Below, one piece after another: positions 1 to 64,000 of a DNA stretch of 64,000 bases (its first letter is position 1; each line of letters starts with the position of its first letter). This stretch comes from Hyphomonadaceae bacterium (lineage in GTDB: Bacteria > Pseudomonadota > Alphaproteobacteria > Caulobacterales > Hyphomonadaceae). Location: NCBI GenBank assembly GCA_947474455.1, contig CANJIL010000003.1, positions 62,001 to 126,000 of the forward strand. Direction: 5' to 3'. The notes under the pieces are model-generated. The model had not been told where the DNA came from, made no database searches, and worked only from the letters and a program-made list of their open reading frames with translations. A program made the position numbers and the translations under genes.

Positions 1-183
1 ACAGCGCTGACCGTCCTTCAGCGAGCTCTGCTCATACTTCGCCCACCACTCGCGATAATCCCGCCAGCCCATGGGCGGGGCTTCCTTCGGGATCACCTGC
101 GGACGGCCATGGCGCACGATGATGATGCGGCCTGGGCGAGCCCCCTTCATCGCAGGTGTCTCCTGTTTGACGGCAACGTCCAT
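1..183 (-). CDS. Histidine phosphatase (phosphoglycerate mutase-like) family protein, N-terminal part only; continues off the left edge
   Basis: Minus-strand translation from ATG at 150 (or 183): MKGARPGRIIIVRHGRPQVIPKEAPPMGWRDYREWWAKYEQSSLKDGQRC..., with the RHG catalytic motif; not in ORF track because it is open at the window edge. Confidence 0.75.
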   Translation of the reverse strand, partial: MDVAVKQETPAMKGARPGRIIIVRHGRPQVIPKEAPPMGWRDYREWWAKYEQSSLKDGQRC

Positions 184-495
184 ATTCCTCGTTGGCCCTG
201 AGCCAATCAGCCCCCCGAACTGGAAGGCGCTCCCCGCCCGGTGCTTAGAGCATCGCACCGGAAAACCAAACCCGCTTGTGGAGTCCGGTTGCTAACTCAC
301 GGCAATTCATCGGGAAATCAGATGGCCCCGGCCTGAACGGCGGCCTCTAACGCTGTCGATGAGCGCGCCACGACGGGATCTTCGGTCAGCGTACGGGTCA
401 CTCCGGGCACCTGTTCGCAGCGCTCGAAACAAGTGGTTTCCCGCTCTCCGCCCTTCTGGATCCGGCGGGAGTGACGGGCAAGGACTGCACAGTTC

Positions 496-1438
496 CTATT
501 TCGGCTTCTTCGCCTTCGCCGCCTCGCGCTTGTCCCTTGCACCGCCGGCGAGAAGGATATTGGTCTGCGAGTAGTTCGCTTCGTGGCAGGCATATTCGTA
601 GAATGTCGTGTCCAGGAGATTGAACGAATACTCGGCAAGACGGGGCGCGGTGTAGAGGTCGCTGTCCTCCACGGTGAACTGATAGAGGAATTCGGTCGGC
701 GAGACGCGAGTGAAGCGTTCGGTAAGTTTGCTGTCGGGCTCGACCAGAACGAGACGGCCGAATCCGCCGCTAAAAGGATCGTCGGCGCGGATATGTGTGG
801 TTTCCGCCACGAGCGTGTCCCCTTCCCAGCGCACTGCGGACCAGCCTTCAAAGGCGGTCACCGCAGCAGGCGGTGAAGTAGCGCTATCAAGGTGGATCAC
901 GCGCAAGCTTCCCGCGTCTTCAGTGAGGATGACGATTTCCCGCCGTGTCTCGAGAAACGTGTTGGGCGCCATGGCCGGAATCTGGCGGATCGGCGGCTGG
1001 CCCAGACCGGCGAGACAACGATCGAACATCGTGCGCTCCTCCGGATTGTCGTGCGCCTGCGTGTCCATCCAGTCGGCGCGTTCGGTGAGCTTGATGCCTG
1101 TCTCGGTGTAAGGCATCTGCCCATCGGCCGGCGGCGCCAGAAGCGAAGACCTGTATTCGCCGCGAACCCGCGCAACCGTCTGGATGTTCGCACGAAGAAA
1201 TCCGGATCAATCAGATCGGGCGTGCCTTTAGTCAGCGCCGTGACCGCCCTACGCGCCTCGTCTGGAGTAAGGCCCAGCGTCTTCAGGAAAGATGGCCGTT
1301 CAAGCAGCGTCATGAAGGACGCGCCCCACGTGCCGCCGAACTCGGGATGACGTCCGCGGCGCGCGGCGGCTGATAGACCTGCTGCGCGAGCGCGGCAGGG
1401 GCGACAGCGGCGATCAGCGCAACGAACAGACAACCCAT
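496..1438 (-). pseudogene. Secreted hypothetical protein interrupted by two apparent frameshifts
   Basis: Signal peptide MGCLFVALIAAVAPAALAQQVYQPPRAAD starts at 1438 in one frame; conserved-looking body EFGGTWGASFMTLLERPSFLKTLGLTPDEARRAV...DPDFF is in a second frame; RANIQTVARVRGEYRSSLLAPPADGQMPYTETG... to stop at 496 is in a third frame. Confidence 0.6.
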
Positions 1439-1493
1439 GGTCCGGCCCCTGAACTCTGCCGGTCAGGGCGTATCATGGGAAGCCAGATCCAAA

Positions 1494-2423
1494 CTACAAC
1501 CCCTTCCAGAGCCGCCCTTCTGGACATTCCGTCCCTGGCGCCTGCTTGCAGCCGTGCAACGTGAACAACACGGTTTCGGCGCGGCCGATCAGGTAGTCCA
1601 TCGGCACGAAACCGATCGCGTCGTCACGTGGATCGGCCGGCGGGGTGGTTGAACGGTACGGCCACGCCTCGGGGAAAGCCGCCGCCATGCTGCGATGGCC
1701 CGAAGGTGCGCGGCTATCTTCCGAGTTGTCGCGATTGTCACCCATCATGAACACATGTCCTGGCGGAACCTTGAACACCGGCGTCTCGTCGAGATCGTTC
1801 GTGTCCGAGAACTCGTGGATCAGATAGGTCTTGGTCTTGTCGCCCTCGCCCGTGGGGATCGTCTCGCGATACTCTGTCGCCGTCGCGATCCGGTTGCTGT
1901 CGTCGGGCACATAGCTCGTCGTCCGCACCTTCTCCCGCGATACTTCCTTTCCGTTGAGGAGCAACAGCCCGTTCCTGACCTGAACCATGTCGCCCGGCAG
2001 GCCGATCAGCCGCTTGATCATGACGCGATCCGAATGCGGATGCTGGAACACGATCACGTCGCCGCGCTTGGGCTGTGATGCGAACAGGTTCTCGTTCGGC
2101 TTTTTCGGGTCGTCGCCGATCACCAGCGCTCCGAGCCCGAAGGGAATCGAATTGCGGTTGTACCCGTAGGTGAACTTCGCCACCGCCACCCGGTCTCCAA
2201 CCTGCAGCGCCGGCACCATCGATTCCGACGGGATCGAGCGTAGCTCGTAGACGAATGTCGAGAACACCAACCAGAAAGGCACGAAAATGGCGATGGTCAT
2301 CGCCGTCTCACGGAACTCGTGGAAAAGCTTGTTCTTGAGGCCGCGTTTTGGCTCGGACACAGGGTCATCGCCCGCTACGGCCGGCTGTTCGGCTACCGGC
2401 TGCTGCGTCGGAACATCACTCAT
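1494..2423 (-). CDS. lepB: Signal peptidase I
   Basis: ORF 309 aa with N-terminal TM and S26 motifs (SIPSESMVPALQVGDRVAVAKF, RGDVIVFQHP..., MGDNRDNSEDSR). Confidence 0.93.
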   Translation of the reverse strand: MSDVPTQQPVAEQPAVAGDDPVSEPKRGLKNKLFHEFRETAMTIAIFVPFWLVFSTFVYELRSIPSESMVPALQVGDRVAVAKFTYGYNRNSIPFGLGALVIGDDPKKPNENLFASQPKRGDVIVFQHPHSDRVMIKRLIGLPGDMVQVRNGLLLLNGKEVSREKVRTTSYVPDDSNRIATATEYRETIPTGEGDKTKTYLIHEFSDTNDLDETPVFKVPPGHVFMMGDNRDNSEDSRAPSGHRSMAAAFPEAWPYRSTTPPADPRDDAIGFVPMDYLIGRAETVLFTLHGCKQAPGTECPEGRLWKGL

Positions 2424-2862
2424 GAACTAGCCCTTGGCGCGCCCATCCGGGCTCACATTATTCGCCCACCTCGGGGCCCGCGGCTATACGTTACGCGTCT
2501 CTGGTCCGCGTCAAGACGCCCGCGTGCAGCACATAAATTCCATCCCGCGAGACTCATCCAATCCCCAGCCCTGTCACACAGTTACATGGCGACCGTTTCA
2601 CCCGTGTCGATCGCCCGCATGCAGTGTGCTGACGCATTATCCGCCCTTCATCCCGATTTCGTGGCCCGGAACCGATCACCTGCCTGGGGCCGCCTTGACG
2701 CTGGACTAGATCCGCAGGTCCGGCGGCTCCAACACTCGGCGGCAGGCGGACAGGTGGGCGGGGCTATCCCGTGACAATCCGCCACGTCGGCGCCCTAATG
2801 GAAATTCTCTTGCCGTCGCGGGCTGCAGGGCAGATTCCGGCACGACTCGAGGACAGTTTCTT

Positions 2863-3165
2863 ATGCGCAACATCATTGGCCTCGTGGCGGGACTCTATCT
2901 CTCTGTCGCCCTGGTCGTGTTCGTCACGGCCGCCTGGAGCTTCAGCACGGACGACCGTTGGCAGGCCGCCTGCCCCATGCCCGGCAATCTCCCCATCAAC
3001 ACCTTTGCCGGCGCATCGATCGAGGGGGCGCCTAACTGGCTGCCCTGGGCTGCCTACCGCGCCATCGCATGGCCGAAGACCTATGCCGACGAACACCACA
3101 CGGCGTCCGATCTCGTCGACTGGCTGATGGTTCAGTACAATCCGTTTCCGCAGAACTGCGCCTAG
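2863..3165 (+). CDS. Small membrane/exported hypothetical protein
   Basis: 100 aa ORF with N-terminal hydrophobic segment MRNIIGLVAGLYLSVALVVFVTAAW. Confidence 0.55.
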   Translation: MRNIIGLVAGLYLSVALVVFVTAAWSFSTDDRWQAACPMPGNLPINTFAGASIEGAPNWLPWAAYRAIAWPKTYADEHHTASDLVDWLMVQYNPFPQNCA

Positions 3166-3749
3166 CTGAAACGCTCCGCAATAAACGCGTCCTCCGACTC
3201 TTTCGCGATCGCCGCGCATTCGAGAATCATCACGGCGGTATGGATCACGCTCGCGCTATCGGGCACGCCAAGCTGCACCAGCTTGCTCTTTGTCCGCGCC
3301 ATGAAAGAGCGATCCGTATCCCACGCCCCATCCGACAGAAGTTCCGTGTCGCGCTTGGAAAGCCTCGGAACCAGTTCGGAAACCTTGGTGAGAACGTCGT
3401 CCGTCACGCCCTCTTTCTTGAGCTCGCCGCCAAGATGGTCCGCCGTCGCGCCCATCATCCCGATGGTCAACGCCAGCCCGCGCGCGCCCTCGTCCCAGCC
3501 ATAGGCCCGCGCACACCCGTCAGCTGCGCCGTTGATCGCATTGTCCGCCTGGCCCCGCACGCCATCGGCCGTCGTCGCATTGAGAAAGGACAGCGCCACC
3601 ACGGCGGTCTGCCGCCGCATGACCAGCGCGCGGTGCACACAGGACATCTCGTCCTTCTGCTCAGGCGTCATCTCCTTCGCGCTCGCCGGCCCGGCGCCGA
3701 AAACGCCGAGCGCAACAACGCCCAGCCCCAGAAAGAGGCCCGCCCTCAA
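3162..3749 (-). CDS. Secreted hypothetical protein (paralogue of 3746..4390)
   Basis: Signal peptide; start TTG overlaps the upstream stop; shares DGAW...K..L...GVPDS...I.TA..ILE pattern with the next gene. Confidence 0.7.
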   Translation of the reverse strand: MRAGLFLGLGVVALGVFGAGPASAKEMTPEQKDEMSCVHRALVMRRQTAVVALSFLNATTADGVRGQADNAINGAADGCARAYGWDEGARGLALTIGMMGATADHLGGELKKEGVTDDVLTKVSELVPRLSKRDTELLSDGAWDTDRSFMARTKSKLVQLGVPDSASVIHTAVMILECAAIAKESEDAFIAERFS

Positions 3750-4390
3750 GGCTTGTCGTCCTTCATCTCATCGAGCATGAACATCATCACGCTATCCATC
3801 GCCATCGTCGAGAGATCCAGAATCTGAAACGCTGTCTCAATCGAATGCTCCGTGTCGGGCACTCCCTTCGCCAGCAGCGCCGACTTGACCCTGCCCTCGA
3901 TCGCAGCGTCGTCCCGCCACGCACCGTCATATATGCCGTCCTGATCGTCTTCCGACAACTCGTCGAAAACGTCGAATATGCCGTCAATGGCCGTTTCCGA
4001 AACGCCTTCGAACAGCAGCTCGTCCGCAAGATAGTCCGTCGCTGAACCGAGTATGCCGATCTCGGACATGGCGGACATCTGCCCTGCCGTAATGTCATGC
4101 CCAGCCGCGCACGTAGCTGCCGTGTCGTCGACCAGCTTCTTGGCCGCCGCAATATCTGCCGCCGCCGTGTCGCCGTACAGGAACGCCTCGGCGACGACCT
4201 CATAGTCTGTCTCCAGAGTGAGACTCTCGTACACGCAATACATCTCTCCCAGACCGTCGCCGGCCGGCCGCGGCTGTGCACTGGCGACGCCGCAGAGCCC
4301 GGCCGCTCCCGCCACAAGTGCACCAGCGGCGATCAATCTGAGCATGTCCCTTCTCCGGCGAGCCTCGCTCGCATCACCCGCCCCTAGCAC
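3746..4390 (-). CDS. Secreted hypothetical protein (paralogue of 3162..3749)
   Basis: Signal peptide MLRLIAAGALVAGAAGLCGVASAQ (likely start at internal ATG, 4345); DGAWRDDAAIEGRVKSALLAKGVPDTEHSIETAFQILDL. Confidence 0.7.
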   Translation of the reverse strand: MLGAGDASEARRRRDMLRLIAAGALVAGAAGLCGVASAQPRPAGDGLGEMYCVYESLTLETDYEVVAEAFLYGDTAAADIAAAKKLVDDTAATCAAGHDITAGQMSAMSEIGILGSATDYLADELLFEGVSETAIDGIFDVFDELSEDDQDGIYDGAWRDDAAIEGRVKSALLAKGVPDTEHSIETAFQILDLSTMAMDSVMMFMLDEMKDDKP

Positions 4391-4625
4391 GGCCCCTCAC
4401 CCCGCACATCGTGCCCGATCAGCCCGCCGCAACTTGGCCAGACTGCCGATCCTCCGCTGACAATCCGATCAATTTCGCGTCAAAGCCGCAAAGATCGCCA
4501 GCTTGCTGCGCACGCAAGCACTGGACGATCAGCCTGCCGCAGCTCACGCTTCAACCGCACTGCGGCGACAGGACCGGCGCCGTCGGCAACAAGTGGAACG
4601 ACAGTTTCGCAAACGGAGGGACCTG

Positions 4626-5243
4626 ATGCGTCACCTATTGGCCGTCGCCGCCGCCGCCAGCTTTATCAGCGCCCCCGCATTAGCGCAGGGCAGCACGCAA
4701 GCGCCCGCCGGCCAATACGCCGTCGACAAGACCCATGCTTCGGTGAACTGGAAAGGTCTTCATCAGGGGCTCTCGTGGTACAACGCCCGCTTCACCAACT
4801 TCGACATCCAGCTCACCTTCGACCCCGCCGACGTCACCAAGTCGAAAGTCACCGCCACGATCGATCCGAAATCGATCGAAACCGATTTCGAGAAGACACG
4901 CCCCGCTGGAAACACCGAAGAGTTCAACGCTGAACTTGCGACCGGCGAGCGTTTCTTCAACGCCGGCAAATTCCCGCAGATCACCTTCGCCTCCACCGCC
5001 ATCACCAAGACAGGCGCAAACACAGGCAAGATGACCGGCAACCTCACCTTCCTAGGCGTCACCAAGCCGGTGACCCTAGACGTCACCTACATCGGCAACC
5101 GCAACGACCCCCGCCTCAAGAAGCACAAGGTCGGCTTCCAGGCCGTAGGCACGATCAACAAGACCACCTGGGGCCTCGCCCCCGGCGGCTCCATCGCCGA
5201 CGAGGTCAAGATCGAGATCAACGCGGAGCTGATCCAGAAGTAG
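4626..5243 (+). CDS. YceI family periplasmic protein
   Basis: Signal peptide MRHLLAVAAAASFISAPALAQ; YceI fold signature YAVDKTHASVNWKGLHQGLSWYNARFTNFD...LTFLGVTKPVTLDV. Confidence 0.92.
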   Translation: MRHLLAVAAAASFISAPALAQGSTQAPAGQYAVDKTHASVNWKGLHQGLSWYNARFTNFDIQLTFDPADVTKSKVTATIDPKSIETDFEKTRPAGNTEEFNAELATGERFFNAGKFPQITFASTAITKTGANTGKMTGNLTFLGVTKPVTLDVTYIGNRNDPRLKKHKVGFQAVGTINKTTWGLAPGGSIADEVKIEINAELIQK

Positions 5244-5406
5244 CTGCCGTCTGCGCTTACGCCCTCGTCACGAGGAACCGCTCAGCGGCGTCTCGAAGGG
5301 CAAGGGCATGCTCACCTCACAGGACGCCGAGATCAAACTCGCGCCGCGGGCTGGGACCAACCCAAGAACGCCAGTACATAGAGAGCACTGCGCAAAGGAC
5401 CTGCCC

Positions 5407-6018
5407 ATGCGCCTCGCCCTGTTCCTATTACCCATCGCACTCTCTGCCTGTGCCCTCACCGCGACGCAGACCCCGCAGGCGCTGCAAACCCTGCCCGCCG
5501 GCGCCTATCAGCTCGAAAAGGCGCACGGCTCGTTAATCTTCCGCGTAAAGCACCTCGGCCTCTCATATTACACTGCCCGCTTCACCGACTTCGACGCTAC
5601 GCTGGACTTAGACTTGAAAGCCCCCGCCGCCAGCCATGTGAAAGCGATTATCAACCCGCTCTCCGTCCGCACCGACAATCCGACGGATCCGGGCTGGGAC
5701 AAGCGCATCAGCGACGAGTTGCTGAAGGGCCTGCAGTTCCCCCAGATCGTCTTCGACTCGACGCAGATCGAAACCACCGGCCCAGTCACTGGCAAAGTCA
5801 CCGGCGCCCTAACCTTCATGGGCGTCACCAAACCCGTCACGCTGGAAGTCACCTATAACGGCGGAATGAACTCAGCTGTCCTCTACGCCGGCCGCCCCGC
5901 CATAGGCTTCTCCGCAAGGGGAACGCTCAGCCGCTCCGATTTCGGCTCCACCCGCTACAACGCCTTCGTCGGCGACGAGGTCGAAGTCGTGATCGAGGTC
6001 GAGTTCACGAAGCACTGA
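5407..6018 (+). CDS. YceI family lipoprotein
   Basis: Lipobox LSAC at N-terminus; YQLEKAHGSLIFRVKHLGLSYYTARFTDFD...LTFMGVTKPVTLEV. Confidence 0.9.
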   Translation: MRLALFLLPIALSACALTATQTPQALQTLPAGAYQLEKAHGSLIFRVKHLGLSYYTARFTDFDATLDLDLKAPAASHVKAIINPLSVRTDNPTDPGWDKRISDELLKGLQFPQIVFDSTQIETTGPVTGKVTGALTFMGVTKPVTLEVTYNGGMNSAVLYAGRPAIGFSARGTLSRSDFGSTRYNAFVGDEVEVVIEVEFTKH

Positions 6019-6149
6019 CATGCGGCAACGCCAGCATCGGCCCTGCAACCCCGCAATGCCCGCGAACGCGCCGCCAAGCGCCGCCCATTCCATGACCCGC
6101 GTCTTTCGTGACATTCTCCACCCCATCCCTGTCTAAGACGAGGTAGACC

Positions 6150-7451
6150 ATGACCGCGGAAGCCACTCAGTCTGATGATATCCCCTCGGCGACCGCCGGC
6201 CAGCAGCGCTACACCGCCATCGCCATCGCCCTGCACTGGGCCATCGCACTTCTCATAATCGGGATGATCGCCGTCGGCTGGATCATGGAGGCGATGCCCG
6301 GCGGGCCCGGCAGCCCGAAGATCGCGATCATCCAGATCCACAAGGCCGTGGGCATCACCATCCTGATGCTCACCATCGCCCGCATCATCTGGCGCGTGAT
6401 GAACCCGCCGCCCGCCGAACCGCCCATGCCCAAATGGCAGAGCCTGCTTGCTAGCTCGGTCCACATTCTTCTCTATGTCCTGATGGTCGCCATGCCCCTC
6501 ACCGGCTGGATCATGGCCTCCGCCGAGATCGACCAGCACGACACGCGCTATTTCGGCACGTTCGAGATGAACGTGCCCGGCATCCCGGGCCTCCCCGCCG
6601 AAACCCGGGAAGGCATGGCCGATGGCTTCGAGCAGGTTCACTCGAACCTCGCCTGGGTCATCATCGGCCTGCTCGTCCTCCATGTCGCCGGCGCGGTGAA
6701 GCACCAGTTCATCGACAAGGACGGCCTCCTCGCCCGCATGGCGCCGGGTCTTTTCGGCCGCACGGCAGGCCCGGTCGATGATGGACAGGGCGGAATCTGG
6801 GCCTTCGGCGCCGCCGCGCTGATCTTCGCAGCGATCGCCGGCGTCTCACTCTCCGCGCCGTCAGCTGGCACCGCGCCCACAACCCCCGCGGCCGAAGAAA
6901 GCCAGACGCCCGTCTCGAACGCACCCGCATGGACCGTGGATTATGAGAAGAGCGCGATCCTCTTCCGCAGCGGCTACATGGGCCAGCCCTTCGAGGGCCG
7001 CTTCTCCAAATGGACCGCGCAGATCCAGCTCGACGCCGCAGCCCCCGCCAATCCCGACAAACCGATAGACGGCTACATCCGGGTGGTCATCCCCATGTCC
7101 TCCGCACAAACCGGCGAGCCTTACTACGACGAGAATGTCGGCCAGGGAGACTGGTTCGACGTGGCCAAACACCCCGAGGCCGTATTCGAAGTCACCGGCG
7201 GCGTCTTCAAAGATAGCGATACTCAATATGAGGCCACCGGAATCCTGAAGCTGAAGGGCGTGGACCACCTCGTGCGCCTCCCCTTCACGCTCAAGATCGA
7301 CGGCCAGACCGCTACGGCCCACGGCGAGACCACGTTGAAGCGCCTCGCCCTCGGCGTCGGCGCCGAAACGCTGACGGAAGCGAAGGGCGACGCCGAGTAC
7401 GTGCAGGACGACGTGCTCGTCGTCATCGACATCGTCGCGACCCGCCAGTGA
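6150..7451 (+). CDS. Cytochrome b561 / YceI domain fusion protein
   Basis: N-terminal b561-like TM region (RYTAIAIALHWAIALLIIGMIAVGWIM, HKAVGI, VLHVAGAVKHQFIDKDGLLARM) followed by C-terminal YceI domain (WTVDYEKSAILFRSGYMGQPFEGRFSKW...). Confidence 0.9.
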   Translation: MTAEATQSDDIPSATAGQQRYTAIAIALHWAIALLIIGMIAVGWIMEAMPGGPGSPKIAIIQIHKAVGITILMLTIARIIWRVMNPPPAEPPMPKWQSLLASSVHILLYVLMVAMPLTGWIMASAEIDQHDTRYFGTFEMNVPGIPGLPAETREGMADGFEQVHSNLAWVIIGLLVLHVAGAVKHQFIDKDGLLARMAPGLFGRTAGPVDDGQGGIWAFGAAALIFAAIAGVSLSAPSAGTAPTTPAAEESQTPVSNAPAWTVDYEKSAILFRSGYMGQPFEGRFSKWTAQIQLDAAAPANPDKPIDGYIRVVIPMSSAQTGEPYYDENVGQGDWFDVAKHPEAVFEVTGGVFKDSDTQYEATGILKLKGVDHLVRLPFTLKIDGQTATAHGETTLKRLALGVGAETLTEAKGDAEYVQDDVLVVIDIVATRQ

Positions 7452-8732
7452 GTCCGGCATCGAGACGCTGCAAGACTCAGATTCGTGACTCGCGATTCGT
7501 CCCCGCGAGATCTCTTCGAAAGTCGAAATCGGCGCCTCGCGCGTCCGCGCCAGGCGCCAAAACTGTGTTCATGATGTCACAGCGCGAAGTCGAAATGCAC
7601 CTCATCGAGTCTCTCGCGACGACCTCCGCCCGACGCCTCGCGAGCCTCTCGCGGCGCCTTCGCGGGCGCCGCAACGCGACCTCAAGCGGGCTCGAAATTC
7701 AATGACATCTGATTCAGAAAAAACCTCGCGCGGACCCGCCCGCGTCCTCGGCGCCGACCCCGCAGCGCTCGCCGAAGCCGCGCGCGTGATCCTCGCCGGC
7801 GGGCTCGTCGCGGTGCCCACCGAGACCGTCTACGGACTCGCCGCGGACGCCACCAACGGCGCCGCCATCGCCTCGATCTACACAGCCAAGGGACGCCCCT
7901 CTTTCAACCCGCTCATCTGCCACGTCGCGGACCTCGCGATGGCCGAGTCCTTGGCTCACTTCAGTCCCCTCGCGCGCCGCCTAGGGGAGCGCTTCTGGCC
8001 CGGCCCGCTGACGCTCGTCCTGCCTCGTGCGCCCGGATGCCCCGTGCACGACCTCGCCACCGCCGGCCTCCCCTCGATCGGCCTGCGGGCGCCGCAACAT
8101 ATTGCAACTCTTGAAATTATTCGGCGCGTCGGCCGTCCGCTCGCCGCCCCTTCAGCCAATCCGTCGGAACAGTTGAGCCCCACGACAGCGGCCCATGTGG
8201 CCGCCGGACTCGGCTCACGCATCGACCTCATCATCGATGGCGGGCGGTGCTCCGCGGGCCTCGAGTCGACCATCATCGCGCCCGGCGAAGACGGCGCCGT
8301 GATGCTCCGCGCGGGCGCTCTGCCGCGCTCCGATATCGAGTTGCTCACAGGCCCGCTGAGGTCTCCGGACCACGCCGCGGACATCGTCGCGCCCGGCATG
8401 TTGAGGCGCCACTACGCCCCTCGCGCGCGTCTCCGACTCGGCGCGACCGCGCCCGAATCCGGAGAGGCCTTCCTCGCGTTCGGGCCGCCGCCGCGCGGGG
8501 TTTCACCTTCTCTCAATCTTTCGATTCGAGGCGACCTCGCCGAGGCCGCCTCGAACCTCTTCTCGATGCTGCGTGCGCTCGATGAGAGTCACGATGCGAT
8601 CGCCGTGGCGCCGATTCCGGAGAGCGGACTCGGAGAGGCTCTCAACGACAGATTGAGAAGAGGTGCTGCACACTCGCGCGAAAATGAGTTATGACAGATT
8701 CGTTGAGTCGGAGTTCCGATCGGAGATGACTC
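7450..8732. promoter_or_regulatory. Dense cluster of GANTC (CcrM-type) sites spanning tsaC and both flanks
   Basis: GANTC starts counted by eye at 7450, 7474, 7480, 7487, 7494, 7607, 7711, 7835, 7945, 8207, 8263, 8435, 8455, 8523, 8586, 8613, 8627, 8697, 8705, 8728. Confidence 0.6.
7702..8694 (+). CDS. tsaC: L-threonylcarbamoyladenylate synthase (TsaC/Sua5)
   Basis: VPTETVYGLAADATNGAAIASIYTAKGRPSFNPLICHV, SANPSEQLSPTTAAHV, plus C-terminal Sua5-like extension. Confidence 0.92.
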   Translation: MTSDSEKTSRGPARVLGADPAALAEAARVILAGGLVAVPTETVYGLAADATNGAAIASIYTAKGRPSFNPLICHVADLAMAESLAHFSPLARRLGERFWPGPLTLVLPRAPGCPVHDLATAGLPSIGLRAPQHIATLEIIRRVGRPLAAPSANPSEQLSPTTAAHVAAGLGSRIDLIIDGGRCSAGLESTIIAPGEDGAVMLRAGALPRSDIELLTGPLRSPDHAADIVAPGMLRRHYAPRARLRLGATAPESGEAFLAFGPPPRGVSPSLNLSIRGDLAEAASNLFSMLRALDESHDAIAVAPIPESGLGEALNDRLRRGAAHSRENEL

Positions 8733-8796
8733 AACTTCACTGGATGCAAGTCCGCTAGCGGGCGACCATCCGAGGGACCACTCAAGGAGACTTAGA

Positions 8797-8880
8797 ATGG
8801 CCACTGCCAAAAAAGCTGCGAAGAAGCCGGCGAAAGCCGCCGCCAAAAAACCGGCGAAAGCTGCTAAGAAGAAGAAGTAG
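8797..8880 (+). CDS. 27-aa Lys/Ala/Pro-rich histone H1-like peptide
   Basis: MATAKKAAKKPAKAAAKKPAKAAKKKK*, preceded by AAGGAGA; not in ORF track because of length. Confidence 0.6.
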   Translation: MATAKKAAKKPAKAAAKKPAKAAKKKK

Positions 8881-8972
8881 TAGCTAAGCTCTTCGCATTC
8901 GGCAGCCAGTCCTTGGCCAGTGCCCCACCCAACTAGGGGCCGCCGAATTCCCAGAGACTAGAGTAGCATTCC

Positions 8973-9004
8973 TCGTGCCCGCCCGGTCCTCCGGGCGGGC
9001 ACGA
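8973..9004 (+). terminator. Perfect 14-bp stem, 4-nt loop hairpin downstream of the Lys/Ala-rich peptide gene
   Basis: TCGTGCCCGCCCGG-TCCT-CCGGGCGGGCACGA; only a weak T-rich tail follows (ACTCTTTC). Confidence 0.65.
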
Positions 9005-9130
9005 ACTCTTTCAGAGCCTGTGTTGCAGGCATTTCACAGTGCGCAGCCTGTGCATAACATCCCCCCTCGCGCCCCCCCCGACCGGCGCCAGGAGCCACGC
9101 GCGCGTCTGTCTCAACACACACCGCTCAGG

Positions 9131-9336
9131 TGAGGGATATCGAAAGAGCTTTGCCGTGCGCGCCCTCACCCAATCCCGACCGCCCAACCTTTACGAACGC
9201 TTCACCTAGCCTGCTCAGGGGGAGCTGCAGGTCACGCTTGCGCACGAAATGAGGGATAGAACGGTGTCAGACTCGTAGGATGGTCAAAAATCGTCCCGCC
9301 CTATCTCAAAAGCGTGGCTCGAAAGAATGAGGGATA
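9131..9336 (+). repeat. Three copies of TGAGGGATA in a CDS-poor intergenic region
   Basis: TGAGGGATA at 9131, 9250 and 9328; last two share the GAAA...ATGAGGGATAG context. Confidence 0.4.
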
Positions 9337-10076
9337 GGGCCCGCCAGACGCCACCGGCCTCCGAACTGACAACATACTCTACCCATGTTCCAGCTCTTGC
9401 TGGCCCTCGTGCGCATTCTCTTCCCGCTAGACCCCGTGCTGTCCCAACTCCCCGGAGTCACGCGTTCTGCATCACGAACCTACTCGAAGACCTCGCCACG
9501 CCCGACCGGCTTCAGCCTCTCGAAACCTGCCACGACTGCCGCATGCGCCTCCAAGGCCAGATCGCCTCCGCCCAAGACCGCGTTGAGCAAGCCAGCCATG
9601 AACGTGCCCGCCAGATCGAAGGCCTCCCGTGCGTATTCGTAACGAGAAATCGCCAACACCCGCGGCGCCAAACGCATTAAGCTCGAATTGGCAAAGAATG
9701 CTTCGTATCGATTTGTCGGTGGGCGTGGCAGCCCCTCGTCTCGGCGCGAAGACGCGCCGATCCACTTCCCCGGTGCTTGGTGCTGAGGGAGGCAATTCCA
9801 GCTCCCGTCCGTTCCCCGCCATCTGAAATCCACCCCCCTCGCCCTCACCTGCGTGGTCGCCACCCGCCTCCGCCTACCCCTGTCCGCACAGTAAACGTCC
9901 ACCACTTATGCAGAAAAAGCCGCCGCATCACGGGCGTTGCACAGATGACATTCTGCTTTCGCTAGAATTCAGGCCCAAACTCCCCCTGTGAGGCAGAGTT
10001 TTTGAATTGTGGCTGCCTGCCCGCAAGGCTAGTGTCTACAGCCTGCCGGGTGGGCGAGTGGTGCGGGACCTTTCCG

Positions 10077-11114
10077 ATGCTTGAGATCGTCGCGATTATC
10101 GGCGCAGTCCTTGTCGGACTGCTGCTCGCCTTCCTTGTCTATCGTGCGGCGCGCACCTTCGACGCTGGCACGCACGCCACCTATATCACGACGAAGGGCG
10201 GTAATTTTTACGGCGCCCTGCGCCAGCCGACCACGCTTTGGGATCCGTCGATCAAGGTCCTGCGCGATCGCCATGCGCCCGACATCACCATCATGACGGT
10301 CGACCCTTCCGGCAGTTATCACGAGAAGTCGCTGGTCAATCGCCGCAATGGCGAGATTTCCCTGCGCGTCCAGACCTGCGCGCCCCGCCCCTTCACGGCC
10401 CGCACCTCCGACAAGCGCCAGCTCATCATCAAGCCCAAGGTCTCCTTCCAGATCGACATCGACCGGATCGAGATGCCCACCCAGATGCAGTCCTTCGGCA
10501 CGACCCTCGCCGCCCGGATCGAAAACCTGTTCGACAACGCCATTGGCGCGCTTGAAGACCAGGACGTCTTCGCCCAGCAGCGCGAAATCGAGGAAAAAGT
10601 CCTCCGCCAGCTGCAGGACTTCGAAAACCCGACCGACCCGGAGCACCCCCTCGGCATGCCGATGGGCATCCGCATCTATGAGGCGATGTTCTCCTATGAA
10701 CCGGCCCAGAAGCCGATCAACAAGGACATCTCGAACGGACCCATGGCCTACGACAACGAGCATCTCGACGATCTGGTCGACATGCTTGAGAAGGCCAACC
10801 CGGCCACGATCGAAGTCCTGATGCGCATGCTGGAGCTGCAGACCAAGCAGAACATCGTCCAGATGCTCTGCAAGTCGGGCGGTCTCGTCGCCTTCACCGC
10901 GTCGGAACTCGGGCTTTCGGAGCGCACCGTTGACCGCGCCTCCAACGGCGCCAACATCATGAAACCCGCAGCATATCCGCCAGCTGAATCGGCCGTCCCG
11001 GCGCTGAACGGCGCAATCGCCGGTCCGGTCGCCCCGCCCGTCGATCCGGCGACCGCCTATTACAATCTCGGCGCGCCCAAGGGTCAGAAGGCTGATCCCG
11101 TGAAGCCGACCTGA
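10077..11114 (+). CDS. SPFH/band 7-like membrane protein
   Basis: N-terminal TM MLEIVAIIGAVLVGLLLAFLVYRAARTF followed by band-7-like region; ORF extends upstream to 10002 but ATG at 10077 gives a clean TM N-terminus. Confidence 0.6.
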   Translation: MLEIVAIIGAVLVGLLLAFLVYRAARTFDAGTHATYITTKGGNFYGALRQPTTLWDPSIKVLRDRHAPDITIMTVDPSGSYHEKSLVNRRNGEISLRVQTCAPRPFTARTSDKRQLIIKPKVSFQIDIDRIEMPTQMQSFGTTLAARIENLFDNAIGALEDQDVFAQQREIEEKVLRQLQDFENPTDPEHPLGMPMGIRIYEAMFSYEPAQKPINKDISNGPMAYDNEHLDDLVDMLEKANPATIEVLMRMLELQTKQNIVQMLCKSGGLVAFTASELGLSERTVDRASNGANIMKPAAYPPAESAVPALNGAIAGPVAPPVDPATAYYNLGAPKGQKADPVKPT

Positions 11115-11291
11115 TCGGACGACAATCGACAGGTAAGACCAGCTCAACGGCCTCAAGCAGGTCGCGCCATCATCCGCGCAGCGGCCGAACCAACATTGTA
11201 CACTGGAGCCCTTCCTCTCGATGGGCGCCCAACGGGCGACTAAGAACGGCCCGGTGATCACGACCCCGCCGGCTTAAGCACGCCCTCGTAC

Positions 11292-12713
11292 TTACAGAAT
11301 CCGCCCCGGATTCATCCGCCCATCTGGGTCCAACGCTTTCTTCACCGCACGCATCATCTCCATTTCGACCTGAGGTTTGCGCCACGCAAGCTCATCCCGC
11401 TTGAGCCGCCCAATCCCGTGCTCGGCCGAGATCGAACCGTTCAAACTCACGATCAGATCGTGGATCGCCTCCGTAACCTTGAGTCCGTCGCGGTTCAAGA
11501 ACGCATCCTGATCCACGCCCGGCGGCGCCGTCACGTTGAAGTGGATATTCCCATCGCCCACATGCCCGAACGCGATGATATCGACCCCCGGCGCCATTGA
11601 TCGCGCCAGCGCGGCGCCTCGCTGCATGAACTCCGCTACCCGCGACACCGGCACGGACACATCATGCTTCAGCGCCTTGCCATGCACCCGTTCTGCGATG
11701 GGAACGCTCTCGCGGATCTTCCACACCATCGCCTTCTGCGCCTCGGTCCCGCAGACCGCCGCATCCGCAGCGATACCCCGCACGATTGCCTCGCCCAGCA
11801 GGGTCTCGATCATATCCCGCGCACCCTCCACGCGCGGCAGCGACAGCTCCATCAGAATGCGCCAGTCCGCCGAGCTAGGCAGCGGATCGCGGACATCGGG
11901 AACATGCTTCAGCACGAGATCCAGCCCGAACCGCGGCACGATCTCGAATCCCGTCACCGCCCCGCCGCTCGCGGCCTTCGCGAGCTGCAGCAACTCGACA
12001 GCCTTGGCCGGACTCTCCACGATGATCCAGGCCGTTTCCTTCACCGCTGGCTTCGGAAACAGCTTCAACGTCGCCGCCGTCACGATACCCAGCGTGCCCT
12101 CCGCTCCGATGAATAGCTGCTTGAGATCGTAGCCCGTATTGTCCTTGCGCAGCCCTCGAAGACCGTTCCAAACCCGCCCATCTGGCAACACCGCTTCGAT
12201 GCCCAGCACGAGATCGCGCATCATCCCGTAACGCAGCACGCCGGCGCCCCCGGCGTTCGTCGCGATCAATCCGCCGATCGTCGCAACTCCCTGCGCGCCG
12301 AGCGACAGCGGAAAGAGACGGCCATTCTCATCGGCCACCTCCTGCGCCCGGGTCAGAATAACGCCAGCCTCGAGCGTCATGGCGTCGTTTAGCACGTCGA
12401 CCTCGCGCACGTGGTTCATGCGCTTTAGCGAGATTAGCACTTCACCTTGAGGGATCGAACCATTGACCATGCCCGAATTGCCGCCCTGCGGATTTACCGC
12501 GAGGCCGTATTCGGCGCACAACGCCATCGCCTTCGACACTTCCTCAGTGGACGCAGGCTTCACCAGCACCGGGGTCGACCCCTTCCAGCGCCCACGCCAA
12601 TCATTGAGATGCGGCTCTATCTCCTGCGTGTCGGTGGATACGCCCTTCGGCCCCAACGCCTCGGTCAGGCGCGAGAGAAATTCGGAAAAGCGTGCGCCGG
12701 GATCATCAGTCAT
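11292..12713 (-). CDS. FAD-binding oxidoreductase, D-lactate/D-2-hydroxyglutarate dehydrogenase (GlcD-like) family
   Basis: PQGGNSGMVNGSIP, GGLIATNAGGAGVLRYGMMRD, GAEGTLGIVT, FGHVGDGNIHFNV, SAEHGIGRLK. Confidence 0.92.
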   Translation of the reverse strand: MTDDPGARFSEFLSRLTEALGPKGVSTDTQEIEPHLNDWRGRWKGSTPVLVKPASTEEVSKAMALCAEYGLAVNPQGGNSGMVNGSIPQGEVLISLKRMNHVREVDVLNDAMTLEAGVILTRAQEVADENGRLFPLSLGAQGVATIGGLIATNAGGAGVLRYGMMRDLVLGIEAVLPDGRVWNGLRGLRKDNTGYDLKQLFIGAEGTLGIVTAATLKLFPKPAVKETAWIIVESPAKAVELLQLAKAASGGAVTGFEIVPRFGLDLVLKHVPDVRDPLPSSADWRILMELSLPRVEGARDMIETLLGEAIVRGIAADAAVCGTEAQKAMVWKIRESVPIAERVHGKALKHDVSVPVSRVAEFMQRGAALARSMAPGVDIIAFGHVGDGNIHFNVTAPPGVDQDAFLNRDGLKVTEAIHDLIVSLNGSISAEHGIGRLKRDELAWRKPQVEMEMMRAVKKALDPDGRMNPGRIL

Positions 12714-12737
12714 GGCCCCTACCTGATCCAAGAGTTT

Positions 12738-13154
12738 CTATCCGACAAGCTCCGACGGCTTGCAGCTCTTGATGCCTTTAACGACTTTCGTTGTGATGAA
12801 CACGCTGTCGAAATCGCCTTCGAAGCGGAAGCCGGCGTTCGTCCGCCGGGTGCGGTAACAGGCGGGCGTGGCGAAACCATCGTCCTCATAGGCAAAACAG
12901 GCCGCGCCCTTCGGTGAAATCGTCAGCTTCCCCTTCATCACGCCATCCGGCGTTTCATACAGGGTTTGGCCGCCCGGTTCGATGCATTCGCGCCAGGCGA
13001 AGCCGAAGGTTGGCGAGTAGCCGGTCATCTCGATCCCGAACAGCGCTGCCTTCAATTCTGCCCCACCCATGAGCGGGCCGCCCTTCACGAGCTGGGCAAA
13101 GGCGGGACCCGCCGCAAGCGACACAACAAGCCCGACAAGGATAATCCCACGCAT
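12738..13154 (-). CDS. Secreted hypothetical protein
   Basis: Internal ATG at 13154 gives signal peptide MRGIILVGLVVSLAAGPAFAQ; 138 aa. Confidence 0.65.
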   Translation of the reverse strand: MRGIILVGLVVSLAAGPAFAQLVKGGPLMGGAELKAALFGIEMTGYSPTFGFAWRECIEPGGQTLYETPDGVMKGKLTISPKGAACFAYEDDGFATPACYRTRRTNAGFRFEGDFDSVFITTKVVKGIKSCKPSELVG

Positions 13155-13323
13155 CGTCAGCTCCCGATCCCCCGCCGGACTGCCACGACCCGGCGCCAGA
13201 ACTAAGGCTTGCTTGGCTCCGACTGCGGCCACTGATGTTCGGGAATTAACATGCAGGCAGGCCCTCGTGACCGGCGTCATGCGATACTCTAGGCTCCACG
13301 CCTCACAGCAAGGGACAGACGCG

Positions 13324-13896
13324 ATGGCCTTTCGAACCATGATGCTCGCAAGCGCGGCGTTTGCGCTTGTCGCAGGCTGCGGCGGCGCAGGCTCGAAAAC
13401 ACCCGTCCCGAAGACGGAGGCGGAGAAAGCGGCCGTGGCGGCGGAGATCGCCACACTGATGTCTGATCCGAGAATGATCGACCAGATGTTCGATGGCATG
13501 GGGACTCAGGCCATGGGGGCGATGCCCGAAATGTGCGCCTCGGCTCCTGCGGACCAGGTCGCCTCGTGTCAGGCTCGCATGGCGTCAGCCGAGCCGATCA
13601 TCAGGCAGGTGATGACCGAGACCATGGATGAGGCCAAAGGCATGATGCCGGGGCTCATGAAAGAGCTCGGCGCGATCATGGCCCGCGAATACACCGGCGA
13701 GGAGCTTGCCGTCATGAAGGATTTCTACGGTTCGCCCGAGGGCAAATCGATCACGCAGAAACAGCCCGCCGTCATGACCGAATACATGGGCAGGGTCATG
13801 GAAGAGATGCAGCCGATGCAGGCGTCCGTGATGCAGAAAATGATGCAGCGGCTGAGCACGATGCCCGATCCCGCCGCGCCGGCGGCTCCGAACTAG
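13324..13896 (+). CDS. DUF2059-like lipoprotein
   Basis: Lipobox region VAGCGG; Met-rich YTGEELAVMKDFYGSPEGKSITQKQPAVMTEYMGRVM. Confidence 0.75.
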   Translation: MAFRTMMLASAAFALVAGCGGAGSKTPVPKTEAEKAAVAAEIATLMSDPRMIDQMFDGMGTQAMGAMPEMCASAPADQVASCQARMASAEPIIRQVMTETMDEAKGMMPGLMKELGAIMAREYTGEELAVMKDFYGSPEGKSITQKQPAVMTEYMGRVMEEMQPMQASVMQKMMQRLSTMPDPAAPAAPN

Positions 13897-13997
13897 CCGG
13901 GCGTGCGGCTCATCACGATTATCGATAAGCTGCCTCGCCAGCCGTCGTGGTGCTTGCTATGCCTCGGCAAACACTTCCTCAGAGAAAGAGTAGAGCC

Positions 13998-16877
13998 ATG
14001 ATCAAGCTCCGGCTTGCCGCCGTTTCCATCCTGGCTGGCCTGACTCTCAGCGCCTGTGGTGGTGGGACCAAAGAGGTCGAACTCGCAGCATGCGGCGCAA
14101 CCGATGTTCCCGCCGCCACCCAAACCGGAACGAGTCTCTCGATCCAGCCACTGCAGTTCACCTGCAAGAGGCTGCCGAACGGCCTGCGCGTCTATGCCAT
14201 GCCGGACACGAACACGGCCAGCGTCTCCGTTGCGGTCTGGTATGATGTGGGCTCGAAAGACGATCCGCAGGGACGCTCGGGCTTTGCCCACCTTTTCGAA
14301 CACCTGATGTTCAAGTCCACCAGCAACATGCCTCCGGAAACCTTCGACAGGCTGACCGAAGACGCTGGCGGCTTCAACAACGCCTCCACCTGGAACGATT
14401 TCACAAATTACTACGAAACCGTGCCTGCCAACCATCTTGAGCGCGTGCTGTGGGGCGAAGCGGACCGCATGGGCTCGCTGGTCATCGACGACGCCAACTT
14501 CAAGTCCGAGCGCGACGTAGTGAAGGAGGAGTTTCGCCAGTCCGTCCTGTCGACCCCCTATGGCAAGCTGCTCAGCCTATACCTCTATCAGTCCGGCTTC
14601 AGCGTTCATCCCTATGGCCGCCCGGGTATCGGCTCCATCGAGGATCTCGATGCGGCGACCGTTGAAGACGTGCGCGCCTTCCACGCCGCCTATTATCGCC
14701 CAGACAACGCGATCCTCGTCGTGTCCGGCAATTTCACCGAGGCACAGCTCGACGGCTATGTGAAGAAGTATTTCGCCGGCATCAAAACGCCCGAACGCGC
14801 CATTCCGCGCGTGGCCGCCGTTGAACCGGAGCGGACGGAAGCGAAATCTTACACCGTCTACGAACCCAACGTGTCGCTGCCCGCCTTCACGGTGTCCTGG
14901 CCGCAACCGGATTCGCGCAGCCCCGACGTGGCCGCCATGATGATGATGGACGCGATCCTGCTTAGCGGACAATCCTCGCGCCTCTATCAATCGCTGGTCT
15001 ATGAGCAGCAGGTCGCAGCCGACGTCGGCTCGAACTTCGAGGTCACGGCGCAGCCGGGCATCTACGCGCTCTATCTGATCCTTGCCGGCGGGAAGACCGT
15101 CGATGAAGGCATTGCGGCGCTGAACAAGGAAGTCGCGCGCTTGCGGGATACGCAAGTCACCCAGGCCGAACTGGACGAAGCCCGCAACGAGCTCATCACC
15201 GGCGCGCTGCAGGGGCGCGAAACTTCGGACGGCCGCGCCGATGACCTCGCGCGCAGCGTCATCCTGTTCAAGAACGCCGAGTCGTCCGATGAGATTCTCG
15301 CCAAGCTGCAGACAGTGACGGCGGCCGATATCCAGCGTGTCGCCAGCGCGATCCTCGACGACAAGAAGTCCGTCACGATCAAATATCTGCCGGAAGAAGA
15401 GCAGAAAGGGGCAACTGAGGCGACCTTTGCAGATGCGCCGACGATCCAGACCTCAAAGATCGAAATCGCCGCCGCCGATATCCCGACCTACACCCTCGCC
15501 CCGGAAGGCAAGCGCGTGCTGCCGCCAGAAGCCGGTCCGCCGGTCGAAGCGAAGGTGCCTGGCTCTTCTGAAAAAACCTTGGCCAATGGCCTGCGTGTGA
15601 TCGTGGCCAATAAGCCTGGCCTGCCGCTGATCAGCGCCAGCTTGCGCATCTCCGCAGGCAGCGCGCTCGATCCCAGTGCAAGGGCCGGCCTCGCTTCAAT
15701 GACGGCTGAGCTCGTGACGCGCGGAACGAAGACGCGCTCGGCGACGCGGATCGCCAGCGAGATCGAAAGCCTCGGCGCCGCGATCGGCGCCAGCGCTGGG
15801 CCTGACGCCACAGACGTTTCGATTTCTACGCGTTCGGACAAGGCGAAGGAAGCCTTCGCCATCATGGCGGACGTCGTGCAGAACCCGGCCTTCGCCGCAG
15901 AGGAACTGGCCCGCGCCCAGCACGAAACGCTGGATGGTCTTGAGTTGGCCTTGACGACACCGCGCTCGGTCGGCGGCCTAGCCATGACGCGCGCTGTCTT
16001 CGGCGCTGGTCCGTATGGCGGCGTCGCGACCCCGAAATCAATCTCGGCGCTGACGACGCAACAACTCACGTCTTTCCACGCCGCCAACTGGCGGCCCGAC
16101 GCCTCGGTGCTTGTGATCGCCGGCGACATTACGCCGGAAGTCGGTTTTGCTTTGGCCGAAAGTGCTCTCGGCGCCTGGACCAAGCCCACGACGGCGGTTC
16201 CCGCGCCTGTCGCTGCTGGCGAAGCCCTGCCCCCGCGTGCTGTCGCCATCGACATGCCGAAGATCGGTCAGGCGGTCGTGCTCCTCGGCCGCGCTGGACC
16301 GACCCGGATGGCGAACGACTATTTCCCCACTGTCGTCGTGAACAACGTACTGGGTGGCGGCTACTCGGCTCGCCTCAATGCGGAGATCCGCATCAAGCGC
16401 GGACTCTCCTATGGCGCTAACTCCGGTCTCACGGCGCGCAAGCAGCCAGGACCAATCACAGCACTGGCGCAAACGCGCAACGATGCGGTGCCGCAAGTCG
16501 TCGACCTGATGGTGTCGGAGTTCGCACGTCTGGGTTCCGAGCCAATCCCCGCGAACGAGCTCGCCGCGCGCAAGGCGGTAATTATCGGCGGCTTTGGCCG
16601 ATCAGTCGAAACCACGGCTGGCCTTGCGGGCCAGTATTCGGCGCTGGCCCAGTTCGGCCTGCCGCTCGAAAAGCTGCAGACATATTCTGCCGACATCAAT
16701 GCGGTCACCGCCCAACAAGCCGCGGCGGCCGCGAGGGCCTATTATGATCCAGCTGGCGCATCGCTGATCGTGGTTGGCGACGCTGCGCAGTTCTGGGATC
16801 AGGTGAAGGACAAGCGCCCCGGGATGGAACGGCTCCCCATCGAGAAGCTAAATCTCGACACAGCGACGCTGAATTAG
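13998..16877 (+). CDS. M16 family zinc metallopeptidase (two-domain, lipoprotein)
   Basis: Lipobox LSACGGG; HLFEHLMFKST (HxxEH); second M16 domain from about residue 530. Confidence 0.92.
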   Translation: MIKLRLAAVSILAGLTLSACGGGTKEVELAACGATDVPAATQTGTSLSIQPLQFTCKRLPNGLRVYAMPDTNTASVSVAVWYDVGSKDDPQGRSGFAHLFEHLMFKSTSNMPPETFDRLTEDAGGFNNASTWNDFTNYYETVPANHLERVLWGEADRMGSLVIDDANFKSERDVVKEEFRQSVLSTPYGKLLSLYLYQSGFSVHPYGRPGIGSIEDLDAATVEDVRAFHAAYYRPDNAILVVSGNFTEAQLDGYVKKYFAGIKTPERAIPRVAAVEPERTEAKSYTVYEPNVSLPAFTVSWPQPDSRSPDVAAMMMMDAILLSGQSSRLYQSLVYEQQVAADVGSNFEVTAQPGIYALYLILAGGKTVDEGIAALNKEVARLRDTQVTQAELDEARNELITGALQGRETSDGRADDLARSVILFKNAESSDEILAKLQTVTAADIQRVASAILDDKKSVTIKYLPEEEQKGATEATFADAPTIQTSKIEIAAADIPTYTLAPEGKRVLPPEAGPPVEAKVPGSSEKTLANGLRVIVANKPGLPLISASLRISAGSALDPSARAGLASMTAELVTRGTKTRSATRIASEIESLGAAIGASAGPDATDVSISTRSDKAKEAFAIMADVVQNPAFAAEELARAQHETLDGLELALTTPRSVGGLAMTRAVFGAGPYGGVATPKSISALTTQQLTSFHAANWRPDASVLVIAGDITPEVGFALAESALGAWTKPTTAVPAPVAAGEALPPRAVAIDMPKIGQAVVLLGRAGPTRMANDYFPTVVVNNVLGGGYSARLNAEIRIKRGLSYGANSGLTARKQPGPITALAQTRNDAVPQVVDLMVSEFARLGSEPIPANELAARKAVIIGGFGRSVETTAGLAGQYSALAQFGLPLEKLQTYSADINAVTAQQAAAAARAYYDPAGASLIVVGDAAQFWDQVKDKRPGMERLPIEKLNLDTATLN

Positions 16878-16886
16878 CGGTCAAAC

Positions 16887-16916
16887 AAAAACGCCCCGGC
16901 GGAAGCTGGGGCGTTT
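16887..16916. terminator. Bidirectional hairpin terminator between convergent genes
   Basis: AAAACGCCCCGGCGGAAGCTGGGGCGTTT. Confidence 0.75.
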
Positions 16917-16940
16917 CGCTATCGCAGCTGATTGAACCGC

Positions 16941-17222
16941 TTAGAGCAGCGCGACCCCGCCGAACTTCACCATCATGGCCATCGCCAGCAGCATCGCCAG
17001 CATGATCGCCGAGGCGATGAGGAAGGTGATCACCCGGCCGCGGCTCATGTCGGTCCCGGCGCTGAAATCGAGGAAATAGCTGCGCACGGTCGGCGGTTCG
17101 AAGCTTTCCTTGAGGAACCAAGGGGCGAGCTTTGCGCCCAGCCAAAGTGAAATCCCAGTCAGAACAAGGCTCGAGCCAAAAAGTACGATCGACGGGAACA
17201 CCATCGCAACTTCGGCGTTCAT
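16941..17222 (-). CDS. Small membrane protein, unknown function
   Basis: 93 aa with two hydrophobic segments. Confidence 0.6.
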   Translation of the reverse strand: MNAEVAMVFPSIVLFGSSLVLTGISLWLGAKLAPWFLKESFEPPTVRSYFLDFSAGTDMSRGRVITFLIASAIMLAMLLAMAMMVKFGGVALL

Positions 17223-17322
17223 GGCGATTAAACTCTCAACAGCTCAAGCACTGTCACGGGTGAATCAAGCTGAGGGTTCCGTCAAACCGCCTTATCGCCG
17301 CAAGGGACATGTTTCTGCAGCG

Positions 17323-18621
<1,299 letters not shown>

Positions 18622-18741
18622 TTAATGGCAAGAAACTCGGGGGTGAGACGTCGAGTAGCAGTCTCGTGTAGTCAATTTGCAGTAGAAGCCGTTGTGTTCC
18701 CGCCCATGTCTTGGGTATCGACAGGGAAACGGAGGAAACAC

Positions 18742-19977
18742 ATGCAATTCCTGAAACTCGGCGCCACTGCCATCGCAACCGGCCTACTCGCTACCCTGAC
18801 GATGACAGCCGCAGCACCGGCATTTGCCCAAAAAGAGCCGACGGTGACCCGGCAAGTGGTGGGACCTCTGAACGAGGCCCGCACCGCGATCATCGCGAAA
18901 GACTATGCGACAGCAAAAACCAAGCTCGATGCCGCGGTCGCCGCAGCGAAAACGCCGTATGACAACGTCATGATCGAGAAGATGCGCGTCATCATGGCGA
19001 GCGACACAAAGGACACGGCCCAGCAGATCAAGTCGTTCGAAATGATGCTGGGCTCTGGTCTGCTGAAGCCGGAAGAGGTGAAGCAGTACAAGGGTCTGAT
19101 CATCAACGCCTACAACGCGGCCGGCGACACGAACAAGGGCAATGCGGCGCTCCGAGATTATCTCGACGCGTATGGCGGCACGCCGCAACAGTACACCGGC
19201 CTCGCCAACGGCTACCTCAAGGCCAACGACCTGGCGAACGCCGAGACTTTCGGCAACAAGGCCATCGAAGGCTTCAAGACGGCCGGCACGCCAATCCCGG
19301 AGGTCAACTACATGGTGCTGATGCGCGTGCACCAGCAGAGCAAGGACATGGCGAAATACTACGCGGTGGAAGAAGAGCTCGCTCTCGCCTACCCGAAAGA
19401 AGATTACTGGAAGGAGTTGATTGCCGGTCGCGTGCAGGAGGCCTCGGATTACGGCCCCCCGGTTCGCCTAGACATGTTCCGTGCGCTGCAAGCGGCCAAT
19501 TTGCCGCTGTCGGTGAACGAGAAGCGGATTGCTGGCGACTCGGCCGTCAAGCGCGCTCTGTACAACGAGGCGGTGCAACTGCTTGAGGAGGGCGTCGGCA
19601 ACGGCCAGCTCTCAGATCCGATCGACAAGGAAAACCTCGACGCGGCGAAAAAAGCGCTGCCGAATGACAAGGCTGGCCTCGCCAAGGAAGCCACGCAGGC
19701 CGAATCGAAGAAGAACGGTCTGGCGCTGGTCAATATCGGCGAAGCCTGGCTGAGCCATGGCGACAATGCAAAAGCCATCGAGCTGATCCAGAAGGGCATC
19801 AGCTTGGGTGGCGTCTCTGGCGCTGAGCTTGATCTCGCCAAGGTCCACCTCGGCATTGCACAGCTCAGGTCAGGCCAGGCGGATGCGGCGCGCGCCACCT
19901 GGGCTGAGATCACAAGCAACACTGCTGCCGGAGCTCTCGCAAAGAACTGGATCCTGATCTCGAAGAAGGCGGCGTAA
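18742..19977 (+). CDS. Secreted TPR-like repeat protein
   Basis: Signal peptide MQFLKLGATAIATGLLATLTMTAAAPAFAQ; alpha-helical repeat-like sequence. Confidence 0.7.
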   Translation: MQFLKLGATAIATGLLATLTMTAAAPAFAQKEPTVTRQVVGPLNEARTAIIAKDYATAKTKLDAAVAAAKTPYDNVMIEKMRVIMASDTKDTAQQIKSFEMMLGSGLLKPEEVKQYKGLIINAYNAAGDTNKGNAALRDYLDAYGGTPQQYTGLANGYLKANDLANAETFGNKAIEGFKTAGTPIPEVNYMVLMRVHQQSKDMAKYYAVEEELALAYPKEDYWKELIAGRVQEASDYGPPVRLDMFRALQAANLPLSVNEKRIAGDSAVKRALYNEAVQLLEEGVGNGQLSDPIDKENLDAAKKALPNDKAGLAKEATQAESKKNGLALVNIGEAWLSHGDNAKAIELIQKGISLGGVSGAELDLAKVHLGIAQLRSGQADAARATWAEITSNTAAGALAKNWILISKKAA

Positions 19978-20004
19978 GCCAGCCGCTCGCGCAATAAATA
20001 GTCG

Positions 20005-20034
20005 AACGGCCAGGCGCAACACGCCTGGCCGTTT
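20005..20034. terminator. Hairpin terminator between convergent genes
   Basis: AACGGCCAGGCG-CAAC-ACGCCTGGCCGTTTTGTTTT. Confidence 0.85.
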
Positions 20035-20044
20035 TGTTTTGGGC

Positions 20045-22417
20045 CTATTCCAACCCGAGCTGGCGCGCGAGATAGATGTAGTGCCGGGCCCAGCGCTGCG
20101 AGTTCAGCACGGGGTCCGAGTCGTTCGAGTGGCCTCCATTGGTTTCCTCGAAATAGAGCGCCGGATATCCCATTGCCTGCAGACGCGCGGCGAACTTGCG
20201 GGCGTGGCCGGGATGCACGCGGTCATCATGCGTGTTGGTCGTGATGTAGACCTCGGGATATTTCATGTCCTTGCGGAGGTTCTGATAGCCGGAATAGGCG
20301 GCGATCCATTTCGCCTCGGCTGGAATGCGCGGGTCGCCATACTCCCCCATCCACGACGCGCCCGGCGGCAGCTCGTGATAGCGCAGCATGTCCACCAATG
20401 GGCTTTCTATGACCGCGCCGCCGATCAGCTCGGGATGCTGCGTCAGCGTCACCGACGTAAGCACGCCGCCGTTAGAACGGCCGTAGACGCCGAGATGCTC
20501 GGCCGAGGTGATCTTGCAGGCGGCAAGATCCGCTGCGACCGCCGCGAAGTCGTCGAAGGCCTTCTGGCGGTTGGCCTTCAGCGCCGCCTGATGCCAGGCA
20601 GGTCCGAACTCGCCGCCGCCGCGGATGCTGGCGATCACATAGGCGCCGCCTTTCTCGAGCCAGAGCTTGCCGAGTTCAGGCTTGTAGACGGGCGGATAGG
20701 ATATCTGGAAACCGCCATAGCCGAACATCATGGTCGGCGTGGAGCCATCCATCGGCGCGTCCTTCGGCCGGACGACAAAGTAGGGAACCTTCGTCCCGTC
20801 ACGCGAGGTCGCCTCGAACTGCTCAACCACGTCTTTCGACGCCTCGAATTGGTCCGGCGATTTCTTCACCACATCAGCCTTGAAGGCGTCGACGTTGGCG
20901 AGCCCCAGCGTCGGAGGCGTGAGGAAGCCCTCATACGAATAGAAAAGCTGGCGGCTTTTGCGGCTGAACGAGCCGAGATGGATGGCCGAGTTCTCCGGCG
21001 CGGGCAGCGCCGTTTCCGTCCAGCCGCCGAATTCGCCCTTGTCGGTGAATACGGCCGCGCGGCCCCGCACGTTGTCGTAGAGCGCCGTCACAACGCGGTC
21101 ATCAAAGACCGCGAATTCCTCGACCGACTGGCGCGCACTGGGTTCGAAAATGGTGACGTCACTGTTTGTCAGAACCAGCCCCACGCCCGGCGGCGGCGGA
21201 CGCAGCATGCCCATCGGCACCGACATCAGGGCGCCTGCGGGCGCGGGCTTGTTGTTGACGTTCCAGGCTTCATCGATCGAGAACACCAGGCGCGGCTGAC
21301 CGCTCGACAGGATGCCGCGCACGGTCACCCGCTGCGGCATGTCGAGTCTCACCGCCCTTGTGCCGACAAGCTCGTAGGTTTCCTGCCGGAATGTATCCAG
21401 CGGGCGTGAGATGATGATGGCGATCACCTGTCCCGTGCTGCTGCGCATCACGTCGGCGCTGACGCCATAACCGCCATCCCGCGCCGAGCCGCGGAAGACA
21501 TCAGCGGCATTGGCCAGCTTCTGTCCGCGATTGAGCGCCTTCACGATGAAGGGATAGCCGCTCTCGGTGAGCGAACCAGGGCCAAAATCCGTCGCCACCA
21601 GCAGTGTGTCATTGTCCATCCAGGCGATGCGATGCTTGCCTTCCGGGAGGCTGAAACCGTTCTGGACGAACTTCTTCTCGATCGTGTCGAACTCGCGCAC
21701 CACGACCGCGTCCTTGCCGCCGTCAGACAGGCTGACGAGGCAGCGTGTTTCCTCGGGCGGCAGGCAATCGGCGCCCTTGAATATCCAGTTGGACTTCTCG
21801 CGCTTGGCCAAGGCGTCGATGTCCAGAACGGTCTGCCATTTGGGCTTGTCCGACTGATAGTTCTCCAAGGTCGTCTCGCGCCACACGCCGCGCACCTGCT
21901 TGGCGTCCTGCCAAAAATTGTCGACGCCTTCGGCGCGGAGAACCGGCGTCGGAATTCTGTCCTGCGAGGTAAGGATGGCGAGTGCATCCTTGCGGAAGAT
22001 TTCGTAGCGCGCATCCGCTTTCAGAACGGCTTCAGTCTTCTTGTTCTGCTCCTTCACCCAGTCGAGCGACTTCTTGGCGTTAACGTCTTCAAGCCAGAGG
22101 AACTCATCCGCCGCCTTGACCGTGTCGGGCGCAAGATCCTTCGGCATGAAGGGCGCCGAAGGCAGAGGCGCCATCTCGGGCGACGAAGGCGTAGCCGCCT
22201 TGGACGCCTCCACCGCCGCGACTTCTGTTTGAGCAGGCGCACCTGCGCATCCACTGAAGCCCGCCGCCAGCGCGGCAAGCGCAATACCCGATGCGATGTA
22301 GACAGAAATTCTTGCCAAGTGAGTCTCCGTGGCAGCGTCCCGGAACGCGGACACCTCTGCGTTTCCAGTTTGAGATGCGTCGGCGATTGTTAGCACACCG
22401 GCGAACCCGATTACCAT
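20045..22417 (-). CDS. Prolyl oligopeptidase family serine peptidase (S9A-type), lipoprotein
   Basis: GRSNGGVLTSV nucleophile elbow, FGYGGFQISYPP, GGHSND; lipobox GFSGCAG suggests a later start (e.g. TTG at 22318). Confidence 0.9.
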   Translation of the reverse strand: MVIGFAGVLTIADASQTGNAEVSAFRDAATETHLARISVYIASGIALAALAAGFSGCAGAPAQTEVAAVEASKAATPSSPEMAPLPSAPFMPKDLAPDTVKAADEFLWLEDVNAKKSLDWVKEQNKKTEAVLKADARYEIFRKDALAILTSQDRIPTPVLRAEGVDNFWQDAKQVRGVWRETTLENYQSDKPKWQTVLDIDALAKREKSNWIFKGADCLPPEETRCLVSLSDGGKDAVVVREFDTIEKKFVQNGFSLPEGKHRIAWMDNDTLLVATDFGPGSLTESGYPFIVKALNRGQKLANAADVFRGSARDGGYGVSADVMRSSTGQVIAIIISRPLDTFRQETYELVGTRAVRLDMPQRVTVRGILSSGQPRLVFSIDEAWNVNNKPAPAGALMSVPMGMLRPPPPGVGLVLTNSDVTIFEPSARQSVEEFAVFDDRVVTALYDNVRGRAAVFTDKGEFGGWTETALPAPENSAIHLGSFSRKSRQLFYSYEGFLTPPTLGLANVDAFKADVVKKSPDQFEASKDVVEQFEATSRDGTKVPYFVVRPKDAPMDGSTPTMMFGYGGFQISYPPVYKPELGKLWLEKGGAYVIASIRGGGEFGPAWHQAALKANRQKAFDDFAAVAADLAACKITSAEHLGVYGRSNGGVLTSVTLTQHPELIGGAVIESPLVDMLRYHELPPGASWMGEYGDPRIPAEAKWIAAYSGYQNLRKDMKYPEVYITTNTHDDRVHPGHARKFAARLQAMGYPALYFEETNGGHSNDSDPVLNSQRWARHYIYLARQLGLE

Positions 22418-22547
22418 TTAACGCTTTCACGCGATCCCGCCACAATCGTCGTTGCTCCGCCGCAGTCGTCGCGACAACGTCATCGCGCGAGCAACAGCTG
22501 GACGACCTCACATTGTTTTGTCTGCATCGAAGGGGCTGGGACCCCCG

Positions 22548-24833
22548 ATGGAACAGATGATCATCCTCACAAGATATGGACTGCGCACGCGCCCGGCTCT
22601 GGCAGGCGCTCTGCTCGCTGCTACTTGCCTTGCGCCTGCGGCCTACGCGCAGCAACCGCGTGACGGAACTGTAAGCAAGGCCGAAGTTTCGTCCGGCTCG
22701 CTCCTTCTCCAGTCGTCGACGCCGGGCCGCTATGTGGAAGCCCCGCTCGTCGCCGCCGACATCAAGATGGATATCGCCGGCCCTATCATCCGGACGAAGC
22801 TCACCCAACGTTTCACCAACCCGACCGAGCAATGGGTTGAAGGCGTCTACGCCTTCCCGCTGCCTGAAGGCGCGGCGGTGGACACGCTGAAGATCGTCAT
22901 CGGCGACCGGTTCATCGAAGGCGACATCAAGGAACGCCAGGAAGCGCGGGTAATCTACGAGCAGGCGGCGGCCAGCGGCCAGCGCGCCGGCCTGGTGGAA
23001 GAAGAACGCCCGAACCTGTTCACCACCTCGCTCGCCAATATCGGTCCGGGCGAGACGGTGGCGATCCAGATCGAGTTCCAGGACAAGGCCCGCCTCGACA
23101 ATGGCGTCTGGTCTACCCGCTTCCCGTTGGTGATCGCCCCGCGCTACAGCCCGAAACCGACCTTCGGCCTCACAGCCGATCGCACTAACAGCACGATCTC
23201 GCTCAGCAACCCCGTTCCTGACAGTGACCGCATAACGCCGCCCGTACTGCATCCAGCGCAGGAACCCTCGGGCGCTGAAGGCCTCCGCCTGCCCGTCAAC
23301 CTAAACATCTCGCTCGAAGCTGGCGTGCCCATCGCCGATATTTTCTCGCAGACGCACGGGCTCGTCGTATCCAGAACTGACATCGACACTGCTCGTATAC
23401 ATCTTCAGGAGGGCGAAGTCCCGGCCGATCGTGACTTCGTCCTCTCGTGGAAACCCGAACCGGCCACAGCCCCAACGGCCAGCCTGTTCCGCGAGAACCG
23501 CAACGGGGATGACTATCTGCTCGCCGTCGTGAACCCGCCCGCGATAAAAACGAACGCCCAGCGGCGTGACCGGGAGACGATCTTCGTGATCGACAATTCC
23601 GGCTCAATGTCGGGCGACTCGATGGATCAGGCAAAACAGGGTCTCCTGCTCGCCCTCGACCGCCTCGCGCCCACGGATGAGTTCAACATCGTCCGCTTTG
23701 ACGACACGATGGAGCTGGTCTTCCAGACCGCCGTACCCGCGAATGAACAGAACCTCTCCCGCGCCCGCCGTTTCGTCTCGAACCTAGAGGCCAATGGCGG
23801 TACGGAAATGCTGCCTGCCCTGCGGGCCGCGCTGGCCGACAACGACCGTGAGAACACGGAAGAAGTCCGTCAGGTCGTGTTCATCACCGATGGCGCGATC
23901 GGCAATGAGGACCAGCTCTTCGCCACCATCCACGATGATCTTGGCCGCTCACGTCTCTTCACCGTCGGCATTGGCTCGGCGCCAAACGCCTACTTCATGG
24001 CCAACGCCGCCCGTCAGGGCCGCGGCACGTTCACATACATGGACGACGTCACGAAGGTCGCCGAGCAATCCGCGAAACTTTTCGCCGCGCTTGAAAATCC
24101 GGTGATGACGGACCTCGAAGCAAAACTCCCTAGCGGGGCCGCCGACGTCTATCCCGCTCCTTTGCCGGACCTCTACGCAGGCGAGCCTGTCACCATGGTG
24201 CTCCGCGCCAATGATCTTGCGGGCGATCTCACCTTCTCCGGCAAGCTGAATGGCAAGACGTGGACGATGACGCTTCCGGTCTCGGCGGCGTCGGAGTCCT
24301 CCGGCGTCGCGCAGCTCTGGGCGCGCGCCAAGATCGCTGGTTTCGAAGAGAGCCGCTATTCGGGAATGAGCCTGGAACAGGTCGATGCGGGCGTTCTCAA
24401 AACCGCGCTCGACTTCCATCTTGTGTCACGTCTCACCAGCCTGGTCGCGGTCGACAAGACGCCAGCGCGGCCGGCGGGTGAAAAGCTGGATGCTCGCCAG
24501 ATCGCGAGCATGCTGCCCAAGGGCTGGAATTTCGGCGCCGTCTTCGGACCCGCCGCCGAGGCTCGCGCGCTTCGCGTCGACCGTCTGCCTGATGGCGTTA
24601 TGCAGAAGATCAATGCCCGCGCCACGCAGGAGAAGCCGCAAGCCGAGCAGGCCCTCGCCCTGCCAGGCACCGCTAGCGGCTGGGAGATGATGCTCGCCTT
24701 AGGTCTTTCGCTCTTTCTGTTTGGCGCTGCGCTGTTGCGGCGCGGTCATTCCGCCATCGGCCTCCGGGGACAGGTTGTTTCAGCCAGTGTCGGGCAGGTG
24801 TGCGCAACGTCCGCTCGTGATCGCGTCAGTTAG
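22548..24833 (+). CDS. Marine proteobacterial sortase target protein (VIT + vWA domains) with C-terminal sorting signal
   Basis: VIT-like N-terminus, vWA MIDAS (FVIDNSGSMSGDSM), C-terminal LPGTASGWEMMLALGLSLFLFGAALLRRG. Confidence 0.9.
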   Translation: MEQMIILTRYGLRTRPALAGALLAATCLAPAAYAQQPRDGTVSKAEVSSGSLLLQSSTPGRYVEAPLVAADIKMDIAGPIIRTKLTQRFTNPTEQWVEGVYAFPLPEGAAVDTLKIVIGDRFIEGDIKERQEARVIYEQAAASGQRAGLVEEERPNLFTTSLANIGPGETVAIQIEFQDKARLDNGVWSTRFPLVIAPRYSPKPTFGLTADRTNSTISLSNPVPDSDRITPPVLHPAQEPSGAEGLRLPVNLNISLEAGVPIADIFSQTHGLVVSRTDIDTARIHLQEGEVPADRDFVLSWKPEPATAPTASLFRENRNGDDYLLAVVNPPAIKTNAQRRDRETIFVIDNSGSMSGDSMDQAKQGLLLALDRLAPTDEFNIVRFDDTMELVFQTAVPANEQNLSRARRFVSNLEANGGTEMLPALRAALADNDRENTEEVRQVVFITDGAIGNEDQLFATIHDDLGRSRLFTVGIGSAPNAYFMANAARQGRGTFTYMDDVTKVAEQSAKLFAALENPVMTDLEAKLPSGAADVYPAPLPDLYAGEPVTMVLRANDLAGDLTFSGKLNGKTWTMTLPVSAASESSGVAQLWARAKIAGFEESRYSGMSLEQVDAGVLKTALDFHLVSRLTSLVAVDKTPARPAGEKLDARQIASMLPKGWNFGAVFGPAAEARALRVDRLPDGVMQKINARATQEKPQAEQALALPGTASGWEMMLALGLSLFLFGAALLRRGHSAIGLRGQVVSASVGQVCATSARDRVS

Positions 24834-24900
24834 CCAGCGGCCCGCCCTTCCGTTTGCCTCCGCCTCCGGAAGGGCGGGCTAGACTTCCGGGAGTGTTGAA

Positions 24901-25599
24901 ATGTCGGACTGGTTCATGCGCACCAATGCCTATATGGCGACCGCTGGTCATGCCACGAACACAGAAGCCACGCGTCGCGAGAAGCATGCGAAGCCATTTT
25001 CGCTGTCGCCGCCTTCCCTGTCAGCTCTCGCACTACTCGTTGCGGGCGCGCTTATCGCCGCTCAGGCGCTGTTTATTCCGGCCAAGGCGCAAGTCGCCCA
25101 GATACTCATGGCCGGCGCCTGGGAGCACCAGCTCTCCACCGGCGATCCGGCGCGACCTTGGCCATGGGCTGATTTCACACCCAGGGCCAAATTGCACTTC
25201 CCAACGCAGAACCGGAGCATACTCGCGCTGACCGACGCGTCCGGTGAAAGCCTCGCTTTCGGCCCAACGTTGATGGCGGCTTCCGTCAATCCGGGCGAAC
25301 GCGGCGTGGCCGTCTTCGCGGCCCACCGCGACACGCATTTCGCTTTCCTGAAAGATGTGAAGGCAGGCGATGAGATCGACGTGGACCTTCCGGAAGGCTC
25401 GCGCACATTCCGGGTTACCGGCTCGCAGGTCGTACGCTGGGATCATTCCGGCATCCTCACGCACGATGGCGGCAAGCCGCGCATCGCGCTCGTCACCTGC
25501 TGGCCGCTGGACGCGAAGGCGCCCGGCCCGATGCGCTATGCCGTGTGGGCCGAGCTCATCCCGGCACGATCTTCAGCTTCCACGCCGTCTCGGGCTTGA
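24901..25599 (+). CDS. Class GN-type (marine proteobacterial) sortase
   Basis: N-terminal TM; catalytic-type motifs AAHRDTHF, ALVTCWP, and downstream Arg (GPMRYAVWAEL). Confidence 0.9.
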   Translation: MSDWFMRTNAYMATAGHATNTEATRREKHAKPFSLSPPSLSALALLVAGALIAAQALFIPAKAQVAQILMAGAWEHQLSTGDPARPWPWADFTPRAKLHFPTQNRSILALTDASGESLAFGPTLMAASVNPGERGVAVFAAHRDTHFAFLKDVKAGDEIDVDLPEGSRTFRVTGSQVVRWDHSGILTHDGGKPRIALVTCWPLDAKAPGPMRYAVWAELIPARSSASTPSRA

Positions 25600-28429
25600 G
25601 CCACTTCTTCGCCATCGCCTGAATGTCGGCAGGCGTGATGCTCTTATAGTCGGCGCCTTCGCTGCGGATGTACTCCAATCCCCGCCCGCCATCATGGGCG
25701 TCGGAGAGATACTCCACCCAATAACCCACGTTGGACGCGAAGGCACGGCGGTACTGTTCTATCTTCGGCGCGACGATGCGATCGATTTCTCCCTGCGGCA
25801 CCGGATTTTTTGCAAGCTTCGTGGCGACTTCCTGAATCTTGGTCTGCACTTCGTCCATGATCTCAGGCGCCACCTCCATGGCGACGCTGATATAGCCGTA
25901 GTCCGGCAGGAAGGTCGAGAAATCGACCATTTCCATCGGCGAGTAGGTCGCTCCCCCTTCGCTACGGAACATGCGCGTGGCGTCGTCGCGCAGCATCTGG
26001 GAAAGCACCATTCCGATCCGCTCTTCACGGATATTCTTGAAAGCGCCGGCATAAGTCGGCCAGCCGATCAGCGCATAGCCCTGGTCGGCGCGTCCCTTGT
26101 GCGGAAGCGTGGTCGTACCCGGTTCCGGGAACTTCACGTTGCGTATCCCGGCAGGTTCGGGAACCCGCTTGCGCGCCGGCAACGCGCCGAGCGTCTTGCC
26201 GACTTCGAGGATCACCGTTTCAACGCTGACATCGCCGACCACGATCACCTCGATTGGCGAGTTGTCGACGATCGGCTTGATGTACTTCACCGAGTCTTCC
26301 GGCTTCCACGTGTCGCGCTGCGCCTTTGTGTTGATCGTCCAGCGCAGATCGCCCGAATGGAGCAACGCATCGAGCTCACGCTCCAGCACGCCGCTGGGCG
26401 TCATCTTCATCGAGCCATCTGACGCATCCGCCCCCTGCATCCACGACGCCCAATCATCGGCGCGATAGGCCGAGTCCGTGATCATCGCAGTCATGATCTG
26501 CATCTGCAGCGGCAGGTCTTCGCGCGTGGTGATGTTCATGTTGTCGAGCGCGTAGGCATCGTCCAGCGTGCGTGTGACAGCCCCCGCGCGCCGGCCCGCC
26601 AGCGTGCGCGCCTGTTCGGTAACGGTAAGCTTTTTAAGTCCGCCGGACGACCACAACAGCTGGCCCATATCTGACGCATCAATGACGTTCATGGGCATCT
26701 GCAGTCGGCCCCATCCCATGCGCACACGGACGTTGATCAGGTCCTTGTTGGTCGGAAGGGGCTTGATAGTGAGCTTGACGCCGTTCTCGTAGGTCACCTT
26801 GGTGACGTTGAGATCCGCCACGAGCTCCCGTGACGCCACGACGCCCGGTTTTCCGAAATCAGTATATGGCCAGGGCTTAACGGCATCCGGTTTGTAGGCC
26901 GTGATTGGCGCGGTCATGGCGGCCGTGTAGGCGGCGCGCAGGGCCTGCTCGCCGCCTTTCGGTTGCTCGGCGCCGCGATAGGTCAACGTCGGGGTATCGC
27001 GGAAGCGCGCCTTGAGCACAGCGTTCACCTCCGCCAGCGTAACGGTCGGAATCTCGGCCTGCAGCAGGGCATACGATTGCTGGAGGGACACGAACGGAAC
27101 ATCCGAATCGATGATGTCCAGCGCCGATTCAACCAGCGACACGGATGTGCCCGTCCGGCCCCGCTCGGCTTCGCGTTTGGCGCCGTCGAGCCTCAGCGAG
27201 ATCTGGCGATCCAGCTCTTCCTGCGTGACGCCGAACTGCACCGCCTGGCGGTGCGCTTTCACCATCACGTCTATGGTCTTGGCGACGTCTGTCACGCGCA
27301 CGGATGTCGCAATCTCGCCATTCCAAACACCAGGGAGTACGGCGGGCGTCGCGCTGCCTATCACGCCAGCTGGTTTGCCGGCCGCTTCGTTGAGCCCTTG
27401 CATGCGCCGCGCGACTATGCCGGCGCCCAGTTGTTCAACCAGGGTTCTGCGCATTTCCGCCTTGGTAGGCGGGCGTTCGCGATAGGGTTCAAACCAGCGA
27501 AGTGTGATCGAGGTGTCGGGCGCGCCTACAGTCACCAGCGTCACGATGTCGGAGGATGGCGGCTTCACCATCACCGGCTTCGGATCGCCGCCACGCTCGC
27601 CGCGACCCTTCCAGTCGCCGAACTTTGCGTTGATCTGTGGAATAAGGGTCTGCGCATTGACATCGCCAACGATCAACAAGATTGCACGTTCCGGCCGGTA
27701 ATACGCGTCATAGAATTTGCGGATCGTCTCCGGCGTGACGGTCTCGATCACCTTGCGCAGCCCGATGGGCGGACGGCCATACGGGTGGTCGCCAAGCTCG
27801 AGCTTCAACAACGCCATAGTCGCTTCGAATTCGGGTCCGGCGCGGGAGCGTTCCTCCGCCAGCACAACGCCGCGCTCCTTGTTGAGCGCGTCCGGCGCGA
27901 TCGTCATCGCGCTCACGATGTCTCGGACCACCGACAGGCCGGTGTCGATCGACTCCGGGGTATTGCGGGCCATGTCCAACTGGAAGGTCGTGCTGTCCGG
28001 CCCCGTCGCGGCGTTGACATCGGCGCCCATCTGCAGGCCCAGACCTTCCAGCGCTTCCATCAATTTCCCGTCCGGATAATTCTCCGTGCCGCGGAACGCG
28101 AGATGTTCGAGGAAGTGCGCCACGCCCTCTTCGCCGGGGCGCTCCTGCATCGAGCCAGCATCGATCATCATCCGGATCGCGACCTGACGCGGAGGTGTGT
28201 AGTTCCTGAGAACGAGATAGCGCATCCCGTTGGGCAGCGTGCCGAGGATGTAGTCCGGATCGCTTGGCAGGTCGCCGCGATCACGCGCCCATTGAGAAGC
28301 GGCGGGCGCGGCCGACTGGGCCAGCTGAATGGTCTGGTTCTGCGCGGTTGCGGTCAGCACCCCGCCGGCCGCAAACGCCACCGCACCGGCGGCAACCCAT
28401 CCGGCAAAACGCTTCACAAACAGTCTCAT
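25556..28429 (-). CDS. M16 family zinc metallopeptidase (two-domain)
   Basis: HFLEHLAFRGTENYP (HxxEH); signal-like N-terminus; 957 aa. Confidence 0.92.
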   Translation of the reverse strand: MRLFVKRFAGWVAAGAVAFAAGGVLTATAQNQTIQLAQSAAPAASQWARDRGDLPSDPDYILGTLPNGMRYLVLRNYTPPRQVAIRMMIDAGSMQERPGEEGVAHFLEHLAFRGTENYPDGKLMEALEGLGLQMGADVNAATGPDSTTFQLDMARNTPESIDTGLSVVRDIVSAMTIAPDALNKERGVVLAEERSRAGPEFEATMALLKLELGDHPYGRPPIGLRKVIETVTPETIRKFYDAYYRPERAILLIVGDVNAQTLIPQINAKFGDWKGRGERGGDPKPVMVKPPSSDIVTLVTVGAPDTSITLRWFEPYRERPPTKAEMRRTLVEQLGAGIVARRMQGLNEAAGKPAGVIGSATPAVLPGVWNGEIATSVRVTDVAKTIDVMVKAHRQAVQFGVTQEELDRQISLRLDGAKREAERGRTGTSVSLVESALDIIDSDVPFVSLQQSYALLQAEIPTVTLAEVNAVLKARFRDTPTLTYRGAEQPKGGEQALRAAYTAAMTAPITAYKPDAVKPWPYTDFGKPGVVASRELVADLNVTKVTYENGVKLTIKPLPTNKDLINVRVRMGWGRLQMPMNVIDASDMGQLLWSSGGLKKLTVTEQARTLAGRRAGAVTRTLDDAYALDNMNITTREDLPLQMQIMTAMITDSAYRADDWASWMQGADASDGSMKMTPSGVLERELDALLHSGDLRWTINTKAQRDTWKPEDSVKYIKPIVDNSPIEVIVVGDVSVETVILEVGKTLGALPARKRVPEPAGIRNVKFPEPGTTTLPHKGRADQGYALIGWPTYAGAFKNIREERIGMVLSQMLRDDATRMFRSEGGATYSPMEMVDFSTFLPDYGYISVAMEVAPEIMDEVQTKIQEVATKLAKNPVPQGEIDRIVAPKIEQYRRAFASNVGYWVEYLSDAHDGGRGLEYIRSEGADYKSITPADIQAMAKKWLKPETAWKLKIVPG

Positions 28430-28493
28430 CTACCCTCCGGGGTGCCTTCTTCCGGCGAACCTGCACCCGGCCAGGGGACAAGAACACCCGTGT

Positions 28494-28894
28494 TTATGCC
28501 TCGACGCGCACCAGCTTCGCGAGCTTTTTTGGCGCCACGGCGCAATAGCTGTGTTTCATCCAGCCCTTCAGCGTGGCCAGTTCCGCAAGCAAGTCATCCT
28601 TTGCGTCGAAATGCGCGATCACCCAATTGTGTTGCCTGAACCAGCCTCGACTTTCGCGGACAAAGTAAAGGTCCTGAACCATTTCGGCAGATATGGGCAA
28701 TTTCACGATCATCGTGAGTTCATTCGGCTGCTCGTTCCGACCGCCAAAACGACGAACATTTTCGACCGGACCTTCAGCACCCGCGTCGTCGCCCATCCTG
28801 GCCCCGTCGAGGTCTCCGGCAGCGACAGGCCGAACTTCGTTAGTTCGGCCTCCGCTTTTTGCTGCGGCGTGGTCTTCCTCATAAGCGATTGCAA
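28494..28894 (-). pseudogene. MmcQ/YjbR family protein, split by a frameshift
   Basis: N-part KAEAELTKFGLSLPETSTGPGWATTRVLKVRSKMFVVLA in one frame (28894..~28740); C-part ELTMIVKLPISAEMVQDLYFVRESRGWFRQHNWVIAHF...LKGWMKHSYCAVAPKKLAK in another (~28745..28494). Confidence 0.65.
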
Positions 28895-28906
28895 CCCCGC
28901 GTGGGA

Positions 28907-29812
28907 TCAGGGGAAGTAGCCGCCCTCGCGCGCCGCCCGCGCCTTCTCGCCGGCAAAGCAGTCCGGCTTCTCGGTGGGCAGCTTCAGTTGTGCAGGAACA
29001 AGTCCGGGCTCCGCCGCTTCGCGTGCATCCGCGTACTGTATCGGCGCCGCCTGCGGCTCAATTTCGAGATTGGCGATCTCCAGCACAAGCTTCTTCCGGA
29101 TCGTGGCCGACAGCTGCTTCAGATCGAACACCGGCGCGATGAACGCGCCCGTTCCGCCGATCACGCAGTGCTTGTAGTAGCGGTCAAGGTTGGGGATATC
29201 GATGCCTCCCCACGGATTGCCGCGAAACCCACCCTGCCCGTCGGCATGCAGCAGAATTGGCAATCCATTGATCACGATCTGTTGCCTGAGCACGTAGTCG
29301 CGCGCCTTCTCCACCGGTCCGCCGGAATTGTTGGCGCCGTCACCGGATACGTCGATCGCCTGTCTGGGCGAGGTGATCTTGTTTTGACGGATCAGTCTTT
29401 CCGCCTCCATGAGGGCCGTCGTGATGGAGGTGCGCCGCTCGCCATATATCGGCTCTTTCGATAGCCGGTCGGCAAAATCATTGGCCGCTTCCGGCCCGTC
29501 AATGATCGTCCACGGAATGACCTGCCTCGCTCCGTTCGCCCACTCCATGTAGGTGACGGCGATCTTGCCCCGTGGCCCGCTGATCAGCGCCTCGATGACG
29601 TCCTTGTGCCGGAAAGCCGACACATAGCCATCACGCTGGATCGTATGCTCTTCCTCGTCCATGGAACGCGAGATATCGACTGCGAGAACCAGCTCAAGGT
29701 CCACCTCGCCCGAAGCTCCGAGCACAGGAGGCTGCGCGCCCGCATCGGCGCCCAGCAGGGCTGGCGCAAGGACCAATGGCAACAACCACGTCAGGTGGAA
29801 CAGCGGCTTCAT
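28907..29812 (-). CDS. DUF1194 (vWA-like) secreted protein
   Basis: LELVLAVDISRSMDEEEHTIQRDGYVSAFRHKDVIEAL; IDVSGDGANNSGGPV; signal peptide. Confidence 0.88.
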   Translation of the reverse strand: MKPLFHLTWLLPLVLAPALLGADAGAQPPVLGASGEVDLELVLAVDISRSMDEEEHTIQRDGYVSAFRHKDVIEALISGPRGKIAVTYMEWANGARQVIPWTIIDGPEAANDFADRLSKEPIYGERRTSITTALMEAERLIRQNKITSPRQAIDVSGDGANNSGGPVEKARDYVLRQQIVINGLPILLHADGQGGFRGNPWGGIDIPNLDRYYKHCVIGGTGAFIAPVFDLKQLSATIRKKLVLEIANLEIEPQAAPIQYADAREAAEPGLVPAQLKLPTEKPDCFAGEKARAAREGGYFP

Positions 29813-29956
29813 GACCGGCTCCTGTCAATAACGACAGCGTGACGGCGATACGCCCGCTCATCAACCCCCGAAAACGATCACGAAGCGATGAGCCTGACTA
29901 TGGCGTGTGCACTTGGGTTCCGGGGACGTAAGACCAAGGCGCTGGCGAGAGGCTAG

Positions 29957-31129
29957 TTAATAGAGCTGCGCCGTCTCAAACTGTTGGATAGGGAAATTGA
30001 CCGTTATCACATGCCCCGTTCGCTGAAGCGTACGTGTGGGACCCCATGTTTCGCCCGGGGAGACTTGAAACCGCCGGTGTTTGCTTACGAGAGACTCGCC
30101 GAAGTATTTTTCCGGCGCCGCCGCCAGCACTCTCGGATTTGGTACCTTGCCATTCTTGTCAACGTCGACCTTAAGCACCACCACACCCTGCATGCCATTC
30201 TTGAATGCTTGAGATGGGTAGAGTCCGGTGTCTCTCGATCTGGAGAGCATAATCTCTCGCACTCGCGTGTTCGTGCTGAATAAACCGTGATCGGAAACCT
30301 TGCCAAGCAGCCGCGTGTCCCTTTCAGCCGGTGACGTTTCCTCGTCTTTTTGTTCGTGCTTCGATCTTGTGATGTTGAGCGCCTCAAGATGGAGTCGCAG
30401 CGCGTCCCGCCAGGCAAAGACGTCCCAATAGATCTCGGTCATTTCTTCCGCTTCGGCTTCGGTCGGCGCAGCATTGACCTCATTTCGCACAACATCGACC
30501 AAGGCATCCAAATTGTCGTAGTTCGGCTTCTTGTTGCTGAGCATGAAATCCGCAACTTCGGCTAAGAGCCTAAAGCGACGACTCCTAACCATGAAGTCGC
30601 GGCCGCCGCGTTCGGTCGTTGTCGCGGCAAGCCGCGCGCTGTCGACTGCCGCGGCCCAGCTGCTGGTCTTCAGATCGTATGCTAAGACAGCTTCCAAACC
30701 GAGATAGGTAGTCATGTCTATTCCCGGCACGTCCGTGCTAAAGCGTACGGCGGAATAAAGATTGTTACGCGCGTTAGCAGTGGGCGCTTCGGCATACTCA
30801 GCCAGCCGCAACAATACCATCGACGTGACGCGTAGTTGGTCCGCCTCTAGGCCAGTTGCACGACTGTCGACAACAAACTGCGCGAAGGTACGCGCGGCCG
30901 CGAGGTCACCCGCAAGATAGGACGCGAACCCGAACTCGTTGGCGATTATGGCAATGTCATCGCGTGACTTGTCGAGCGTGGGCCACGTTGCTTCCGCCTC
31001 AGCGGCCGCCCCCTTGAAGTCCTGCGCTGTCATCTTTTCATTAAAAGTTTTGATGTCTGCGCTTGCAGGGATGCAGACGAGACAAGCCGCGGCGGCGGCA
31101 ATCATCCAGAATCGCGGCGACTTCAGCAT
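29957..31129 (-). CDS. Secreted protein with C-terminal TonB-like domain
   Basis: Signal peptide MLKSPRFWMIAAAAACLVCIPASA; C-terminal GMQGVVVLKVDVDKNGKVPNPRVLAAAPEKYFGESLVSKHRRFQV... Confidence 0.65.
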   Translation of the reverse strand: MLKSPRFWMIAAAAACLVCIPASADIKTFNEKMTAQDFKGAAAEAEATWPTLDKSRDDIAIIANEFGFASYLAGDLAAARTFAQFVVDSRATGLEADQLRVTSMVLLRLAEYAEAPTANARNNLYSAVRFSTDVPGIDMTTYLGLEAVLAYDLKTSSWAAAVDSARLAATTTERGGRDFMVRSRRFRLLAEVADFMLSNKKPNYDNLDALVDVVRNEVNAAPTEAEAEEMTEIYWDVFAWRDALRLHLEALNITRSKHEQKDEETSPAERDTRLLGKVSDHGLFSTNTRVREIMLSRSRDTGLYPSQAFKNGMQGVVVLKVDVDKNGKVPNPRVLAAAPEKYFGESLVSKHRRFQVSPGETWGPTRTLQRTGHVITVNFPIQQFETAQLY

Positions 31130-31255
31130 CGCCCCCTCACCCACCGAGGCCTTTGTAGCATGACGTCGTTTTCAATCGAGCCCACGCATCTGCGGGCTTG
31201 CCATCGCCAGTGGCTTCGCGCCAAACAAAGCTGAGAGCCGCGACGGGTGGGTCTG

Positions 31256-32913
31256 ATGCGCAACGGTCTTGTGACAGTTTTCGGGCTTCTGGCGTTGGCC
31301 AGCTGCGCCACCGCGACCGAGAAGCCGGCGCCTGGCGCAGCAAGCTCGAGCAGCGCACCGGTCCAGATGCACATCCTCGCCATCAACGATTTCCACGGCA
31401 ATCTCGAACCGCCCTCAGGCGGCGCGAGGTCTTTCAACCCGGCCGAGCAGGCAAGAATACCCGCCGGCGGCGCGCCGCGTCTTGCAGCCGCCGTCGCACA
31501 GCTCGCCGCGCGTGATCCCAAGAACACCATCATGGTCGCCGCCGGCGATCTCATCGGGGCATCGCCGCTTCTCTCCAGCCTCTTCCATGACGAGCCGACA
31601 ATCGAGTCGATGACCAAGATGGGCCTCGCCCTCACCTCGGTCGGCAATCATGAATTCGATGAAGGCTGGCAGGAGCTTCGCCGCATGCAGGACGGCGGTT
31701 GCCATCCCGTCGATGGCTGCAAGGGTCCCGCGCCATTCAAGGGCGCAGGCTTCCGGTATCTCGCGGCCTCTACCTATCTGGACAACGGCCAGACCCTTTT
31801 TCCGCCCTACGCCGTTCGCGAATTTGGCGGTGTGAAGGTAGGTTTCATCGGCCTCACGCTGGAAGGCACGCCCGACGTCATCACACCGGCTGCCCGCGCC
31901 GGGATCAGCTTCAAGGACGAAGCAGAAACGGTGAATGCGCTTGTACCGAAACTGAAATCACAGGGCATCGAGGCCATCGTCGTGCTGATCCACGAGGGGG
32001 GCTATACCAGCGGCGCGCTCGATGACTGCCACGGCCTTTCCGGCGCAATCGCCGAGATCGTTCCGAAGTTCGACAAGGCGGTCGACCTCGTCGTCACGGG
32101 CCACACCAACGGCATCTACATCTGCACCATCGACGGGAGGCTCGTGACCAGCGCGGGGTCCTATGGCACCCGCGTCACTGACATTTCGATCCGACGAGCG
32201 GCGACGTCATCGGCTCGAAAGCCCGCGACGTTCTCATCGCACAAAAAGCTTTCCCGGAAGACCCAGCGCAGCTCGAGCTGATCAGCGCCTACAAGAAGCA
32301 GGCCGAGCCGCTGATGAACCGACATGTCGGCAAGATCAATGCAGGCATTGTCCGCGCGTCGAACGGCAACGGCGAAAGCGCGCTGGGCGACATCATAGCT
32401 GATGCGATACTGGAGACCGCACGCAAGCAGGCAGGCAAGGTCGACATCGGCTTCATGAACCCAGGAGGAATCCGCGCCGACCTCGCATTCAAGAATGGCG
32501 ACGTCAGCTATGGCGATATCTTCGCCGTCCAGCCCTTCGGCAACGAGCTTGTCGTGCTCACGCTGAAGGGCTCGGAGATTTTCGATGTCCTGAAACAGCA
32601 GTACCAGCCAAGCGGGAACAATATTCTGCAGGTGTCAGACGGCTTCAGCTTCACCTGGCGCCAACCCGCCGGACAGCCGATCGAGATCGTGCCTGGCTCG
32701 GTGAAACTCAACGGCCAGCTGCTGGGGCCCGACCAGTCCTATCGCGTCGTCACCAACAACTTCCTCGTCGGCGGTGGCGACGGTTTCGTCGGCTTCAAGA
32801 CGGGAACGGAACGTGTGACGGTCGGCAACGACGCCGACGCGCTGGAAGTCTACATGAAGGCCCACTCGCCGATCGAGGGCGCGATCAAGGGCAGGATAAC
32901 CCGGATCGATTGA
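31256..32913 (+). pseudogene. Bifunctional metallophosphatase/5'-nucleotidase (UshA-like), lipoprotein, split by a frameshift near 32190
   Basis: N-part MHILAINDFHGNLEPPSGG...GNHEFDEGW...VVTGHTNGIYICTIDGRLVTSAGSYGTRVTDIS in one frame; C-part DPTSGDVIGSKARDVLIAQKAFPED...ALGDIIADA...GFMNPGGIRADL...NNFLVGGGDGF in another. Confidence 0.8.
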
Positions 32914-32934
32914 CGCTCGCGGCGCAGTCGGCCC

Positions 32935-33135
32935 TCAGCCGCCCTTATGCTCGGAATAGCGTGCAATCCGGCTTTCCAGTTCGGCAAGGCGGTTGCGCCA
33001 GATCACCAGCTCCCGGGCGGTCAACCCGCCGTTCGCGGGCGACACCGGCTCCAGCGTAGCCAACTCGGCGGCGATGCGCTCGCGGCGCTCGCGGAGCAGC
33101 TTCAGGGTCATCGCGCGCGTGTCGTGTTCGTGCAT
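32935..33135 (-). CDS. Small hypothetical coiled-coil-like protein
   Basis: ATG at 33135: MHEHDTRAMTLKLLRERRERIAAELATLEPVSPANGGLTARELVIWRNRLAELESRIARYSEHKGG. Confidence 0.55.
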   Translation of the reverse strand: MHEHDTRAMTLKLLRERRERIAAELATLEPVSPANGGLTARELVIWRNRLAELESRIARYSEHKGG

Positions 33136-33273
33136 GCCGACAATGTAGGAAGCACGCCGGTAATGACGAGTCGACTCGCGCACAGGGAGAAATTTAGCAG
33201 CTGCTGAATGGCAGACTGCGCTGACGCCTGTCAGATCGCGCGGATTCCGGCAGGAATCCGGCCGCCCGGACCG

Positions 33274-34344
33274 TCAGCTCCGCCACACCATCCAACGCCC
33301 GTGCGGATCGACATCCGCCAGGGTGACCTCGCTCCTCCGGCCATTCTCCCAGCTGACCAAGTCCAGCACATAGCTGGCCGAAGCCCGTTGCTCGCCAAGA
33401 ATGCTTTCCGGCTCAAAACGCACCCATGCGAGCCGCCGCCCTCCCGAGGTCCGGCCCCCGGCGTCCTCTATGACGTCACGGATAGCAAGCCGCACAGAAA
33501 GCGGCGGATACTGGTAGAAGACCGAGTGATAAATGACCGTCGTTCCCGCTGGCAGGCCGCGGGCAAGCCTACGGCCAACCCATTCGCCGGCATCAGCCTT
33601 TTCCGGCTTCACGCCTGTTTCCCGCGCCAGATCCAGCGCCGCGTTCAGTCGATCCAGTCTGCCCGTCTGGTCCGCCCAGATGTAGGCCCGCAGCCTCAGC
33701 CGGTCCTCGGCGCTGGCCGGATCCAGCGGGTTCTGGTCGCAGGCCCCTCGCGAGGCGATCGCGAGGGTGCGCCACTCAGGCACAGCCCCCTCGACGCGGG
33801 TTGGAATTTTCGGGCCCTGCAGCCCCGCCCGCCCCCACGGCGGATGCGCGAACGCAAACCTGTCCCAGTTGAGATTGAGACCTGCGCTCGCCCCTAGCTC
33901 CAGCATGTGGAAGGGCTGCGGTGAACGTGCAGCCAGCCACAGGAAACCGCACGCCAGCGCCGTCGCCCGCGCCGTCTCGTTCGTCTGCGGCGGCGACTTC
34001 AGGAAGTCGCGGACATGCGCCTCCTCCCGCTCGAGAAAAGCGCGGGCAATCGGCCAGACCCTATCCATCGACCAATCGGGCTCCGCCGCCGGGTATTCCG
34101 CCGCCAATGCGGGATCGCGCCCCGTCAGCGCCGCGGCATGCAGCGCCCCCGCCAGCCGGAGTGAGACAGCATCAGCCCGCGGATGCCCCAGCCACCCGTC
34201 GGTTAGCTTCGCGACAATGCCCCCCGCCTCAATGTCGGCCGCACAGCGCGCCAGCAACTGCTCGGTAAAAGGCGATTCAAACTCCCCACAGAACCGCGAC
34301 TGAATCCGGAACTCTTCGAGGACGCTGACCACCGTCACTCCCAA
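33274..34344 (-). CDS. DUF2332 family protein
   Basis: FHMLELGASAGLNLNWDRFA; PLDP...LRAYIWADQTGRLDRLNAAL; YHSVFYQYPPLSVR. Confidence 0.85.
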   Translation of the reverse strand: MGVTVVSVLEEFRIQSRFCGEFESPFTEQLLARCAADIEAGGIVAKLTDGWLGHPRADAVSLRLAGALHAAALTGRDPALAAEYPAAEPDWSMDRVWPIARAFLEREEAHVRDFLKSPPQTNETARATALACGFLWLAARSPQPFHMLELGASAGLNLNWDRFAFAHPPWGRAGLQGPKIPTRVEGAVPEWRTLAIASRGACDQNPLDPASAEDRLRLRAYIWADQTGRLDRLNAALDLARETGVKPEKADAGEWVGRRLARGLPAGTTVIYHSVFYQYPPLSVRLAIRDVIEDAGGRTSGGRRLAWVRFEPESILGEQRASASYVLDLVSWENGRRSEVTLADVDPHGRWMVWRS

Positions 34345-34380
34345 ACGTCATGACTGCCCGACAGATCGCAGGCGAGCAGG

Positions 34381-34697
34381 CTAGGCTTTCAGCACCGGTC
34401 GCGCCAGCCTGTCCGCAAGTGCAATCAGCATGGGAATGCGGTGCTCGCCATGAATCCGGCGGACATGCGCCGCCGCCTCGTCTGCTTCGATGCCGGCGGC
34501 GGCGCATTGAGCTTCTTCAACGCACCCAGCAACAGAGGCAACTCACGACGATAGAACTCGCCAGATGCATACGCCTTCTGCGGACCACGCCGCAGCACGA
34601 TTTCGTCCAGCGGTCTTGCATCTCGCCAACCCTGCGCCGTCACACATGCAACAGCTGACGCCATGTCGCTGTAGGCGGCGTCGAGCACGGCGATCAC
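34381..34697 (-). pseudogene. Endonuclease V remnant with internal deletion/frameshift
   Basis: N-part VIAVLDAAYSDMASAVACVTAQGWRDARPLDEIV...GEFYRRELPLLLGALKKL; C-part in another frame GIEADEAAAHVRRIHGEHRIPMLIALADRLAR; the central part expected between them is absent. Confidence 0.6.
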
Positions 34698-34701
34698 AGC
34701 G

Positions 34702-35094
34702 TCAGCCGCGCGATATAACCGCGTCGGCCTCAACCTCGACCAGCCAGCCGGGATTAATCAGCCCGCTCGTGCCGAGGAAGGAGGTCGCGGGTTCGATGTC
34801 CTTGAACACCTCGCCATGCGCCTCGCCCGCCTCTTTCCAGCGCGACATGTCGGTGAGGAAGACCCGCGTACGCACGACATGCTTGATGTCGGCGCCGGCC
34901 TGCGTCAGAGCACCCTCGATGATGGCGAGGCAGCGCTTGGTCTGCGCCTTTACATCGCCCGGCGCTGCTACGCTGCCGTCCGCTGCGATCGGCGCGCAGC
35001 CGGACACGAACACCATGTCGCCAACGCGAACCGCGCGCGAGAAACCCAGCCCCAGCTTCGATCCGCTGGGGACCTTCATCACATCGCCAGACAT
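34702..35094 (-). CDS. RidA family protein
   Basis: SRAVRVGDMVFVSGCAPI, TKRCLAIIEGALTQAGADIKHVVRTRVFLTDMSRW. Confidence 0.9.
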   Translation of the reverse strand: MSGDVMKVPSGSKLGLGFSRAVRVGDMVFVSGCAPIAADGSVAAPGDVKAQTKRCLAIIEGALTQAGADIKHVVRTRVFLTDMSRWKEAGEAHGEVFKDIEPATSFLGTSGLINPGWLVEVEADAVISRG

Positions 35095-35120
35095 GCAGAC
35101 CTACTCCAATCGTGCGCCCG

Positions 35121-35417
35121 TCAGGGCGCGTCATAACCTTCGACAAAAACGATGTTCGACATTGTGCAATCGATGCGCATCTGCAGCAACGGCGCATATT
35201 CGGGACTGTCGTAGAAGCGCCTCAGATCGGCCATCGACGGAAACTCCACCACGACCAGGAAAGAGATAGGCAGTTGTCCCTCGACCGGCATTACTGCGCC
35301 GCCGCGAACGATATACTTTCCGCCAAACGCCTCGATGAGGGGGGCGACCTTCTGGCCGTAGATTTCGTAGGCCGCGCGATCGCGGATCACGATATTCCCG
35401 ACCAGATAGCCCTTCAC
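35121..35417 (-). CDS. DUF1330 domain protein
   Basis: MKGYLVGNIVIRDRAAYEIYGQKVAPLIEAFGGKYIVRGG... EFPSMADLRRFYDSPEYAPL. Confidence 0.9.
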   Translation of the reverse strand: MKGYLVGNIVIRDRAAYEIYGQKVAPLIEAFGGKYIVRGGAVMPVEGQLPISFLVVVEFPSMADLRRFYDSPEYAPLLQMRIDCTMSNIVFVEGYDAP

Positions 35418-35444
35418 CTGCTCACCCCTGCGTAGGGCCGACGA

Positions 35445-36626
35445 TCAGACCCGTTCGATTGCCATGGCGATGCCTTCGCCGCCGCCGATGCAGAGCGCTG
35501 CGACGCCGCGCTTGGCGCCCTTTTGCTCCATGGCATTGATCAGCGTCACCACAACACGCGCACCCGAAGCGCCGATCGGGTGGCCCAGCGCGCACGCGCC
35601 GCCATTGACGTTGACCTTGTCGTGGCTGACGCCGAGTTCCTTCATCGCAATCATCGGCACGACCGCGAACGCCTCGTTGATTTCCCACAGGTCGACGTCG
35701 GAAGCTTTCCAGCCCGCTTTCTCCAGCGCTTTCTTCATCGCCGGCACGGGAGCCGTGGTAAAGTATGCTGGCTCATGGCTGTGCGCGGCGGTCGCGACTA
35801 TCTTCGCCAGCGGCCTGAGCCCGCGCTTCTTGGCTTCCGATTCACGCATCAGTACCAGTGCAGCCGCGCCATCCGAAATGCCCGAGGCGTTGGCCGCCGT
35901 TACCGTGCCATCCTTCGAGAAGGCTGGGCGCAGCGTCGGGATTTTATCAGGCATAGCCGTGCGCGGAAGCTCATCCGTGTCGATCGTCACGTCGCCCTTT
36001 TTGCCCTTCACCGTCACAGCCGAAATCTCGCGCTTGAAGCGGCCTTCCTTCGTCGCGGACTGCGCGCGGCTCAGCGTCTCGAGCGCGTAGGCGTCCTGCT
36101 GCTCGCGAGTGAACTGGTATTCTTTCGCGATCATGTCGGCGTAGTTGCCCATCGCGCCGCCGCCATAGGCGTCTTCAAGGCCGTCCGTCGCCATGTGATC
36201 CTTGAGCGACGCTGCGCCATACTTGTGGCCCTTGCGCAGGTCGACCAGGTGCGGCGCGTTGGTCATGCTTTCCATCCCGCCCGCAACGACGACCTTGGCC
36301 TCGCCTGCAAGAATGGCGTTCCGGCCCATCACGGCTGCCTGCATGCCCGACCCGCACATCTTGTTGATAGTGGTGGCTTCCGAACTCTTCGGCAGGCCCG
36401 ACTTAATGCCCGCCTGCCGCGCCGGGGCCTGACCCTGACCAGCCGGCAGGCAGTTGCCCATGTAGACGAGTTCCACGTCCTCGCCCTTGATTCCAGCTTC
36501 CGCCATGGCGCCCTTGATGGCGTGTGCGCCCAGCTCGTTGGCTGAAAAGCCCGCCAGCTCGCCCAGCATCGCGCCCATCGGCGTGCGCGCCATACCCACG
36601 ATCACCACCGGATCCGAAGCGCTCAT
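35445..36626 (-). CDS. Acetyl-CoA C-acetyltransferase/thiolase
   Basis: NKMCGSGMQAAVMG, EINEAFAVVPM, NVNGGACALGHPIGASGARV. Confidence 0.95.
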   Translation of the reverse strand: MSASDPVVIVGMARTPMGAMLGELAGFSANELGAHAIKGAMAEAGIKGEDVELVYMGNCLPAGQGQAPARQAGIKSGLPKSSEATTINKMCGSGMQAAVMGRNAILAGEAKVVVAGGMESMTNAPHLVDLRKGHKYGAASLKDHMATDGLEDAYGGGAMGNYADMIAKEYQFTREQQDAYALETLSRAQSATKEGRFKREISAVTVKGKKGDVTIDTDELPRTAMPDKIPTLRPAFSKDGTVTAANASGISDGAAALVLMRESEAKKRGLRPLAKIVATAAHSHEPAYFTTAPVPAMKKALEKAGWKASDVDLWEINEAFAVVPMIAMKELGVSHDKVNVNGGACALGHPIGASGARVVVTLINAMEQKGAKRGVAALCIGGGEGIAMAIERV

Positions 36627-36748
36627 GGAGAAAACCTTTCCCAATCGAATGTGCGCCGCACAATCGTCCCCCACCCGTCAGGCGTCAAGGCGCGGAACGC
36701 CCCGGTCCGCCATTCGTTGGGTCGTAAGACGCTATTCGGGAGATAAGC

Positions 36749-37219
36749 ATGACTGCCATAGCAATCGACCACAACGCTTGGGTGATGGTGGGTGACGGAG
36801 AAAAGGCCTTGTTCTTCAGGAACGAGGGCGACGCGACGTACCCGAACCTCGAAGTTGTGAACGTTCTGAAACAGGATAACCCCCGAACCAGCGAACAGGG
36901 CACGGACCGTCCGGGCCGCGCTTTTTCGTCAATGGGCGCCAATCGCAGCGCCCTGCAGGAAACCGACTGGCACAAGCTGGAGAAGCACCGCTTCGCAAAG
37001 GAAATCGCAGACACGCTGTACACCGCAGCGCACCGCGGCAAATATTCCAAGCTGGTGATCGCGGCGCCGCCCATGATCATGGGCGACCTTCGCAAGGCCT
37101 TCCACAAGGAAGTCTCCGACAAAGTCGTGGCCGAGGTCTCCAAGGATCTCACCAACATGGCTCCCCACGAAATCGAGCGGATTCTCGTCGGCAACACTAA
37201 CAACCGCACCGGGGCCTGA
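36749..37219 (+). CDS. Host attachment (BaeRF-like) family protein
   Basis: WVMVGDGEKALFFRNEGDATYPNLEVV...DRPGRAFSSMGANRSALQETDWHKLEKHRFAKEIADTL...LVIAAPPMIMGDLRKAF. Confidence 0.8.
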   Translation: MTAIAIDHNAWVMVGDGEKALFFRNEGDATYPNLEVVNVLKQDNPRTSEQGTDRPGRAFSSMGANRSALQETDWHKLEKHRFAKEIADTLYTAAHRGKYSKLVIAAPPMIMGDLRKAFHKEVSDKVVAEVSKDLTNMAPHEIERILVGNTNNRTGA

Positions 37220-37221
37220 TC

Positions 37222-37605
37222 ATGCCGCGACTGAACCAAGGTGAAGACGTTCGCCCGGTGGACATGGAAATTGGCGGACATGACGACACGCCCGGCATTT
37301 CCCAGGAACTCACAACTGACGACGTCGATGACGTCGCCTTCGACGCTCATCTGAGCGTCGGCAAACGCCAGCGCCAGCTCATGGGGTTGCTGGAAGAAAT
37401 GCGCACCCGTCGCTCCGGCGACTATATGGGCGACATGGAGGAGATAGCCTCGCACATTCGCGACCGCCTCGCCTCGCTCGGCAGCCCGCAGGAAAGCCAG
37501 AGCGTGCTGGAATCGACTGGCATGTACCCAGATGATCGCAGCGACGATGACGATCGCGCCTATAACATCGCCTACGAAGAGCCGGAAGAATACAGCGGTC
37601 CGTAG
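37222..37605 (+). CDS. Acidic hypothetical protein, probably cotranscribed with 36749..37219
   Basis: 127 aa; start 2 nt after upstream stop; very acidic C-terminus DDRSDDDDRAYNIAYEEPEEYSGP. Confidence 0.6.
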   Translation: MPRLNQGEDVRPVDMEIGGHDDTPGISQELTTDDVDDVAFDAHLSVGKRQRQLMGLLEEMRTRRSGDYMGDMEEIASHIRDRLASLGSPQESQSVLESTGMYPDDRSDDDDRAYNIAYEEPEEYSGP

Positions 37606-37895
37606 TCAGCCGCTCGGCCGCAACACAAGGCAGGTCGATGTGCCATGGATGCAGAATTTGCCATCGGGCCCCTTCGCCACGGCGTCCTATGGCATGATCT
37701 GGTTCCCGCGTGACACCAGCCTCCCTAACACTTGGAGACGCCAGAGTTCGGCATGATCGCTCGCGTCATGTTCAGCTTGGCTTCAAGCGTGGTGTAGCCG
37801 GCGCCAGGCTCCAACGCCGTCATAGTCGCGCATCCGAAGGCCGAGTCGATGATGCGCGCCGTCCATCGACCATGCACTCTGCCAGGTGGATTGGG
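37606..37895 (-). pseudogene. PaaI-type thioesterase (hotdog fold) remnant, 5' truncated, with frameshift and in-frame stop
   Basis: GPNPPGRVHGRWTARIIDSAFGCATMTALEPGAGYTTLEAKLNMTRAIMPNSG then in another frame LVSRGNQIMP*DAVAKGPDGKFCIHGTSTCLVLRPSG*; stop at 37606. Confidence 0.65.
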
Positions 37896-38149
37896 GCCTG
37901 CCCAGTTCGGCCTTCTCGCCGACATCGCATCTGTTCCCGACGACACATTCGGCACGCTGGCGTCGGATCTCAGTCTCGATCTGCTCCACCTTCACCCCTA
38001 ATCTGCAAGCGCTAGGGAAAGCCGGTCTCGTCGAGATCGCTGTTTTGGAAGACGACTTAGGCAAGCGCTCCCTTTGGCTCACTGAAACTGGCGCGCGACG
38101 GCTTGAAAACGCTACGCCCGCGCGGGCGAAAGCTCATAAGAAAATCTGA
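37885..38149 (+). pseudogene. MarR family transcriptional regulator remnant, 5' truncated, frameshifted
   Basis: GLGPAQFGLLADIASVPDDTFGTLASDLSLD in one frame, then STFTPNLQALGKAGLVEIAVLEDDLGKRSLWLTETGARRLENATPA in another. Confidence 0.6.
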
Positions 38150-38398
38150 CGCATGGCTCAGCGCCAGCTCCCAGTCCGCGTAAGAAAAGCGGAGAAGGCG
38201 CTCTAGAAATCTTCCAGCGCGGGTCCGTCTTCGATCGGCTGGGCCGGAACGGACGGCGCCACGCCGTCGCCCGGCGCGGGGCCAAACGTCATGGTTTCGA
38301 AGTTGGGCGCCGCGGGCGGTGCGACCGCATCATCCGCTGCCTCCGCTTCGCCAACAGGGGCGCCCGCAGCAGGCGGCGGGGCGGATCGTCCGGGCGCC

Positions 38399-38644
38399 TT
38401 ACCGCTTCTTTTTCTTCTTCTCCTTGGCCGCGCCGGCGCCAGCGTCCTCGACCTCGAAGGTGATCTGCAAGTTCACGCGGTACGAGATGATCTTGCCGTC
38501 CTCGATGACCGCCGACATGTTGTTGACGTTGGCCGAGCGCAGCCCCCGCACAGTTTTGGAAAACCGCGTCACCGCGCTCTGGATCGCATCCTCGAACGAC
38601 TTCGACGACTCCGTCAAAATCTGTTCCGACTTCATGACAGCCAT
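38399..38644 (-). CDS. Dodecin family protein with Lys-rich C-terminal tail
   Basis: ILTESSKSFEDAIQSAVTRFSKTVRGLRSANVNNMSAVIEDGKIISYRVNLQITFEVED. Confidence 0.92.
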   Translation of the reverse strand: MAVMKSEQILTESSKSFEDAIQSAVTRFSKTVRGLRSANVNNMSAVIEDGKIISYRVNLQITFEVEDAGAGAAKEKKKKKR

Positions 38645-38790
38645 GATTTCCTCCAGCTGAGCTTCCCTACGGGACAGCGTCTGCGCGAGTTATGCAATCA
38701 TGATCGCGCAGTGCGCGAGTGAGGGATGCGGACAGTTGTCATAAAAAGTGGACAACAAGACGCGAACGTCGCCGCCGACAGCATCATCGG

Positions 38791-39424
38791 TTACTTCCAT
38801 CGTGCATAGCGAGCATCGGGACAGAGTCCGCCGCGTGGCGCGAACGCACAGTCAGCCAGACTTCCAGCCGGACACTTCGACGACACCTCATCCACAGGAC
38901 GGCCCGCGATCGCCTCGATCGCGGCGCAAAGACTGATGTCCGCCGTAGGATACCGAGGTCCCATGGCTATCCTGCGTTCAGGCGTTTCTTCTACACTCTG
39001 CACGGCCTCGACCAGTATCGGAATGGCCATTGAAGCTTTTCCTCCCAGCGGGACAAGTGCAAGCGACGCCCAGGCGTTTGAAGGGTTCTGCCGAACGCGC
39101 GCGCCAAGAGCTTCGATTGCGTCCGCATCGATTGGTTGATCGCAGCAATCCCTGCGTGCCGTGGAAATTCGTCCAGGAGCCATCACTTCCTCTTCCGAGA
39201 TTTCTCCAAGACCCATAGGTCTCATACTCAGAGGCCTTCGTGTCTCCTTTTTCGATATCTGTGATCACCTGCCTGAACTCGACCATGAGAGGGACGGTTG
39301 ACGGCTGCCAGGTCTCGACCACCCCGTCCACAACGTCAGTCGACGGCGTTCCATTTACCGTAATGCTTTGCGCACACGCAGAAACACACAGCTCGAAAAC
39401 CGCCGCATATTTCCCAACGCTCAT
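38791..39424 (-). pseudogene. Possible secreted hypothetical protein split over two frames
   Basis: Secretion-like N-terminus MSVGKYAAVFELCVSACAQS... in one frame (from 39424), plausible C-terminal half MRPMGLGEISEEEVMAPGRISTARRDCCDQ... in another (39225..38791). Confidence 0.3.
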
Positions 39425-39447
39425 TGCCCCCCTGCAACCTGCAGAGG

Positions 39448-40707
39448 TCAGGCAAACATATTCGCCGCGCTGAAGGTATTCGCGATGAACCCGCCGCCCA
39501 GCACGCTGGCGCCATCCGGCGCGGCGTAAAACACGCAGGCCTGGCCGGGCGCGACGCCTTCTTCAGCCACGTCGAACACGAAGCCCGGCGCACCATCGAC
39601 CAAAGTCATCCGCCCCGGTACAGGCGCGCGTGTCGAGCGCACGCGCGCAAGCGCAGGCATGGCCGCCGCGCATGCGTCCGCCAGCGAGCCCTCGCCCAAC
39701 CAGTTGCTTTCGCCGATCGCCAGCTCGCGCGTCAGCAGCGCTTCGCGCGGCCCCACGATTACGCACCGGTTTGGCGCATCGAGCTTCACAACAAACAGCG
39801 GCTCGCCGGTCGCGACGCCAAGGCCGCGCCGTTGCCCGATCGTGTAGCGTATGACGCCTTCATGCTGGCCCAGCACGCGGCCGTCGAGGTGAACAATGTC
39901 ACCCGCCGCAACGGCGCCAGGGCGAAGCTTTTGCACGATGTCGGAATACTTGCCCGCCGGAACGAAGCAGATGTCCTGACTATCCGGCTTGGCCGCAACC
40001 TGCAGACCAAGCGCCGACGCAGCACGCCGCACATCCGGCTTCTTCATCCCACCGAGCGGGAAGCGCAGGAAGTCAAGCTGTTCACGCGTCGTCGCAAACA
40101 GAAAATAGCTTTGATCACGATCCGGATCGGCCGCCCGCGCCAGCTTCGCCACGCCGTCTTCCACGGTGCGACGGATATAGTGCCCCGTCGCCATGCAGTC
40201 CGCGCCGAGATCGCGCGCCGTCGCCAGCAGGTCCCTGAACTTCACCGTCTGGTTGCAGCGCACGCACGGGATCGGCGTCGAACCTTTCAGATACGTGTCG
40301 GCGAAGTCCTCCATTACCTGTTGACGGAAGCGACTTTCGTAATCGAGCACGTAATGCGGGATTCCCAGCGCTTCGGCCACGCGTCGCGCATCATGGATGT
40401 CCTGCCCCGCACAGCACGCGCCCTGCTTCTTCAGCGCCGCGCCATGATCATAGAGCTGGAGCGTCACGCCAATGACGTCATACCCCGCATACTTCAGCAG
40501 CGCTGCAACCACGGATGAATCCACACCGCCCGACATGGCCGCGACAACGCGAGTTTTTGAACGCGGCTTGTCGAACCCCAGATCCAGGTCCGCCCCGGAA
40601 AGGTCCACGTTTTTCAATCTGGAGAAATCGCAAAGCCCGTCATGAACCGGAAAGTCCAGGTCGACAGGCGCGGCAGGCCCGCCGCGGGGCCCGATCAGGG
40701 TGGTCAT
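39448..40707 (-). CDS. mnmA: tRNA-specific 2-thiouridylase MnmA
   Basis: [63 protein letters not shown]. Confidence 0.95.
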
Positions 40708-40839
40708 GGTCGCCTCTCCCACGGGTTCAAGGCCCGAAGCAGGTTGCTGTTGCGCTGGCTCTTACAGGAAAGCGATGGCGAAAAATAGGTCCGTTTCCAG
40801 CCTCTTCGCAGTCTCGCCGCGCCACGCTAGCCTCCGCCC

Positions 40840-41475
40840 ATGTCAAAACCGCTGCCCGATCCGCCCACGCCCCATCACTTCCAGAGCAGCCAGCCGCGCG
40901 AGCTTCTGGCCTGCGTCGAATTCGCCGCCGGACAGGCCGATCAAACCATGGCCGATCACGGCGCCTGGCGCTGGCTGATCATCTCCATGACGCTGGCCGT
41001 CCAGAACGCGTGCCTCTGCGCGCTGGACGCGGGCGACGAGTTCGGGACGAAAGGCATGACCCGCACAGACGCCCGCGCCGTCACGCGCTGGACGAAGGAC
41101 GGCCGCCGCGGCCCCGCCCCGCTTGCCGTGCGCGAACCCCGCATCGTCTCGCCGCTTGAACTCCTGCGCCGCACCGGCGACCCGTTCTTCCTGCGCCCGC
41201 CCTACCAGCTCCCACTCAACAACCAGATCAACGACGCCTTCGATGACCTCGTTGACCTGCGCAACACCTTCCTCCACTTCAGCGAGGATGGTTGGACAGT
41301 CGACCTGCGCGAAATCCCCCCTCTGATCCTGACGGCATGTACTCTCGTGCGCCACCTCGCCGTCACCCAGCCCGTCTACCTCAAGCGCGCCGAGCCCAGA
41401 CATCGCGAACGCGTCGCCGCAGCACTCGACCGCATCGAAGCTGCAATGGATCACTACCCGGGAGTCGAAGCATGA
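40840..41475 (+). CDS. Conserved hypothetical protein with possible HEPN-like Rx4H motif
   Basis: 211 aa; FDDLVDLRNTFLHFSEDGW. Confidence 0.65.
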   Translation: MSKPLPDPPTPHHFQSSQPRELLACVEFAAGQADQTMADHGAWRWLIISMTLAVQNACLCALDAGDEFGTKGMTRTDARAVTRWTKDGRRGPAPLAVREPRIVSPLELLRRTGDPFFLRPPYQLPLNNQINDAFDDLVDLRNTFLHFSEDGWTVDLREIPPLILTACTLVRHLAVTQPVYLKRAEPRHRERVAAALDRIEAAMDHYPGVEA

Positions 41476-41520
41476 GCGTGCGAAGCTTCGTTCTCCGATT
41501 TATATCGGGCGAAACCCTCA

Positions 41521-42873
41521 CTATCGCGTCGCCACATTGGGAGGGGCCTCACCGGCAGACGCAACGCGCCAGATCGTGTTGCCCACGTCGTCAGCCACCA
41601 GCAGCGCGCCATCGTTCCCGATCGCAACACCGACCGGACGGCCATAGGCCACTTCTTTTTTTGCATCGATGAAACCTGTCAGCACATCGACGGCCTGCCC
41701 CGCAGGCTTACCCGCGGAGAACGGCACGTAGATCACTTTGTAGCCGCTGAACGGATCGCGGTTCCATGATCCATGCTGGCCCACGAAGGCGCCGCTCGAA
41801 TATTCCGAGCCAAGTTTTGCCCCCTCCGCGAATGCGAGGCCCAGCGAGGCCGTGTGTGCGCCCAGCGCATAGTCAGGCGCTATCGCCTTTGCGACCATCT
41901 CAGGATTTTGCGGCTTCACGCGCGCATCGACGGTCTGACCATAATAGCTCCAAGGCCATCCATAGAATGCGCCATCCTTCACTGACGTGATGTAGTCGGG
42001 CACCAGATTGGCGCCGAGTTCGTCGCGCTCGTTCACCGCCGACCACAGCGCGCCGCTGGCCGGCTCCCACCCGAGGCCATTCGGATTGCGCAGGCCCGTC
42101 GCGAAGATCCGCTTCTGCCCCGTCGCACGATCGATCTCCCAGATCGCGGCTCGGCCTTCTTCTTCCGGCAGACCGTTTTCCGCAACATTCGAGTTGGATC
42201 CCACGGTCGCATAGAGCCTGGCCCCGTCCTTTGATGCGATCAGCCCCTTGGTCCAGTGATGGTTCCGCGTCCCAGCAGGCAACGTGGTCAGCGTCTCGGG
42301 CGCCGCGCTCACCTTCGTAAGGCCGTCGGCATAAGGCACGCTCACCACGGCGTCGGTGTTGGCGATGTAGAGCCGCCGACCTGCCAAAGCCATTCCGAAG
42401 GGCGAGTTGAGCCCCGTCATGAATTCCGAACGCGTTTCCGCGACGCCATCGCCATCCGTGTCGCGCAATAGCGTGATGCGGTTGGCGGTCTTGGCGGCGG
42501 CGCCTGCTTTTTTCATGGCCTGTTCCTGGAAATAGCCGCGAATCCCGCCGCCATCGTCCGGTTTGGGTGGCGCGTTGGTCTCGGCTACCAGAACATCGCC
42601 ATTCGGCAGAACCAGCAACCAGCGCGGGTGGTCCAGCCCAGTCGCGAACGCCTTCACCGCAAGACCCTGCGCAGGCACGGGCACTTGACCATCTGCCCAG
42701 CCCACCGCCTCCGCGATCTTCACAGTGGGGATCAAGGCAGACCTGGGCGCTTCCAGCATGGGCGCAGGTCCCATGGCCGACGCAACGGGCTGCTGGGCGG
42801 GCTCGGCGCAACCAGCGATGGCCAAGGCCAGCCCACCCGCTGCAAACATGCGCAAATTCCTGAACGCCCTCAT
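41521..42873 (-). CDS. PQQ-dependent sugar (sorbosone) dehydrogenase-like beta-propeller lipoprotein
   Basis: Lipobox IAGCAEP; LDHPRWLLVLPNGDVLVAETNAPPKPDDGGG; GTRNHHWTKGL; GRPVGVAIGNDGALLVADDVGNTIWRV. Confidence 0.9.
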   Translation of the reverse strand: MRAFRNLRMFAAGGLALAIAGCAEPAQQPVASAMGPAPMLEAPRSALIPTVKIAEAVGWADGQVPVPAQGLAVKAFATGLDHPRWLLVLPNGDVLVAETNAPPKPDDGGGIRGYFQEQAMKKAGAAAKTANRITLLRDTDGDGVAETRSEFMTGLNSPFGMALAGRRLYIANTDAVVSVPYADGLTKVSAAPETLTTLPAGTRNHHWTKGLIASKDGARLYATVGSNSNVAENGLPEEEGRAAIWEIDRATGQKRIFATGLRNPNGLGWEPASGALWSAVNERDELGANLVPDYITSVKDGAFYGWPWSYYGQTVDARVKPQNPEMVAKAIAPDYALGAHTASLGLAFAEGAKLGSEYSSGAFVGQHGSWNRDPFSGYKVIYVPFSAGKPAGQAVDVLTGFIDAKKEVAYGRPVGVAIGNDGALLVADDVGNTIWRVASAGEAPPNVATR

Positions 42874-42950
42874 GATCGCCTCCGCGCATCCCCACCCGCC
42901 AACAGAATGACCGAGACTGCGCTGCGTTCCCGCTGACGATGAAATGCTGA

Positions 42951-43136
42951 CTAGCGGCTTCGGCCGATCAGCGCGAGTTCCGCAACCGGGTCCCCGCCCA
43001 GCTCGCGCACCATCTCTTCCCACTTGGCCAGCGCGTCCCAGTAATAATCGAAGATGCAGGGACAGCAGCCGCGATGGCAGCAGGATTCATCATCCGGCTT
43101 GTTGGGCGGGCGCGGAAATGCGGAAGGCGAACTCAT
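42951..43136 (-). CDS. Oxidoreductase-like domain small Cys-rich protein
   Basis: PPNKPDDESCCHRGCCPCIFDYYWDALAKWEE. Confidence 0.75.
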   Translation of the reverse strand: MSSPSAFPRPPNKPDDESCCHRGCCPCIFDYYWDALAKWEEMVRELGGDPVAELALIGRSR

Positions 43137-43204
43137 AGCCCTCCGCTAACGCAATTTCCTGACCACGTGTAGGGCTCCGCCCAACACCCGACTTACGCGG
43201 TATT

Positions 43205-43801
43205 CTAGAATAGCTGGAAATGCCCCAGAGCGTCGCCGATCGCGTCCTCCTCATAGCCGAGGTGGCTGAGCAGAACGCGTTCAAGCGCGCGATAGACGGT
43301 CACGGCGTCATCGAAATGTTCCGGCCCGGGCTGGTTCGCAAGCGCGCCCAGGGCAGTGATCAGCCGCACCAGCAGCGCGTGCACCACAACATGCTCGGCC
43401 CGCAGGCGATCGGCGATGGCCTTGAACGCCGGTCCCTGCGCGGCGATACCGGGGAACACAGCATCGTCCTCGATCGAATGGTGCAGGTTGACGATCTGGC
43501 AGTGCTGGCCACAGAGGTTGCCGAAGCGCCTGTAGTTGCCGACCATGGCAAGGGTTGAAGCCTCCGCCGTCAACTCGGCCGCGGACCCGCCACCGCCGGC
43601 CGCCCGCTCGATCAGGCGGCCGAGCGTCAGCATATTTTCGCGTAGGTGGTTGTGCACCTCCTTGAGGTGCAGGCCCGCAGCCCGCTGCCCGTCGGTCAGC
43701 CCCTCGAGCTTGACGGGGGCGGGCCGGGTGTGGTCGTCAAGTAATTGAATGTCATCGATCATGCCGGCGGAGATGGGCGTCCTCGGCCCATCCGTCAACA
43801 T
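43205..43801 (-). CDS. Hemerythrin domain-containing protein
   Basis: H-rich helical signatures: HLKEVHNHLRENM, CGQHCQIVNLHHSIEDDAVFP, LRAEHVVVHALL, LLSHLGYEEDAI. Confidence 0.88.
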   Translation of the reverse strand: MLTDGPRTPISAGMIDDIQLLDDHTRPAPVKLEGLTDGQRAAGLHLKEVHNHLRENMLTLGRLIERAAGGGGSAAELTAEASTLAMVGNYRRFGNLCGQHCQIVNLHHSIEDDAVFPGIAAQGPAFKAIADRLRAEHVVVHALLVRLITALGALANQPGPEHFDDAVTVYRALERVLLSHLGYEEDAIGDALGHFQLF

Positions 43802-43883
43802 GGCGTATCCGATGCTGCGAACGCGACAGCTACTTCAGTATGTTCAGCAACGAGAGATTGCGCAGAACGTTGAAGATACTCGC

Positions 43884-44753
43884 CTATGACTCGTAAGCGA
43901 ACTGCGCCTGATTGAGCCGCACCGCCACCTCCGCAAGGTCGACGTTGACGATGCCGCCAATTGCCTCGTCCAACGCATTGAGCTGCGATGTCAGACGCGT
44001 CGAGGCGCTGTCGACCTCCTTCATCAACCGACCGTTCTCAGACTGGGTCGAAAGAACACGGTCGAATGCATCCGCCAGCGATGTCAGCTCGTTCTGAATT
44101 GCCTGTTTCTGCACGTCCGTCAGGTCACCGCCGAAGGGACCGTCCGGCCCCTCGTCCAGCTCTGCTAGCCGCTTGATCGAAGCCATCGCCAGCGAAACCA
44201 CATCGTCTGCCACCAGCCCGGCCCGCACCGTGCGACCGTCCTCGACGCGCATAACTTGCGCCTCCGCGCCTTGCTCCAGGGAATCCGCAAGTGGATTCGC
44301 AGCAAGATCGCTCAGCGAGTCCGCCGTCACCGGCGGCCGATCGTTCATCACGCCGCCGAACAGATAGCGCCCGCCGAGATTGGTGTTCATCGCGTCCTTG
44401 AGAACCCCGAACGCTTCCTCAAGTTGCGAGCGCACACCCTCGCCACTTTCAAGTCCCACGTTCTGGAACAGATCTTCCTTCAGCTTGCTGACAACCCCGG
44501 CCGCCCGCCCGAGCGCCACATCCTGGATCTGCATCCGCGTCGTCAGCTCGCGCGCCGTTCCCTGGAAACCGACCGCGCGTGCAACCAGGCGCTCCGCCGA
44601 AACCAGCGTCTGCGCCTCGCGGCCATAACCTTTGAGATCGCTGGCGCGTGTTTGCGCCGAGCTCTGCCGTGCGGCTTCAACCAGTTGCTGCTGCGCGCGG
44701 GCAATATCGGCAAGCGAAGCCGCCGGGATCATCGCCGAGGAAATGCGTGCCAT
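43884..44753 (-). CDS. flgL: Flagellar hook-associated protein 3 (FlgL)/flagellin-like
   Basis: Flagellin-type helical N- and C-termini; GGRYLFGGVMNDRPPV; adjacent to flgK. Confidence 0.85.
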   Translation of the reverse strand: MARISSAMIPAASLADIARAQQQLVEAARQSSAQTRASDLKGYGREAQTLVSAERLVARAVGFQGTARELTTRMQIQDVALGRAAGVVSKLKEDLFQNVGLESGEGVRSQLEEAFGVLKDAMNTNLGGRYLFGGVMNDRPPVTADSLSDLAANPLADSLEQGAEAQVMRVEDGRTVRAGLVADDVVSLAMASIKRLAELDEGPDGPFGGDLTDVQKQAIQNELTSLADAFDRVLSTQSENGRLMKEVDSASTRLTSQLNALDEAIGGIVNVDLAEVAVRLNQAQFAYES

Positions 44754-44765
44754 GACCTATGTTCC

Positions 44766-46916
44766 TCAAACCATATTCAGACAGATGTCATAGAGATCTT
44801 TCGCCGCCTGGATCATGCGGGAAGCAGCAGCATAGGCCTGCTGGTAGGTCGTCATCTTCACCAGCTCTTCGTCGAGGTTGACGCCCTCTTCGCTCATCCG
44901 GCGTTCCTGGACTTCGCTGCGCACGGACTCAGCAGCGGCCCGCGCGCCCTCGAGCGCCTCGGCGCGCACGCCCGCATGGCCCGCAAGCCGTGCGGCATAG
45001 TCCGAGATCGACGTCACCTGACCTGTCAGGCCGCCTGCGCTGGCGAAAGTCCGCGACTTGGTTCCCGCGGCTTCCAGCGTAAGCGCCCCGCGCCCGTCGC
45101 CAGGCGATAGTACACGCGTGCCCGCGGCGGCGCCCGCCAGATCGGCCTGCGCTGCCGCCAGAAGATTCGGATTGGCGACAATATCCGCTCGGATCGAGTT
45201 GCTGCGCGCCCGCTCCATCGGGATCTGCTCACCAAGCCCGAAGAGCTCCGACATTGACAGTCCCGTGTCGCCACGAATGGTCGAGTCCTGCAACACGTCG
45301 ATGCTGCCGATACTATTGTTGGTGGGCGTCAGCGACAGCCGGCCATTCGCGTCCAGCGTTGCCGTTCCATAACCCTGCAGAGCGGCGTTCAGCTGGTTGC
45401 GCAGCGTCCCGAGCGACGTTCCCGCCGTCACATGGAAGTCGAACGTGCGGGTGATGGCGCCGTCCTGGTCACGCAAGGCAAAGGTGAGATCGCCATCGCT
45501 GAGGCCGTGGTCATCCGTCGCGGAAAGCCCGGTCGCGTAAGTTTGCGGACTGCCATGCGAAACAAGATCGTTGAGGCCAAACGTGTGCGAGAAGCCGCGT
45601 CCCGCACGCAACGCAGGGTTGCTCGGATCATCCGTGATAACGACACCGGTGTTCGGCGCGTCCGCCCGGATCTCCATGACGCCATTGGCGAAGCTGATTG
45701 AACCATCTCCGCCCATCGCGCCATCGAGCGCCGCCTGCAGCGCGCCGATTGAATTGCCGAAGCTCGTGACATTCGCCTGATCGTCCAGGATCTCACCGTT
45801 GTCGAAGTCGATGTGGAAGTTGCGCACCACATTGCCAGCATCGTCGACAATGCCGACATGCGTTACGCCCGAGAAATTCAGCTGGTCGCTGTCGAGCAGT
45901 CCCGTATTGCGACCGGTCATCGCGCCCGGCGCAGGAACACTGCTGGCGGCATTGTGTGCGGCGTTTAGCGCTTCGGCGGCGCCGGCTACGAACTCGCCGA
46001 ACGCCAGTTGGAGGTTCACCAGCTCCTTGTCGCGCGCGCGCAGCAATCCCTTCAGCTCGCCACCGGAAATGTGCGTCTCCAACGGCGTTTCAGTCGTCGA
46101 GCGCGGCGCAACCATCACGATGCCCGGATAGGGCTCGCCGTTCGTGCTTGAGTCCAAACCAAGGGTCGCGGCGTCGAGGTCGACCAGCAACATGCCGTCC
46201 GTCGTCCGCAGCTCCACGCCGCCCAGCGGACGCGTCTGCAGGCGAATGTCGACGATTTCCGACAGCCGGTCGATCATGCGCTGCTGTTCGGTTTCCGCCT
46301 CGCTGGCCGAGGCGCCCGAAATGGTCGAACGCTGGATCGACTGGTTGAGCTTGGCGATCCCCGACATCAGCGAGTTGGCCTCGTCCATCGACGACACAAC
46401 GCGGGAATGTGCTTCATCCCGAAGCGCCTGCAGCTCTTCGGCCGTCGTATCCAGCTGGGCCAGCAACGTCGTGAGGTCCGACAGCGTCGAGGACCGCCGC
46501 AGAGCCGACGCCGGGTCGACCGCCAGCGCGCCAAAGCTCGCGAACACCGGATCCAGGGTCGCAAACACGGTGGACGAGTCCGACGGATCCCCCAGCAGAC
46601 CCTGCGCCCGGTCCATGAACTGTGAGAGAATGTCAGCCGACGCCACATCCGCCGCGCCGCGCATCTCGGCCGCCGCCAGATAGGCGTTGGCGACGCGCGT
46701 CACTTCGATCTCGACGCCCGTCAGCCCGCCCGAGGCCTGACGCGAAATGAACTGAACATCGAGGCGCGAATAACCGACCGTGTTGACGTTCGCAACGTTC
46801 GTCGACGTCGCCTTCAGCGCTTGCTGGTTCGCCGCCAGCGCCGATAGGCCAGTCGCCATGATGTTGCTGATCGACACGATCGCATCTCCATCGATGACCC
46901 TGCAGATCTTGCCCAC
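44766..46916 (-). CDS. flgK: Flagellar hook-associated protein 1 (FlgK)
   Basis: SISNIMATGLSALAANQQALKATSTNVANVNTVGYSRL; C-terminal GVNLDEELVKMTTYQQAYAAASRMIQ; true start probably GTG near 46877. Confidence 0.93.
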   Translation of the reverse strand: MGKICRVIDGDAIVSISNIMATGLSALAANQQALKATSTNVANVNTVGYSRLDVQFISRQASGGLTGVEIEVTRVANAYLAAAEMRGAADVASADILSQFMDRAQGLLGDPSDSSTVFATLDPVFASFGALAVDPASALRRSSTLSDLTTLLAQLDTTAEELQALRDEAHSRVVSSMDEANSLMSGIAKLNQSIQRSTISGASASEAETEQQRMIDRLSEIVDIRLQTRPLGGVELRTTDGMLLVDLDAATLGLDSSTNGEPYPGIVMVAPRSTTETPLETHISGGELKGLLRARDKELVNLQLAFGEFVAGAAEALNAAHNAASSVPAPGAMTGRNTGLLDSDQLNFSGVTHVGIVDDAGNVVRNFHIDFDNGEILDDQANVTSFGNSIGALQAALDGAMGGDGSISFANGVMEIRADAPNTGVVITDDPSNPALRAGRGFSHTFGLNDLVSHGSPQTYATGLSATDDHGLSDGDLTFALRDQDGAITRTFDFHVTAGTSLGTLRNQLNAALQGYGTATLDANGRLSLTPTNNSIGSIDVLQDSTIRGDTGLSMSELFGLGEQIPMERARSNSIRADIVANPNLLAAAQADLAGAAAGTRVLSPGDGRGALTLEAAGTKSRTFASAGGLTGQVTSISDYAARLAGHAGVRAEALEGARAAAESVRSEVQERRMSEEGVNLDEELVKMTTYQQAYAAASRMIQAAKDLYDICLNMV

Positions 46917-47071
46917 TACCCGTGTAGCTAGGCGCGATCTGCCGGGCCGCTCTCAGCGGTCAGCCTCTGCCGGCATCGTTCCATCTTTCTGAATACATTC
47001 GCGAAAATCTCGCGACGGGGGCTTCTGCCCCGATCGGTCCAGCACGCTGGCCGCAACGTTGCCGTTAACCA

Positions 47072-47087
47072 CGCAAGTTGCGGGCCA
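47072..47087 (-). promoter_or_regulatory. Sigma54 (-24/-12) promoter-like site upstream of flgK-flgL
   Basis: TGGCCCGCAACTTGCG on the minus strand; GG and GC separated by exactly 10 nt. Confidence 0.6.
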
Positions 47088-47201
47088 GTCTGGATTTGCA
47101 GCCAGCCCGGACCTTGTCGGAAAACTTTGCGGCTGCCTGTAGCCACCCGCCTCCGCCCTGCGAATACCCCCCTGAAAGCCACGCGCTGGAGCGATGATGC
47201 A

Positions 47202-47450
47202 GTGACCACGCGGACAGGAACAGGCGGACTGCTCTTGCGCTTTGGCGCGCTCGCCGCCGCATTCGCCTTCAATGCCTGCTCAGGCGAAGCCTCCGCTTAA
47301 ACCTCCGTGGTCGAGCTGTTCCAGAGCCAGGGCTGCTCATCATGCCCACCCGCCACCGAGCACATCCTCGCGCTGGCTGACCGGCCAGACCTCCTCGTCC
47401 TCAGCACCGCCCTCGGCGCCTGTATCGGCTCGCGCGCCCTGCGCTGGTAA
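47202..47450 (+). pseudogene. DUF1223 (thioredoxin-like, secreted) remnant with in-frame stop and 3' truncation
   Basis: VTTRTGTGGLLLRFGALAAAFAFNACSGEASA*TSVVELFQSQGCSSCPPATEHILALADRPDLLVLSTALGACIGSRALRW*; TAA at 47298-47300. Confidence 0.7.
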
Positions 47451-47574
47451 TCGCCCGGCGCCCGGCAACATCTTCCCACCCGTACAGCGACTCTTGCCGC
47501 ATCAGGGCCCCCAGACCCGCCCGCGTTAACCAGTGAAATGCGCATTCGCAGGCGCTTTGCGTGGTAAAGATTAC

Positions 47575-47590
47575 TGGCTCGGCGGTTGCA
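47575..47590 (+). promoter_or_regulatory. Sigma54 (-24/-12) promoter-like site upstream of fliK-flgD-flgE
   Basis: TGGCTCGGCGGTTGCA; GG and GC separated by exactly 10 nt; about 58 nt upstream of the fliK GTG. Confidence 0.7.
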
Positions 47591-47647
47591 GTCCTTTCTC
47601 ACGCTCGGCGCCCGTGATGGGCCCGAGCCGATAGAGCTTGGATCAGC

Positions 47648-48883
47648 GTGACCTCAGCAACCGACTTCAGTCCGATAATTCCTCCGGTGCGGCTCGACTC
47701 CGCCACGCCGAGGGCTGTGTCATCTAAGGAAGAAGGTCCCAGCTTCGCCGACCTGCTCGAGACCGAAACCACCGCTACCGAATCCGGAGAGGATCTAGTC
47801 TCAGCCTATACAGGGCCTCCTGGCGCGCAGCCGGCGCCACCGCCGGCGACGCCCGCTGTCAATTCATCCGAAGCCTTGCTCGCCGGTCTGACGCTGGACG
47901 CACCCGCGACGCAAGCGATCGACGCTGCAACAACAACCGACGCTCCGAGCGTCAACGTTACCGCACCGCTGATTGCGTCGGCCGAAACAGCTGCGCCCGG
48001 CAAAGCCGATGATGAAACCGCCGGCGATGCGACGCCGACCACAGATGGTAGCGTATCTACACCGCCAACTTCCCCGATCTTGGCGGCCCTCACTGCGCCG
48101 GCGCCGGCAACGCCCATCACTTCGCGGCAGACCGCAGCGCCGACGACCGCACCCACGCCGGACGCCGCCCCGCTCTCGGCTCCCGGCGCAGAGCGCGCCG
48201 CCGCTCCCGTGGAAAGCGCCGCAGCTCCCGAAGCAAAGCCGGCGGCCGCCGCCGACGCGCCAAAAGCTCAATCTGCGATCGCCAAGACCGCTACGCATTC
48301 CGCCGAAGCCGCGCCCGATATCAAGACGGACGCCGCACCTTCATCCAACACTTCAACACCCGCCGACACGCTCGCAACGCCACGCAATACCGCCGCCGAC
48401 ACGACACGGACGGTACAAACCAACCCCGCCTTGCAGAACGCGCCCTCCACGACGATCCAAGTCTATCAGCGCATGATCGACCGCATCGATGGCCGGGCCC
48501 AACGCTTCGAGGTTCGCCTCGATCCCGTCGAACTCGGGCGCGTCGATGTCCGGATCGAAGTCGGCGCCGACAAGAAGGTTCACGCCGTTCTCGCCGCCCA
48601 TGACAGTGCCGCCCTCACCGACCTTATGCGCGGCCAGCGCTCCCTTGAACGCGCGCTCGCCGACGCAGGAATCGATCTCGCCGACGGCGGCATCAAGTTC
48701 GAACTGTCAAACGATCCTGGCCGCAACGCGCACAGCAACCAGGGCAATGGCGATGCAGACAGCAACGCCAGCGCCGCCAATGTATGGCGCGGGTTCTCCG
48801 CCACAAACGTCGCCGTCGATGCACAGACCGCCGAGGCCACCCGGTCCTGGCGTTCATCATCCCGCCTCGACCTCGTAGCGTGA
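47648..48883 (+). CDS. fliK: Flagellar hook-length control protein FliK
   Basis: Long Ala/Pro/Thr-rich N-terminus, C-terminal FliK domain RFEVRLDPVELGRVDVRIEV. Confidence 0.88.
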   Translation: MTSATDFSPIIPPVRLDSATPRAVSSKEEGPSFADLLETETTATESGEDLVSAYTGPPGAQPAPPPATPAVNSSEALLAGLTLDAPATQAIDAATTTDAPSVNVTAPLIASAETAAPGKADDETAGDATPTTDGSVSTPPTSPILAALTAPAPATPITSRQTAAPTTAPTPDAAPLSAPGAERAAAPVESAAAPEAKPAAAADAPKAQSAIAKTATHSAEAAPDIKTDAAPSSNTSTPADTLATPRNTAADTTRTVQTNPALQNAPSTTIQVYQRMIDRIDGRAQRFEVRLDPVELGRVDVRIEVGADKKVHAVLAAHDSAALTDLMRGQRSLERALADAGIDLADGGIKFELSNDPGRNAHSNQGNGDADSNASAANVWRGFSATNVAVDAQTAEATRSWRSSSRLDLVA

Positions 48884-48895
48884 AGGAGCTGACAC

Positions 48896-49594
48896 ATGTC
48901 TGATCTCATCTCCTTCGTCCCGCCGCCAGCCACGACCAGCGTCGGCGGCGCCAGCGGCGCGCAGTCCGCTACGACGCTGGCGAACAACTTCGACACGTTT
49001 CTCACCATCCTCACCGCGCAGATCCAGAACCAGGATCCGCTCGAACCGATGGACTCGACGCAGTTCACCGAACAGCTCGTCCAGTTCTCTGGCGTTGAAC
49101 AGCAGATCCGCGTCAACAAACAACTCGAGACGCTGATCGCCGCAACCAACTCCGGCGCGGGCGCCTCGCTGTCAGGCTATCTCGGCCAGAAAGCGGAAAT
49201 CGACGCCGCCAGCGCCCAGTTTAGCGGCGACCCCATCACATGGCGCTACGAACTTCCCGCCCAGGCAAAATCCACGACCATCACGGTCACTGACGCCGCC
49301 GGCAGGGTGCTCTATTCGAAGACGGGCGAGCTCGAAGCCGGCAGTCACGAATTCGTCTGGAACGGCGAACTGAACAAGGGCGGCACAGCCCCAGAGGACC
49401 AGCCCTACTGGATTAGCGTGGTCGCGGAAGACGCCAACAAGAAAGCCATCACGCCCAAGCACTCGCTGGTGACGAAGATCACTGGCGTCGATCTCACCTA
49501 TGGCGAGCCCGCGCTCACAACACCAGCCGGCGTGTTCGCGTTCGCCGACGTGAAGCGATTGATGAACAATGACACGTCGGCGACGACCAACTAG
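48896..49594 (+). CDS. flgD: Flagellar hook capping protein FlgD
   Basis: FLTILTAQIQNQDPLEPMDSTQFTEQLVQFSGVEQQI. Confidence 0.95.
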   Translation: MSDLISFVPPPATTSVGGASGAQSATTLANNFDTFLTILTAQIQNQDPLEPMDSTQFTEQLVQFSGVEQQIRVNKQLETLIAATNSGAGASLSGYLGQKAEIDAASAQFSGDPITWRYELPAQAKSTTITVTDAAGRVLYSKTGELEAGSHEFVWNGELNKGGTAPEDQPYWISVVAEDANKKAITPKHSLVTKITGVDLTYGEPALTTPAGVFAFADVKRLMNNDTSATTN

Positions 49595-49706
49595 CGCCGG
49601 CGACGACCTGATATCCCGGCGCAGAAGCGCGCCGTCTGGCCGCATAAGCGGCCCACCAACCCAACAGTATTGAACCCTGCCCGCAGGTTTTCTGGGAGCT
49701 TCGACC

Positions 49707-51083
49707 ATGAGTATCAACTCCGCCATGCTCGCCGGCGCGTCCGGCATGCGCGCCAACTCGAGCGCGCTCGCCGCGATTTCGGACAACATCGCGAACGTCA
49801 ACACGGTCGGCTACAAGCGGCTGCGCAACGACTTCGTCTCGCTGCTCAACTCCCAGAACTCCCAGACGACCTACACCGCCGGCGGCGTGATGGCGCACTC
49901 TGCGCCACTGATGAGCGAACAAGGCTCGGCCATCGCCTCCTCCGTCGCGACGCACCTCGCTGTTTCAGGCAACGGCTTCTTCGTCGTTCGCGGACGCAGC
50001 GACGACGCAACGTCTAGCGATCCATACTACTACACCCGCGCCGGCCAGTTCACGGCGGATTCGGACGGCTATCTGCAGAACACGGCCGGCCATTACCTGC
50101 AGGGCTGGCCCGTGAACTCGACCGGCCAGGTCACGGCGAACCCGACAGACCTCAACGGCCTCGAGCCTATCCGCGTCTCCGGCATCGCCGGCGGCGCCGA
50201 GGCGACGGCCCGCCTGTCGCTCTCCGCCAACCTGCAATCCTCGCAGGCCGTTTCGGCTGCCGTGACGAACAACACGTACGACCCCGCGGACGGCGCGAAC
50301 AACATGGCGTCCGGCGCCGTGACGCCTGACTTCCAGATTCCCATCCAGGTCTATGACAGCCAGGGCGGCCTGCACACGCTGACCATGTCGTTCCTGAAGG
50401 CGGGCCCGAACCAATGGCACGCCGAGGTTCACCTGCCGGCGGGCGACGTGTCGCCGGGCGGCGGGACGCTGGTCAACGGCCAGCTCGCCACCGGCATCGT
50501 CGCCTTCACGCCGTTCGGCCAGCTGGACACAACCACATCCACCTTGCCGCTGACCTTGTCCATCGGCGAAGCAGGAACGGGCGCAGGCCCCGAATGGGCC
50601 AACACGCTGGGCCTTGCCGCGCAAACCATCGCGCTCGACGTGGGCGGACCCGGCGCGCCCGGCGGCCTCACGAACTACGATTCACCGTCCGTGCTCGGCA
50701 CATCGCAGATCGATGGCACGCCTTTCGGCTCGCTCGCTTCGGTCGACGTTGACGACGATGGCTTCGTCACCGCTATCTTCACCAACGGCCTCACTCGCCG
50801 TATCTACCAGGTCCCGCTTGCGACGTTCGGCAACGTCGATGGGCTGATCCCCGAGCACGGCGGCGTCTATCGTCTGGGACCGGGCGCTGGCGCCCTGTCC
50901 ATGCGCGGCGCTGGCATCGGCGGCGCAGGAACGGTGAAGTCGCGTGCGCTCGAATCCTCGACCGTCGATCTCGCGGAAGAGTTCTCCAGTCTGATCATGA
51001 CCCAGCGCGCCTATTCCGCGTCTTCAAAAATCATCACGACCGCCGACGAAATGCTGGACGAGCTGATCAGGCTGAAACGATAG
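49707..51083 (+). CDS. flgE: Flagellar hook protein FlgE
   Basis: MSINSAMLAGASGMRANSSALAAISDNIANVNTVGYKR; C-terminal VDLAEEFSSLIMTQRAYSASSKIITTADEMLDELIRLKR. Confidence 0.95.
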   Translation: MSINSAMLAGASGMRANSSALAAISDNIANVNTVGYKRLRNDFVSLLNSQNSQTTYTAGGVMAHSAPLMSEQGSAIASSVATHLAVSGNGFFVVRGRSDDATSSDPYYYTRAGQFTADSDGYLQNTAGHYLQGWPVNSTGQVTANPTDLNGLEPIRVSGIAGGAEATARLSLSANLQSSQAVSAAVTNNTYDPADGANNMASGAVTPDFQIPIQVYDSQGGLHTLTMSFLKAGPNQWHAEVHLPAGDVSPGGGTLVNGQLATGIVAFTPFGQLDTTTSTLPLTLSIGEAGTGAGPEWANTLGLAAQTIALDVGGPGAPGGLTNYDSPSVLGTSQIDGTPFGSLASVDVDDDGFVTAIFTNGLTRRIYQVPLATFGNVDGLIPEHGGVYRLGPGAGALSMRGAGIGGAGTVKSRALESSTVDLAEEFSSLIMTQRAYSASSKIITTADEMLDELIRLKR

Positions 51084-51343
51084 TTGAGTAGGAACCAGCG
51101 AGCGGTGATCGCGCGGACACACACGCGGATCTGGGCGGCGCAGAATGCGTCGGGCTCCACGGCGCCTGTCGCCGCTCGCTTCGTACCGCTCGTTCGCCGT
51201 GTTTCGGAATGGTATCTCGCCTCCACCCATTTGCGTGAAAATTTCGCGATCATTTCCCGAAAAGCGTCCCCTGGACCTGAGCGTCACCTTAGGACCCGCT
51301 GCGTATGGTCTCTCTACAGACTGAGCAGCAAACGGAGATTTCC

Positions 51344-51604
51344 ATGCTGAGCCAAAGCGCGGCCGTCGTGGGCCCGGACGGACGTCATATCACCCTGACG
51401 GATCTTCCCGCGCCCGGGATTCAACGCTGGGTCACCCGCCGCAAGGCGGAAGTCGTGGCCGCTGTGCGCGGCGGGCTCCTGTCCGCTGATGACGCGTGCG
51501 AACGCTACGAACTCTCGAAAGAAGAGTTCGGTGGCTGGGAGCGCCTCTACGAGCGTCACGGCGTCAAGGGTCTGCGGACCACGCGACTGCAGAACTACCG
51601 CTAA
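51344..51604 (+). CDS. sciP: CtrA inhibitor SciP (DUF1153)
   Basis: LPAPGIQRWVTRRKAEVVAAVRGGLLSADDACERYELSKEEFGGWERLYERHGVKGLRTTRLQNYR; next to flgE and fliF. Confidence 0.93.
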   Translation: MLSQSAAVVGPDGRHITLTDLPAPGIQRWVTRRKAEVVAAVRGGLLSADDACERYELSKEEFGGWERLYERHGVKGLRTTRLQNYR

Positions 51605-51661
51605 ATGATCTCCGCAGCGCCGTTCCGGGCAACGGGGAGGGACGGCGCGCGGACTGACATC

Positions 51662-51677
51662 TTAAGCTTTCGCTAAC
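51662..51677 (+). promoter_or_regulatory. CtrA-box-like sequence upstream of fliF
   Basis: TTAAGCTTTCGCTAAC, compare TTAA-N7-TTAAC. Confidence 0.55.
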
Positions 51678-51694
51678 GATATCGTTCGCGCTCC

Positions 51695-51710
51695 TTAAGA
51701 CCACGTTTAC
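51695..51710 (+). promoter_or_regulatory. Second CtrA-box-like sequence upstream of fliF
   Basis: TTAAGACCACGTTTAC, compare TTAA-N7-TTAAC. Confidence 0.5.
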
Positions 51711-51773
51711 CCCGCACTGGGAATTTCCTGCCTAGTCGCAAATCGCGGCGCAGGCAGATTTTTCCGGGCGCTC

Positions 51774-53555
51774 ATGGCCGATCCAAAAACTGACGAGTCC
51801 AAAGGTCTGGTGTCGCAACTCGCGCGCTCGGGCCGGATGCGAATCGCCGCGGCGCTCGTCGTTGTGGCGCTCGTTGGCGGCGGCCTTGGCGTCATCATGC
51901 TGCGCGGCGAGTCCGGCGGTAAGAAACTTCTTTTCTCGGGCCTCGACCTCGAAGAGGCCTCCGAAATCACCAACAAGCTCGATACGGCAGGCGTCGCCTA
52001 CTCCCTCGAAGGCGGCGGTTCGGCCGTGTTCGTGGACGCCGCCAAGGTCGAAGACGCGCGGATGATGCTGTCCGAACAGGGCCTGCCGACGCGCGGCTCC
52101 ATCGGCTGGGAGATTTTCGACAAGTCCGACGCGCTGGGCGAAACCCAGTTCGTCCTCAACATCAAGCAGCTTCGCGCCATGGAAGGCGAGCTGGAGCGCA
52201 CGATCTCGGCCTACGACATGGTCCAGTCCGCCCGTGTCCACCTCTCGGTGCCGGACCGCGCGCTTTTTCAGAAAACCTCGGAAAAGCCAAAGGCGTCGGT
52301 CGTCCTGAAGGTCACCGGCAACATGATGTCGCCGGAAAAGATCCGGGCGATCCGCAATATCGTGGCCTCGCAGGTCCCTGGCCTGGCCGTGAGCGCTGTC
52401 ACCGTGTCGTCCACCGACGGCCGGCTCCTGGCCGCCGCCACCGACGAAAACGACCCCACCGGCGCCAGCACTGGCGGAGGAACCTCGTCCGACGAACGCC
52501 GCTCTACCCTTGAAGAAAGCTATCGCAAGAAGGTTCTCGACGTGATCGAGAACATTGCCGGCCCCGGCGCAGCGAAAGTCACCGTCTCGATCGAGGCGGA
52601 CTTCAACAAGGTCACGCAAAGCTCCGAAACCTACAATCCCGACAGCCGCGTCGTCCGCTCGGAGACCACCGTCGAAGACAGCTCCAGCAGCCAGGATGCG
52701 GCTCCCGGCGATGAAACCACCGTCGCCAACAACGTCCCGACCGGCGCTGAACCTGTGGCCGCGCCCCAGCCCAAGAGCCAGTCCAGCTCCAGCCGCAACG
52801 AATCCACCGTCAACTACGAGATCGACAAGACGCTCCGCACCGAAATCCTGGAAGGCGGCAAGATCCAGCGCCTCTCGGTGGCTGTCGCCGTCGATCACAT
52901 GCGCGTCTCCGGCGCCGAAGGCCAGCCCGCGACATGGCAGCCGCGCCCGCAGGAAGAGATCGATCGCATCACCGCGTTGGTCAAATCCGCCGTCCTGTTC
53001 AACCAGGAACGCGGCGACGTCGTCACGGTCGAAAGCGCCGCCTTTGCCCGACCCGACACGTCGCTTGATGGCGGTACGGCCCCTGGCGCGTTTGACCTCG
53101 ACAAGTTCGACCTTCTCCACATCGGCGAGATCGTCGCCCTGCTCCTCACCGCGCTGGCCCTGGTCTTCTTCGTACTTCGCCCGCTGATCGGCGGCCTGCT
53201 TGCGAAGCCCGAGCCGTCCACCCTGCCCGCCGACATCCTCGCGCTCAAAGGCGCCAAGCGCGCCAAGGCGATCGCGGCCCACCAGGCCGCGCAGGTCGCG
53301 GCGCTCAGCCACCCGCAGAACGACGCCGAACAGGATATGGCGCGCATCGCCAGCATGTCTGAAGGCCGCGTTGTGGGCTTCGATACGGCCATGCCCGACC
53401 GCCTCGACGCCGGCATCGACGTCGCCCGCATCTCCGGCCAGGTGAAGGCATCCTCGATCAAGAAGATCTCGGAAGTCGTCGTCAGCCACCCCGACGAGTC
53501 CGTCGGCATCATCCGCTCATGGCTTGCTGAAGAAGTTCCGGAGCGCGCCGCATGA
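51774..53555 (+). CDS. fliF: Flagellar M-ring protein FliF
   Basis: [50 protein letters not shown]. Confidence 0.96.
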
Positions 53556-54682
53556 GCAAGGCAGCCGCCGCGTTGAAACCGCCCGAAGGGCAACGGGAAG
53601 CGCCCGCGCCCCAGTCGCCTGCTGGCCTCTCGCGCGAGGACACGTCCAACGACACGCAGCGCCGCATCAATGAAATCGTGATGGCCGTGAAGTCCTTGCA
53701 CGGCTCCGAGAAGGCGGCGATCCTGCTTCTGTCGCTCGGCGAAGACGCGAAGCCCATCTGGGACCGCCTCGACGACGAGGAACTGCGAGAGATTTCCTCC
53801 GCGATGTCGAACCTCGGCCCGGTAAAGGCCGAAATGGTCGAGTATTTGATCAAGGATTTCGTCAATCGCCTGTCCGGCTCCGGCGCCGTCACCGGCTCCT
53901 ACGAACAGACCCATCGCCTCCTGCTGCAATTCCTGCCGGCCGAGAAGGCCGACAGCCTCATGGAAGAACTGCGCGGCCCCGCCGGCCGCACCATGTGGGA
54001 CAAGCTGGGCAATGTGAACGAGCAGGTGCTCGCGAACTACCTCAAGAACGAATATCCGCAGACCGTTTCGGTCATCCTCTCCAAGATCAAGTCCGACCAT
54101 TCCGCCCGCGTGCTCACCGCCCTTCCGCCGGAATTCGCGCTCGAAGTCATCCAGCGCATGCTGCGCATGGAACCCGTCCAGCGCGATATTCTCGAAAAGA
54201 TCGAGTCAACGCTGCGCACCGAATTCATGACCAACCTCGCACGCACATCCAAGCGCGACAGCCACGAGCAGATGGCCGCGATCTTCAACAATTTCGACCG
54301 CCAGACCGAAGGCCGCTTCATCGCCCTGCTGGAGGACAAGAACAAGGAATCGGCCGACCGCATCCGCTCGCTGATGTTCGTGTTCGAGGATCTCGCCAAG
54401 CTCGATCCGGGCGGCATCCAGACGCTGCTGCGTAATATCGACAAGGACAAGCTCGGCCTCGCCCTCAAGGGCGCGAACGAGGAGATGCGCAATCTCTTCA
54501 TGTCCAACATGTCCGAACGCGCCGCGAAGATCATGCGCGACGACATGGCCGCGATGGGCCCCGTCAAGCTCAAGGACGTTGAATCGGCGCAGCAGGAAAT
54601 GGTCGTCGTCGCCAAGGCGCTCGCCGACCGCGGCGAGATCATGCTCGCCGAAAGCGGCGGCCAGGACGAGCTGATCTACTGA
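53552..54682 (+). CDS. fliG: Flagellar motor switch protein FliG
   Basis: [74 protein letters not shown]. Confidence 0.96.
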
Positions 54683-55314
54683 TGACCCCGCCATCCCGCA
54701 CCCCCTTCAACTTCGACACCGAGTTCACGCCGCAGGGCGACGTGCTGCGCGGCCCCGACCGCAAGTATTTCTCGCGCGACGAAGCCGACCAGCTTGCCGC
54801 CAAGGCCCGTGCGGAAGGCGAAGCGAAAGCCCGCCAGACCGTCGAGGCCAAGGGCTTCGCCTCCGTCGACAGTATCGTCGCTCATCTCGCTCCGGTCGCT
54901 GCCCAACTTGCCGGCATCGCCGAACAACTGCGCGCCGAGGCGGCTGAACTCGCCATCATCGCAGCCCGAAAGATCGCCGGGGCCGCGCTCGACAAGGCTG
55001 GCGATGAAGCCGCTGCCAACGCCATCAGCGGCATCGTGCGCCAACTCAAACTCAATCCCGTCGTCACGGTCAGCGTCGCGCCGGATTCGCTCGCCGAGGT
55101 TGAGCGCCGGATGGAACAGCTTCGTCGCCAGGGCATCGGGGCCAACATCGGCTTCGTCGCCAACCCGGCCGCGAAGCCGGGCGACTGGCGCGTCGTCTGG
55201 GGCGAGGGCTCGGCCGGTTTCAGCCGCGAAGGCGTGGAGGCAACGATCGAAGCGATCATAAACAACCGGCTGCAGGACCCTGTCGCGCCGCAACTCGAAC
55301 TTTTTTCCGCATAG
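54682..55314 (+). CDS. fliH: FliH/FlbE-like flagellar assembly protein
   Basis: Position between fliG and fliN; Ala/Glu-rich helical region, ARKIAGAALDKAGDEAAANAI, C-terminal WGEGSAGFSREGVEATIEAIINN. Confidence 0.8.
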   Translation: MTPPSRTPFNFDTEFTPQGDVLRGPDRKYFSRDEADQLAAKARAEGEAKARQTVEAKGFASVDSIVAHLAPVAAQLAGIAEQLRAEAAELAIIAARKIAGAALDKAGDEAAANAISGIVRQLKLNPVVTVSVAPDSLAEVERRMEQLRRQGIGANIGFVANPAAKPGDWRVVWGEGSAGFSREGVEATIEAIINNRLQDPVAPQLELFSA

Positions 55315-55320
55315 GACGCC

Positions 55321-55671
55321 ATGAGCACCAACGACCTCAACCTTCCGGATCTGGCGAACGGCTCAGCCGTCACGCGGCCGCGCAACACGACGTCGGCTGA
55401 AGCCGAGGACATGCGCGACAAGATCGCGGCTGACCTGCGCCCGGTCTTCGACGTGCCCGTTTCGGTGCAGGCCGTCATCGGCCGCACGACCATCGAGGTC
55501 TCCAAGCTTCTCGAACTCAGTCCCGGCTCGATTCTTGAACTCGACCGCCGCGTGGGTGAAGCCATCGACATTTATGTCAACTCGCGCCTGGTCGCGCGCG
55601 GCGAGGTCGTCGTCGTCGACGACCGCCTCGGCGTGACCATGACCGAGATCATCAAGAATTCTGACGCCTAG
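55321..55671 (+). CDS. fliN: Flagellar motor switch protein FliN
   Basis: [68 protein letters not shown]. Confidence 0.95.
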
Positions 55672-55681
55672 AGGAAATCCC

Positions 55682-57052
<1,371 letters not shown>

Positions 57053-57057
57053 GTTAG

Positions 57058-59166
57058 ATGGCTCAGGCAGGCGCAATAAGTCTCGGCGGCAACTCGTTCG
57101 ACTGGAACGCGTTCACCAAGCTGTTCGCCAGGGGCGAATACGCCCTCGGCCTCGGCGTCATGGCGTTGATCGTCATGCTGATCGTGCCGCTGCCGCCTTT
57201 CCTGCTCGACTTCATGCTGTCGATCTCGATCACGCTCTCCGTGCTGATCCTGATGACGGCGCTGCTGATCCGCAAGCCGCTCGAATTCTCCGCCTTCCCG
57301 ACCGTCTTGCTGCTGGCCACGCTGTTGCGCCTCGCCCTCAACATCGCCACCACCCGCCTGATCCTTTCACACGGTCACGAAGGCCCGCAGGCCGCCGGCA
57401 ACATCATTGAGGCTTTCGGCGGCTTCGTGATGCAGGGCAACTTCATCATCGGCGTCGTGGTCTTCATCATCCTGATTATCGTGAACTTCGTGGTCGTTAC
57501 GAAGGGTTCGGGCCGCATCGCCGAAGTCGCCGCCCGCTTCACCCTCGACGCCATGCCAGGCAAGCAGATGGCGATCGACGCCGATCTCTCCGCCGGCATG
57601 ATCACCGAAGAAGAAGCCCGCAGGCGGCGCAAGGAGCTCGAAGGCGAAAGCAATTTCTATGGCGCGATGGACGGCGCCTCGAAATTTGTGCGCGGCGACG
57701 CCATGGCCGGCATCCTGATAACCTTCATCAATGTGATCGGCGGCATGATCATCGGCGTGGCGCAGGAAGGCATCACCTTCGAACAGGCCGCCAACTCCTA
57801 CACTCTGCTTACCGTCGGCGACGGCATCGTCTCGCAAATCCCCGCCCTCGTGGTCTCCGTCGCGGCCGGCATGCTAGTTTCCAAGGCAGGCGTCGACGGC
57901 GCCGCCGACAAGGCCATCGGCATCCAGCTCTTCACCAACCCGCAGGGCCTCGCCATGGCGGCCGTCACGGCCGGCCTCATCGGCCTCCTGCCCGGTATGC
58001 CGATGATTCCCTTCTTCGCCCTCGCCGGCGGCGCGGGTTACATGGCGTGGCGCGGGTTCCAGAAACAGGCCCAGGCCGAAGATAACAAGGTCCGTGAGGA
58101 AGCCGCCGCCCAGCGCGCCAAACCCGTCGCGGAAGCCCCGATCTCGCAATCGCTCGCCGTCGACGACATCAAGATCGAACTCGGCTTCGGCCTGCTGGGC
58201 TTCATCAACGAAACCTCGGGCCGCAAACTCACCGATCAGGTCAAGGCGGTCCGCCGCCAGGTCGCCTCGGAGTTCGGCTTCGTCGTCCCTCAGGTCCGCA
58301 TCATCGACAATCTCGAGCTCGGCTCGGAAGACTACCGCATCCTCATCAAGGAAGTCGTCGCCGGCCGCGGCAAGCTGCGCCCACAGCTCCACCTCGCCAT
58401 GGACGCCTCCGGCGCCGCACCGCCCATCCCCGGCGAGAAGGTCAACGAACCGGTCTTCGGCCTACCCGCCGTCTGGGTCGACGACACGATGAAGGAAAAC
58501 GCCGCGATCGCGGGCTACACCATCGTCGACGCCGCCACCGTCCTCACCACCCACTTCACCGAACTCGTGAAGGAGAACATGGCCGAACTCCTCACCTTTG
58601 GCAGCGTCCGGCAGCTCATCGATGATCTGCCCAAGGCCCAGTCTGCTCTCGTCGCCGACATCGCGCCCTCGCAGATCACCGTCTCCGGCATCCAGCGCAT
58701 CCTGCAGAACCTGCTGCGCGAGCGCATCTCGGTCCGCGACTTCGGCACGATCCTCGAAGCCATCGCCGAGGCGACCTCCGCATCGACCGATCTTCTCACC
58801 GTCACCGAGCACGTCCGCTCGCGCCTCGCCCGCCAGCTCTGCAATGCGCACCTCGACGCCAGCGGCGCCCTCCCGGTCGTCGCGCTCTCCCCCAACTGGG
58901 AGCAGACCTTCGCCGAAGCGCTCGTCGGCCAGGGCGCGGACCGCCAGCTCGCCCTCGAACCGTCGCGACTGCATCAGTTCGTCGCCGACTTGCGCAACGC
59001 CTTCGAACGCGCATCTCAGACCGGCGAGAGCCCCGTCCTGCTCACGTCGGCTGCGATCCGCCCCTACGTCCGCTCGCTGGTCGAACGCTTCCGGCCGCAG
59101 ACCACCGTGATGTCGCAGAACGAGATCCACCCCAAGGCGCGGCTGCGTTCAGCCGGGGCCGTGTAA
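57058..59166 (+). CDS. flhA: Flagellar export protein FlhA
   Basis: PPFLLDFMLSISITLSVLILMTALLIRKPLEFSAFPTVLLLATLLRLALNIATTRLIL; FVVVTKGSGRIAEVAARFTLDAMPGKQMAIDADL. Confidence 0.97.
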   Translation: MAQAGAISLGGNSFDWNAFTKLFARGEYALGLGVMALIVMLIVPLPPFLLDFMLSISITLSVLILMTALLIRKPLEFSAFPTVLLLATLLRLALNIATTRLILSHGHEGPQAAGNIIEAFGGFVMQGNFIIGVVVFIILIIVNFVVVTKGSGRIAEVAARFTLDAMPGKQMAIDADLSAGMITEEEARRRRKELEGESNFYGAMDGASKFVRGDAMAGILITFINVIGGMIIGVAQEGITFEQAANSYTLLTVGDGIVSQIPALVVSVAAGMLVSKAGVDGAADKAIGIQLFTNPQGLAMAAVTAGLIGLLPGMPMIPFFALAGGAGYMAWRGFQKQAQAEDNKVREEAAAQRAKPVAEAPISQSLAVDDIKIELGFGLLGFINETSGRKLTDQVKAVRRQVASEFGFVVPQVRIIDNLELGSEDYRILIKEVVAGRGKLRPQLHLAMDASGAAPPIPGEKVNEPVFGLPAVWVDDTMKENAAIAGYTIVDAATVLTTHFTELVKENMAELLTFGSVRQLIDDLPKAQSALVADIAPSQITVSGIQRILQNLLRERISVRDFGTILEAIAEATSASTDLLTVTEHVRSRLARQLCNAHLDASGALPVVALSPNWEQTFAEALVGQGADRQLALEPSRLHQFVADLRNAFERASQTGESPVLLTSAAIRPYVRSLVERFRPQTTVMSQNEIHPKARLRSAGAV

Positions 59167-59189
59167 AGCGTTCGAGGAGGAACCCGACC

Positions 59190-60164
59190 ATGAAGATGAA
59201 GATGTTCGTGGGCCGAACCGAGGAAGAGGCCATGGCGATGGTCCGCGCCGAAATGGGTCCGGACGCGGTCATCCTCTCCACGCGCGAGGATGACGGCCGG
59301 GTCGAAATCCGCGCCGCCGTCGAGCGCAACTTCGGTCAGAAATTCGCGGCCCCGAAATTCGCCGAGCCGCGCCCGATGTTCGACGAGACGCGCTCGCAGC
59401 TCGCTTCCACCCTGCGCTGGCACGGCGCGCCAGATGGCTTCGTTCACCTGGTCGCCGAAGCCGGAAGCCGGCTCGGCGCCGGAATGGAGGCGATCAACTC
59501 GCTCTCCGTCGGCATCGAGGGTGTGCTCACCTTCAACCCGATCAACCCGCGCCCGGCCAAGTCCCTCATGCTCGTCGGCCCGCCCGGCTCGGGCAAGACC
59601 ACGGCCGTCGCCAAGCTCGCGACTCTTCTGTCGGACAAGAAAGATCCGCTCGAAGCCGTCGCAGCTGACTTCGATGCATCGGGCCAGGTGTCTCGCCTCG
59701 CTGCCTTAATGCTTAAGCCCACGGTAACCTTTGCGCTCTCGCCCGATCATTTGATGAAACTGGTGCGCGACACAGACGATCGCGGACAAAAACTTGTCAT
59801 CGATTGCCCCTCATTTAACCCGCTCGACGAAGCGGACATGCTGCGCTGTAGGGACTTGATTTCCTATATGAATATCGAGCCGATCCTGGTGCTGGCCGCC
59901 GATGGCCACCCGATGGAGATCGAGGACAATGCGCGCGCCTTCGCCCAAGCGGGTTGCAAGCGTGTCATTCTTACCCGGATTGATGCGGTTAGACGTCGCG
60001 GCGGAGTAATAGCTGCAATTTCTTCGGCGCGGTTAAGCATCGCTCAACTAGGTTCAACGTCTAGTGTACGTGGCGGACTGGCGCCTGCCTCGGCTGGACG
60101 TATCGCCCGGTTATTCGTGACCGGGACCACCGAAGCAGCGAACCAGCTCAAAGGAGCCGCGTGA
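59190..60164 (+). CDS. flhF: FlhF-like flagellar SRP-type GTPase with divergent G motifs
   Basis: MKMKMFVGRTEEEAMAMVRAEMGPDAVILSTRE; P-loop LVGPPGSGKTTAVAKLA; between flhA and flhG. Confidence 0.85.
   Translation: MKMKMFVGRTEEEAMAMVRAEMGPDAVILSTREDDGRVEIRAAVERNFGQKFAAPKFAEPRPMFDETRSQLASTLRWHGAPDGFVHLVAEAGSRLGAGMEAINSLSVGIEGVLTFNPINPRPAKSLMLVGPPGSGKTTAVAKLATLLSDKKDPLEAVAADFDASGQVSRLAALMLKPTVTFALSPDHLMKLVRDTDDRGQKLVIDCPSFNPLDEADMLRCRDLISYMNIEPILVLAADGHPMEIEDNARAFAQAGCKRVILTRIDAVRRRGGVIAAISSARLSIAQLGSTSSVRGGLAPASAGRIARLFVTGTTEAANQLKGAA
59713..59728 (+). promoter_or_regulatory. CtrA-box-like sequence inside flhF
   Basis: TTAAGCCCACGGTAAC, compare TTAA-N7-TTAAC. Confidence 0.35.
60033..60048 (+). 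promoter_or_regulatory. CtrA-box-like sequence at the 3' end of flhF, upstream of flhG
   Basis: TTAAGCATCGCTCAAC, compare TTAA-N7-TTAAC. Confidence 0.35.
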
Positions 60165-61009
60165 TGATGAACTTCGGATCGCGAAAGACTGAAACGAAAG
60201 GCGGCGCCCGTTCTCGTCTGGCGCCAGCCTCTGTTCTGGCTGTGGCCTCGGGCAAGGGCGGGGTTGGTAAGACATGGCTCTCGACCACGCTGGCGGCATG
60301 CTTTGCGAAAATGGGCCGTCGCACCCTGCTGGTGGACGGCGATCTCGGCCTCGCCAATGTCGACGTGCAGCTTGGCATCGCCCCCGAAACGGATCTCGCC
60401 GCGGTCATCGCCGGCTGGGTCGAGCTCGAGGATGCGGTCTGCAAGGTGAATGGCGGCGCCGGCTCTGAAATCGGTTTCGACGTGCTGCCCGGCCGCTCCG
60501 GCTCCGGCGCACTCGCTGGACTGCCCGCTGAAGAAGCCTCGCGTCTTGCAGCTTCTCTCACGGCCCTCGCCCTTCAATATGACCAGGTCATCGTCGACCT
60601 CGGCGCCGGCATCGAAGACAACGTCATGCGGCTCGCGCGTGCGTGCGACCGCTGCCTCATTGTCGCCAACGACGAGCCGACCTCGATGACTGACGCCTAC
60701 GCCTTCATCAAGGTGCTGCGCGGCTATGCGCCGAGCGTGCAACCCTGGATCGCCATCAACATGGCGGATACGCGCGTCGCCGGTCGCCGCACCTACGAGG
60801 CCCTCGCCCGCGCAAGCCAAACCTTTCTCGGCTTCCGCCCGCCCCTCGCCGGCATCGTCCTGCGCGACCTGAAAGTGCGCGAAGCCATCCGCCAGCAGAA
60901 GACGATCGTCTCGATCGACCCGCAGGCGCAGGCGGCCCTCGACGCCCAGCAGATCGCCGAAGCCATGATCCGCGGCGGCGCCGAAAACTCCGTCGCCCAA
61001 TCGGCCTGA
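60161..61009 (+). CDS. flhG: FlhG/FleN-like MinD/ParA-family ATPase
   Basis: VLAVASGKGGVGKTWLSTTLAACFAKMGRRTLLVDGDLGLANVDVQLGIAPETDLAAVI. Confidence 0.9.
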   Translation: MMMNFGSRKTETKGGARSRLAPASVLAVASGKGGVGKTWLSTTLAACFAKMGRRTLLVDGDLGLANVDVQLGIAPETDLAAVIAGWVELEDAVCKVNGGAGSEIGFDVLPGRSGSGALAGLPAEEASRLAASLTALALQYDQVIVDLGAGIEDNVMRLARACDRCLIVANDEPTSMTDAYAFIKVLRGYAPSVQPWIAINMADTRVAGRRTYEALARASQTFLGFRPPLAGIVLRDLKVREAIRQQKTIVSIDPQAQAALDAQQIAEAMIRGGAENSVAQSA

Positions 61010-61123
61010 TCGGCGCCTAACAAGCCCGCTCGTACCGCGCCCTGAGCGCCACCAAACGCTGACGCTGCAATATTGCGCGCTGAACCGGTTGTGCAACGCA
61101 CGCGAGAACGCCAGATTCAGCGG

Positions 61124-61291
61124 ATGAAGTTCCTGATCTACGCCTTCGTGTTCGTGGCCGCAGCCTCGCTGGTGATCGGCATCGTCATCGGCCTGGCGCT
61201 GAAACTCATTGGCATGATCGCCTTCGCCGTCCTCATCGTCGCCGGCATCCTCTTCCTCGCCCGCCTCATGCGCGGCCGCCGCGAGTTCTGA
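61124..61291 (+). CDS. Small two-TM membrane protein
   Basis: MKFLIYAFVFVAAASLVIGIVIGLALKLIGMIAFAVLIVAGILFLARLMRGRREF. Confidence 0.5.
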   Translation: MKFLIYAFVFVAAASLVIGIVIGLALKLIGMIAFAVLIVAGILFLARLMRGRREF

Positions 61292-61470
61292 TCGCCGCCT
61301 TTCTCTAGGCAACAGGCGCCCGCGCACCTCACGCCATCTGGAGGGTACCCTCATGTACGCGCGCCCGACGCTGGACGAGGTCCAGCTTTCTGGAACCCAA
61401 AGGTACGCAGGGCGCTCGATCAGTGGTTTAGTCTTCATGATGAGCTGCCAGCGAAGCTTGCGCCGGTCGA

Positions 61471-61548
61471 ACGAGGGGCTTCGCCACCCGCTATGATCGC
61501 AGGGCCACCCGCTTCAAAGCCTTCATCCACCTCGCCCGCGCAATGTAA
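61471..61548 (+). mobile_element. IS5-like transposase C-terminal remnant
   Basis: Translation TRGFATRYDRRATRFKAFIHLARAM*, resembling the RRxATRYDK...F.A.IHLA C-terminus of IS5-family transposases. Confidence 0.5.
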
Positions 61549-61613
61549 TGGGGTACATGAATGTCGATCCGTCCTAATACGATGGGAATGCTGGTCGCCG
61601 CCGAACGCCCGTC

Positions 61614-62333
61614 GTGATTGCGCGAATGACCGCTATTCGCCGCAACAAGCCGATATTTGCGACAGTGGCGAGAGTTCCTGCACGGCCAAAATCCCGTATA
61701 CCGACGCCTGCCACTGCTGGAGCACCCAGATTGTCACACCCATCCGGAATACCCCCCCCGCACTGGTTCGCGGCGGGCCTGGTCGGCTTGGCCGGACTGG
61801 CTCTACTTGGGACGATGTGGCTATCGGGCGGTGATTTCTGGCGCATGCAGCGCCCCTTCATGGCTGTGACCCTGATCTCCGCCGCCACGCTGATCGTAGC
61901 CGCGACGATGGCTGCCGGCCTGCCTCGAGGCCGTTTGCGCTCGCTGATGATCGCGCTGGTCGTCATTGCCATTCTTGCGACCTTTCTAGGCGAAGGTCTT
62001 GCCGAGCGCCTCCGATTTGATGAGCTTCGCGCCTCGCTCGCGATGGAAGTGGAGACCGTCCACCGCGGCGGCGACTGCATCACCCCCTGCCGGATCGACT
62101 CCCGAGAGCCCCTGCGCGTGGCCTTCCAACTGAGCGGCGAAGGCAAACACTGGAGCGGTGTCTGCTACGACGCAACCGACACGATCAACGGCGTGGAGTT
62201 CGGGGGCTCTGTCCGCCCGCCCAACGTCACCCAAGCGGTCATGCTCGGCAAAGCAAGCGCAATGTTCAGCGGCGAAGTCCGTCACGCGCCGTCGTGGGGC
62301 GACCACTGGTATGGCTGTTCAACGCGGCCGTGA
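61614..62333 (+). CDS. Membrane/periplasmic hypothetical protein
   Basis: Three hydrophobic segments then soluble Cys-containing C-terminal domain; ORF 239 aa, true start may be internal. Confidence 0.5.
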   Translation: MIARMTAIRRNKPIFATVARVPARPKSRIPTPATAGAPRLSHPSGIPPPHWFAAGLVGLAGLALLGTMWLSGGDFWRMQRPFMAVTLISAATLIVAATMAAGLPRGRLRSLMIALVVIAILATFLGEGLAERLRFDELRASLAMEVETVHRGGDCITPCRIDSREPLRVAFQLSGEGKHWSGVCYDATDTINGVEFGGSVRPPNVTQAVMLGKASAMFSGEVRHAPSWGDHWYGCSTRP

Positions 62334-62510
62334 CTAAGAGGCCCGACGGAGAATGCCTGACGCAGCGGATCGGCGCCAGCAGCCAATATGAGCATGCGCG
62401 TTGCCGCGCCGAAATTGACAGGCGCTTGGTTCTACGCCCACAAGTGAATCGGGGGCCGTCAGACCGGCCGTTTGCCATTGCCAGCTTTCCAAACGGGGTC
62501 AGAGGCCAAT

Positions 62511-63752
62511 ATGCTCAATCGCTGGATCGCGCGCATGTGCATCGGCTTGACGCTGCTCGGCGGCGGTCTGCTCGCAACGCCATCGTGGGCGGTAAACGAG
62601 CATACGCAGCTGGCCGTCTCCGCCTATGTCAACATAACCGTCCCGGCAATCGCCCGTCTGAAGCCCTACATCGACAAGTCGGCATCTGATCGAGCGAATG
62701 CGCTTGCGACGACGGGAATCACGGAGACGACATGCGTTGCGCCCACCACCGAAAGTATCTCTGCAGGTGAGCACTTTGCAGAAGGCGCGGGCAATCTGTG
62801 TCAGGCATTGATCGCTTGGATGCAGAACGAAGACATCTTCACTTGCAGCCGCGTGAAGTTCTCCGGAATCGATTTTGCGCACACCGAGCCTGTGGATGCG
62901 ACGATCGCAAAGCTGCACAAGTCGGAAGGCATCGTGTCGACGCGGCTGCAGCTTCAGAAAGCCGCCGGCTGCGCAACCAAGACCGTTGCCTACTGGGGGC
63001 CCAGGCTGCTTGATCTCGTGGACTGGCTATCGGCAAGCGTCAGCAACGTGGGCGAACTCCAGGCGCCATCCGGCGGCGGCGCAGCGCCCACGCAAAAAGC
63101 GTTCGAGTACGCGGTCTTCCAGTGCCATCTCGCCTATAACGCCGATGAAAACGCCAAATCAGCCGTTACTGATGCTGCAGACGATGCCTGTTACGCGATG
63201 AACTACCTTTTCGAGCACAAGGCGCTCGACGCCTGCCGCACGCTCGACCGCTCCATCACGAAAGCTGTTTCGATGGGCGCCTGCGATCCGCTTGCAGCCC
63301 AAGCGGATCAACTCTCCCACAAGCTTGCCCAGAGGTTCGGCGGCCTCAACTGCGGCATGGTGATCGCCACCGCCAAGGTCGATGAAGATGACGCCAAGGC
63401 CAGGCAGCTAGCCGCCGCTACGCCGCCGCCCCCGCCTAGCCAGCCCGCGCCCAAACCGTATGAAAAGCGCAACGCCATCGTCAATGAGATCAACGCCGAG
63501 ACGCAATCATTCAACAACAGCTTGGAAGTGGCCCAGCGCTGGTTCGATCGCGGCGAAGACTACGAAGCTTGCGGATATTACCAGCAAGCGCTGGCCGGCT
63601 TGCGCAAACTGGAAACCTTGTACTCAGACCTTAACCGCGAGACGGGAAACTCCGACTACAATGCCAAGTCCAGAGAGATGAAAGACCAACAGGTCATCGT
63701 GCTCGATGGCTACGGCGACATGTGCATGGAAGCAGAACGCCGTCTGTATTGA
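62511..63752 (+). CDS. Secreted Cys-rich hypothetical protein with Pro-rich linker
   Basis: ATG at 62511 gives signal peptide MLNRWIARMCIGLTLLGGGLLATPSWA; multiple spaced Cys; PPPPPSQPAPKPY linker. Confidence 0.6.
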   Translation: MLNRWIARMCIGLTLLGGGLLATPSWAVNEHTQLAVSAYVNITVPAIARLKPYIDKSASDRANALATTGITETTCVAPTTESISAGEHFAEGAGNLCQALIAWMQNEDIFTCSRVKFSGIDFAHTEPVDATIAKLHKSEGIVSTRLQLQKAAGCATKTVAYWGPRLLDLVDWLSASVSNVGELQAPSGGGAAPTQKAFEYAVFQCHLAYNADENAKSAVTDAADDACYAMNYLFEHKALDACRTLDRSITKAVSMGACDPLAAQADQLSHKLAQRFGGLNCGMVIATAKVDEDDAKARQLAAATPPPPPSQPAPKPYEKRNAIVNEINAETQSFNNSLEVAQRWFDRGEDYEACGYYQQALAGLRKLETLYSDLNRETGNSDYNAKSREMKDQQVIVLDGYGDMCMEAERRLY

Positions 63753-63855
63753 GGCTCGCTGAACCCTGGCTACCAGTAGCTATTTGGGGCGGAAGCCGCG
63801 CAAAAACGCGAGCGCCGTTCTCTTTTGGGTCTGAGGCGCCGTCGTCGGGGCCGAC

Positions 63856-64000
63856 TCATGTGGCCATCGCCCGGATCAGCGGGCGGACGCCGAAGAGCGC
63901 CATCATCCGCTTCAGATTGTAGGCGAGCGCGTTGAGGCTCATGTCGGTTTTGACCTTGGGAAGCGCCCCGGTGAGGAAGTGCGTCGCACCCATCCAGGCC
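63856..64000 (-). mobile_element. IS1182/IS5-type transposase, C-terminal part, continues off the right edge
   Basis: Minus-strand translation AWMGATHFLTGALPKVKTDMSLNALAYNLKRMMALFGVRPLIRAMAT*, typical transposase C-terminus. Confidence 0.85.

Follow-up and report, generated by a model that had tools for sequence, protein, structure and literature searches.

In E. coli, the protein SeqA binds clusters of GATC, and these dense adenine-methylation sites are hemimethylated after replication. To our knowledge, no protein binding hemimethylated clusters of GANTC in a SeqA-like manner is known. GANTC-rich promoters and loci are themselves already known from Agrobacterium. In A. tumefaciens, six GANTC sites lie in the 250 bp preceding gcrA, and their methylation lowers promoter activity, while the repABC loci are GANTC-rich both in their promoters and inside repC (PMC11514494). 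The GcrA target ranked strongest in Caulobacter, with three GANTC sites, lies within a gene and covers the coding sequence of the N-terminal part (PMC3667746).

The locus described here surrounds tsaC and lies in a stretch of 64,000 nucleotides (64 kb; "the window") from the genome of a Hyphomonadaceae bacterium. Like the gcrA promoter of A. tumefaciens, it has dense GANTC in the approximately 250 bp before a chromosomal gene of an alphaproteobacterium with an orphan CcrM and GcrA (PMC11514494); however, the gene is tsaC, and the cluster runs through the coding sequence into the next promoter. As in the repABC/ori2 modules (PMC11514494), GANTC is clustered in both promoter and coding sequence, although those modules are replication and partition loci, whereas the tsaC locus is without replication genes. 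With the GcrA/CcrM promoters of Caulobacter (ftsZ, mipZ and podJ), whose sites are methylated in that organism, it shares the location of GANTC near promoters and the conservation of GcrA and CcrM (PMC3667746, PMC3973325), but in the examples of this type compared the sites number only one to three; the GcrA papers searched do not mention tsaC in their main text. The site density is comparable to that of a Caulobacter-type oriC cluster, from which the tsaC locus differs in its mid-arm position in a relative, in containing no origin and in being spread over 1.3 kb. The SeqA/GATC system of E. coli is similar in its dense adenine-methylation sites and different in motif and methylase. A cluster this long, crossing an essential gene and kept by number rather than position, found no match in the literature searched (most subscription journals lay outside the search).

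The source genome (3.29 Mb in 103 contigs) has Hyphomonadaceae metagenome-assembled genomes, UBA7672 among them, as its closest named relatives, which agrees with the Caulobacterales setting that an earlier note on this DNA had assumed in invoking CcrM. A ccrM gene is indeed present, together with gcrA. CcrM is encoded in full length at C23:31295-32461, has N6_N4_Mtase and RAMA domains, and matches the CcrM of PDB entry 6pbd (E = 7e-180) and the Caulobacter equivalog model NF050803 (E = 6.7e-189, yet below the curated cut-off); GcrA was recognized by PF07750 (E = 6e-51).

In the window, 20 GANTC sites were counted in 7450-8732, at 7450, 7474, 7480, 7487, 7494, 7607, 7711, 7835, 7945, 8207, 8263, 8435, 8455, 8523, 8586, 8613, 8627, 8697, 8705 and 8728. 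Every position claimed in the earlier note (20 sites in about 1.28 kb, five of them in 7450-7498) was recovered, including the three in 8697-8732 ahead of a gene for a Lys/Ala-rich protein, whose start is at 8797. Its expectation of one site per about 300 bp was, on the other hand, too high for this genome, in which the background is 1.71/kb (genome-wide figures are from a 603-kb random sample and whole-genome pattern searches). The genome avoids GANTC, and the contrast at tsaC is therefore larger than the note had stated: the density of the cluster is about 7-9 times the background, and 1283-bp windows of the random sample contain 2.18 ± 1.48 sites on average and eight at most, as against 20 at tsaC. 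Similar densities are thus not common in the genome, and tight triplets of GANTC (gaps of 13 bases or less) are also few, numbering 10 in the whole genome, with two at tsaC and three at the putative oriC by inspection. The avoidance is evident in the window as a whole, with 133 sites versus 326 in dinucleotide shuffles, and the rest of the window outside the cluster has GANTC at 0.34-0.46 of expectation; 7450-8732, compared with its own shuffles, has 20 versus 9.8 ± 2.9 (p ~0.001). Among the 197 ORFs of at least 200 aa, tsaC has the highest density (11.1/kb), followed by one with 5.3/kb.

tsaC was found in 60 of the 61 genomes searched, and the gene downstream of it is the same throughout the genus. 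The cluster is likewise conserved in relatives, with single sites turning over: the 12.8 kb pooled from ten species of the genus (from each, tsaC with about 255 bp upstream and 45 bp downstream) contain 179 sites, with 4-10 sites per species upstream, 6-11 in tsaC and 2-3 just downstream. Over flanking DNA, GANTC is enriched 9.0-fold in these ten species and ranks first of the 256 gapped words of the form XYNZW. The ten pooled genomes share ancestry, so that the pooled counts are not independent tests. The pooled locus exceeds both the 88 sites of dinucleotide shuffles and the 101 of trinucleotide shuffles, and the maxima in 300 pooled shuffles were 115 and 128, respectively. In contrast, 50 kb of the same window contain 88 sites where 257 (dinucleotide) and 192 (trinucleotide) are expected.

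Recently acquired foreign DNA, still unpurged of GANTC, would be a very improbable source of the cluster. Some GANTC-rich places in this genome do look foreign, such as one beside an integrase on contig C69, but the near-universal presence of tsaC and the identical downstream gene across the genus do not fit such an origin, and the density is above that of unpurged DNA with this composition; conserved synteny and the excess over composition rule the idea out. The place on C69 (L100:1185-1420 in G000:C69), next to an integrase-like gene, is itself probably foreign DNA from which GANTC has not been purged, and within its GANTC-rich DNA the core motif of 8697 recurs in reverse complement, as GACTCAACGAATC.

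Part of the excess can be put down to composition and to a protein prone to GANTC. It is conceivable, though on balance unlikely, that the cluster is a by-product of lost GANTC avoidance, of TCG/CGA-rich DNA upstream and of residue pairs of TsaC that happen to spell GANTC, only the invariant pair downstream being functional. The local di- and trinucleotide content predicts roughly half of the sites (88-101 of 179), and TCNGA, the runner-up among the gapped words, is also enriched over the flanks (2.6-fold); however, an approximately 1.8-2-fold excess is left after both kinds of shuffle, whose maxima stay well short of the observed count. The upstream part alone also lies above its trinucleotide shuffles (67 sites pooled versus 37.6 ± 5.0).

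A by-product is still plausible for the body of tsaC (7702-8694, plus strand), which contains 11 GANTC sites and was identified by profile matches as the gene for a Sua5/YrdC L-threonylcarbamoyladenylate synthase (PF01300, E = 4e-52; PF03481, E = 4e-20; TIGR00057 of NCBIfam, over the cut-off). From genome codon usage, 5.8 sites are expected in the window species alone (p = 0.003), whereas the gene's own codons predict 8.3 of the 11, a difference that is not significant in this single species (p = 0.1). The coding sequences of the ten species pooled contain 92 sites versus 51.6 expected from genome codon usage, a 1.8-fold excess that speaks against a by-product, while in the deep-branching G002 and G014 and in other genera tsaC has GANTC at codon expectation, as a by-product would have it. 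Codon preference, which the earlier note had put forward as a possible sole cause, was therefore exceeded in the pooled nulls and stands for part of the tsaC body; codon and amino-acid content account for part of the count there and not for the whole locus. Three offsets (9, 561 and 925) are common to all seven species aligned, and the others have been gained and lost. Several of the sites use codons that are rare in the genome (GGA, 10%; CGA, 8%; AGT, 4%; ACT, 8%), and at offset 884 GANTC outlives a Ser/Thr replacement by way of AGT versus ACT, both of them rare.

The region between 7450 and 7701 (plus strand) is noncoding, is presumed to be the promoter region of tsaC and contains the six sites from 7450 to 7607. 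In the pooled species it has 24 GANTC/kb, as against 1.6/kb in the flanks, and the positions of the sites drift between species while their number is kept. In G002 and G014 the upstream cluster is absent and the downstream pair is present. Alignment and genome search revealed an invariant 15-mer, TTCGCGGGCGCCGCA (7659-7673, plus strand), which stands just upstream of tsaC in 10 genomes of the genus and occurs in 0-2 copies per genome overall, and a GTGAC/GTCAC-like dyad also lies within this region. A consensus sigma-70 promoter could not be recognized ahead of tsaC, and the aligned relatives gave no supported RNA fold and no covariation there. An 85-aa ORF at 7448-7705, apparently open in most relatives, overlaps both of its neighbours (GTGA with the upstream gene, ATGA with tsaC). 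We do not accept it as a gene, since its divergence is free of codon-position bias (0.40, 0.37 and 0.38 at the three positions, versus 0.16, 0.12 and 0.38 in tsaC) and the frame shifts in three relatives; the region diverges like synonymous sites, with no codon phase. This ORF is liable to mislead annotators.

Just downstream of tsaC, ahead of the Lys/Ala-rich gene, is a nearly invariant double GANTC site, GATTCGTTGAGTCG (8697-8710, plus strand). It is found at this place in all 12 genomes of the genus whose contig spans it and also in G023, which belongs to another genus; elsewhere it is very rare in whole-genome pattern searches. A dyad of GTTGAGTC (8702-8709) and GACTCAAC (8728-8735) extends across two GANTC sites (8702-8735, plus strand) and may be a stem in the leader RNA or an operator. 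In RNAalifold one of its pairs is changed on both sides, from UA to CG in two genomes, with a covariation term of about 0, which is weak. Pairing of GUUGAGUC with GACUCAAC in the mRNA leader of the small gene would make the three downstream sites incidental to an RNA stem, and most of 13 genomes do have the dyad, G002 and G014 being the two with the exchanged pair. We regard this as highly unlikely: apart from the negligible covariation, G023 disrupts the stem yet retains GATTCGTTGAGTCG, the conserved 14-mer reaches beyond the stem on its 5' side, and the third site (8728) is not retained in most species. Conserved triplets of GANTC also occur in members of the genus at genes whose translations, judged by eye, look like ruvC and a UPF0262-like gene (L148:1687-1719 and L145:1738-1761 in G008).

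The small gene itself (8797-8880, plus strand) encodes a protein of 27 aa, MATAKKAAKKPAKAAAKKPAKAAKKKK, behind an AAGGAG ribosome-binding site. Its start, Shine-Dalgarno sequence and protein are kept in 13 genomes, with protein lengths of 23-82 aa, and the 82-aa protein of G023 has a weak match to the HC2 histone H1-like family (PF07382, 1e-7, below the curated cut-off). The gene is followed by a structured 3' untranslated region (8881-9011, plus strand) with two hairpins and, at its end, a terminator-like stem (8973-9004). Its fold has 39 consensus pairs, 14 of them with compensatory changes among 12 genomes, and includes a perfect 14-bp inverted repeat; no Rfam family matched this structured RNA, and no known RNA family was found for it. 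The approximately 1.2 kb from 8881 to 10080 contain no convincing gene but have AATGAGGGATAG twice (9248 and 9326) and the related GTGAGGGATAT near 9131. The 344-aa ORF farther downstream (10080-11111) has no match in Pfam or NCBIfam.

An extension of GANTC to YGAKTCG/K has been proposed as a preference of GcrA-activated promoters, though not of all GcrA sites. This extended motif is present at 0.43-0.48 of the sites versus 0.12-0.14 in the background and is frequent at the upstream sites. Its abundance upstream is due to the local richness in TCG: beyond local composition YGAKTCG is not enriched there, TC outside GANTC being followed by G equally often. At the downstream sites the excess of the extended motif is slight.

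The second-densest place that we saw in the source genome, and the sole other one found with a density comparable to that at tsaC, is C12:18406-18829, with 11-12 GANTC sites, 11 of them within about 270 bp, and a TTAA-N7-TTAA box of the CtrA type. It lies between genes resembling ppsR/maf and hemE/hemH, a setting that we take to be the origin arrangement of Caulobacter, and because of this gene arrangement it is probably oriC. Its GANTC cluster is likewise kept in the genus. This pairing invites the thought that tsaC carries an element for hemimethylation-dependent binding or titration in the manner of SeqA/datA of E. coli, at which a protein bound to the dense hemimethylated sites behind the fork would delay re-initiation, titrate GcrA or CcrM, or organise the nucleoid. 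The sites span the whole gene, and their turnover at steady density fits a need for number rather than position. However, a SeqA-like reader of GANTC has not been described to date, the cluster is restricted to one genus, and tsaC is at neither the origin nor the terminus: in the closed genome of G023 (a chromosome of 3.40 Mb) it is about 976 kb from hemE, approximately 57% of the way toward the opposite pole and thus mid-arm. As an element of a replication origin or terminus the locus was also rejected, there being no skew switch, dif or KOPS switch in the window and no adjoining origin genes. Such a binding or titration element therefore seems distinctly unlikely, and it is at least as doubtful that the chromosome has at tsaC, in addition to oriC, another GANTC hot spot, kept up despite site turnover over the full length of an essential gene and acting as the alphaproteobacterial GANTC counterpart of SeqA/datA control. 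For the nucleoid region suggested in the earlier note, we obtained no evidence.

The cluster is probably genuine, an element that senses how the DNA is methylated once replication has passed. The reading that we prefer, with a probability of about 0.5, is that of a conserved multi-site CcrM target, in which the promoters of tsaC and of the small gene would be sensitive to methylation state through CcrM and GcrA and would be joined by a dense intragenic extension. The outer parts of the cluster would serve as promoter regions, one for tsaC and the other for the small histone-H1-like gene. Passage of the fork would leave all GANTC sites of the stretch hemimethylated together, pending the action of CcrM late in the cycle. 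This switch might be read by RNA polymerase together with GcrA or with some other methylation-sensitive protein, which would bring the expression of both genes into step with replication. The eleven sites inside the coding sequence are not needed by a promoter switch and speak against it; they may extend the stretch that is bound or make the switch sharper.

GANTC is avoided across CcrM-bearing genomes, and the retention of 15-20 sites per 1.3 kb despite turnover suggests that selection acts on how many methylation sites there are. The tsaC locus thus offers a defined place at which to ask whether hemimethylation by CcrM is read by site number, in genes as well as in promoters, and whether the synthesis of t6A in tRNA and a small H1-like protein may be tied to the replication cycle.
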